The translations under genes and the position numbers were made by a program. From Branchiostoma floridae (taxonomy: Eukaryota; Chordata; Leptocardii; Amphioxiformes; Branchiostomatidae), in NCBI RefSeq assembly GCF_000003815.2, contig NC_049979.1, positions 11,750,471 through 11,814,470 on the forward strand: DNA of 64,000 nt, given 5' to 3'. Shown piece after piece: positions 1 through 64,000 of the stretch. How positions within the stretch are numbered: position 1 is the stretch's first letter; each line of letters starts with the position of its first letter. The notes under the pieces were generated by a model that saw nothing but the letters and a program-made list of their open reading frames with translations, did no database searches and was not told the origin of the DNA.

Positions 1-184
1 AAAATGAAGACTATTGACCTGTGGTTCTTTTGAATGGAATGTGTTCTTTCTTTTGAAGTGTAACATGTAATGGTGTACTTTACAATTATTATGCAAAAAG
101 ACTAAGATTAATTCCACAAGGGAGCAAGACCAATATCAGTAGGTATCATTTAGTGTTTCACAAAACAGATGAAACGTTATATGC

Positions 185-190
185 TTTATT
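185..190 (-). terminator. Candidate poly(A) signal of TRAPPC4
   Basis: TTTATT on the plus strand reads AATAAA on the minus strand. It lies about 530 bp beyond the TRAPPC4 stop codon and would define a 3' UTR of ordinary length. Between 191 and 722 I see no convincing coding sequence. Bases 1-184 hold nothing I can assign. Confidence 0.5.
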
Positions 191-722
191 GGTACAAAGA
201 CATGGAAAGGTTGAAATTACAACCTCTCTTCCTCAAGTGGCTCCCAATTTAATTTCTATATTTTATCAACATCAAATACCACTCTTACAGCACAGTCACA
301 TCCATCATATGATTTTTCAACTCTAGGAGTTGCAACTTTCTTTCATTAACAGGTAAATGTTCTGACAATTTTTTTATGCCTCCAATTGGCCTCAGTAAAC
401 TGTGATATATGATAAGTGTGGGCCTACCATTACAGTGCTTCTTAAATATTTTATAAACGTGTAGGTAACATTTTCATTTTGTGATTGAGCAGTCATGCAA
501 ACATATGTTCCCTGTCAGTGCCAGTGTCAAAACAAAATCTATTTCACTAAAGGTATTTAATCATATCCATACCAGAAGTATACATGTAGCTATTCCAGAA
601 GAACGTTTGTGTGTCGAGGGCGGGCTTCGTCAACACAAGCACGGTAAACACAACCCTGTCATAATGAGGATCATAATGATTATATTACAGTCACCTATAT
701 ATATTATATTCCTTCTGAAGAT

Positions 723-1888
723 CTAAACTCCTGAATAGACCCCTGATTTTTCCGCCTGCTCTAAGACTGCCTGAAGACTTGTATCAAACAGTTCACATCG
801 GATAGGCATGTCCAGGGCATAGAAGGAGTTCTTCAGGGCGTAGTCTGCGTACAGCTCATGCAGCCTGTGTAGGATGGCTTCCACTCCACCTTGCCGGGGG
901 TCTGTCAGGACAATGAACTTTATACCTGAGGGAAAATACAATGTTTGATAACAAGTCGGGCACATTTGTACACTGAACACTTGTGAAGGTAGGAAACCGT
1001 GTATTTGCAGTACCTGGAAAATGTGTACCCCAATAATGCACATAATATACACATGTAAGTCAAATGCAGATAACGAAATCCTTTGCATATCCTCAACCCC
1101 CGCCCCCCATAGATTCTGTATCTGTATCTACATACTAAGCCTGTGTAACAACAACCCTTTGGGGTAACACACCAACTTTGCAAGCACTTGGCAGGGCAGC
1201 ACCTGGCTATAATACATTAAACCTTTGAATATCTAGTGGTAAATGTTTTTGTAAAGCCATCTTATAAGGATGCTCCTACAGTTCTTTTCACCAGTTTTAT
1301 ATACTGGGGTAAGGCAAAAAATAAGTTTTTGACCACCTCAATTCTGGGTTAATAACTGAAGGCATGACTTGAATACCAGTACGAGATTCTTTCAAGAAAA
1401 CCAACTGGACCTGTGAAGCTGCATGTACCTGTTTGTGTCTGGAAGCAGTGTAGCTTGAAGGCATCCGTCTCCAGTACCTCTATTCCTGACGAGTGTGGCT
1501 CAGGCGACAGCTGCGAGCCGATGGCAAACAGCGAATGGAACATGCTAGCCAGCATGATTCGCTCATTGCTGGAGAGCTTGGGTCTACCGAACTTGATGGA
1601 AATGGGATAGTTGCTGGGATCGTTTAGGACGTCCATCACGTTTCTCTCATTATCAGCTCCCAATTTTGTCCCCGACACGTCCTCTCCATTGATGGCCAAC
1701 AGCGTGTGTCCCACACGGATGCCGTCCCGCTGACCAAATATGACGAGGAGACGCTCGTCCTGCAGCTTCAGCGTGAGTTCCAGCGGGAACCCGAAAGTCT
1801 TCTCCACCTCCGGGCGTGAGGAGGAGTGGTCGTTGTGGTAGATCAGACTCCCCGCCTTGTTAACCACAAACACACTGTAGATCACCAT
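723..1888 (-). CDS. TRAPPC4: TRAPPC4 (synbindin), TRAPP complex subunit 4
   Basis: Core subunit of the TRAPP tethering complex, a Rab1-type GEF acting in ER-to-Golgi and Golgi traffic. Two coding exons on the minus strand, 1888-1429 and 925-723, join in frame (GT at 1428, AG before 925) to give 220 aa; the human protein is 219 aa. The N-terminus [18 protein letters not shown] is the longin-type start of the family. A PDZ-like insertion follows around residues 40-75 ([18 protein letters not shown]). The C-terminal half carries the conserved DPRQGG and MPIRCELFD segments. The ATG has G at -3 and G at +4, a good initiation context. The gene is head-to-head with PIGF, 985 bp between start codons. 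An AATAAA on the minus strand (plus 185-190) lies about 530 bp beyond the stop and probably ends the transcript. Family assignment is very secure; I see nothing broken. Confidence 0.95.
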
Positions 1889-2873
1889 GGCTGAGGTGAG
1901 GCTGAAGGGACTGGCTCAGATGGGTGCCTGTGATGGAACAACATTCATTTAGAAAAAGGGTCAAGGTTATTGACAGGATTTATCAAGAATTTGGGGCACT
2001 ATTGACAAACTGTTCCTGTCAATAAGAATTTTTTGGCATGCAAGGCTTATGGGTCGATCGCTCTGCACTGAGCTTTTGCATTGATTCCTTGATTGGATCA
2101 TTTAACGTTTGATATTCCTGTGAATCAGTGTGATTCCAGTCGATAAAACAGTTTTTTTAACATCCTGTAAATAGCCACTTAACTCATTAACAAGTGAAGA
2201 AGGTTATAGGCTCACTATAAGTGACTACGAAAAGCAACACCTTTATTGCCTCTAGATTACTTAGAAATCCTGTAGTTGTAGGCCATACATGCTTGGTAGC
2301 TGTGATGACTGTTGTATGGCTTCTCTTGATTGCATTTGCAGTCATAATATCAACCCTTGAATCTGTACGACTGCAAACAAGAGTGCACGAGTGATCACCC
2401 CTGAATAATAGAGTGAAAAACAATGATGTCACAAAATTTTCATTCAATAAAAAAACATTAAGGCTTACCTCAGGTAACAGATGCTCTGTGTTATCGTGCA
2501 ATCCGCTGTTTTTGATACCCGCAAACAGGAGGGGAGGGGCGAGGAGACCGAAAGAAGAAAGGCAGGGAGATAGCATCACTACTCAAAGGTTGAAGACTGA
2601 AAAAAGAGAATTTGACGGGCCAAATAGTACAATCTTCATTCATAATGACATCTAATAAATATTTTTTTTATTTTTTATTAAAGAGTTGTGTCTATATATA
2701 TGAGAGAATGAGAAATTAATCTTAACACGTTACTCTATTTTTGCGTTTTGGTTTGTGAAAGGTGAAAGGTCATCAAAATGGCAGCATTTGGCTGAAAATT
2801 TCGTGTTTTGCACCTTTTCACCTTGATTTCCTTGATTTTTGGATCAGATATCAGACAATAACAGCTGTTAGTA
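1889..2873. promoter_or_regulatory. Divergent intergenic region, TRAPPC4 (-) / PIGF (+)
   Basis: This 985-bp region separates two oppositely transcribed housekeeping genes and must contain both 5' UTRs and promoters. Near the PIGF side, around 2774-2784, the sequence CAAAATGGCAGC matches the YY1 consensus (AANATGGCNGC), common near TSSs of housekeeping genes. The ATG inside it opens a five-codon upstream ORF (2778-2795, MAAFG then stop) that would lie in the PIGF leader if transcription starts upstream. No TATA box is evident. The promoter role is inferred from gene layout and the motif, not shown. Confidence 0.5.
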
Positions 2874-5800
2874 ATGAGAATGAGAAACCTCGCTAATCTG
2901 TGTCTCTTAAGAGCGACTGCGTTGCTCTCGCTTTGGTTGCTGTCCACTCTAAGTTCGTGTAGCCTGTTGCAGAAGCCCACGGTGTTTCTCCGTTATTTCT
3001 GTGTGGCCTATGGGGCGGTACAGTTACATGTGTCCGTTGACGTGCAGAAGAAGAACAATGCTACAAACGCAGGAGCTGTGTCAGGAAGGCCTGTGAAGGG
3101 ATGGAAGGTTGGTGCAGGCTTGGTATTTTGGCTTTGATTTTAATATTCAATTTGAAACTTTTGAATTCATTATTTATTGCGGGGAATTAATTTCTCAGTA
3201 GAAGAGGTTTTAGTAGGTTTCACCGGTGTTTCAAGTTTGAAGTAGAAACAATTCTGCATCACAGTGACGTTAAGTACTGTAGCAATACGTCAATTCACCA
3301 TTCCGAGTACGCACATGCGCTGTGACTGTGGCAGGAAGTGTGGGTAATAATATACTAATATATGTATAAGGTTAATAAGGCAATGAGACATGACGTAAAT
3401 CGAGACAATGTTGGGAGACTCGGGACAGAAACTGTACAATTCAGGGGCCTTCACCTTTCATCACCTCTCACATATTGCTTACAAAAAAACATCAAAAAAG
3501 AAGATTATTATTTACGTAAATAAAAGAAGATTGAATCGCATGATAGTTACTATCTAACATTGCTATAATAATCGAAACATTTTTCTTATTCTACAGATTT
3601 CCTCCTTTGTGAAAGGGTTCCTGTTCTTCCTCTTGAGTATCCTGTCATTCCACGTCATCGCAGTGCTGTATGGGGCTCCTCTGCAAGAGTAGGCTCAGAG
3701 AAGATCTGATCTTCATTATTCTTTCTTGGTTATCTGCAATGAATGATTCCTGCATGCTACCAAGCCTGAAAAATTATAGGTTTCTTGATTTTTTGCGTTT
3801 CGTCGCCCTCTGGCGACGAAACGCAATGTATTGGGTTTTACCTTCAGTGGTTGCTTCGATGGTGCTTGGTTTTGGTTCAACGAGACCGCATGCAACTGCT
3901 ACAACTGCTACAACGGAAATACCATTGCATTGTGGTTTCGGACTTCAATATCCTGGAAAATGGCCATATAACATCTATTCCACAAGATTGCACAAGAAAA
4001 AAAAAGATTTTATCAAGAAAGCGACCGAAAATCGACATAAATAATACTATGTAGTGAGGTTAAAGCATAATGTACACTCACATACAGTATATGTGACAAC
4101 TTAGCTCAATCGGTAAAATCCTATGCCTTCAGATCCGAAAGTACCTGGTTCGAAACCGAGAGCGGATATTTTTCTTTTTAAATATTGAAAATAATATATA
4201 AATATTCTACTTATTTATTGATATTGTATTTTTATATATCATTTTTTATTACTTTAGTATTCATTTCATGTATGCAAGACCTTTGTCTTATGAACAGGAC
4301 TTCATAGATTCCAAACCCGGCATTCGAATTTTTCTGTTCATGGTAATGGAAAATACCGTGCAGCGGCTCCTATGCGCGGTAAGATGATTCTCGCAAAACA
4401 CTCGCCACTAAACTACTATTCATGATGTAAACAGAGGCTCTTGATGTTGTTTGCATGAAACTCCATCAAAAACAGCGATCCTTTCTTACAGTAGCAAATG
4501 CTCCATTGTTCAGTATCGACTACACTCACAGACAATACACGTAACAACTTAGCTCAATCGGTCAAGTCATAGGTCATCGGATCCGAAAGTTCCTGGTTCG
4601 AATCCGAGAGTGAATTTTTTTCTTTTTAAATATTGAAGATAATATATAAATATTCTATTTATTTATTTATTGATATTATATTTTTATATATCATTTTTTT
4701 ATTATTTTAGTATTCATTTCATGTATGCAAGACCTTTGTCTTATGAACAGGACTTCATAGATTTCCAACCCGGCATTCGAATTTTTCTGNNNNNNNNNNN
4801 NNNNNNNNNNNNNNNNNNNNNNNNNNNNNNNNNNNNNNNNNNNNNNNNNNNNNNNNNNNNNNNNNNNNNNNNNNNNNNNNNNNNNNNNNCAGAGGCTCTT
4901 GATGTAGTTTGCATGAAACTCCATCAAAAACAGCGATCCTTTCTTACAGTAGCAAATGCTCCATTGTTCAGTATCGAATTCATTCAGAAGTTTTCAGACA
5001 ACACGGATGTAGAAAGTCACACCGCTCGACACAAAAGTATGGAAATTTTCATGAATATTAGCAAAATTATCCAGGAAAACAAGGAAGAAATGTTGTAAAT
5101 GCGGAAACCAGTATAATAGAGATGAGGTAGCTGTTAATTGGTTTGGATATTTGTTTGACATTTGGTAGTCAATTTAGATAGAATCTTGTCACAGTGCTGA
5201 TGGTGCTTTTTCAAGTGTACATAAGTACCTGAGTATATTGATAGATTTTATAATGAACTTATTGTACATTTGAAATAAAGTTGTAAGCCAAGACCAGCTA
5301 ATAAACAGTACTCCTTTCCAAAATAACAATTTTTCTTATAGACGCAACAGCCCTTGAGTGACTTTTTCTAACAGATTTTACTTCAAGAAAAAGACAGTTC
5401 ACACTCATAAACGTAGACGAAACGCCAGCTTTTTTTAAAAGCACTTGTTTCTGCAGTGTCAAAACATTTTCTGTGAATTGTAGAGTGCAGGAGGGTATTG
5501 TCACATCTCCATTTATACTTGTGATACTTATATCAACAGGTTTATCAACAGGACTGCAGCATTTTGTAACTAACGAGTAATGATTTTCACATTTGAATGT
5601 TCATATTTTTGTATTGCAGAGACACAGAAGAAACCTTCTCCTGGGCCCTGCTGATGGCCACCCTGACAGCCCTGCCCTGCTGGTGCATGCTGGGATCACG
5701 GCTGGAAACATGGGTGGCTGTGGTGCTCAATAGGTAAACAAACATAGCTATAAATCTTCTGCTCCAACACCCCCTAATCCTAACAGTTGGCATGCAGGGC

Positions 5801-6573
5801 CAGCTAGCATTACCCAGTTTCTTACCCTTCAATAAGCAGGTGATTCCTGCATGTAGAACTGCAGACCAACTTGTTAAACTTGTACTGATGTCCATCTCTC
5901 ATGATAGCTGTGTAGCTATTGTGGTAACTTTTATGATGGTATTTTTCCCACTGACTCAAACACTAAGAATCTTGTCTGCATCGGCTACCTGTGTACAGTA
6001 ACCATTTTGATCAAGTTCCTTGAGTGGTCACTAAAGACAAGTTGGGGTAATATGTATGTACTGGTGAGCTTTGGATAACCTGACAATGTGTTTTTGTTGA
6101 CATGATGTTAGGCGAACATCAGTTCAATATCTCAACATGTGTTTTACATTTCCCCTCCCAGACCTGAATCTGAGATTGAGAGTTTCCTGCAGACAACAGT
6201 GTTGTGCACGGTGGTCGGTGCCTGGCTGGGAGCTTTCCCCATCCCTTTAGACTGGGACAGGCCATGGCAGGTAACACTAACAGGGATTTAGACATGTTTA
6301 AAGACAACACTCCACCAGTCTCACAACAACATATTCAGACTCTTATCTCTAAACATAGCATCTCCTAAAATACTACTTTGAACTTGTATTTGGCACACTG
6401 TGTAATGCTATCAGAAATACCATACAAAAATTGAATGTGCTTTTCTGTTGCCATCACAGGTCTGGCCCATTCCCTGCTCTGTTGGCGCTCTCCTTGGCCA
6501 CACTGGAGGACTTGTGCTCTCAGCTATACAGGCAAAGAGACACAGACTGGACACAACAAGAAAAATGGTGTGA
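2874..6573 (+). CDS. PIGF: PIGF, GPI ethanolamine phosphate transferase subunit
   Basis: Multipass ER membrane protein that partners PIGO and PIGG in adding ethanolamine phosphate to the GPI-anchor precursor. Five exons, 2874-3107, 3597-3688, 5620-5733, 6162-6270 and 6460-6573, splice in frame to 220 aa; the human protein is 219 aa. Diagnostic segments are [13 protein letters not shown] (exon 2), [15 protein letters not shown] (exon 3) and [18 protein letters not shown] running into VWPIPCS across the exon 4/5 junction. These are the family's hydrophobic helices and its PLDW.RPWQVWPI signature. Exon 1 is poorly conserved, as in other species, so the start is chosen by length: ATG 2874 gives 220 aa, ATG 2880 gives 218. 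Intron 3 carries the tandem repeat with the N gap. The gene converges with BSCL2. Confidence 0.92.
3793..3826. repeat. Perfect 15-bp stem hairpin in PIGF intron 2/3 region
   Basis: TTGCGTTTCGTCGCC at 3793-3807 is followed by CTCT and then its exact reverse complement at 3812-3826. It lies about 100 bp past the PIGF exon 2 donor. The bases just outside do not pair, so this is a compact cruciform or hairpin rather than a recognisable MITE. Its function is unknown. Confidence 0.85.
4085..4980 (+). repeat. Tandem repeat, two units of about 450 bp with tRNA-like heads (SINE-like)
   Basis: Unit 1 runs from about 4090 to 4530 and unit 2 from about 4539 to 4975, nearly identical. Each starts with a tRNA-like block: an A-box-like TTAGCTCAATCGGT and, about 35 bp later, a B-box-like GGTTCGAANCC. 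An AT-rich stretch and a shared 3' part containing CAGAGGCTCTTGATG follow. This points to a tRNA-derived SINE or tRNA pseudogene that was duplicated in tandem. The anticodon arms do not pair properly, so neither copy looks like a functional tRNA gene. The assembly gap lies inside unit 2. Confidence 0.7.
4790..4889. other. Assembly gap of 100 Ns
   Basis: Exactly 100 N characters, the conventional length for a gap of unknown size. It lies in unit 2 of the tandem repeat between TTTTTCTG and CAGAGGCTC. The same two landmarks in unit 1 are separated by 95 bp (4337-4431). Confidence 0.99.
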
Positions 6574-7752
6574 TGGGGACAAGTTAATAACAAAGTTATG
6601 CTGTCACCAAGCTCATCTAATCATGCTCAGCCAAGTGTCCTATCACCAGTGTATATTACCTTACTTTACTCAAGTATGTATGAACTATGAACAGTAAAGG
6701 ACAAGAGTACTACCACACCCTCGGTGTTGCTGATGTCACTGATATATTCCAGGGTTTAGGATCTAGAAACAACATGACCTAGATATGTGGTATGTTTTCA
6801 TCTGTAGTGACTGGGTACTAAACCATCTGTGAGAAGTAAGTATATGTATAAGCAACACATATAGGAACGGTGTCACAGAAAACTACACGTGTTTCCAATG
6901 ACATCTTGTTGTTTTCAAGCTTAATTTTATTTAGTTGTTTTCATGTAGCAACCTTGTCAGTGTTGTTATTACTGTACATAAGTCACAATATGTTAAATCA
7001 GTGGTCTGTATATAGTACTTCAGGTCCAATGTCCTTTATGTAATGCAATAAATACCTGTAGAAGTGTTACACGCTTTTACATTACTCCTACTGTAGCCAG
7101 CTGACACTGCAACAGTAAGCCCCATCCACTGCACACTTGTACAACCAAAATCTCCCAACAAAATACTTCAAATCAAATTCTAGAAAAATAAGTTAGGCTG
7201 CTTGTTACATTTTCCAAAATGTTGCATTTTATACTATTACGTTATCTATTATAAATAATTGGTCTGTAGTTGTCAATATTCAGCAACATGTATCTTTCCT
7301 TCTCAAAATAAAGGAAACAATGTTTTTGTACTCGTGTCAGCACATATATCATTTTTTAAGTGCAACTCTATTTCTAGCCTAACTTGCAGTCCATGCACTG
7401 TATAAGATACATGTATGACACAGAACTCGATATAGCAGCAGCAGCAAAAGAAATTCATACACCAGTGTCTGTCACATACAAATGTACAATGCAAGCCAAC
7501 TTAGAATTAATACAACTTACAAATCATATGATACATGATTGTTCAAATGTATAGCAGAATGATTTTCATGGTAAAATATAAATTTTTGCAATAAATTATC
7601 AGTACATGCACAAAGGATACATGTCAAAAGAAATACATTTAGATTTCATGACATCATCTTACATTTACCAGCCACTGTGTTATATAATTTTGGTTACCCC
7701 TACTGTTTACACAAAGTGCTGTCACTAAAGTATAATATAAGTTGTGAGCTTG
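6574..7752. other. Convergent 3' region between PIGF and BSCL2
   Basis: This stretch between the two stop codons should contain both 3' UTRs. A plus-strand AATAAA at 7047-7052, about 475 bp after the PIGF stop, is the best PIGF poly(A) signal; another lies at 7307-7312. A minus-strand AATAAA (plus 6936-6941) would serve BSCL2 if its 3' UTR is about 800 bp, giving overlapping antisense 3' ends. No coding sequence is convincing here. Confidence 0.5.
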
Positions 7753-10700
7753 CTATGTTGTTTCCTTGTGGGCTGCTCTGTGGCGCACTTCCATGTCCTG
7801 GTCCTGGACATCACCAGGGTCAATGTCATCAACATGAGGTGCCTAAAGAAGGTATCAACAAATACAAAAAAAAATACAACTCTTCAGTAAAGACACTTAC
7901 TTTGCAGCAAGACCTGAATTGCACTGACAGCTACAAAATTACAAAATAAAAACTGATGGGACAAAACTACATTTATATACAATTTACCTTCGGAAGGGAA
8001 CACATATTATTTCCCACCTGATTAAAAGTTTGTATAATGGCACCGGGTTACAAGATAGCAAGTGTTTAAATTACTGTATGTATAACACTACTAACAATCT
8101 TCAGCTCAACCAAAGAAAAGTTCAAAACCTTAGACTTTTTAGAGGAAAATTACCTTTTCATCTGCCTCATCTTCATCCTCTGTGTCCCCTAAGATGTCTT
8201 TCATCTCTGCATCCTCCTCATCTTCAAATGGGAGTGGATCTAAAGGATGATTGCCAGATGAAGACAACTCATAAACTGTATGGCTTAAATGTTATAGGTT
8301 GTACAAAGGTACATGTATATGTTACTGTAACAGTGATTAATCTTCTGGGGGCAAAAATTGCGACTTAATCACTACATGGATCATGCAATCTGATTGGTTA
8401 CAGAAGGCAATGATCACTGATTGGTGCTGATTAGCCTACCTATTCTGGCAAGAGTAGGGGTAGTTTGTGTGGTGGTAGACATGCCCTGGATACTGGCCTG
8501 GACTGTCACATGATGCCCTAAAGCTGGAACGGTCATTGTTTGGTTACACGATGGAATTAAAGATACAGAAATGTAAATTATGCTTAATTTGTAGATTGTA
8601 CGCCATCTATTTGGTTGCTGCATGGCCATTGCTAATGCCATGCAGCAACCAAAATTGGATTTGATTTTATAATTGGAATATGATGCAAGATACAAAAAGT
8701 ATGATTTAAACAAAGCACACAATGTGTAAAATATTGTTGTCTATTTATGAAATTCTATGAGCGATGTGCCAAATATTTGGCCACTCAGCCGTCGTCGCCA
8801 GTTGAAAAATAGATGTAAAAAGCTTAAAATCCATGGCTTACCCAGTCTTTCCCTGTTTAAAGCCTTGCGAGCATTCCTCCTGCGCTCCTCCATGCTGATT
8901 GGTGTTTGCTCCATGTTGACAGTGACCACAAACTCCTCCTCGGGAGCCCAGAAGAAGCGGTACCAGGACAGGAGCACCAGGACAAGGAGGAAACTGAAGA
9001 CTGTGCCTACACCAATTACAGCAGACAGTACCGGCCAGTAGAACATGAGGTACCTGCACAGAAAAGAGGAAAAACCAATAAATAAACAAATAAAACAGGA
9101 AAATTTTTTCAGAGATCTTTATTTTGACAAGGCAAATTGGTTTGTTTGTTTCCCATGCTTTGATTTGAGGATTACTTCCAAAGCACTGGTAGAAAACAAT
9201 GGCTGAAACAACTTAATAATACCTTTATCATATGATCCTACAACATATCTTGATTTCTCTCTAATGAACATATTAAGACTTGAATGACCTGATTCCCTTG
9301 AAGTAAGCGTTAACCCTGAGTACAGCTGAGTACACCTCTATGTTCCTGGTCTGGATCTCCACTACAACTCCAACCGTCGCCTTGTGCTGGGGGAAACAGA
9401 GCGGAATACTCACATTTTAATACAGCTCAATCTGTTACTCAAAGTCCACTTGTTTATTTATTGGTTAAATATCTCACAGCAAACTTCAAGGAAGTAATCA
9501 AGGCATGTAGATAATTCACATGAAATACAGAACACAAGTGATTTCTGGCATTCACATTTGGATGTATGAATGAGCTTGTGTGTGCAACCAACACTACTGA
9601 CTGAGCAGGGCTGATGGCCCCTCCACTTGAGAGCTCATCAATGGTAGGACCGATATGAAAAAGATTAATCATGCTAAGAAACCACTTCCTAGATCAATCT
9701 CAATGAAAGATACACACAATGCTCAATAAAGGATCTTACAGTTCTGAACTCACTAAAGTTAAGGGGCTGTTTGAAGACACATAAACTTTATAGTTTACAC
9801 TGAAACATTGAGACATAGTCTATCTTTCTGGAGAGTGTGTCCATCAGACTTACAGCAGGTTCCTGGAACTCTTCAGCCAGCACCACACTCAGCACCTGCT
9901 TCTGTTCAGCAGCACCAAACACCAGCAGGGGGGAGTACACCAGCGTGTGCAGCACCTGGAGCAGCGGAGACTTGTACCGCAACATGGTCTGGGGAGAGAG
10001 AGCAGGCAGCTGTACTGTGTTCCACTTATACATACCGGTACACTGTAAATACAATCCCACACTATTGCAAACCTTGGTCTCATAGTGGGGCTACAACTTG
10101 CAAGAGAACATGATTCTAGGGTGAGATTACAAGAGAATGTGATTCTAGTGTGAGATTACAAGAGAATGTGATTCTAGGGTCAGACCATGGGACCTAGCTT
10201 GAAACTATATTGGAACTAATAACTCAACTCCATGTAACTGAATACTCTGAGATGTACCAGGTAATTGGGAAAGTAGTAATCATCAAATCAATGTATACCA
10301 GAGTTTTGGCTAACCTATTGTCATCTTCAAAAGGATTATAAATGACCATGATGAGATCACCAAATGAACAACCATGACCAAACACTTAAGGTTACTCTAT
10401 AGGCACATGATGTCAGCAATTGGTTGAAAGAGCCATGAAGATCAGTTTACATAGTGATGGCTGATTTTTCTGGGTACTAAACATTAGGTACAAATGGTCA
10501 CATTATCAGGAATATGTAGCAAATTTCAAACCTCAATACCTTGGACAAGCAATCATTGTGTACATGAACTGAACAGTAGACGATTAGCCAAGGATCCATA
10601 CTTACTGGTCTTGCAGTTTTGTATGAAATCTCCCCATTCACAGTGTAGAAGGTGAGCTCAATAAGGAACATGCCTGCAGAACGAGCTGTAATTTTAGTTC

Positions 10701-12433
10701 AAGCGATTTTATTTTTCCATGTTGCTAGACTGTAATAAAGTTCCATATAATCAACAGATTACCATGTTGAAAGTACCATTTCACATGTCAAATTTTCAAT
10801 ATACTGGACATGAAATTATCAAACTCATAAAAAATGCCAAACTTTAAGGCCAATATATTCCAAAAGCAGAATATTTAACATCTTTCAGTGCTAACAGGGA
10901 CAAGCTGGAAGTTGACTGAACTGACCTTGGTTCTGATTAACCGGTGATTCTGGCATCTCCAGGTCCAAACTGATCTCATACACCTGGCCCATGGCAAGGA
11001 GCTGTAAAGTGTCAACATTGCATAGATTAGGATGGGTAAGAGGTTTTGTCAACTGTAAGACCTAAAATAACTTCTTTAACAAAATACACATGTAGGATAT
11101 CATGGCAACTTAACACCTGGGTAAGTTGACCCATAGTCAATCAGGACAACTTGCAGGTCATGCCAATAGGTTAGGGTTAAAGTTAGGTTTACATTAGGGT
11201 TGAGTTAGAATTAAAGTTAGTTAGAGTTGAGTTACGGTTAGAGTAAAGCACACTCTTGACAGCGAAACATCTTGGATAATGGAACCAAGTTGTCCTGATC
11301 CAATAGGTGCCAGGTTGTGAAGGTGCCAAGTTGTTAAATTTTTACATATAAGCATTGAAAAAGTTCTCAAGATGATCCAGTACAGTTCTTTGCCCTTCTG
11401 GACTGGCTTACAGCTATATTGTACAATCTACATTTATGTATTCACCTTTTCTCTAGGATCTCTCCTTGGGTCTCTGGTGAAGGAAACGTTGGCTGATGGG
11501 AAGGCGCAGAGTCGTGCCTGCTGTGAGTTGACACTGTCACAGTCGGTACTGTAGTGACATAGTAAATGATGTTATCATTCATTATGCTTTCAGTGCCATT
11601 TGCTTGTGTGTTTGTCTCTGTGTTTGTTGACAGCTTTTGCCTTAACTTAATTAAGTATGGTTGGATCCTTATGATAGTTATTTGGTTGGCAGGTAGAGGT
11701 CAGAAAAATAAAGGTCAAGTTCATAACAGGGCTACTCTGCTGCTTTCTAAGGTACTGCGGTGGAACTTTTGTTTCGATACTTTGTATTCTGTGTTCTCAA
11801 CATGCTATGTTCCTGCTTTTTGAGTGGTAGAGCCCAATCACAGAATATTGAAGACAAACTCTAAACATTTAGGGCATCACGTGTCATTGCTCACTTCCAA
11901 AAGCTTTATACTAGTAATTAGGCTTTTTTTCTGTCACAGCTGTCAGAACATCCCTTGGGGCTAGATAACATGATGTCAGCTTCCTGTTTTATGTATGCTA
12001 AATTTGTGACCTATATCAATTTCCAAGCAGATGTTTCAGTGGATAATTGTAATATTTTCCGACTTATCAGCTTCACTGATATCCCCGTACCTCAAACTGA
12101 AGACTGTCAGAATGCCATTCGGCCAGAAAACTTGACAAATTTGTACATGTACCACCAAACATCTGCTTGGAGGTTAACATGCACCACAACACTGCCCCAC
12201 CTGAATTGTAAGTACACAGGCCGGACATGTGACACGGTCGGCATGTAGGCATAGTAGAAGCTTCCGTACAGGAACACGGAGATCCAGAAGACAAGCAGCA
12301 GGAGCAGGAGTAAGATGAAGCCGCGAAGTGCCGTGTACTTAAATTTGATGAGCAGTTTTCCCGAAGCACTCTGCATCCATCGCAAAAACAGGGAGGGATG
12401 TTGGATCACCTCCACAGCCGTTGGGCCCGCCAT
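7753..12433 (-). CDS. BSCL2: Seipin (BSCL2), ER lipid-droplet biogenesis protein
   Basis: ER integral membrane protein that assembles as an oligomeric ring at lipid-droplet contact sites. Ten exons on the minus strand: 12433-12201, 11548-11446, 11001-10926, 10673-10606, 9988-9854, 9386-9289, 9053-8842, 8517-8440, 8239-8154, 7842-7753. All junctions keep frame, giving 392 aa (human short form 398). TM1 is about residues 37-60, followed by the hallmark VFLYGSFYYAYMPTVSH; TM2 is about 242-270. The lumenal beta-sandwich contains the NVS glycosylation sequon (about 98-100) affected in human seipinopathies, plus FGAAEQKQVL. The tail is acidic (FEDEEDAEMKDILGD). An in-frame upstream ATG at 12460 would add nine residues but has T at -3; the ATG at 12433 has G at -3 and G at +4, so I prefer it. 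Head-to-head with PAPOLA. Confidence 0.95.
8610..8653. repeat. 17-bp perfect inverted repeat, 10-nt loop
   Basis: TTTGGTTGCTGCATGGC at 8610-8626 and its exact reverse complement at 8637-8653 flank a ten-base loop, in the BSCL2 intron between the exons at 9053-8842 and 8517-8440. Pairing stops outside the stem. It could be a MITE remnant or a structured intronic RNA; the stem is too short for an ordinary pre-miRNA. Confidence 0.8.
10102..10184. repeat. Short tandem repeat, 29-bp unit, about three copies
   Basis: Copies starting at 10102, 10131 and 10160 share AAGAGAAYRTGATTCTAG and repeat with a 29-bp period, the last one partial. It is a minisatellite in a BSCL2 intron upstream (on the minus strand) of the exon at 9988-9854. 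Confidence 0.85.
11163..11248. repeat. Degenerate TTAGGG-like tandem repeat
   Basis: Successive variants of GTTAGGGTT, GTTAGGTTT, ATTAGGGTT and GTTAGAGTT fill about 85 bp of the BSCL2 intron between exons 2 and 3. It resembles a decayed interstitial telomere-like or simple repeat. The units are too divergent for recent telomeric origin. Confidence 0.6.
12020..12173. mobile_element. MITE, CTCCAAGCAGAG-terminus family, BSCL2 intron 1
   Basis: TTTCCAAGCAGATGTTT at the left end and the reverse complement of CCTCCAAGCAGATGTTTGG at the right end form terminal inverted repeats around about 115 bp without coding capacity. The termini match those of the other family members listed in this window. The right end lies only about 28 bp from the BSCL2 exon 1 donor. 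I could not define a clean target duplication. Confidence 0.65.
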
Positions 12434-12962
12434 TTCGTCGTGCGTCGCTCTAGCAAACATTTACCTATGTAATACACATCTTCTAGTCTTTGGCTTTATG
12501 ATGGCACAGGTCGTATCGCCAGGAAAAGGATGAGAAATCGACCGAAACACCTTGTTGGTGAACCACTTCCTAATGGTTCGAATCTCATGCCAATCATGGA
12601 ATATTTTCCCAGCGTGCACTGCTCAGATCTTCAGGGTCAAAAGTAAATCTCGTCAAATCTCGGGCAGGGCGAGATTCATATTTTCATCTGCAACTAACCT
12701 AAATATAAATGTAAGGTTTGACATTTCGCACTACCATAATCATATATTTCCATAGCTATATTAAGGTGAAGTAGATTGGTCTTTGATACGACACTGGCAG
12801 ATAGAACGACATGGAGTTATATGATCACGTGGCCCGAACGAGACTTCATTCACACTTCAAGTTTTTTCCGGAAGAAAGACCGCCATTTTCCCCACTCCGT
12901 AATTCGGACAATTTCAGGGAAATGGTCAGCTAAATTGCAACTTCTTCCCCGGATATACCACG
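12434..12962. promoter_or_regulatory. Bidirectional promoter region, BSCL2 (-) / PAPOLA (+)
   Basis: 529 bp separate the two start codons. Near the PAPOLA side there is a strong ETS-type site, TTTCCGGAAGA (about 12866-12876), followed within ten bases by a YY1-type CGCCATTTT (12881-12889). This pair is typical of TATA-less housekeeping promoters. A perfect E-box, ATCACGTGGC, lies near 12822-12831. No TATA box is evident. The motifs are seen directly; shared promoter activity is inferred. Confidence 0.6.
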
Positions 12963-23819
<10,857 letters not shown>

Positions 23820-25115
23820 GGCTATGGATGGTTTGCGGGGCGGGAATTGAAGAAGAGGGCTCCCATATTGGGACTTTAGGGACTGCCACTGTCAGGTTGG
23901 TCAGTGGGACTCATGGCTGGATAGTGTAACCTACCATGCAGGAAAAGCTGGGTAAAATAATGGTCAGTTTTTTTTTCTGCTGAATGGATCACTAGGGGTG
24001 AAAGGATTGATTAGGGTATTGTCAATAACCTGTCCTGTGCTAACTTATCATTTTAATTGACTAGACGCGTAGGCACCGTAAATGTTTCGTAATCTTCTCA
24101 GTTCGGTCGATGGTGTTTCTGAACTGGAAATGATTATTTGGGGGCACTGTACTTGAGTAGGAGTTCCAGGACATAGGTAGGAGTACTGACAAGTAGAGAG
24201 GCAAGACTTGCCTGGAATCTGTACATTTTATGTAGATTAGATTTACACTGTTGTTTTGGTTCATACTAATCCATGTAGTCCTTAATATTTTTAGGTTGAT
24301 TTTTGTTTTAGATTTTGATGGGTAGTTGTGTACATTCTACAATAGTGATTTCTTACCTTCACACTTCCCCAGGTATTGGCGGATATGTATTTTTGTCCCT
24401 TTGTACATTACGTTCATCCTGTGGCTGCATTGTTCTGCTTCGCCTGTATTTTTCCATAGAAACAGCCTGGTAGGAACAAATCCATGGGAATAATGACCGA
24501 TAGCTGATGGCATTCCTGATATTTATTGGAATATGGCTATTTCTGTAACTGTAAATTCATGTAGAGAAATAAAGGAGCTATTTTTGTTGGTGGTGTACTG
24601 TCATTACTGTCACGCACTACACACACCTTTTTTTCGCTTTTTTTCCTCTTTCAAGCAGCCGAAATATCTCAATATAGAAGAGATACACAGAAAGAGAAAG
24701 ATCTCAGTGTTAACTGAAGCTGTGTAAGATGTGGACAGATGTTTAGGTGGAGTATCAGTTTGATGTTTTGGCCAAGGCACTAGCCAGTTAGATCTACCTT
24801 GGCGCCCTTCCACCTTCATGTCATGATATCACTGTACACTTGAGGAAAACGAATCCAGTTTGGGGTAAGTATCACCGTTGCTTGAACCAAAATTGCGAGT
24901 TCATCAGCTTTTAACTTTGACGTAGGAAGTGCCTTGGTCCGTCTAGCTAGCTAGGTCTAGGCCTGCATGGGATGCAATTGCATTATTATGAACTGGAAAT
25001 GTTTTGTGATTTTGGACCATGGCATTTATGTTGAACACTTCTGTTTTCCATTCGACCATATGGTTTTTGTTTGTACATGGTGATCATTTCCGAATAAAAG
25101 GCTCTATTTTCAAGC
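23820..25115 (+). other. PAPOLA 3' UTR
   Basis: No coding sequence follows the stop. Candidate AATAAA signals are at 24568-24573 and 25093-25098; the second is followed by a GU-rich TGTTGTGTCTC, the usual downstream element, and is the better candidate. The UTR would be about 1.3 kb. The assignment is inferred from the signals. Confidence 0.55.
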
Positions 25116-25436
25116 TGTTGTGTCTCAGGCTCATCTTTGCGCATTGTTTTTCTGTCAATACTAAGATTATGTAGAGGAACGTGATATTGATGTTTATATG
25201 TGTATCACAGCATGCAAATGTATGTAGTTTTACTTTGAATTGTACCTACGAACTGCACACTCCAATATTTATACCCAAATGGTTACAAGGCAGGAAAATA
25301 AGTACAAACAACATTGTTTGTAGACTGCACCATGGATTTACTAGCTTGGCAGACTTCTAAAAGGAGGCTAGGCTTTACTTCACCCTTAAACATGTACCAG
25401 TGGTCAGCTGTGCCACTGCTATCTCGTGAAAAAATG

Positions 25437-25547
25437 TGTTTTCCAAGCAGAGATTTTGATTGGGGAAAATAGTGGCCGGGATTTCTTACAGCAACCGGAA
25501 GAAACCATGGCTACTACTCCCTGCCCAAAACCTCTGCTTGGAGAATG
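25437..25547. mobile_element. MITE, CTCCAAGCAGAG-terminus family
   Basis: Left end TTTTCCAAGCAGAGATTTTG pairs with the right end, whose reverse complement begins TTCTCCAAGCAGAGGTTTTG. The body (GGGGAAAATAGTGGC, GGGATTTCTTA) resembles that of the member at 62328-62465. No ORF. It lies in intergenic DNA downstream of PAPOLA. Confidence 0.75.
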
Positions 25548-26642
25548 GAAGAAGTGGACTTAAAGTGGGGACAGAGAAACGACATGCAGTTGCCTGAAGA
25601 CCAGGAACCATCTACTTGTTAACCCTCTCTTGGAAGAACCCTGTACCCAAGACAACTAGAGACATCAACCCCCAAAGTGAAATCCTGTATGGCGTACATG
25701 GGGAGACGTACAGTAGATATGTCCAAGAAGACAGCAAGGTAATGAGATATGAAAGGTAACATGTATTCACACAATTGGATGAAATTTGGAAGTAGACGTT
25801 GCGGAGAACAGCAGCAGTAAACACTTCCTTTTTCATGAGTCTTCAGTGGGCTTACGTTACATGATCACAAGTTGTCATGGTATGATTTGTTAGGTACGTT
25901 TCAAAAGCCCATCGCTCTGTCAGGAATGAAACTGTGTCATGATTAGTCTGAGCTCATGTTGATGTACATAAATTGCTCATGTACATAAATTGTTGCTGGA
26001 GCGACTGAAAATGGAACTAAACTATACATGTAGGTCGGTGTTTGTTGTCATGTAAACAAAAACTGGTGTGCCATTTCTTGCGCCCATCCGTGCTCATATC
26101 ATTTTCTTAGTAGTAGGCAACCTTCCGTAAAACACACAGTAGTACCCACCATACTCGTGTAAACCATATATTTAGCGACTTGATCCTTAAAAGGACGATT
26201 TGTGCACGTTACGACGTTTTGAAATGGAGACTAAGTAGGAAAATGTTGTCACCTTTCGTCCTTTGGCTTTGTATCCAAAGAGAACAAGGTCATATCCCCC
26301 GACTGTAACAACCTGACAGGTATATTAATAAAACTAGTGTCCCCCTACAGGTAAAAGAGGCGTCGAATGTCTATAGGATATTAGTTTCCTTGATATCGGA
26401 CTTACTATGCGCATGAGTGATTATTGTGGCGTAATAAAGGTTCCTTACTTTGATCTTGCATTCTGACGTTCAAAACAAATGATTTCGAACAATCGTTGTA
26501 ACAGTCCCACAATTGTTCCCGAATGTTCTTCAAATGTAAATAAAACACCGCACTCGATAAACACAGATAGAGGCTGCGCGCTTTGGATGAGGAGATAAAA
26601 AGTACCGAAGAGACATTTGTTGTGAGGAATTGTGGAGGGACC
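25548..26642. other. Intergenic DNA upstream of the intronless ORF
   Basis: I see no exon with flanking splice signals and no recognisable repeat. The last 250 bp may contain the promoter of the ORF starting at 26643, but no TATA box or strong motif stands out. Confidence 0.4.
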
Positions 26643-27311
26643 ATGCCGCTCGTTGACTTCGATGGCATCCACAAGAAGCTAAAACACTACTCCGACCCCG
26701 ACCGACTTGCACGTATCTGGGAGAAGACTATCAACGCTATCCTGGGCTACCCGATTGTAGACATACCACTGAAATGGGCGTGTGTGTGGTACGTCTATCA
26801 CACGTATACAGACGCGCCGTGCCCAGCGGTCCTCACGTCAGGCCTCGTCATATGGGAGCTCACGTTACTCGCTCTGGCGCTTTTCGGTTACATCACCTTT
26901 GACGAGTTTGACGAGGCACTCGATCGAGTTCGCGAGCGTAGAAACTGTAGCCCCGAGCCCGTTGAACCGATCGATTGGAGTGAACTTTGGGGCACCGCCG
27001 ACAAGGAGAAGAAGAAAGTGAAAGCCAGCGAGGATAAAGACAAATCTTTCCGTGACCATTTCCAGAAGACCGTGCCCACCGTGCGAGTGTTTCTGCAGGA
27101 CATTGACAAGGCGCGCGAGTGGGCGACTTGGCTGCAGCTATTCGAACGCAAGAACGACATCAAACATGACCTTGGAGACGAGCACACGTGGACGGAGGAG
27201 AGGTGGGAAGTGGTGGAAGAAAACGTCATGACGAGGCTGGTAGAAGGGGTAATCAGAGTCCGCTTGTGTACTCCGGCCCAGAGGTTCCGCGGTCATTGGA
27301 TCTGTCCGTAG
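26643..27311 (+). CDS. Intronless ORF, predicted two-helix membrane protein, unknown family
   Basis: A 222-aa open frame in a single exon, starting at the first in-frame ATG (ACCATGC context, A at -3) and ending at TAG 27309-27311. I do not recognise a family. Residues about 30-56 and 61-86 (LTSGLVIWELTLLALALFGY) are hydrophobic and could be a membrane hairpin. They are followed by an acidic/basic charged stretch rich in Glu, Asp and Lys (about 95-150) and a Trp-rich C-terminal part (REWATWLQLFE, TWTEERWEVVEE). The frame stays open another 60 bases upstream but without an ATG. Base composition is clearly more GC-rich than the flanking DNA, which supports coding. It could be a genuine orphan gene, a retrogene or the large exon of a longer gene. 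Confidence 0.5.
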   Translation: MPLVDFDGIHKKLKHYSDPDRLARIWEKTINAILGYPIVDIPLKWACVWYVYHTYTDAPCPAVLTSGLVIWELTLLALALFGYITFDEFDEALDRVRERRNCSPEPVEPIDWSELWGTADKEKKKVKASEDKDKSFRDHFQKTVPTVRVFLQDIDKAREWATWLQLFERKNDIKHDLGDEHTWTEERWEVVEENVMTRLVEGVIRVRLCTPAQRFRGHWICP

Positions 27312-27546
27312 TGCTGAAACGGCTATCAGCTGGGTGAACCCGTGCAATGACCGTATACCGTATATGTCCTGTGCAATGAACGTCATTTTCGCTTGTCTAC
27401 GATATACGTCTCGACAATTATGACTTTCGGACGGCGGTGATTGTATTTTATACCGAGGGACCCTTCAATAGCATCAATACTATCCTTATAAGTTTAAGCT
27501 AACTCTTTGGTTGGTGAGCGAATCGGTACAGAAGGAACATTTAGAG

Positions 27547-27564
27547 CATGATACATGTATCATG
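27547..27564. repeat. 18-bp perfect palindrome
   Basis: CATGATACATGTATCATG is its own reverse complement. It lies 236 bp after the stop of the intronless ORF. The rest of 27312-28003 contains only short imperfect inverted motifs such as CTAGACCATTT/AAATGGTCTAG near 27808-27840 and no gene I can support. Confidence 0.8.
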
Positions 27565-28003
27565 AGAATCTAGCCTCCGTAGTACGCTCCTGTATTAAAG
27601 AAGTGAACTAGTGTAGTCAAAGTGACACTATTGTAGTAGACTGGTATCACTTGCCAAGCTGGCAGCTACATTCATGGCTTCCATACTGGTAGCACTTTTA
27701 CAACTATCCAACAAGTTTCACTTCTGCAACTATAGTCATAGCTACCTCCCTAGTGTCACTTCTAGATCAAGTGTGATCATTAGGCTACAATACAACATGA
27801 TGCCATGCTAGACCATTTTGATGGTCTACAAATGGTCTAGAAAGACTACAGACAAGCGTTGCTTTACAAAGCTTTTAGATATGACTATTGATTCCACGAT
27901 CCGGGTGTGACGTTAGTGTTGATAATGATATGGCAACAAAATTAATGAGATTCCCAACACAACCTGTCTTTTAATTGCGTTGTTCGTTCTTCATGGGCGT
28001 TAT

Positions 28004-28184
28004 TAGCCTGGGTACCATCGAGATAGTAGTTCGCTCCTATGTTCGCTTCTGCTATCCGTCTGGAGACCTGCGCATTCTGAGAAGCGATATATATAGTGTG
28101 TAATAAATGTCACAGCTAGAAGCGACTGTAAATAGTATATAATGAGCGCCTTTGCGAACTACTTTCCGGATGGTATCCAGGCTA
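28004..28184. mobile_element. 181-bp MITE with TAGCCTGG termini and perfect 9-bp target duplication
   Basis: The element begins TAGCCTGGGTACCATCGAGA and its reverse-complemented right end begins TAGCCTGGATACCATCCGGA; the arms match over about 30 bp, through GTAGTTCGC. It is flanked on both sides by GGGCGTTAT (27995-28003 and 28185-28193). A 9-bp duplication points to the Mutator-like (MULE) or Merlin superfamilies rather than hAT (8 bp), Harbinger (3 bp) or mariner (2 bp). It has no coding capacity and is intergenic. Confidence 0.88.
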
Positions 28185-28193
28185 GGGCGTTAT

Positions 28194-30883
28194 GTAGTGT
28201 TACCCACCAACAAAGTAACGTTACTACCATTTGATATAAACACCACTCCCCTAACAATTTTTCATGACAGTCCAGTTTTCTTTTCTTAAGTACTATCACA
28301 AAACAAAACAAATTGTCCTGGCATCATCTGTTTCGTTGATGAAAAAAAAATTATATAACCCTTTAAAAATGCGTTGTGGTAAACTCATGTTTCTCTAGCT
28401 TTTTCTTGAATACAGGAATAGAATTTTGGCTGTGATACCATGCTTTGTTGCTTCAATTCTGGCTACAAAGTTTATGGTCTCTACTTTCAAATTAAGCTTC
28501 TTGTCTTTGTTCGTCCTATCGCAATAGATTTTAAATCTGCAGGTGATGTCACCCATCCATTTATTTGCTGTGGCCTTATTTTGCCTCGGCTTTATCCTGC
28601 TTAACAATACTGTAACCACTTGTTGTCTGTTATCTAAATAAGGACGTGTCACGTGACGACCGTCTTAAGTGTCAAGTTCCTGTTGTAACAGCACCACGCC
28701 TGGTAAGCCCTTCTCTCCGTGTTTTAGTCACTTTGTGGGTAAAGATCCAGCATGTGTGCTTTCAGAGGCAAACACTTGAGCGTAACAACCGTGTCATGAA
28801 ACTAGAGAACCGCTCAGCAGAAGTAAAACTTTGGCTGGAGGAAGTTTGTAAGGCCGTGCTGAAAGCAGTGTGGAGTCAACAGTAGCGGAAACCTGGCACC
28901 GGTTCTGTCACAAACCAAGGGGCGTGACCACTACCGCGCGCGGCTCGTGTTTACTAACTTCGTTAGGAATCAGTAACATCAGGTTTCAGAACTGCATCTA
29001 GTTCACTGTGTTTGGAATCCTTCATCACCTCAGGTATGTAAAACCTGTCCACGTACGGACTACTTTCAGCTGTAAACCTTCTACTTTGTTATCACAACGG
29101 TAATCAGTTAACTCTGAAATTCAACAAATGAATGTTGTCCCTTTTGGACAACTGATTCAGTCCTAACATCCTGCTCCCTTCGTCAACACTCCATAAATAT
29201 AGCAGATGCCAAGGAAATACAATGAGTAACCTAGAACGGAGGTCACGGTCGCCAAGAAATGAAAAGATCGCTATCTGTGACATGTGTGGCAGCTGTTTGT
29301 TCATATCAAGATAGCGTTCCTTCGTTTTGAATCACACAGGGCCAGCTATTCACCGCTGTCAGTCAGGGGAAGAACTTCGTGTATTCATTCCAAGTGGAAA
29401 CACTGCAGAATACAGTATCAATGGTCTCAGTGTCCTACTAGGGAGTCATGATGAAGAAGCGACATATGTCCTTGGCCTGTCTTCAATCATTCCTGTTGGC
29501 CTGAGTCTGTCCGGGTTCCCCCCAAACATTGGCCCGGCAGGGACAGTGACCTTCCCCGCTTATCATAACATTCCAAACCTGTCTGAAATCCAATAGAGAC
29601 TTTGCGACAAGGATTAATAGCGGCAGGGTATGAAAAATTTTACAGGGAAAATTGAGAAGAAAAGAAGAGAATTCAATGACAAGACTTTGGGTATTACTAG
29701 ATGTTTATTACCTTCATAGACTTGCAGAGGTAACAAAAATGGTGTGATTTAAAAAAACAACAACTTTGTTTTCCATTGAAGTTGGCATGAACAATTGAAT
29801 TTTATACCTATCCATCATGTAACCACTGGTGCACGGCGATGGCAGAAAGCAAGACTAACACAACACTGGATACTTAGCTAAGACTATAAGCATGTACACC
29901 TGTATGACTGCCTTGTCTTCTGTAAACACAAGCAGTCTTGCTCTGATTGGCGGTATTAAAGTCTTAAGAGTTTATAAGGATCATTTTCAGGTAGGCACAA
30001 CTGGAAGTAACACCTTTCTAGTTCTGTTTGTGCAAGTCCTTACCTTGTTTACCAGGTAGATCTGGGGCTTTGTTTATGGCTTCTGAGTCAAGCCCTCAGG
30101 GCTGGTGGTTTGGAATGGTGCCAAGTTATTTGCTGTGGGTCTTCTTAGGGCAGCACCTTCCTATAGTCACTGGTTTGGAGAGTGCAACAGACTTGACTAC
30201 AGCCAAAAGTTTTACATAACACTGGGCATGTGAATGCAAACTTCTGCATTGTCAGACAAACTTAATCTATATGTAGTAAGTACACTTCCCCATGGATCTA
30301 TGTCTAGGATAGGATCAGCTGCCTGGGGCTAATTCCCACGCTGCAGTAGTTCACCTATCTCCACCATTTCAGCTGGGCTTGCTAGATTTTCCCTACCCTG
30401 TTGTTTTGAGAAGATCACTCAACTGGAGAAAGTAGCAACAAGTTTTTGGTAGTTCAGCACAGCCAGGGGTGCTGGCAGGTATTTCTGAAAGCTGATAACT
30501 TCTGCCCATGTTTCAGGGTATGACAATAGAAACCAGGTATGGTTGCACCTGAAATTTACTGCTCTGTCCCTTAGTGTAGAGCTGTGCCTAGACTATACTG
30601 TCAGTCTGTTACTAAAAGTGTGCAGAAATCTTTATATTGAGTCATTGATGTAACATGGATATGATTACACCTTGTCATGCTTGTTTTGGGGCAGTGATGG
30701 CTGTTTTTGTTTTCTGCTTGCCCCCGTTTATGGAACATAGTTGTGTGTCATGATTTACTAACCTGTAGGCTAGGGTATGATAGGGTACAATGAACCACTA
30801 CAGTAAAGGTCATACAGTTTGAAACAAACAGGTGGTCTATGTATTTAGTTACCTTTGATACTACCTTGGTTACAGGTGTAACA
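28194..30883 (+). other. Upstream region / 5' UTR introns of the collagen-like gene
   Basis: A CpG-containing stretch near 28915-28950 followed by a good donor, CAG|GTATGT at 29033/29034, looks like a 5' non-coding first exon. The next plausible acceptor, TTACAG ending at 30875, lies just before the ATG at 30884. The first-exon assignment is inferred from the splice signals only. An open frame at 29327-29596 lacks an ATG and is not called. Confidence 0.35.
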
Positions 30884-33800
30884 ATGGATCCTGGTGGTGT
30901 GCAACCCAGGCCTGATTCCGCCCTCTCTGAAAGATACACGTACATGTCCAAACTCAAGGACAAGCCCAAAGAGATGCCACTCGAGAGCAACCCCCCTACG
31001 TACGAAGAACACGTGAAGCGTCGTACTGATCAGAGCACCCCCTCGCCCACCAACACTTCCCTCTCGCTGGGCCAGGGGGCACCAGAGGGAAGACTTGTGC
31101 TTCAGGATGACCAACAAAACAGGGGTATTGAGAGTGAGGAGGAGGGATACCTGAAGCCCACGAGTTCTAGGAAAACTGCAGCCGTGAAACCTGCTCCTAG
31201 AGTGGACGGAGGGACGCAGATGGAGATGGCTACGCTACAGAATCTTGCCCATGCCAGTAGGCCAGAGTATGGACAGAACCTTGGACAAAATGCTCTGACT
31301 ATTATTCCTGGACAAGATGATATGAGGGCTGGCCAGTTGCAACCTGTTCCCATGGGGCTACTGCTTAGAGACAGACAAGGTGTGCCCAACAGCACACCTG
31401 CTGCATCTGACGGACACCTGGTTCTCCGGCAGCCAGGAGACAGGAGAAGTGTGCAAGGTGTGGAGAATGTAGCCTATCATCAGTACGAGGAGCTGCCCAA
31501 TAGGGAGGTGGACGTGGGGGGTGTGGTCCTGGGGGTGCGAGGACATGGAGGGGGGTCTGACGGGCCACAGGAGTCCCCCTACGCACAGATTGGAGACTTG
31601 GACAGGAGTTCAAAGTAAGTGCATGAAGCTACTTGGTTATGCATAACATTACATACATTTTGTAGTTGAAAACTGATAAGCCATTAGCCAAGGACTTTTA
31701 TAATAATGCTATAATTTAGCCATAATGTATACTGTGCAACTGTATACCTATATCTGCATTTTCACCTTTGAAGTCAACTAAATTTTTATATATGAGCAGA
31801 TTTCTGAGCCATTGAAATTCACTCGTGAATAGACTCAAAATTTTTCAGCGTTGTCTTAAGACTTGGTATGATATGATTAAATTTTACGTTTAATGAATTC
31901 TGCATTTGTTAACCCAACAGGAGAAAGCCCAATCCTCTGTATGTATCAGGCAGACCGGCGCGGCGCAGGAGCATAGAGAAGGGCTCCAATGGTTTGTGCA
32001 GCAGGTGTCAGGACCAGTGGCGAGGCTACCTCATCCCTGCTCTACTGTTCCTCTTCTGTGTGGTGGCCTTGCTGCTGGCCTTGCTCGCCCTCACTAATGC
32101 AGTGTCACACCAAGGTGGGTCTTCAACACGATTTTTGCTTTTTTCAAACCTTAAAGATTTGAAAACTGCATAGTCTAAATATACATACATACATGTAGAT
32201 ACATGTATCACTATTAAAGCTGCATACAATTAAGGATGCTTGTTTTCCAGTTGCATCTAGGGGGAGATGTCAGTGGGCTCTATTGTTGCAGTACCATACT
32301 GGATCTGTCAATTGAATGCTACTTTGATGATATACCTGTTTAACTTATGGGCTATAACATTACATATGCCATATGTAGGAACTTTCAGGTCCTCTGGGAT
32401 TTCATTAGGAGTTCTTAAATTGGGACCCAGCTACTTCATCTGAAATTCTGAGAATAATCTTCATGTTCCTGTTGTAGCAGGTGTCGCTGATCAGGGTGCA
32501 GACCCAGGTAGCACAGCTGCACAGACAGGTGACACCTGGAACACCTCAGTGCTGACCACCCAGCTGGCAGCTGCACTGGACAGGATACAACACCTGGAGA
32601 TACAGGTACATGTGTCTTTGAGACATCAATAATCTTAGTTCTTAAAGTTTATGTTTAATATTGTGGCTTTTCATTGACTTCAAAGTATTTATTTGAATCC
32701 CCAGGCAAACGGTAACCGGTCGTTTCGTTACATCGCCTTTTCGTTACAGTCGATTCGTTACATCACGAAGTCATTTCGTTACACATGGGGAAGTCATTTC
32801 GTTACACATGGGAAGGTCATTTCGTTACACTTGATTATTATCCTATCTTGGTCGCATGTTAAACGCTATAAGTGTTTTCCTGTTATCTTTTCCAGGTTGA
32901 TCTTTCTTGGTTGACATTAGAGACGTGACAGGACACTCAATTTTACGTTTGGTTTTGGTAATTGTTTGTTTTTTATCGTTCGGTTTTCTTCCGTTCCGTG
33001 ATACCAATAGACACATATCATTCATCCCTAACACGTCCCTGTTTCTCATATCTCTCTACTAACACTGTTCAATGTTTCTATATCTTCAAGAAAGGGTATT
33101 CGATTAAGTTTTTACCGGGGAAATGCGAATTTCGGGAAAGTCGGGTAAGTCGGGGAATAATTTGCGGCTCGGCTTAGAAGAACGTTGCTGTAATGTATCT
33201 TGACCCGACTTTGCATTGAATGTTTCATATTTATATTGTCAGAAATACACAACAAGACCATTGTACCATTTGGGTTCCCCACCGACCTTTGTCCTGTATA
33301 CTATTACGGTATTCACTATTACAGTACTACGTACGTGGTGGGAAGGAGGACAATGAACCCTTGCGTCATGCAATGCATGACGGTCTAGCATCAGTTGTCG
33401 ACAAAGGGAAATATTTGTGTGCGTTGTAAGCTGCTTGGTTGTAGGAAATGTACGGAAACATTATATTTTCTCCTTCTAAACTGGCACAAACTGTCCATAG
33501 GTTTCTGTCCATACCATGTAGAAGTAGAAGAACATCTGCTATGTTACAATCACATTTGCCGCACAGGCGTAACCCACGCCAAAACAAGCGGCGCGGGCGC
33601 CATTTTGCATTATATTTAGCGTGAAAGACGGCGCTAAGTTTTAAACTTTCAGCGTAATTTGTGGACACAAGTTGTACACAAGAAGGTGAAGAGTTTATCT
33701 CTCCCATATTTACAGTAGTTCTAACTCAGAACTATGAAACGAACGTCTTATTTTCGGCATGTAAGCGGTGTTGTGTTTGCCACGGTTCTAGTCATGAAAA

Positions 33801-36800
33801 TTCCCCGCTTTATTTATTGTTGTAAACCCATTGCTGTTACAAATTCCATAGCCTTCCTTGTATTTGTAAAGACCAATACGAGTACTCAGGTAATGTATCT
33901 TGACCCGACTTTGCATTGAATGTTTCATATTTATATTGTCAGAAATACACAACAAGGCTATTGTACCATTTGGGTTCCCCATCGACCTTTGTCCTGTATA
34001 CTATTACGGTATTCACTATTACAGTACTACGTACGTGGTGGGAAGGAGGACAATGAACCCTTGCGTCATGCAATGCATGACGGTCTAGCATCAGTTGTTG
34101 GCATAAGAATATATTCGTGTGTGTTGTAGGAAATGTACGGAAACATTATATTTTCTCCGTTTAAACTGGCGCATGGGTAGTGTTTAGTAAGAAAAAAATG
34201 GTAAGGAGAGATATAAGCCTGAATTTTTTTCCTCGAAGGGGTATTGGATATCGGTTTATAGGCATTTTGTCGGCGCCGAACGGACCAGAAGCCAGACTGA
34301 GTACGAAAGTGCGTGCCCGCCGGTCTAATAAACAACAATGGGTTCTTTACTGCGCGCACTGTATATCAACGATACTAAAGGCATCTAATCGTGATTTATT
34401 GTGCACATCACAGCATATATGATAAATGATCAAGTTACTACATAACAGATATATTATGTGTAATCTCTCCTTGGTTCAGATGACCGTTCAAGCCGACATG
34501 CAGCGTGGCCCGTCAGCGCCTCCAGCGCTTAGCGGCGTTCAATATCTGCCGAAAAACAAGAAAAAGAAATTGAATTTTGAGTCCCGGCTTTTTGTTACCA
34601 CGAAAAGTAATAAATTTGTAGTAAGAAGTACTATAACGGCCTGACATTAATCTGTAACGAAATGACTTCGACATGTAACGAAAAGACTTCGTGGTGTAAC
34701 GAAATGACTTCATGGTGTAACGAAATGACTTCATGATGTAACGAAAAGACGTGTAACGAAAAGACCATGTAACGAAACGACCTGTATTCAGGCAAACACG
34801 TTGGTTGGTGATAATTTAGACTATAACAACAGCATTGGAGGTTTCATAGCCTGAGTACCATCCTCCATAGTGACTGCTGGCTTAATCCTTTCACTTGCTA
34901 ACCACGGATTAGCAGGCAAAATGATTTAGCCAATGGTCGCTATGGATAATGGTAATTAGGCTAGCGTTTTAACAGGCGTACACTGTAATCCAACATGGCC
35001 AGAATGACGTCATATGAAAATCCTGTGTATTCTAAATTTGCCACTTGCAAGTTTAGGAAAAAATGATATAGAATGAATGTTTGAAAGGATGTTGGTAAAC
35101 AAAACAGAATTGTGGTAACCGTTACATCTCGTATCTCAAGACTGCTCAAAAGGGTGCTATGACCTACTTTACCTAGCTAAGATGTTATCTTGGCTTGCTT
35201 CCTTGTCTCAGTTCCTTTTTGATTTCCTGTTGTGTTTGCCTCAGTCTGTGTCTATCTGTTTTGTATCAGAACCAACAGCTTGCTGCACAGCTCAGTGTCC
35301 TGGACAACCAGACCATGGTCAGACAAGATGACTTACAAAATCAGGTCAGTAAGAATGAAACAAACTAGAAGTCATGGTCGTGCATGTTAGCATCATGGAT
35401 TCCTGATGTGATGATTCTTCAGAATTTGAACTGTTGCTTTGTCTTGGAGATGTTTCATTGAGATAAGAGGAAATTTTAGACAGGTTTTTATAGCAAAGGT
35501 TCTGACCTTCGTCAGAGACAAACTTACAGCCAAAATACAGAAAAAAAAATGACATATTAACATTGAAGCATCGTCTATAGCACCCTATTGGACATAGTAG
35601 ATCTCACACTAGGTATTGATCATATCTCTGGATTGTAAGACAGACTGGAGGCTAATTCCTAAGTCGAAGATGAAATGAATCAATGGCTTAGATTTTAGTG
35701 TGGGGAAAGGAGTGATGCTGCTGTGCAAATATGGGTGCATATTTTTCAAAATCTAATGAGCCATCTAGATTTCTATTTTTTTCTTGTTTTAATCAAGTTT
35801 TAAAATGCCCATTTCTCTACAGTGTGCAATGTTTTGCCACTACTGGAAGCATGTGCTTCTGCTATAAGTGATGATTGTTGCTACTTTAGCTCCTGTGTTG
35901 ATAGTTCAATCTCTGTTGTGTAGCTGACTGAGCTGGAAAGGAAGCAGAACACGAGCCTCCAAAACTTGTCAAACGCAGTGGGAAGGCAGAACGGAGTGGT
36001 AGAGACACAAACCGTTTCTTCCGATTAACAATGGCCAATGTGAAGGTCACATGTTAAACACTAACATACTAACAGTGTCACTATACTCAACATCATGATA
36101 CACATCTTCATGGTGGACCATACTATCAGCAGTGATGAGGCCACACCAATTACATTTCTTGATTTTGATTTTATGAAGAATTCAAAAAAGGATACATGCT
36201 GTCAAATTTGGTCTCAACAACCATCCAAGGGACTGAAGAAAAATGATGGAGGATGGTTGTTCCAGATACGAAGGTCTTGACTATGTACAACTGGATGGAA
36301 CTTTTTTAATGTAACTTGTGGAAGTGGTTGGATAGCCCTTGAGGTTTTACTGTTGCATTTCAGAAAGGAAATATAGGCAGAATCAATTTATTTCCAGCCA
36401 TTTCCATAACATTTACTTAAAAAGTCTTTGAACCAAATAATTGATGTGGCCTTCCATACTAATCCCCATCCCAGACTAACCTGCCTCATTTCAATGCCCA
36501 TTTCATGAATATACAAACCTCTTCTTTAACCGCCAGCTCCAAGCCACAGTACAGCAGATATCCACAGTGCAGGACACTCTGCAGACAGAACTCAGCCAGC
36601 TGAACTCCAGCGTGATGGCTGAACTGGACACGGTCAGCAAGATGGAGGGTCCGCATGGGTTCAATGGCAGCCAGGGGGCTCAGGTGGGTTAATTTTTTTC
36701 AGAACATTGTCCTGTTGAGATAGTTTTGGTGGTACTGTATTTATAAGGTTGAACAAGTAGCAAACACTGAATGGGGGGAAACTTGTGTTTCAAACTAGAT

Positions 36801-37599
36801 TCAACATTTTCCGAAATGTTTTCTACCATCAAAGGTGAATGTTGATGCTAACAGTGTTGTGTTGTTACTGTAGGGACCAAGTGGCCCAGTTGGTCCAGCA
36901 GGGCCGTCAGGAGTGTCCAGGTTAGACGACTGCGAGTTCTGGGACCACAGCAGTACGTCTGACTTCCTGGGACCTACAGAACTAGACTGGCTCAGGCCTG
37001 AAGCAGTGAGTCCTTGACTCCTCTATACTGTAGTCGTTACTAGATATCGGTCATCAGTAAAGCACCAACTGGTGTGTTATGCCCTGGTGATTCATAAAAA
37101 ATGGGGCAATTTTTTGCAATCATTACAGTACAATGTACTCACAGTAGTTAACTGTAAAAATATTGCTCATGACAAGATTCACTGCACAAATGAATTACAG
37201 TCAAACCTGTATTAGGGGCCACCTCTACAGAGGGGCCACCTGTCCATAGTGGCCACTTTTTGTCGGTCCCTTGGGTATTTTATCTACAAGTTACCACCTC
37301 TATACAGAGGCCACCTGTCTATAGTGGCCAAATTTGTCCGGTCCCTTGAGTGGCCGCTATAGACAGGTTTGACTGTAATTGCACAAAGGAATCTATTTTC
37401 TGCCCAGAACCACACCATGATGGGTGTCCACTGTGCCACGGAGGGAGGGACTTACACACTCCTGGAGCACAGAGACCAGGGACAGGGGGTGTCGGAGTAC
37501 AGATGTGTTTGTTATGGAGAGGTTACTGACAAAAATCCAAATATTGACTTCCAAAGTCGTAAGTGTACAATCAACTGGTGGATGTGTCCCACTACGTAG
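30884..37599 (+). CDS. Type II membrane protein with short collagen-like stretch and Cys-rich C-terminal domain
   Basis: Eight coding exons, 30884-31614, 31921-32114, 32481-32605, 35270-35344, 35924-35998, 36537-36683, 36874-37005 and 37408-37599, splice in frame to 556 aa. The long N-terminal part (1-278) has no signal peptide and is probably cytoplasmic; it is Pro/Gln/Gly-rich with a PPTY motif (37-40, WW-domain type) and tyrosine motifs YEEL and YAQI. A CxxC (270-273) precedes one TM helix (about 280-303). The extracellular part has a heptad-like Gln/Leu-rich coiled coil (about 330-435), nine Gly-X-Y triplets (438-464, including GPSGPVGPAGPSG) and a C-terminal domain with six cysteines (469, 502, 526, 528, 546, 553) ending NWWMCPTT. 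This order resembles trimeric scavenger-receptor or membrane-collagen proteins. I cannot name an orthologue. Intron 3 is enlarged by a foldback-like transposon. Confidence 0.8.
32711..34788. mobile_element. 2.08-kb foldback-like DNA transposon, 9-bp target duplication
   Basis: Flanked by CAGGCAAAC at 32702-32710 and 34789-34797. The left end holds six spaced copies of a TTTCGTTACA motif (about 32721-32830), partly as a 20-23-bp tandem unit with an AAGTCA spacer. The right end holds seven in inverted orientation (about 34653-34785). The outer termini share GGTCGTTTCGTTACAT. Long inverted repeats built of short tandem units define foldback elements. The interior has a direct duplication (33191-33486 and 33891-34169) and no transposase-like ORF, so it is non-autonomous. 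It sits in intron 3 of the collagen-like gene. Confidence 0.85.
33191..34169 (+). repeat. Direct duplication inside the foldback-like element, 700-bp offset
   Basis: About 290 bp at 33191-33486 recur at 33891-34169 with only scattered substitutions and one deletion of about 16 bp near the right end. The 404 bp between the copies are unique within the window. The short open frames in the two copies are near-identical by descent and show no coding signature. Confidence 0.9.
34847..34963. mobile_element. 117-bp MITE with TAGCCT termini
   Basis: The left arm TAGCCTGAGTACCATCCTCC and the reverse-complemented right arm TAGCCTAATTACCATTATCC match over about 40 bp (further on CATAGYGAC). It belongs with the 28004-28184 element (TAGCCTG.GTACCATC). 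The flanking nonamers agree at 6 of 9 positions. It lies 49 bp beyond the foldback element's right target duplication. Confidence 0.75.
36140..36175 (+). mobile_element. Solo terminus of a Harbinger-like MITE
   Basis: AGGCCACACCAATTACATTTC closely matches the terminus of the complete MITE at 44857-45223 (GGCCACACCAATTTAATTTC). No matching right end is nearby, so this is a truncated copy in an intron of the collagen-like gene. Confidence 0.5.
37198..37375. mobile_element. 178-bp MITE, CAGTCAAACCTGT termini, TA target site (mariner-like)
   Basis: CAGTCAAACCTGT at the left and its reverse complement ACAGGTTTGACTG at the right are each bordered by TA. This fits Tc1/mariner-type non-autonomous elements, though other superfamilies are possible. 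The interior repeats a block containing GGCCACCTGTC-ATAGTGGCC, an internal duplication. It ends 32 bp before the last coding exon of the collagen-like gene. Confidence 0.75.
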
Positions 37600-37904
37600 C
37601 ATCACCTGTGTCATTGCAAGACAGAAACACTTGATTTACCAAAATATGCCTCTCCAGTTCCAGAGCAGGGTTCAGGGGGCCCAAGCCAAATGGAGCCCAA
37701 TCCTAAACCACTTGTTAATGACATTAAAAGCTATCTACTACTAAGAAAGATGTCCAGGTCCAAAGAAGGAAGTTCTACTGTAGTACCAAGGATAGTGGCC
37801 AGGAAGTCTAAACTTGACCTTGGTCTTCTGAAGACGTACCCACAAACCAAATATCATCATACTCCATCCAGACCACAGATATCCGGAGCAAGACAGACAG
37901 AAAG

Positions 37905-37955
<51 letters not shown>

Positions 37956-39539
37956 AACAATGCCTCCATTTTCCGTGCAAGTCTTTAGAACAGTTGGAAG
38001 AATGCTAACCTCAAATGATCCTTTCAACTTTCTGTTGTATTATTTTGCAGTAAAACAAGTGTCTTTAAAGTTTGAGTACACACTACAATGAAGCATTGAC
38101 TTTGTATATATCAAGAATATTGTAACATTTTATGATTTACAATTATTATTACTTGAATTGCAATATGTAAAAAGATTTCTAGACAGGACAGGCAAAGACA
38201 AACTCTTCCACAACAGATACAATGCATGAGATGTGTTTTTATTAGGTCTTGATGTTTTCTCGCCTGTTTGTTGCCAAGAATTAAAAAAAAATCACTGCTG
38301 GAAAGAGTATTTCATTTGCACAGCTATCAGGGAGAAGTGTTGTTGCATGTTAACTTGGCAGCCTGACTTACAGTTTGATGTCATGGTATATATCATGGTA
38401 TATATCATGCCAAAGAGAAGCTGCAAGCACTGATACCGGTAAACTATGTTCTATCTTACATGTCAGAAACTGGTATGTTCAACTAAATTTCATATCCACA
38501 AACATTTAATGTCAATCTTTCAAACTGCCAAGAGTTGAATTTCTCAGAATATTGTGAAAATATCTGTCCTTAGGGAGATGGTTACAACCATTAAATGTAA
38601 CTCAAGACAGGCTTTATTTGTGCTGTGCTGTTGTAGTCTAGTGAACGACGGACTAGGAAAAGACCTTCCCTGTTTAGATTGAAGAGAATCTGAGAGACAA
38701 ATAGGCTTACACAATAACCATTTCTTTCTGAAAGAATGGCAAATATTAAATAAGAAATCTTCTTCAACATCATAAATAATTGGAATACACTTGTCATTAC
38801 ACATGTAATGTGTGAATGTTTCATAAATTCTCATTTCTGATCCAGCCCTTCTTCCAGACATCTAGTTTATAAACCCGTTGTTTGAAATAAATGTATAAAC
38901 AACTTATAAGCAAACCTAGTGATGGTTTAGCGTAGTATGTCAGACATAAAAAAAATAAGAACAATACATTTTACTGCCCTGGCTCATTGATCACGGTTTT
39001 TGCTAGCTTTTGGTACCAGCTATTTCACAAAGATCTCCTCCTATCTTTTTCCAAAGAAAACAAAAAAGTAACTGTAATTTCCAACCAGAAAACTGGACTC
39101 AACCAAATATTCAACTGTCCAACTCCAGTCTTGTCAAGGAATAAGCAATCCACCACTTCTGTGATAGGAGTTAGACAGTTGAAAATTAGAGTTGGACAGT
39201 CAAAAATTAGAGCAAGTGTTAAAAAGTATATTTTAGCTTTGCTTCAGAATGATTTCTACCAATTCAGATGAACTTTCACCCTAAGTATATGATGCTTTGT
39301 GTCAGAAATTAGATGAAATAAGGTGGTCAGGAATAAGTAGTTAATCTGCACTGGACAGTATGCTTATACAGCTCTGACTGGTGAAATGACTTGTAGACTT
39401 CTCGTGACAAATATTGCCTCAGTGGCACAGCTAACCCATCTGTCTGCTATGTGGAAGCCATGAGAACCTTCTAGAACACTTCCACACTGGTGACAAGGCA
39501 ACAGCTGGCTCTGTATGACTGGCCAGCAGCCAACCGTGA
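37600..39539. other. Convergent 3' region, collagen-like gene and FAM98
   Basis: This stretch lies between the two stop codons and should hold both 3' UTRs. A (CA)n microsatellite occupies 37905-37953. A minus-strand AATAAA (plus 38613-38618) is a candidate FAM98 poly(A) signal and a plus-strand AATAAA at 38886-38891 could serve the collagen-like gene. No supported coding sequence. Confidence 0.45.
37905..37953. repeat. (CA)n microsatellite
   Basis: About 24 uninterrupted CA dinucleotides, about 305 bp downstream of the collagen-like stop codon. Open frames crossing it are artefacts of the repeat. Confidence 0.98.
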
Positions 39540-42500
39540 TCAACTGTAGTACACCTGCCTACCCCCCTGCTGTCCTCCGTGGTACCCCCCTCGACCCCCC
39601 TGGAACGCCTGCTCAAACTGACCCCCCTGCTGCTGGTAATGTTGCCCCCCTCGACCCCCTCCCCACCCGCCGCGACCTCTGCCGCCACGACCTCGGCCGC
39701 CACCCCTTCCGCCTCCGCGGCCGCCGCCATGGTCTCCGCCGTCCGACCAGCCTGTGTAGACAGGAGAACAAGGCAATCAGAGATGGCATTCCCTCCCCTA
39801 CTCTCATTTCCAGGCAGATATACCAGTTTGGTACATGTATAAGACAGTATCAGAGCTACCAAAGCAGTGTCCATTACTGCTCAACAACTTTATTCGTTAA
39901 TTGGAACAAAAAAAGTTGAACAGCTGTTCGAATTTTCAACAGTGGCACACGCATGCAAGTTTGAATTGTTCAAATCAAAGTATGGAGCCCAGAGTCTTAT
40001 TGTAAGATACAGAACACCGATATCAAACATAAATACAGCCAGCTGCAGGTATGACATAAATGACTGTACCTCCTTGCACTCTCCCTCCCCGAGCACTGCC
40101 TCCTCGGTCCCCACCACCTCCATACCCGCCTGGAACAGAGAAGGACCATTATAAACAATGTGTACCACTTGTCTTACATTAGTTAACCCCTAACCAGTTG
40201 TCAAAACGTTGGCTGGTGAGAAATTTTTGGTCCAATCACCATTGAAGCAGAAATATACTTATATGCATTTATTTATCTACATAATATATACGTGTACATT
40301 ATTTTCCACCATCAAACTGACCCTTTCCTGGGTAACAGTTGATGACAATTCAAGTCATATTATTATCACCCTACTTTGTCCCACATGGAGCACACTGTAA
40401 TACAGGTATGCTAAAATAAGGACAAGCTTAGCCAGTGGGACTTATACATTTGTACAAAATGTGATGTACTATACCTCTTTGACCACCTCTGCCTCCACCA
40501 AATCCTCCTGAAAACCGGAGGAAAATGTACAGATGAAAAGTGGAATTGGTGATCCTCAGATCATTACTTTGGTTTTGGTATTTTGGCAAAAGAAACATTA
40601 CTGAAGCAATTTTGCTCCCTTTCAAATGCTTACACTTTCTTACCTGTCTCATAATACAATATCAAAATGTACATTACAGATTGCTGAGATCAATGATGCA
40701 TACAAAAGGTAAAGTACTGGTAGCTAAGATGTAAAGTTATGAACAGGCTAACAAAGCAAGGCAGTAACATAGACTCTGTCCACATACCCCTGCCACCGTC
40801 CTCCCTCTTCTTGAATGCCGGCATCTCTTTTGGAGGAGGAGCTCTCTCCCAGGCACGGCCACCTCTGTCTGGGACCTGGACAGGCGCAGGACAAAACAGG
40901 GTCAATCTGGGGCAGAAAATCTACACCAGTCACAAGGGGGCTGCCAATAGCTTCATCACGTAAAATATTTCTTCGGGTACTAATTATTGGTTATGTGGAA
41001 GAAAGGCTTTAATCAGAAATGAGGCAGGATACAGACTCAGTCACATTTCAATTGGGATAACATTCTCTGTGCCACCAAAGCAGCAAGGAGTAGACGATTC
41101 ATAAACTTGGTAAAAGTACTAAAAGACGAAGCTAAAATGTCATTTGATTCAAGTGTCCAAAGAACTCTTCAAGAAACTTATTTATCTACCAGACAAAGCT
41201 AATCGCAAAAAAATAGAAACCTGTTAGAAACTACACTTGCATTTCTTTGGATGAAAAATGCTTAGATGGCAATAATGACTCCATACATATGGTTGAACTG
41301 AAGCAGAGGAGACAAATGTGATACTCACTCTGCCCATGAGGACCTTGTTGATGGCACAGTAGTGTCTTGTTGCACCGTAGGAGGTCTTCTGGATTCTGGC
41401 AATGTCTGAAAAAAGTATTTAATAAAAACAAAACAGTAAACAGAATGCTACACCTAAAAGGATGCTTCAGTCATATGCCTTAGCTCCCTAACAGTATCAT
41501 CCAATGGTCACATAATCACAAATACAATATTAGCTACAACTTGCAAATTACTGTTTAAGTAACATCTACTGACATAACTCTGTTACATGTTTCTGCCACT
41601 CTGGAAAATGCCTCTAAAGTCAAATTTAAAATGCAGCTTCCCCTACCTTCTCTTGCTGCCAGCAGATCAGCCAGTATGATGTTTGTCTGTGTGGACAGCC
41701 CCTGTCTCTTGGGTCGGAAAGCCTGGGCTACAGCATCCTCCCTCCCCTGGCAAATAAACAAAAATCGCATCAAAATAAGATTTGATAGGAAACAAACAGT
41801 TGATCTTTTGTCAAAAACACAACTAAAAACTCAGGAATAATGACACATTGTTTTTATTTGCTGATTTTGGGGTTTTGGAAAAAAAGTGACAGTTAGTTTA
41901 GTATAATATAACCAGCTGCTGGTATGTCACCTGGAAAGGCAGTTCTACACACTCACCTTTGTTCTGTCTGACCAGTTGAAAGACTGTATAGTGACGTCCA
42001 GTCGTTTCAGCAACATCTCTCGACGAATTCTGTACTCTTCTGACAACTTCCTATTAATTATGTCTAGTTGGGCCTGGAAAATGGATGGCAATCTTTTTGT
42101 ATTGTCATAATTCAATGGAATGTTCAATGTGTTTGCATGCTTGACATTATATTGACAGATCCTCAAATGTCTTTCAAATAGATTGTAAAATAAAATTTAA
42201 GACTACATTGTACAAACTTTATGATTTACAATTACATGTACATTCATTTGCAAGCATTGACACAGTAATGAGACATGAAAACTGTAAGTTCTGCTGCATT
42301 ACCTAGGAAAGCCGCCAGGGGCCCAGATTCTTATCATTTCTTCATTTTGCCGTTTAACACCAAGCAACGGACCAAATGTCATAAAAGATCCATGAAGGAC
42401 TTATCACTCTGCTGTGGGTTTGGCATGCTTACACTTGCAGTAATAAAAGTAACCACAAGATGGCGCTACACGACAGACTCACCCACTGTCCTGGGGCCAT

Positions 42501-45500
42501 GGCACGCTTCATGAGGGGTTTTCCTATATGATCCTGCGGCACTTTGCTCAGGAACTCTCTTAACTGGACAACATACAGATAAACCAAGAAGTTAATGACC
42601 TAGAATATCTTGACCTTGCATTACAGGTATTACAAAAAGACATTACATACACTACAAATACGTACACTACGGTACAGTAATGCCTTTTCACATATGTGGA
42701 CTCAATAGTCATGAAAAATTAATTGCTAACTCTGGTGTACAAAATGTAGTATAGATGTGTTCAAACTGTTTGCGTGATGGTGAGACTAAAACTTGTATAC
42801 AAGCCCTTGTCCAATGTTTAACAAATTGACAACAAGATAATAATAAGGCTACAGCCATGAACCCCAAGCAAAGATTATGTTATAGTCCTAAGCTTTGTTT
42901 TAACACCAACACACACAATAAACCTACATTTGTCAGGTAGAATAAGTGTTTTTGACACAAATTTTGATGACCCACCTTTTTTTCTACTCCGGTGAAGAAC
43001 TGGAAGGTTGTGATGTTGGCAGGGGGGCGGGACATCCCCAGGGTGATACAGATGGCCTTCAGCTCACCCGAGTGCAGGCTAGCAGGGGCCTGGGGATAGA
43101 AAACTACTGTCAGAACCCTTACCATTGGCTAAATATCATCAATAACAAGTTTCTCAATGTCTGTTATTATTCCTGTACTCCATTCGTTTTTTAAAACTTC
43201 CCCATAGAATAGTCTGGATCCCATTTACAGGTATAGAGAAATGACCTGCATTTGAGTAGAATATACGTGACAGCTATGATCTTTTCCAAGTCGCACGGTC
43301 CTCGCAAATGCATGCGTGGTAACAGGGTTCAAAGAAGCATTCATTCTTTTGATCCATGTTTACCTGCTACAGAGGAATATTCCACAATGCAGAACATAAG
43401 GACCAAACAATCAAACAGGGATGGGTTCCCACAACTCTGAAGGGAAACGATCAGAGGAGAAAATTCAAGAACTAAAGCTAGAATAGGGTGAATGCAATGG
43501 AAGTCACTACTGCAGAAGGATACTTTCCCTACACTGACTTCTGGGTTTGGACTGATGGTCAATTGGACATGTACATGTTCTAGTGAGCACTTTAAGAGCT
43601 TAAAACATGGCCATAATTCCATATGATAATTATTCTCACCTGGCCAGTGGGAGTGGATGGAGGTCTGGGGTGATTGGCATGTGTCATTTGTGCAGCTTGC
43701 AGCTCGGTCAGAAGGTAGTCTGCAAATTCAACATGACATTTTTCATGTCAAGGTTGCTATCAAGTATTCTACCATTAAGTCTTTACAATTTCATCAACTT
43801 GTATGTGCAATCTAAGATTTGAAGGGTGATAGAAGTAACTGCTACATGTATTCATTTCTTTTCACAAGGGCAGGAGGGGAAAGAAGATTTATGATGGAAA
43901 CACATGTTTGCTGTCATTGCCAAAATAAAACCACTGCAAACACTTCAAGGTTCACAGTATTGTACTAGTAGTGAGATTATGGAATCAACTGTGACATGTA
44001 CTGAAAGATTTGAATAGTGATAGAATGCTGACACAAAACTTTTGGGCATGATTCTTCAGATTTGGGCTACAAAAGAGGGATTTAAACATGTTTGACAAAT
44101 GACCAAATCTATGTCGTATGTGTCATTCTCGGTCACAAGTACTTGTGTATAACATTTTCCAGGATTTTTTTCCCCCAATGTCAGATAACATACAAACTTA
44201 TTTCTGTGGGTACAGCATGCGCAGGTAAGACTTATCGTGATGTATGTAACATTACCTACCTAGTAGTAACAAGCAGTTCTCTTTTGTTCTGAACCTCTGG
44301 GCAGAATCCCCACTGCTAACACCGGCATATGGGCAACCTATGGGGAAATGCACAGCCTCTTTAAAGTTATAAGAGCTGCACTGATTCTATGAGAAGAAAA
44401 TAGCATTACACACCAAGGAGCTTTTATCCTGATAAAAGCTCCTTGTACACACTTAGGAGTAAGATATGTCTATTGGGTGTCCCTGTAGCTCAACTGGTAG
44501 CAGCCTCACTGTTGACGTTCCAATTAGTTAGCAACTGGGAGATCCAGGTTTACATCCAGGGAAGGGCATCTCAGTTGGGGCGGCCCATGTGGGTGGCACC
44601 CATGAGGAGGTGCCTCAAGCATGTTTAAAGGGGAGAGGCTAACAACCCCTCCTTGCAAAAGTATACCCTGCTACAGAAACAGCTAGAAGACTTGCTGTAT
44701 TTGCCACTGGGCACTACATCTTACAAGGAGTATTAAAGAGCTTACCAAATTCACTCAGGAAGCTGCTCATCTCCATCTCAAACCCCTCTGTATCGTCTGG
44801 ACCTACATGTGGACAAACAGTTATACAGTTGTGGCATATCTGACAGAGATATGTAAGGCCACACCAATTTAATTTCTTGGTTCACGGATTTTTTCATAAA
44901 AAATATGGAGCGAGAGGGCGAAATAAAAATAAGAATAAAAATCATAAAATGGTTCGGGTAAAGGTAACGGCTAATCCAAAACATAAAGAAAAAAAGTTTT
45001 CAGTTTGAAAAAAGTACAAAAACACTATTATTGTACAGTAACAGCACCTGTACCCTCCCTTTAAGGAGCTTATAATATAAAGGCCAATTTGCTACACCAG
45101 AAAGTTGGTGAATGGTTTCATTAATGGTGAAAATGTGCTGAGTGGTAATTTTTATTTTTATTCTTTTTTCCAAAAAATAGGAGCGAGCGAATCCGTGAAC
45201 CAAGAAATTAAATTGGTGTGGCCTAATGTTACCAGTAACAAAAAAAGAAGAAGAAAAAAATATATTTACTAGTAAGGAATAAAGTAACTTAGTAAGGCCG
45301 AATCTAGACAGTTTTTACCGATATCTGTGGAGATGTCGGGAGGGATCTGGAACGTTGGCAGCGGGACACCCGTGGTGCTTGCAGTCATAAACAGCTATAT
45401 AGCCTAATGAGCCCGCGTTATATGCTAATGAGCCCTCCCAAAGTCGGGACGCATCTACACGCGCGCAGAAGCTGTCGAGGACCCCTGCTAAGCTATCGGG

Positions 45501-47322
45501 CGAATGCTCCGGACCTTTCGGGAGAAATTCTGCCGATATCTTTATGGCGATATTGCTGTTCTATCTAGATGCTGAAAAAAAGCTGTCGGCGATAGGTTTT
45601 CGACTTGCCGATATCGGGAAAAACTGTGTCTAGATCGTGCCTAATTAAGAAGTCAAATTATTCTCTGTTGACGTGTTGTCATATATTTTGCAAGACCCCC
45701 AGTCCACTACAACTTCCCTCTGTTCAAGTTTACACCTAGAAGACAATATAAAGGTAATACTGTGCCCTGACTTTTTATGCTACTCTATAACATTGTCTAT
45801 AAAAGTAAAATATCAACAGCCATTGTATGAACCATAAAGAAAACAATGAGAAATATGAGATTTTTCAATGCCATTTTTTCAAGTGAATGAAGTCAAAGGG
45901 GACAAGAGGCCGTCATGACCGCATGGAGCAAAATGTAAATTTCACCCCCACACCTTGGTGGGGCCCAATGTAATTTCATCTTTTCACACCTGCTGAAAAC
46001 AAACAAAGACCAACAACAAAGGGCTCTGCAGGGGGTTGCCAAGGTTGTTTGCGGAGTGGACAGGTCTTCGAATTTCCCGCCGGCCGAAGCGAAGGAAGTT
46101 CCGCCCGAACACAAAAGAGGTGAACTCTCCGCCGGTACGGTTCGAATCGCACGGGAATATCAGGAACACAACGAACCAGTTCTTATAACTCTCTGAGAAT
46201 GAAACACTAAATATAATAGGGAGAGAAGTTGGACTACGATTTTCAGAGTCTGTGCGTTTATTTTGTGGGGACAAAAGATGACCAAACGTCGCCGTTCGAG
46301 TTCTACGGAGGCCACACGCAGCCCGAGCAAGAGGGCCAGCCGGCGGAGAGCGCCAAACCCTCCCCCGGCCTCCCCTAACAACGCCGCCCAGCAAGGCCCG
46401 AGAACGAGGAGTCGCTCAAGGAGGCAAACAGGGGAGTCTGAAGACGCAGAAAGTCGAGATGCAGGCACAAGTCGCGCTACAGAGCCGACAGAACCAGCTG
46501 GGGAGACTTCACAGTCTCCCGTGTCGCAGGACCAAAGGTCGGCTAACACGGAAGCGGCCCAAGAGCGACCCTCGACTTCTGAAGAACAAGATTCAACAAA
46601 CTCTCGAGTACCAGAGGTATGTATATATGTAATATAATTTATTTTCCCGTATTTTTTTGTAAAGGATCCATGTGTATGGACGTAAAATGCCTTCCTGTGG
46701 CACCGGTCGACATAGCAGAAATTAATCTTTCTGATGACAACATGTTTGCGCCGCACATCTTGTGGGGAGGGGGGCACCACTCACTTTGGGTGGGATGGAC
46801 GCACTCTTCCAGGTTGCACAGCCCCTTCAGCTCGCCTGTGATCCAGGCACACAGCTTGGTGAACACTGGGGACCGGGATCCTGCTTCCACGGCTTTGGCC
46901 AGCACGGTTTCGTCAAAGGCATCTTCGTACCTGCGATGGAAGGGAAAACGTGAGGGAATGTGTGAAACGTGCGTCGCAGTGCTGCTCGTGATTTTGTTGG
47001 TTTAAAATCACGTCAAATCTGTTTGCCTGACACTGCCATAAAAGTCATACAAAGCATGAAGCAATTTTCGCCTTAAAAGGATCCTCATAAAATTGATTTT
47101 TGTTTTATAAATTAAAAGATATCATAGATTGAAAAGGAAATAGATAGTTTTTGGCCTTGGTGCTGTCCGGATGGTTCGATGCCATCACTGCTGCCAACAC
47201 GGCACTGTGGAGATCTGCCTTATTCAGCTCGCTTGACACCGATTACTCCACCATGTACTCAGCGTTTATGACTGACATACATACCCAAGATCATCTAGAG
47301 CGTCCAAGATGTCGTTCTCCAT
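39540..47322 (-). CDS. FAM98A: FAM98 family protein (FAM98A/B-like), RNA-binding RGG protein
   Basis: FAM98 proteins associate with the RTCB tRNA-ligase complex (DDX1, RTRAF, ashwin) and bind RNA. Fourteen minus-strand exons: 47322-47285, 46930-46785, 44802-44746, 44337-44260, 43719-43640, 43089-42976, 42563-42483, 42073-41957, 41746-41647, 41405-41329, 40875-40788, 40507-40475, 40129-40070, 39751-39540. All phases agree, giving 426 aa. The N-terminus MENDILDALDDLGY, FTKLCAWITGEL, GMSRPPANITTFQFFTGVEKK, the IQSFNWSDRTK stretch and INKVLMGRVPDRGGR are diagnostic of the family. The last exons encode an RGG/GGY-rich tail ending in QQQGGQFEQAF, like vertebrate FAM98A. Human FAM98A is longer (518 aa) because of its tail. 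Whether one gene stands for A, B and C cannot be told. The A symbol follows the tail. Head-to-head with PSMD8. Confidence 0.94.
44414..44445. repeat. 32-bp near-palindrome, 15-bp perfect arms
   Basis: CAAGGAGCTTTTATC, then CT, then its exact reverse complement. It is in a FAM98 intron and ends about 30 bp before the A-box-bearing SINE. It would form a tight hairpin, and as RNA a stable stem. Confidence 0.85.
44472..44735 (+). mobile_element. tRNA-derived SINE
   Basis: TGTAGCTCAACTGGTAGCAG is an A-box-like block and GGTTTACATCC, about 60 bp later, a B-box-like block. They are followed by about 180 bp of tRNA-unrelated body containing GGCGGCCCATGTGGGTGGC. This is the usual architecture of a Pol III SINE. 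The B-box has mismatches and no clear tail or target duplication was identified, so it is probably an old copy. It lies in a FAM98 intron, antisense to that gene. Confidence 0.65.
44857..45223. mobile_element. 367-bp Harbinger-like MITE, TAA target duplication
   Basis: Terminal inverted repeats GGCCACACCAATTTAATTTC (left) and its complement at the right match almost perfectly over about 34 bp, extending through TTGGTTCACGGATT. TAA flanks both sides (44854-44856, 45224-45226). A 3-bp TWA duplication with GGCC ends is typical of PIF/Harbinger. No ORF. Located in FAM98 intron 2, the intron between coding exons 2 and 3. Confidence 0.85.
45296..45641. mobile_element. 346-bp Harbinger-like MITE, TAA target duplication
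   Basis: The left end GGCCGAATCTAGACAGTTTT pairs imperfectly with the right end, whose reverse complement starts GGCACGATCTAGACACAGTT. Both arms continue into a GATATC motif. TAA flanks both sides (45293-45295 and 45642-45644). A different family from its neighbour 72 bp away, but the same superfamily by target size. No coding capacity. Confidence 0.75.
46278..46616 (+). CDS. Orphan basic/Ser-rich first exon candidate inside FAM98 intron 2
   Basis: An ATG (AAGATGA, A at -3) opens 113 codons ending exactly at a consensus donor, GAG|GTATGT at 46616/46617. The product begins MTKRRRSSSTEATRSPSKRA and is rich in Arg, Ser, Pro, Thr and Glu, with RTRSRSRR, suggesting a disordered nuclear protein start. 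I do not recognise it. It lies on the strand opposite FAM98. The frame ends in phase 0, compatible with PSMD8 exon 2 at 48501, so an alternative PSMD8 first exon is possible. It could also be a separate gene or a chance CpG-rich open frame. Confidence 0.3.
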
Positions 47323-47747
47323 GATCCAGTGTTCTAGAGATGCAGAAAACGACGAAAACTCGCGGTACAGGGATGGAGTGGTGGGTGTGAATCCAACCGG
47401 CTCGTGGATCCGGGATGGTGTCGCAAACCAGCTGGTTGTCGTAAAATCCCCGCCACTTCAATAAATTTTTCGGGACTCTGTGGTTTGCCTTTTCTATGTT
47501 TTTCCTCAATGGTTTATTTTGAAATCCTCTAATTTATTCTGTTAGATTTTTAACTGACAAGGTTTGTGACTGTTAAAAATATTGTCAGTAGCTAGGAAAC
47601 TCAAGTGGTGGCATTTTATTTAGATCTACAAGTATTTTGTACAGTACCACTAATAATCACTGTGTGGCGCTCGTGACTGGTCCACTCTTTGTGTTCTCGT
47701 TCCCAGTTTGCTCTTGATCCCAGAATACTTTTCATTTGTGTTTCAAA
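47323..47747. promoter_or_regulatory. Bidirectional promoter region, FAM98 (-) / PSMD8 (+)
   Basis: 425 bp separate the two start codons, the shortest of the three divergent spacers. The PSMD8 start itself lies in CAAAATGGCGACC, which matches the YY1 consensus, so the TSS is probably very close to the ATG. No TATA box is visible. Shared promoter function is inferred from spacing. Confidence 0.55.
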
Positions 47748-50700
47748 ATGGCGACCACCATGAAGGAAGTTGTGCAGATGTACCAAACTTTGAGTCAAGA
47801 ATGGAGCAGAAAACCGCCAAATCTGCAGAAATGCGGCGAGCAGCTCTCAAAGCTAAAGGTACGTGGCATCATTTTACGTGAAAAACTGATCCGTACAAAG
47901 TTGTGCTGGAACACAGTCGCAGCTCGAAGTGAGGGGACTACTGATGATTCATGATTTCTTGCATATGAATGCAGTAAAACAGGACGATATTTGTATATTA
48001 CTACAATACTGTAGTGACGAAACAAACTAATACAGTAATACAGGCTAGTAGTAATTAGGCGAACCTCATTTATCAGTGTTTTTCCTTTCCTTCTTTGTTT
48101 TAAAGTCGTTTTTCTCCAAGACCATCCATGGCTGCTGATGTCATGGTTGCCCCCCCCCCCCCCCTTCTCCTCCTGCCATCAAGCAAGAAACAACATAAAT
48201 TGCATAAAATGGCACTCTCCAGCATGTTTGACCTTGAAATTACCCTATTTGAGGATCCTGGTTGATTTCTTTACAATTCTCTTTGCTTCACTGTTGTATA
48301 ACTGGGTTCTACGTGACCAAATTAGATTTTAAATGTATATGTTTAGCCTTTCGGTACCTTCCTCAGAGCATAATGAACTCTACTACTTGCTGCGGTGCAC
48401 TATGACATGGCAACAAATATGCAGTCCCAATCTAATCACATTTTTGACTGCATCCTTTCTGCTCTGTATATTTTTCAAGCCATGTTTTTTTTTACCACAG
48501 GTCTGCCTACTTGAGCTCAGTTTCTTGCCTACAGCCGACACCAAACCTTCCAAACAAGAGCTGCTGGTTGCACGTAAGGACATTAGACCCTCTCTTCCAA
48601 ACTGTTGGTATTAAAAGTAGATTGATTAGTACTCAGGTTACAGATATCTTTTGTACCGCTATCTTCCTGTTCCACACAGAAAATACTGGTACAGATAAAA
48701 CCTAGTGGGCCGAAAAAACTTCCCTTCAATGTTCAGGGTCCAAAAGCAAAAAATCTTTTGATGTTAAACATGATTCACATGTGTGATGAAATGTGATTGT
48801 TGTCATAACAGGCCCTAAGTTAGATTTCTCATCAGTTCTTTTCTAAGTGATTTTTGTCTGTTCACAGGTGACATATTGGAGATTGGTGCTCAGTGGAGCA
48901 TCATGATGAAGGACATCCCTGGGTTCGAGCGCTACATGGCACAGCTCAAGTGCTACTACCTGGACTACAAGTCAGTCTGATAGACTCCGTCCTAACTTGT
49001 ACTGTGTGCAGTGTTGTGTGATAGTCATATGTCCCAAAATTTGTTCTGACTGACGGTGTATAAAAGATGATGAAAGATGGCTGAAATTGAGAAGTTTTAC
49101 AGGATTTTTCCAACAGAAATATCATTTGAAATTGGTAGTTTAGGATTCATTACATGATTTTCATCTACAATAAAAAATACTCAAGATACGTTTGATGCAT
49201 TTGACCGTGTGCACATAAGCACAAAGTATGTTCTAAGAATGGTTTGGAGTGTTGGCAGACATGGCATAACTTCCCCTTGCAAGCACAGTAATATATCTAG
49301 TATCCCTGGATCCATGGAAGGGTGAACTTACTTGTATATTGAGTTCTTTGCATGTCCTGCAAGCAGAGATGATGGGGAAGATATACCATATACCCTGTTT
49401 CTGTCAGTTGGCATAATCGTACAAGATAGGACTGGCTGACAGAAAATGGGGCATATGAGAAGACTATCCAAGTCACTCTCTGCTTGGACTGAGTGGAGTA
49501 TTTCTGCCAGGCCACATGAAGTGACATTTTTTCTCTGTTGTTGGCAGCAGGACGGAGCTGCCCGAGTCGGCGTACAAGTACCAGCTGCTGGGGCTGAACC
49601 TGCTGTGTCTGCTGTCCCAGACCAGACTGGCAGAGTTCCATACAGTACGTGGGGCACAGCTGTTCTTCTCATCTGTCGTAAAACCAGCGCCACACTCTTA
49701 ATGGCCATATAATCGTCAAAACGTTACTGAAATGCAAAATTGAGAGAGTAGAGCATATTTTTTGTCCTAAATCCCATCATGTTGATCTGATCCCAAAAAT
49801 CAGGCAGTGTACTAGAGGACACTGGTCGTTTTACTGATAAAAAGCTACCGCCACTTGCATTTTTCCTGCTGTGTGACACTGGCTATATCATAAATATGGT
49901 CTATATATTACTAAGAGGAACCTTCTTGATATCAATGTCCTATAATATAAAATTGTCGATATGAATGATGTGATACTGTAGCCTGTATTGTTATTGTATA
50001 TGTTTGTGACCAACATTTTCCCATCTTCTGTAGGAGTTGGAGTTGCTCCCGTCAAAGGAAATCTACAACAACATCTACATCAAACACCCCGTGTCTATGG
50101 AACAGGTGTGTGTAGTGGTGATGTCTGTATGTTTTGTGTAGCAGCTGAAAAGTTAGAAAGTTGGGGCATATCTTTTTATAGGGGTCAGATCCACAGTACA
50201 AAACACAAGTGAACAGTTAGATGTTTCAGATAGCATCTTTTTTCTCAGTCACTGGCAAAAGACAGCGGATGCTATATGGAACATCTGAGCGTTAATTAAC
50301 TATCCATTTGCTCTAAGTAACTTTTGTATTGTGTATCATATTACCTGAATCCCTAACCTCCTATACTAACAAGATGTAGTAGTAGTACATTGTAGATAGA
50401 GTAGGGAAGTTCACACAAAGAGTACAGTATTCTTTACATTGTGCACTTCACCGTCATCAAAACATCATTGTAATGTGAACCTTTTCCCTGACTCAGTACC
50501 TGATGGAAGGCAGCTACAACAAAGTTTTCCTGGCCAAGGGGAACGTTCCAGCCGAGAGCTACGGCTTCTTCATCGACATCTTGTTGAACACCATCAGGTC
50601 AGTTCCTCAGTGATACAGATGTCTGTGTAATCAAACTTTATTACCTCTTTTGTAAAGTGCTTTAGATTTAAGGCGTAAATATTATGGGTGGTACCGGTAC

Positions 50701-51613
50701 AGAAAATTTAGGTACAGGTACGGTTCACGTCCGGAGAATCAGCCCTTCTCTCTTGCTTCGAAATGTTTGGCAGTATTCCTCGGATAAACCAATCCAGAGC
50801 CATTTTTTTCCACCCCACTTTTCTGTCCTTAGGGATGAGATAGCTGCCTGTGCAGAGAAAGCCTATGACAGGATATCCAGCACAGAGACGGCCAGGATAC
50901 TGTTCTTCGAAAACAAGAAAGATGTAAAGGAGTACGCAGCAAAGGTGAGGGAAGAGGTTCAAGTTTACAAATGCTATTGAATGTTAGCGGAATGCTCAGT
51001 ACAAATGTATTGTGTAAGAGTGCTATCAACAAACAACAAAAGGAAACATAGAGAAAAGCTAGAAGTATTAAGTTTTTCTTAGGAAGGATCTCAGTTTAGC
51101 CATCTCTAGTAGATGACCTTTCGTGCTGAATGTTTAAATTTGTAGTGATAAGATGGAAAACAGATTAAGTAGATCATGGAAAAATAACCTTGTTTTCCCA
51201 TGTTTCATATACTACCATGGTCACTGTGAAGATGAAATGAAACCCTTGTAACTACTCAAGAGATCATCATCATACACGTGTATCTTGTTGTGCTGTACCC
51301 AGTACTGCAGTCAGTCTGGGGCCTTCTGGCTAGCCTCAAACAGCAAAACCGATTGGTGATGTTAAGGCCCTGTACACAGTCATGTGGAATATGTCCCCTA
51401 GTTTGGGTAGGGGGACCGCATCAACACTCGGCTGAAGTTACCCATCCCTTTTCATCCTTGGTGTATTTTTGTTCACAGCGCGGCTGGACGTTGAGACCAG
51501 ATCACTTCTTTGAGTTCAACAAGGAGCCCGAGAAGAAAGAAGAGACAATCCCAGCCAATGAGCTGGCATCGCAGGCCATAGAATACGCACGAGAGCTCGA
51601 GATGATCGTCTAG
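47748..51613 (+). CDS. PSMD8: PSMD8 / Rpn12, 26S proteasome lid subunit
   Basis: Non-ATPase subunit of the 19S regulatory particle, last to join the lid. Eight exons, 47748-47858, 48501-48573, 48868-48970, 49551-49644, 50034-50105, 50497-50597, 50833-50944 and 51479-51613, splice in frame to 266 aa. Diagnostic segments are [52 protein letters not shown] (PCI-domain region) and the C-terminal [12 protein letters not shown], nearly the same as human. The start is the ATG within AAAATGGCG, A at -3 and G at +4; an upstream in-frame ATG at 47736 adds four residues in a poor context. Intron 1 has a run of 15 C (48150-48164). A candidate AATAAA lies at 51928-51933. Confidence 0.97.
48150..48164. repeat. 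Poly-C run (15 C)
   Basis: Homopolymer of 15 C in PSMD8 intron 1 followed by a pyrimidine-rich stretch. Assembly length here may be unreliable. Confidence 0.95.
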
Positions 51614-54060
51614 CACTGGGCTTTTGTTGTTGTAACTAGCTGTCATACTTTTTATATCCGGGAATTCAAAATTTCAGTCCAACTTTCAAGAATTTCGAAC
51701 AAGTCCACAGTATGCTACTAAGACAAATGTAGCCCCAGAGATTATTATTTTTGCCATGAAAAATACAGTCTTTCATATTATCTTATTTCCAACATGGATG
51801 GGTACAAGTAAAGGTTTAGAAAAGACTTAGCAGTCCTTCCTGCATAACAGAGTATCATCACACCTCGATGGACCTGTGCTATTTTGCAGGAATACCACTC
51901 TAGGAGGAGAGTTTTAGGATACCATAGAATAAAGTCATACCTTAAAAATGTAATTTCTCTATGATATTGTGAGAGTAGTGTACACTGTCGGTCAGGTGCA
52001 CTCGTGTGAGCTACGAAAAAGATGTTAACATTGGATGGGAAGATGTGTCTGGAAGAAATAAATGAATGCTTGGCCATTGATAATATATTCTCTTGTATAT
52101 TTGTGAGCATTAATTGTGTGAAGATGGACACTGAGTGAAAGAGTGAAAAGAAAACCATTGCCTAAGTACTAGTAAGAGTCCCTATAAGATATATGCAGCC
52201 CCCTACATCATACATAGGATGACCTTATGGGCGGGGTAGTTCACTTTACATGTACATGTATATACAACCTTACACCAGGCCTTGCTTAGAATAACAGGAT
52301 GATAAACAATAACAATATTTTAATTACATAAAGTGCCACTGCCCTGTGTTGTGAAGACATATTTATTCAAATGACCCACTTCAAAATGATTTTTTGGGTC
52401 ATTTGCCAATGGCCACAGGGATCAATTACCTCAAGGTCGTTGACCCCATTTGGAGGTTTACTCAGGTGCAGACCTGTATGTCTATACAATTTAATCAAAA
52501 AGGTAACCAATCGATTAGCCTGAATCAATATCCTGAGGAGGATTTGGAAGCCAATCAGCGAGCCTGGTGTTATCTGGTCTATTATGCAAATCCACATGGG
52601 GTGTACTGAAAGAGTGCAATCTTGCACGGGGGAATTTTGTCATATTTCAATCATGTAGTCCCCGCGGAAGTAAAGAGAACGTAAGCAATCCAATTAAGAA
52701 CAGGTGAAACCTGACAGGTGATAATTAGGGATACCTCGTATGCATTTAAACGATAAGAACACGCATACACGAGGCAGATACGTACGTTCGGAACAAGGGC
52801 GAAGGAAGACGGGGGACAGCAGCAAAGAAGCCAGAAGTGGAAAGGAGTGGGGGTTGCGGGGATCGGAAGGGGTGTGGTAAACCGCCTACATGTGAGCGAT
52901 TTAAAAGGTCCACCCACTCGCCCTTCTTCGTCTAACTGTTTCCAAAACCATGCCGAGTTGCTTGTAACTGATTTTTGGTGTAACATACTAGTACCGGAGA
53001 AGCTGGTTCTCTTTTTGCCTCGCTGAAAATAAACCCTTTCACAAAATGACCCACGGGCCACGACGAACTACTGTAAGTGATTTAAGTTTGCGAGGATCTA
53101 ATTTCGTGGTTGTGAAAATGGAGCGTTTACGGTGGTTTGAAGTTTGCGGTTCAGATAGTAGCGCAGGTGGGTAGAAGACAGAACAAAACTTTCTTGGTCA
53201 AGTTCGAATTTGCGACGAGCAGGTCACCGGGAAAACCGCGGACACGAAACCACCGCGAAATTTCAAAATGTACACTACGAATATACATGAGTTAGATCGG
53301 AATTTTCTTCCTTAGTGGAGGAGAGCTAGCCGTAGGCAGGGACGTTACCGCGGACCGACGTTTCTGACCAATTTTATTTTTTGCCAAAAGTTTTGCCGAA
53401 TTCTAGGATCCGCACTCCGTAGAAAGGCCTGGTGGAAGTTTTAAGCTCAGAGTACGATCAAGGTAATCTCCAAGAAGATGTAACACTCGAGCTTGTTTTG
53501 GGTATACTTGTATTTGGCGGTGTTCTGCGGTGCAGCTATTTATCTGTAAAAAGGCGTCTTCAAAAATCTAGAAAATCGAAGGAAACACCACTAAATACGC
53601 TCGATACAAGCCAGACCTTTGCATCTACTTGGCGAATTAACTGCGCCACGACGTGTGTTTTCAGCCTAGCACACCAGGACCCAGGTCACCCACAATGGAT
53701 TATATGTTGAATTGTAATTGTCACGTCACCTTGGTTATATATTAGCTACATTTTAAAACATATCCACCGTAATAAACTACAAGTCAGCCATTTGTGTTGC
53801 AAGAGTTGTTTAAGTTCAATGATCTATTTCTCCCGACATTTATGTTGTGCCCTTCAGGCCTTCACAGTACAGAGTTTGCCGTCTGATCTGTTATGAAAAG
53901 GGGACGCTAACGGCTGTGTGCAGGTAGTTGTGGAGAAGACGGGCACCTGTTAGACCTGTTAGACCTGCCTTAAGTCTTAAATTCTTAGCTTATCACGCAT
54001 ACGTTCCAGCTGCATAATATATCCTGAACCATTTTGTCAGCAGGTGCACAAACGTCTGCG
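51614..54060. other. PSMD8 3' UTR and intergenic region up to the WxxW gene
   Basis: AATAAA at 51928-51933 (about 315 bp after the stop) and again near 52056 are candidate PSMD8 poly(A) signals. From about 52400 to 54030 I see no exon I can support. A nine-codon open frame with a perfect donor (ATG 53046, ACT|GTAAGT) cannot be connected in frame to the next gene. An acceptor (CAGCAG ending near 54043) precedes the ATG at 54061, implying an upstream non-coding exon of unknown position. Confidence 0.4.
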
Positions 54061-55476
54061 ATGGCCATCAAACTGTTCCTGACGGTGGGACTGGTGTTTC
54101 TGGCGGCAGGCACAGCAGCGGAGAGGCTCGAAGGTGGGTTCAGGTGCTGTCAATCAAATGTCCCAGAAGTACAACAACAATGCGCAATACCTTTTAGACT
54201 CAGTACAGGAAACTTGGTAGTTTCCACTCACATTTCAAACTTGAGAAAACTGATAATTTTACTTTGTTATTGTAATTCTGGAAAAGATGGCGTCTTGAAC
54301 TGGTCAACCAGTAACTTTACAGCTGTACTGTATTTGATAGACTACGATTTTACATAAAACAAAAATATTTTGCAGAACGTGGGACAATTCATTAACTACT
54401 GCCTTCAAAGAAAAAGTCAAACCCAACAATTGTACACGTAGTACACTGTACCGTATAGTGTCATTAGTGTTAGATTTAATGAGTGTGTGCTCCATCAATT
54501 TACTCTTACTTGAGAATGCACATGCATGATTTTGCAAATTAAAACAATATAATTTGTTTCTTTTCAACTTGGAGAAGAGGGAAGTAGCATGGCCGATGAA
54601 CAAGGGGAGAAGTCAAAGGATGTCCCCGGTAAGGCTTCTGTTTACGCCTTCTCACTTCTGTTTTTGAAGGCTCTCCCTACGTTTTAATATCATAACGCTT
54701 CTGTCATCGTTGATTCCGCAATGGTAAACGAAATCAAGTGGATATTGTAGTTAACCTACTTGATGTGTGAGAAAATCCTGCTGACAATAATCAAACTTAC
54801 CTTTCAGCTGAGAAACGGGTGCAGGACGCACGGGGTTCTAGTAAGTATTCTGTACTCGTCACTGTAACGTTACATGTGATATAACATGGAAGAAATGGCA
54901 CAACAAAATGCACTATGGACATTGTGGTATAATTATTATTGCCTTCGCCTAGAAGGTTAAGCAAACGATTGCCCCGCCAGGGCTTGTTGATTGGATCTGT
55001 ATGTAGGTCAACAGCATATAACTCGAGAAGTTGCGGATGGATCTTGTTGATATTTGGTAGTTATGTAGCGGTTGTGGAAAGGGAGGTCAAGTTCAAAAGT
55101 GGTTTACCTTGCGTTTTCTTACGGTTCTACAGCGGGCTTTGTAGTTTTGAGTGTTTGTCTGTGGACAACATAACTGGAGAAGTTGTGAATGGATCTTGTT
55201 CTCATTCCAGGCGGCTGGACCCGCTGGTTCGACCGCGACGACCCGCTCCCAACAGCAGATTACGAGGCGCTCTGCGAACTCCGGATCGAGAACCCCGGCA
55301 AGATCTGCGACAGGCCCTCCGGCATCCAGGCCCGAGTCAAAGGGAAGAACACCCCAGCCTCGGAGACGAGGGAGTACTTCGTGAAGTTCAGCCCCCACGA
55401 GGGACTCGTCTGCATGGACGCGCACCAGTTGGACCGCCGATGCGAGGACTACGAAGTGCGCTTCTGGTGCCCGTAG
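54061..55476 (+). CDS. Secreted Mucin2_WxxW-domain protein
   Basis: Four coding exons, 54061-54133, 54578-54628, 54808-54840 and 55211-55476, splice in frame to about 140 aa. Residues 1-20 (MAIKLFLTVGLVFLAAGTAA) are a clear signal peptide. A short charged, disordered linker (about 25-52) is coded by two small exons. The last exon encodes one complete WxxW domain, GWTRWFDRDDP, then LCELRIENPGKICDRPSG and a closing CEDYEVRFWCP. This is the domain seen in gel-forming mucins and in cartilage intermediate layer protein, thought to be extracellular. The exon 2 acceptor is a NAGNAG site: AG ending at 54574 or 54577 both keep frame and differ by one residue. Function is unknown beyond secretion. Confidence 0.87.
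54955..55205 (+). repeat. Duplicated AACTGGAGAAGTTG-type repeat beside the WxxW exon
   Basis: A block with ATAACTCGAGAAGTTGCGGA and GGATCTTGTTGATATTTGG near 55017-55060 recurs, shorter, as ATAACTGGAGAAGTTGTGAA and GGATCTTGTT near 55169-55200. The second copy runs up to ten bases before the acceptor of the WxxW exon. I recall similar wording in dispersed repeats of marine invertebrates, but the class is not certain. Confidence 0.55.
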
Positions 55477-57944
55477 TGAGCAAACAGCATGCGATATGAC
55501 ATTTTTGCATTAACGTAACAGGCATACTCACAATACGCACCTCATACGCATCTCAATCGTTTTGTCAGTTTTAGGTATGCAGGCAATGCGCACAGTCATT
55601 TTTGTCATCTTTGTCAGACTAGGCCATGCTGGTTTGATGATGTGGATAATTGATGCGAGAATGAAAAAAAAAATGTTTTGCAAAAAGTTGCCTTCAGTAT
55701 GCAATCTTAGTGGCCAGAAGGGTTGCCATAAAAGACTTAACACACTGAGTGAGGTATACTTAACACTAGATTTTCATGTTGTAATTTCAGATCTTCTTTG
55801 AAGTGGGAATTTACTTGTTTACATTATATGACATTAGCATCTGTTTCAGCATTTTAAATCTACGGCATATAAATACTCTCTTTACAGCTCCTTTATACGA
55901 TTTATAGTGTAGTTGAAATCTTGTTGTTTTACTTTTTGGAAACGGACGAAAGTTGATGCCATCTATATGATCAAATCAATATGACCTTATTGGAGCAACA
56001 AATATAACTCTGCTGGATTTAATTTACTTTGCTCACTTATATAGATAGAAGCAAATGTGATAGAAGAACTTTATTGCGCAACGATCGTACACGGTACAAT
56101 GTATGGCAAAAAAAGAAGAAGAAACAAACTTATCATCCTAATTACTAAAACAAGTATCAAACTTAGTACATATGCAGATTATGAATATAGAATGAAATTG
56201 GAATCCTAATTTCTAGAAGAATAAGAGCTAGCTCAAATCATTGATATTGTATTACAATCGAGTGGGGCTAATTATGAGTTTCGGCATTTTTTCTTATGAC
56301 AAAGCAGTCTTTTATATATTTACCTATTTTAGCATTGTGGGAGTTGTTACATCTGAATATATAATCAAATCTGTCTGTATCATTGCGTCTCTTAAATGAT
56401 ATGAGATTCATGTATGGAATTTTGAAAGGGTAAATTTTTTAAACACAGAAAATACTAGTAAACAGTATGTTAATCTCTAACAATTTGGAATAGTCCATTT
56501 TTGTGTTCCCGGTTAAATGGCTTTGTTGACGTGTCAGTTTCGTGACTGCTCACCAAATGGGATGTTCTACTGATTTGGTGGCATGACGTATGGCTTGCTG
56601 TGACAAGATTTGTAAAAGAGATGCAAAATTAAAGGTTTAAGGTCTTCAGTATTTTTCATTTTGAGCTCATCCCATAAGATGTGTGAATGTGAAGAAATGT
56701 GGTAAAAACGCAATACTTACTCCAATATATGATCACATTGTGAAAAGCAAAATAGTGATCCGAAGTTTCTAGAATTTGACTGTTGACCCTTTTGTGGCCC
56801 CACCAAGTTAATCCTGTACCATTTCCCTGGGTTCAATGGGAAATATGCACCTTTCATGACAGAAAATTCAATAACGTTTTTCTGTGTCTACCATTACTTA
56901 TCTTACAAGTTTGTTTTTACAGTTACAGTCTAGTTCTAAGCTGCAAAAGACCTCCCCACATAGTCACTGAGAAGCACAAATGATTTTGTCCCCTTCTACT
57001 AAATGACTTCTGAATTCAGACTGAAGCCTTGCTGAAGATAGCCTGAGGGTTCGAATACCAAAGTGAAGACCGCCCTTTTGATATACGTTTAGAGTATCAA
57101 GATCTGAACATGACTTGTTTTGCCAAAAACGACCCGTCATTTGTATCTTCCAGGTTAGTTTTGACCACATAATGCTCTTTAGACACCTCTGCAAGTGTGC
57201 AAACACCGAAGTCGCACAGAGCCGAATAGAAAAGACCTGGCAAGGTAAAAGTGTTGACCTGTGATTGCTATCATTACATCGCGCCATCTTGTGTGTGAAA
57301 TTGGACTCTCTGTCCTCGGAATCCCTGCGATTTGGGGTCCTTTGTGGACTTCTCTGGGTTTATTTGTTTGTTTATTTATTTATTTGTTTGAACCTTTATT
57401 TATTCAAGAAGCTAAATGAGGTACGGCAGCGGAACTTCCAGTTTTCATATTTCGTGTCCTGGACATGCTATGGTCATGATTTTTGGGTAGTTCTTGAGTG
57501 GCATAGTCTGGGTCCATTATAAGCAGCTAGTTCTGGAATTGCAGTCTGGGTTTTGGCGTGGATTTCTTTTTGTCATCATACAAGTTTGGCTGGCGGCCCA
57601 AAAGAGAAAAACCGGCAAAAAAAACGTATAAAAAGACGTCAAAATCAAGCCAACACGCCTGCTTGGAGAGTAGTAACGCTACATCCTTTCAACTGTGTGT
57701 TTTAGCTACTCTTAACATTTACATAAGTCCCTTTTCTTAGGGATGAAATGAATATAGTGGAGGCAAAGATATAAACCGTGACTAAAAAAAACTCTCAACA
57801 ACAGAAAGACGCAGCAAAAGTACATGCAAATCTATCAAACCTGTCAAACCGGTTTTCTTAATTCCAAATTCCTGTTGTCGACATGCCATTACGATTGCCC
57901 TGCTGTAGACTGTAGCCTGTGAGGAAGGAGACAGGTATCGTGGC
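55477..57944. other. Intergenic region between the WxxW gene and IPMK
   Basis: Mostly AT-rich with no supported gene. A block near 56072-56110 (ACTTTATTGCGCAACGAT) looks like the 3' end of a retroelement on the minus strand. A low-complexity TTTATTTATT run lies near 57358-57415. A solo terminus of the CTCCAAGCAGAG MITE family ends near 57672 (CCTGCTTGGAGAGTA). The last few hundred bases should hold the IPMK promoter; a YY1-like AAGATGGCG on the minus strand is at about 57281-57289. Confidence 0.4.
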
Positions 57945-60900
57945 ATGGCTGTGAGCAGTGAGACGCCCTGGAAAAACCAACTTGACCTTGGAAATGCGAG
58001 GAAAACTCCGGACAAAAGCAGAGCAGGTGAAGGGGTGTGTACCCCTCCCCTGCCCCGGCGGTGCCGCCCGCTCGAACACCAAGTCGCCGGGCACCGATAT
58101 GGACAGGGGAAGACTAAGAAAGGTCAGGATAAATTTCTCAGAACAGAACTAACAAGAACACTTGGTCCTTGATTTATAAAGCAAGCACTGAGTACTGGTA
58201 TATTGTAGCAAGGAGGTGCATTTGTTTTCATGATCAGCTTGTATGTAATTATGTTTCTGACTCAGTGTGTCACTTTGGAAGTGTTGCCATACTGACCTCG
58301 CATTTCAAACCGGTCGGGCTGTTTGTGGAAACCAAGCTTATAAGCTTATAAAGTTATATCTGATATAACGTCCTTGTGGAAACGAATAATAGAAATGTAT
58401 ACTTAAAAACATACACAAATGATACCCACGACTATTCCTTTTACGCCTTGTGTATTGGAAGACAACAAACTACACAAGACGTACCATATAATACTTTCCG
58501 TTCCCGAAAGCTGCCCGACCGGACCCGGTTTGGGAATGTGGCCAAACGGGTGAAGTCTGTCATCTCCCAAATCCTTGTTCTGAGATTCTCTCATTGTGTC
58601 AAGTCCAAATTTCAGACCGTCACTGATACAGATTTACAGACTTTAAAAAAAAAATAGGAATAGTCTTACCACAGCATTTCAAGACGTTGAAAGTTACTTT
58701 AATGTACATTCTGTACTTTATGTATCTTTCAGTGGCACGAATTCATGCCCAGGTCTGGACACACCTAGATATCGTTATAGACAACACTTGTATTGTCCTT
58801 TCGGAGTGGGGCGTAAATGAGGGGGGTGTGTGTATGAAGGAGCTTGACAGTTGGCCTCAAGAGTGAAACCACTTCGACTAAAAGAACTCAACACTGTTAT
58901 ACAGAAGTAGGAAGGACCTGATGTGCTAAGCGAGATGCATTTGCACTACCACTACCTACTTGTACATGTACTTGAAAAAGCATCATGGATCATGCTTAGA
59001 GGATGACTGCTTGACTTTCGCCTTTTTTCATTTTCCAGGCATGTTACAACACGATGATGGGACAGTACTGAAGGCCCTCCAGCCGCCGCCCCTTGGGCAG
59101 AGAGAACTCGGGTTCTACCAGAAGATTTTTCAGGAGGAGAGCACCAACAGTCAGGACCTTCTCACCTTGAGACAGTTCATGCCAAAGTACCTGGGCAAGT
59201 TCGTTCCTGAGGACGACCAATCACGTATCCTTTCGTCAGGTTGATAGTTACGTAACGAATAAAGGAAACATTACCTGTTGTTATTGTTGACCTAGTCTGT
59301 GTAACACAAACTCCGCTGTCCAGGGCTGTAACTGGCCCCTTCTAGGGGGCCGGCGGATGTTTGGCGGGCTGCTATAAGCCAGATTTAATCAGGCTAGTTG
59401 TTGACCTTAACCTTACGCAGAGGTTTTTATCAGGCTGGAGGACATCACCAGAAAGTTCCGCCAGCCCTGTATTCTGGATGTCAAGGTGAACGATAGAGAT
59501 CCGAATTGAAAGAAGAATCTAAATAAAGATTTCAGGACAAATACACATTCTAAGCGTAATATAAGCATTATGCAGTTTTGCGAGCTGTGCAACTTTCGTT
59601 TGAGGCTCTGAAACATGCAGTGGCACATCAAGCCTGCATCATTGGTGGATTGCAGTTTATCTTGTTCATTTTACTTTTATACCATGAGAAGAGAATGATG
59701 GGATGATACATCTAGCATTAAAAGTTTAGTAGCGATGGCACTGACAAGAGCATGTCAGTAATACAACAGTGTATCTACTAAGACCAAGGATGTAACGTCC
59801 TTGCTAAGACTAAGTGAGAGGCACACTGATGACTTTATTTTCTCGTGTCAAAACTCAGGTGGGAAGAAGAAGACGCCCTGATTTTAACCCCAAGCGAGAG
59901 AAGACGAGATATCCACCTCTTGACCTTCTGGGGTTTCAACTAATGGGAATGAGGGTAGGTCCTGTCTCAGATTAACATGAAAATTCTGTTGACAATTGCT
60001 GACCCTTTTTCCCACCTTCCATTTGTCTTTGTCCTAGTGTAGGGCGGTAAGAAGAGTATGAACTGAGCGAAGTTCTGGGGAGTGGGTTCGAATTTGCGTA
60101 GGAGAATGTGGTTGGACAAAAAACTAGCAAGCCTTCCCTTTAGCTAAAAATCTCGCCACTGCAACAGATGAAAGAAAACTTACTAAGCACGATAAAGAAA
60201 CCACATCAAGCTATTCGTCTGATCTAAAAAGACTGGAATATACAAAAACTTTTACAGTAATCTAACTGGTTTTATTTTACAGATCTATAAGAGGAAAACA
60301 GGTGAGGTGGCGTGCTATGACAAGGAATACGGGAGAAGCCTTGATGAAAACCATGTCGGCATTGGTGAGAAAATTACTTTTTGTGCATTATCACTTTATG
60401 TTTGTTTGATTTACTGTTGAAAGAGACTATTGACAACAATATATGAAATATGAATATGACGTTGTTGTAACCTGATTTCCATTCTGCTTCTTTTGAGAAG
60501 AAGGGAAATAATTTGGTTCCATACGAGACAAGTTCAGAATGATGTTCGTTTCTTATCACAATCGTAACCATTTCTTTATTCCTACAGGTCTGACTAAATA
60601 CCTGACCATGGACGGGACCTGTCCGCTGCAAGTCCGAGTGTTACAGGCCATCTTGTGTCGTCTGGATAAAATCAAACAGTTCATCAAGACTCAGTCTCAG
60701 ATCTGCCTCTTCTCAAGCTCTCTCCTCATCGTTTACGAGGGAGAGCCAGAGAAAGCCATAGAGAAACCCACATTCAACTCCCCTAAGAACAGCACAGAAT
60801 ACTCCACACATAAACTCCTAACAGGCACCAGCCGTTCGTTGTGCTCAGTCACTCTAGCAAGTGATAACGTATCTTTCAGTGATCAAACGCACCACTTGTC

Positions 60901-61348
60901 TAATTCTGAGGTATCACATTCCAAGGGAGATAAAAATGTTGCAGACGTTTCTAGAGAACGAGTTTTGGTACCGAGACTAGGGCAAATTCTGTCACAAGAT
61001 ATCTTTGGTTCGGTGCAGGAGGTGGCAAAGGCAAAGGCAAAGAGTGTCAACGGATCACATACACACGAGTCCAGTCAAGGGGTTAATGGCAATCCAAAGT
61101 CACTCGAACAAGCTTTCACAGCCACAGGTCACTCAGGTTCACCGAGAGACATGGCTTATAGATCAACACCGGTAGAGGATGGGTTATCCCGTCCAATCAG
61201 GAATGGTGAGACAGACTGTATATCTCAGGCTATGATAGATGTGAGAATGATTGACTTTGCCCACGTGTATCCGTCGGACCATATTGATGAGAACTACCTT
61301 TATGGTATAAAGAACTTGATAAGCTATCTAGAAAAGATAGCTTCGTGA
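57945..61348 (+). CDS. IPMK: Inositol polyphosphate multikinase (IPMK)
   Basis: Phosphorylates inositol phosphates (IP3 to IP5) and PIP2, mainly in the nucleus. Six exons, 57945-58122, 59039-59224, 59421-59485, 59859-59954, 60283-60364 and 60588-61348, splice in frame to 455 aa (human 416). The substrate-binding PxxxDxKxG motif is present as PCILDVKVG (P137, D141, K143, G145), split by the exon 3/4 junction. The SSLL catalytic motif is SSSLLIVYEG (about 245-254) and the IDF motif is MIDFAHVYPSD (D425). The N-terminal EHQVAGHRYGQGK is characteristic of IPMK rather than IP6K or IP3K. The last exon carries about 160 disordered Ser/His/Gly-rich residues between SSLL and IDF, longer than in human. 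An AATAAA at 61409-61414 is 61 bp after the stop. Confidence 0.94.
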
Positions 61349-61408
61349 TCAATACAAACATGTCTGAAAGTCTCACGTTAGCAGAGAAAGAATATTGTAG
61401 CATTTGCC

Positions 61409-61414
61409 AATAAA
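61409..61414 (+). terminator. Candidate poly(A) signal of IPMK
   Basis: AATAAA 61 bp after the IPMK stop codon, implying a short 3' UTR; another AATAAA follows near 61527. Confidence 0.55.
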
Positions 61415-61606
61415 TCATGTAAATGAGGCCCTAATGTGTATGGTTTATATATATTATAATATTAACTTAAGAGGGACTTGCCATGACGTTGGTAGGTAAA
61501 TAATTTTAACTTCAAAATGCCACAAGAATAAAATTCCAATTAGATCGTAATTTACATAATTGATATATACTGTACTGACATTCTTTAGGATTTGTTATCT
61601 CCGGGT

Positions 61607-61630
61607 ATTCTCCGAGCAGAGGCTCCAGTC
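61607..61630 (+). mobile_element. Solo MITE terminus, CTCCAAGCAGAG family
   Basis: TATTCTCCGAGCAGAGGCTC matches the family terminus with one or two changes. No matching right end was found downstream before the next member, so it is a fragment. Confidence 0.45.
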
Positions 61631-62048
61631 GGTTAGGTGTGGTATGTCTAGTAGGTCCCGGGAATTCTTACGCATCAAGGAAAGCTCAGCCACTACTAAT
61701 CTACTATACAGGATCGCGGAGGTAACAACTACAGGCAGAACAGAAAATCTTAAATCAACTTGAAAATGAAAGGGAAATAGGGAACATTGGAGATACCAGT
61801 AGATTTGAATTTTTCATCAGCACATGTATAATGTGCTCTGCTATATCCTGTATAAAGCATCAGATATGTTTTTCAGCACCAAGGCTAGCACCATATATAT
61901 GCAAACAATGCCAAAGCGGTGGTGGGAGGGGCGGTCCGTTTGCTTGCAGCTCCCTGTGCGATTTCATAACATGACATCCATTCAAATTTATAGCTGACGT
62001 ATACTGCCTGTAGCCTCCTTCGATAGCGGGTACAGACACAACCTTCGC

Positions 62049-62205
62049 TACTCTCCAAGAAGAGGTTCGGCTCCGGCTGTTTTTGACGTGTCGTAGGCGT
62101 TGTTGTCGGGATTTCTACTGAGGGCTGTTTACCTAAAACAGTACAAAATAGAAAGCCCGACAAAAACGCATCAAACAGCCCGAGCCAAACCTCTGCATGC
62201 AGAGT
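62049..62205. mobile_element. 157-bp MITE, CTCCAAGCAGAG family
   Basis: The left arm TACTCTCCAAGAAGAGGTTC and the reverse-complemented right arm TACTCTGCATGCAGAGGTTT align for about 55 bp, further on through GGCTGTTT and TTGTCGGG. Each side carries ACCTTCG (62041-62047 and 62208-62214), a likely target duplication though offset by one to two bases from my element ends. No ORF. It lies about 560 bp upstream of the PSMC6 start. Confidence 0.75.
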
Positions 62206-62327
62206 ACACCTTCGTGGCATAATGACCTGGCCCATCTGTTGGAAATCGAGAATCAGCGCTTCAAACAATCGCAATCGCTCGTGGAAAGCCACGAAGGAGG
62301 CGATGTAACGTTAACGTTAGTATTCGA

Positions 62328-62465
62328 TATTCTCCAAACAGAGGTTTCGATCGGGGCATATTTAGTGCGGGCCAAGATTTCTTAGTAGCGGCTTCCTCCA
62401 GGAAGCAGACATATCAAAATCCCGGTCACTGATATCCTGCGACCGAAGCCTCTGCTTGGAGAATA
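62328..62465. mobile_element. 138-bp MITE, CTCCAAGCAGAG family
   Basis: TATTCTCCAAACAGAGGTTTC at the left (first 20 bases TATTCTCCAAACAGAGGTTT) and TATTCTCCAAGCAGAGGCTT as the reverse-complemented right end form clear terminal inverted repeats. The body resembles that of 25437-25547 (GGGGCATATTTAGTGCGGG, AGATTTCTTA). I find no convincing target duplication. Confidence 0.8.
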
Positions 62466-62760
62466 GCCAATAGCCTTTCATCTTTTATCAGGTTCCGTTA
62501 GCTGGACACCTGAGTAAATAGAGTGAATAACTGTTAGTAACGTTAGGGGTAAATAAATATGCAATAGTCCCGTGGTTCGCCTATTGGAATCTATGGTTAG
62601 CCGAGTCCACTAACATACTATTCAATCTATATAGCTGATTTCTACTATTTTTCGGCGCTCCACGGAGCCTGGCAGTGGCTACCACAGCTTGACTCATCTA
62701 GTGCAGTTACATTCAAATCCGAGAGGTGGCGCTGCAAATTTCCCACAGTGCAGTGCAAAA

Positions 62761-62869
62761 ATGACGGCGAGCAACATGGCCACCACTGACACCGCTCGGG
62801 AGAAAGGTCTCACGGACTATCGCAAAAAACTCCTGGAACACCGAGAGTTGGAGAGTCGGCTCAAAGAGA
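62761..62869 (+). CDS. PSMC6: PSMC6 / Rpt4 first coding exon (partial gene)
   Basis: First coding exon of the AAA-ATPase subunit Rpt4 (26S regulatory subunit 10B). The 36 complete codons end at a good donor, AGA|GTGAGT at 62869/62870, in phase 1. [20 protein letters not shown] matches the conserved Rpt4 N-terminal helix (human [20 protein letters not shown]), the start of the coiled coil that pairs with another Rpt subunit. Either ATG 62761 (A at -3) or ATG 62776 (AACATGGCC, strong context) may be used. The ATPase exons lie beyond the window, so the rest cannot be verified. The insert GCTGCAAATTTCCCACAG upstream suggests a TATA-less start. Confidence 0.85.
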
Positions 62870-63370
62870 GTGAGTAAAAGGAGAGTCTTAACTTTCCTGT
62901 GATACCTTCGCTTTGCCCATCGTTGGCCGCATTCACTTTGTAAAGATCAAACGAAGTAGTGCTGTACTCGCTGAGTCATTCGTATATGGACCTGAAGGGG
63001 GAGGGGGGCATGATTTCGAAGCTGTATAACCAGGTGGTTTTGAAAGTATACACGTTTTGTAAGTAAATAGTCCAAAGAAGACTCATTCTAGTAGAATGCT
63101 TATGCTCATGTAGAGTAAGTCTTCATTTCTGGCGCCATTTTTCAGTGAAAGTCCGTGGCACATGGGACACTGCGTGTGAGTTCACGTTTGTAAGCAAATT
63201 AATATAGGCTATATGCTCAAAAAACAAAAGTTACTCGCAACTGAATAGGTTTTGCAAACGACATATCAGATAGCAACCACTGTCTTTCATAAATAACTGA
63301 GACGAACATTTAAACCTTAACAAATATTATCTAGTGAGCTGCTTTCGATCTCTACAAGTCAGTCATTTAA
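62870..63370. other. PSMC6 intron 1, unassigned part
   Basis: No further PSMC6 exon could be found before the LINE fragment; the sequence lacks recognisable coding signal. Confidence 0.4.
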
Positions 63371-63900
63371 TGTTGTTGTTGTTGTTGTCCTTGTTTAACG
63401 TCTACTTCTCCGCTAGACATGGTCTCTTGGTGCTTTTTCTGCTGGGTGCTCTTAGATTTGTTGACCTCGCTGGTGCTTGTACTCTGGTGCTTTGCGTATG
63501 CGTGTTTGGGGTGTTCTAGACCTGCTCGGCGAACCTTCTCGTGTCTTCAATGTATTTGGTGAACGCCAAATACATCCTTTTGTTTGCTTCGTTCGTCAGG
63601 TCGCTTCGCATTCCTGCTAGGGACACAACATCCATCGTTCTTTCTTGTTGAGGGATTCCGTAGTCTTCATATATGTTGTCAATTTCTTTCATTAGATGTT
63701 GTCTGGTGTTCTCATATTTTGGGCATTCATACATGTAATGGTCTATCTTTTCCCTTGTACCGCATGTGCTACAGTTTGGTGTCTCCGTGGGGTCAATCCA
63801 GTTTTTGTAGGCGTTTAGCTCCGTGTGTCCACTCACGAGTTGGTTTATAGAGATCTGAGTCGTTCTTGACCCCCATGTGCTGCATTTCTTCTTCAAACTC
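63371..63900 (-). mobile_element. 3' fragment of a non-LTR retrotransposon (LINE) with ORF2 C-terminus
   Basis: A minus-strand open frame (63896 down to stop 63516) encodes about 126 residues with SINQLVSGHTELNAYKNWID, then CSTCGTREKIDHYMYECPKY. This GH..L...CxxC...H....C arrangement is the usual C-terminal end of LINE ORF2 after the RT/RNase H region. It is followed by a short 3' UTR ending in an (AAC)n-type tail (TTGTTGTTG on the plus strand near 63371-63386). The upstream part of ORF2 is not visible in the same frame through 64000, so the copy is 5'-truncated or frameshifted. It lies in PSMC6 intron 1, antisense to the gene. Confidence 0.75.
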
Positions 63901-64000
63901 AGGGGTCTCCCCAGAAAATTTTAGGGGAGTGGTGCTGGAGGCCGCGCTGTGGCCGATGCAACGTAACGCGTGGCTATGAGGGGGAGTGGTTCGGAGAGGC

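What the first reader, a model, noticed from the sequence alone, without database searches (positions are those of the whole stretch)
32702..34797. Foldback-like transposon with arrays of TTTCGTTAC as inverted termini and a 9-bp target duplication
Both flanks carry CAGGCAAAC, and each end is an array of short TTTCGTTACA units in opposite orientation (six left, seven right). Foldback elements have such tandem-built inverted repeats. The 8-9-bp duplication suggests hAT-, Merlin- or Mutator-type mobilisation. The arrays may be transposase-binding clusters. I do not recognise this family.
Basis: seen in the sequence. Interest (0 to 1): 0.72.

Follow-up and report, generated by a model that had tools for sequence, protein, structure and literature searches.

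The report
Non-autonomous MULE transposon with repeat-array ends
This is a jumping gene that has lost its own engine, one of a few dozen copies in what looks like a lancelet genome, and a longer relative still carries the Mutator-type enzyme that probably moves them.

Summary
The window carries a unit transposon at 32711-34789 (2079 bp). Its inverted termini are arrays of TTTCGTTACA, six left and seven right. The target duplication is 8 bp (AGGCAAAC), not 9: C34789 is the element's own last base in all 19 two-ended copies compared. The host assembly holds at least 28 left ends. All 19 copies share their outermost 11 bases and have exact 8-bp (12) or 9-bp (7) duplications; 340 mismatched flank pairings never reach 4 bp.

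A 5378-bp copy (L028) between the same termini has an open 542-aa frame with a Pfam MULE transposase domain (E 2.7e-12). Four copies at four sites, the window's included, share the same junction where the transposase gene is missing, so they spread after losing it. This is a non-autonomous Mutator-like element with foldback-type ends, close in design to Muta1 and Tm1. hAT and Merlin are not supported.

It is a new member of a known kind. A 2019 survey could not find MULE transposases in Branchiostoma floridae, which this genome resembles. Movement, transposase binding and an empty site were not shown.

The parts
32711..34789 (.). Complete non-autonomous MULE copy, 2079 bp
   Evidence: Same first 11 and last 11 bases in 19 of 19 two-ended copies; closest copy L009 with 25 substitutions in 2051 aligned bases, gaps left out
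32703..32710 (.). Left target-site duplication AGGCAAAC (8 bp)
   Evidence: Exact match to 34790-34797
34790..34797 (.). Right target-site duplication AGGCAAAC (8 bp)
   Evidence: Exact match to 32703-32710
32711..32722 (+). Left terminal 12-mer GGTAACCGGTCG
   Evidence: 1 difference in 192 cells over 16 other copies (L017 and L023 dropped); 18 of 19 copies identical
34778..34789 (-). Right terminal 12-mer GAATACAGGTCG (read inward), different from the left one
   Evidence: 1 difference in 192 cells over 16 other copies (L017 and L023 dropped); 18 of 19 copies identical
32723..32829 (+). Left array: six TTTCGTTACA units (one ATTCGTTACA), start-to-start 16, 14, 21, 23, 23 bp
34653..34777 (-). 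Right array: seven TTTCGTTACA units, start-to-start from the outside 16, 15, 21, 21, 21, 21 bp
33174..33174 (.). Junction where the longer copy L019 carries about 3.65 kb more, including the transposase gene
   Evidence: Element 1-464 aligns to L019 1-464 and 464-1005 to L019 4111-4669; L009, L010 and L015 share the junction
33190..33488 (.). Internal direct repeat, first copy, with the palindrome CGTCATGCAATGCATGACG
   Evidence: 90.3% to 33890-34173 (one search gives it in two ungapped pieces of 95 and 94%)
33890..34173 (.). Internal direct repeat, second copy
33532..33889 (.). Segment also found inside a separate, longer dispersed repeat; probably captured
   Evidence: 352-358 bp best match at 85-87% in each of 7 such loci examined (L035-L041, chosen because they match only here); L037 stays alike to 5 of the other 6 over 940 bp or more

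Best explanation
The finding is a non-autonomous copy of a Mutator-like (MULE) DNA transposon family with composite, foldback-type ends. Shown: a 12-bp terminal motif that differs between the two ends, then 6-7 copies of TTTCGTTACA; exact 8-9-bp target duplications in every two-ended copy compared; a longer copy with an open MULE transposase frame between the same ends; and four copies at different sites with the same junction where the transposase gene is missing. Inferred: the transposase is made from a two-exon message, binds the TTTCGTTACA units through its N-terminal zinc fingers (FLYWCH and PHD-like), pairs the two ends, cuts beside the terminal motifs and inserts at a staggered cut that leaves 8 or 9 bp duplicated. 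Because the deletion is shared by copies at different sites, this branch of the family was moved in trans by transposase from other copies. The 1.2% difference from its nearest copy points to recent spread.
For: 19 of 19 two-ended copies (window plus 18 of the 29 other family loci examined) have exact 8- or 9-bp duplications at the same boundaries; 0 of 340 mismatched flank pairings reach 4 bp. L028 frame: Pfam MULE E 2.7e-12, 47.4 bits against a cut-off of 27.6; L019 E 1.6e-12. FLYWCH 23.6 bits, exactly at its cut-off, when that segment of L028 is searched alone. Exon 1 with ATG and a CAG|GTAGGC donor, and a TTTAAG|GT acceptor, conserved in L019. The long frame is alignable throughout with that of a second MULE family at about 40% identity; which residues are the catalytic D, D and E I judge from recalled motifs only. 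Element 1-464, 464-1005 and 1496-2079 are 96, 94 and 92% identical to L019; the junction 464|4111 is shared by the window copy, L009, L010 and L015. With 17 copies the core differs in 4 of 800 cells on each side and the spacers in 59 and 66 of 608, gaps counted as differences.
Against: No movement, transcript or binding was observed, and no empty site could be tested. Ten of the 29 other family loci examined lack one visible end and one lacks both, so the two-ended set is selected. Of the four copies over 4 kb, only L028 has one long transposase frame: L019 is broken into 422- and 136-aa frames, L016 shows only a 45-aa remnant and L012 is largely N inside. FLYWCH in the whole L028 protein was not listed at E 0.1, and in the whole L019 frame it scored 16.5 against 23.6; the PHD-like finger scores just under its cut-off (22.2 against 24). 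L028 belongs to a more distant subfamily (in-register pieces 81-94% to the window), so the enzyme that moved this copy may have been a closer one. Core conservation comes from related copies, not independent ones; with all 19 copies the contrast is smaller (core 12 and 5 of 900, all other positions 78 and 78 of 900).
Confidence: 0.93

Rival explanations
1. A hAT, Merlin or P-type element whose 8-bp duplication only resembles a MULE's, or a foldback element with its own unknown transposase.
For: 8-bp duplications also occur in hAT and P elements (recalled); Galileo, a foldback-like element, is P-type (PMC3573991, start of abstract in the search listing).
Against: The only transposase domain above its Pfam cut-off between these termini is MULE; the other listed hit, DDE_Tnp_ISL3, is under its cut-off (13.6 and 16 against 23); no hAT, P or Merlin domain was listed for L028 or L019 at E 0.1. 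7 of 19 copies have 9-bp duplications.
Confidence: 0.03
2. The arrays are by-products of slippage or fold-back conversion and not transposase-binding sites; only the terminal 12-mers matter for movement.
For: Unit number varies (5-7 left, 5-8 right within the outer 175 bp of 19 copies), and L023 shows a local gain of units.
Against: The first two units start at element positions 13 and 29 in 38 of 38 arms, and the core is much less variable than the spacers. Conversion alone should even out cores and spacers alike (inference).
Confidence: 0.15
3. A chance inverted array or a satellite without transposon boundaries.
For: None after the copies were collected.
Against: 28 left ends among 40 scored matches; 19 of 19 two-ended copies with exact duplications.
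Confidence: 0.01

Closest known systems
Muta1, active MULE of Aedes aegypti (PMC5225508; passages, sections 7 and 12 seen)
   Same: 8 or 9-bp duplications; TIR made of a short terminal motif plus 9 copies of a 12-bp unit; two-exon MULE transposase; many non-autonomous derivatives with varied interiors and unit numbers; called a type 2 foldback TE there
   Different: Unit sequence, length and spacing differ; the Muta1 terminal motif is a 10-bp imperfect palindrome; Muta1 was shown to move in yeast, this one was not; no sequence comparison was made
Tm1 Mutator/Foldback family of root-knot nematodes (PMC3169594; passages seen)
   Same: Composite TIR with an internal tandem motif, mostly 9-bp duplications, asymmetric short terminal motifs at the two ends, transposase-bearing and MITE-like members
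   Different: Tm1's unit is about 14 bp and its 7-bp terminal motifs lie outside the inverted repeat; host differs; sequences were not compared
Tetris, foldback of Drosophila virilis (PMC4079207; passages seen)
   Same: Foldback-like non-autonomous element with 8-10-bp duplications, assigned to Mutator by its authors
   Different: No transposase copy was found for Tetris; here one was
Phantom (Marquez and Pritham 2010; not held, known here only through PMC6446971 and PMC4079207)
   Same: Animal MULEs, FLYWCH in some, 8-10-bp duplications (PMC6446971 table 1)
   Different: Placement by phylogeny not tested; a PHD-like finger is not listed for Phantom in that table
Rehavkus (PMC6446971 table 1)
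   Same: PHD finger, TIRs of 26-400 bp, 9-bp duplications
   Different: Listed there as outgroup; no reference sequence was compared here; a FLYWCH finger is not listed

Membership tests
MULE (Mutator-like element) superfamily | DDE transposase of the MULE type encoded between the same termini | tested here: met
   L028 frame, Pfam MULE E 2.7e-12 above its cut-off; L019 1.6e-12. In the window copy none of 10 interior frames scanned matched.
MULE (Mutator-like element) superfamily | 8-11-bp target-site duplication (range as given in PMC6446971) | tested here: met
   8 bp in 12 and 9 bp in 7 of 19 two-ended copies
MULE (Mutator-like element) superfamily | Long terminal inverted repeats | tested here: met
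   117 columns at 84.6%; some MULEs lack TIRs (PMC6446971)
MULE (Mutator-like element) superfamily | Demonstrated cut-and-paste movement | not testable with these tools
   No assay; the empty-site searches did not complete
Foldback-type element (structural class) | Inverted termini built of tandem short repeats | tested here: met
   6 and 7 units, opposite orientation; the arrays are short compared with classical Drosophila FB (recalled)
Phantom clade of MULEs | Transposase grouping with Phantom in a tree | not tested
   No reference transposases were at hand
Phantom clade of MULEs | FLYWCH finger (present in some members) | tested here: inconclusive
   L028 segment alone 23.6 bits at cut-off 23.6; L019 segment 21.6, below; whole L028 frame not listed, whole L019 frame 16.5
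Rehavkus | PHD finger in a Rehavkus-type transposase | tested here: inconclusive
   PHD-like finger just under cut-off, 22.2 against 24; transposase not compared with Rehavkus
hAT | hAT transposase or dimerisation domain between the termini | tested here: not met
   Not listed for L028 or L019 in Pfam at E 0.1
Merlin | Merlin-type transposase domain between the termini | tested here: not met
   Not listed for L028 or L019 in Pfam at E 0.1

The most novel reading that the evidence does not exclude
These MULEs have two functionally different ends. In this family and in a second one whose transposase is about 40% identical, one end begins GG(T/A)A and the other GAAT, both closing in GG(T/A)CG, and an array follows that in this family starts about one and a half helical turns apart and settles near two turns (20-23 bp). 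The transposase would assemble an ordered, asymmetric synapse along a helically phased array, and both families would be recently or currently mobile in a cephalochordate, where a 2019 survey could not find MULE transposases.
Probability: 0.3. Interest if true: 0.55.

Novelty: new member of a known kind. Interest (0 to 1): 0.42.

Why it matters
If the host is Branchiostoma floridae or a near relative, this supplies what a 2019 survey of MULEs said it could not detect there: open MULE transposase frames between defined ends (two families), with a recently spread non-autonomous branch around one of them. That survey accepted only one chordate MULE sequence, from the tunicate Ciona savignyi, and doubted an earlier report for B. 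floridae, so the question of MULEs in chordates becomes directly testable. The copies also form a natural set of end variants for asking how MULE transposases read tandem-array termini.

Tried and rejected
Coding content of the window copy: 10 interior frames (of 45 frames of at least 30 aa overlapping it) gave no Pfam match above cut-off; two weak ones were listed, DUF4637 at 19 against 27 bits and DUF6727 at 13.2 against 22.3. No Rfam match at gathering score in 31000-36500. No PDB relative of the L028 transposase at E 1. In viral contigs 3 stretches matched a peptide pattern and none was a relative by tblastn. No NCBIfam match at E 0.1. A text search for the 10-mer gave 15 papers, none on transposons by title.

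Rejected: hAT, Merlin and P (no such domain listed); a 9-bp duplication at this site. L046 and L047 first looked like giant transposase frames of 1748 and 1905 aa; the loci hold 756 and 859 N, so the lengths are gap artefacts. At first I read the window copy as having gained 490 bp over L019; since the best match of 33532-33889 runs unbroken in each of the 7 separate repeat loci compared, L019 more likely lost it.

Not settled: the empty-site test, and exact pattern counts of the termini.
Full report
What is in the window. The repeats are real. TTTCGTTACA occurs six times near 32.7 kb (once as ATTCGTTACA) and seven times near 34.7 kb in the opposite orientation, with no other exact match in 64 kb. 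The arms align at 84.6% over 117 columns, with start-to-start spacings, from the outside, of 16, 14, 21, 23, 23 on the left and 16, 15, 21, 21, 21, 21 on the right.

Copies in the host genome. The host assembly has 513,431,437 bases in 431 contigs; the full-length search scored 40 of 228 candidates and gave 122 matches, so counts are lower bounds. A search with the left end alone scored 40 of 54 candidates, and 28 of the 40 matches were left ends, the other 12 right ends. I examined 29 other family loci (26): 18 have both ends, 9 a left end only, 1 a right end only and 1 neither. L013, left end only, has 1251 N. In the one-ended loci a second end was sought by exact pattern in the stretch held, so diverged or distant ends could be missed.

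Boundaries. In all 19 two-ended copies (window included) the first 11 bases are GGTAACCGGTC and the last 11, read inward, GAATACAGGTC. This moves the right boundary of the window copy by one base, to 34789, and makes its duplication 8 bp. Over the 19 copies the duplication is 8 bp in 12 and 9 bp in 7; when left and right flanks of different copies are paired, 0 of 340 pairs match over 4 bp or more. L014 and L017 share one duplication, and their flanks with the element ends are 99.4-99.6% identical, so the 19 copies stand for 18 insertion sites. By eye the duplications show no target preference; this was not tested.

The enzyme. Two copies are over 5 kb. L028 (5378 bp) has a 542-aa open frame with a Pfam MULE domain (E 2.7e-12); L019 (5270 bp) has the same domain (E 1.6e-12) in a frame broken into 422 and 136 aa. 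Two others are over 4 kb: L016 holds a 45-aa remnant only, and L012 is largely N inside. Upstream, L028 and L019 both have a short exon starting with ATG and ending at a CAG|GT donor, and an acceptor before the long frame. The joined start reads as a PHD-like finger (22.2 bits, cut-off 24), and the following segment as FLYWCH (23.6 bits, at cut-off, in L028; 21.6 in L019). FLYWCH was weaker or absent when whole frames were scanned. In the genome the L028 protein has 93 matches from 80 scored of 181 candidates; all but the three rows of L028 and L019 are at 76% identity or less.

How the window copy arose. Its positions 1-464, 464-1005 and 1496-2079 match L019 1-464, 4111-4669 and 4669-5270 at 96, 94 and 92%. 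It therefore lacks about 3.65 kb including the transposase gene. The junction 464|4111 is shared by the window copy, L009, L010 and L015, which sit at four sites with four different duplications. So the deletion came first and these copies moved afterwards, which needs transposase from elsewhere. Other copies show other junctions (L018, L014, L012). The segment 33532-33889 also lies inside a separate dispersed repeat: each of 7 such loci examined matches it at 85-87%, and one of them stays alike to 5 of the other 6 over 940 bp or more. I infer capture of that segment by an ancestor and later loss of part of it from L019. The internal direct repeats (90%) lie on both sides of it. The nearest copy, L009, differs by 25 substitutions in 2051 aligned bases, which suggests recent spread.

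Function of the arrays. In 17 copies (L017 and L023 dropped) the outer 100 bases show 4 differences in 800 core cells on each side, 1 in 192 for each terminal 12-mer, and 59 and 66 in 608 spacer cells, gaps counted as differences from the window copy. With all 19 copies the core differs in 12 and 5 of 900 cells against 78 and 78 of 900 elsewhere, terminal motif included. The copies are related, so these are not independent events. The first two units begin at positions 13 and 29 in 38 of 38 arms. The simplest reading is selection on the core as a binding site, phased on the helix; binding was not tested.

A second family. Two of the best distant matches of the transposase (L044 and L045, about 40% identity, re-fetched as L054 and L055) lie in elements with inverted repeats of about 350 bp, exact duplications of 9 and 10 bp, and an outer array of a different unit with a period of 21-23 bp. 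Their terminal 12-mers, GGAAGCAGGACG and GAATGTCGGACG, mirror GGTAACCGGTCG and GAATACAGGTCG. The gene reads away from the GAAT end in the first family and away from the GG end in the second (from the coordinates). Two families are too few to claim a rule. I looked for inverted repeats at four more distant matches (L056, L057, L058, L062) and found no such clear termini there; L057, L058 and L062 hold N.

Host. Lengths were seen for 18 of contigs C1-C19, from 35.3 to 17.1 Mb; C6 and C20 were not seen. I recall 513 Mb and 19 chromosomes for Branchiostoma floridae; 19 chromosomes are stated in PMC12373286 (passages), the size is from recall only. B. lanceolatum also has 19 (abstract in listing). 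The species is not proven. The copy probably sits in an intron: an exon-like frame ends at 32605 before GTACATG, and a coiled-coil-like frame resumes near 35.27 kb. Those frames were not scanned; the neighbouring frames at 30794-31615 and 37600-38088 had no Pfam match.

Comparison with print. Muta1 (PMC5225508) and Tm1 (PMC3169594) have the same design, and Tetris (PMC4079207) is a foldback assigned to Mutator on its duplications. PMC6446971 reports that its authors could not find MULE transposases in the B. floridae sequences of an earlier report or in their own searches, and accepts one chordate sequence, from Ciona savignyi (section 6). The earlier report (Marquez and Pritham 2010, as I understand the citation) is not held here, and Repbase was not searchable, so a deposited relative may exist. 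My paper searches found no description of this family in what they listed: 1 paper; 3; 2 listed of 3; 6; 20 listed of 1,572, so weak.

Verdict. A non-autonomous MULE with foldback-type ends: a new member of a known kind, well supported in structure, untested in action.

Noticed in passing
L054:1346-5330 and L055:1993-6234: Second MULE family with an open 590-aa frame (L054) and similar asymmetric terminal 12-mers; duplications of 9 and 10 bp.
   Followed up: partly
window 4073-4336 / 4521-4789 and 4432-4528 / 4890-4986: Local direct duplication of 90-96% identity beside the window's 100 N; may be an assembly artefact.
   Followed up: no
window 21435-21553 / 36202-36319: Inverted pair of a repeat, 75% identical over 126 columns.
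   Followed up: no
L014 and L017 (C10, about 435 kb apart, opposite orientation): Same insertion site with flanks over 99% identical but different interiors (L017 holds N): an inverted duplication or an unmerged haplotype.
   Followed up: partly
L015 flanks: About 80 bp of the left flank recurs in the right flank, as if the element sat between tandem copies of a segment (read).
   Followed up: no
window 33364-33382 and 34064-34082: 19-bp palindrome CGTCATGCAATGCATGACG in both internal direct repeats.
   Followed up: no
window 1349-1915 (-) and 60512-61348 (+): TRAPPC4-like coding frame and a frame matching inositol polyphosphate kinases, near the edges of the window.
   Followed up: partly
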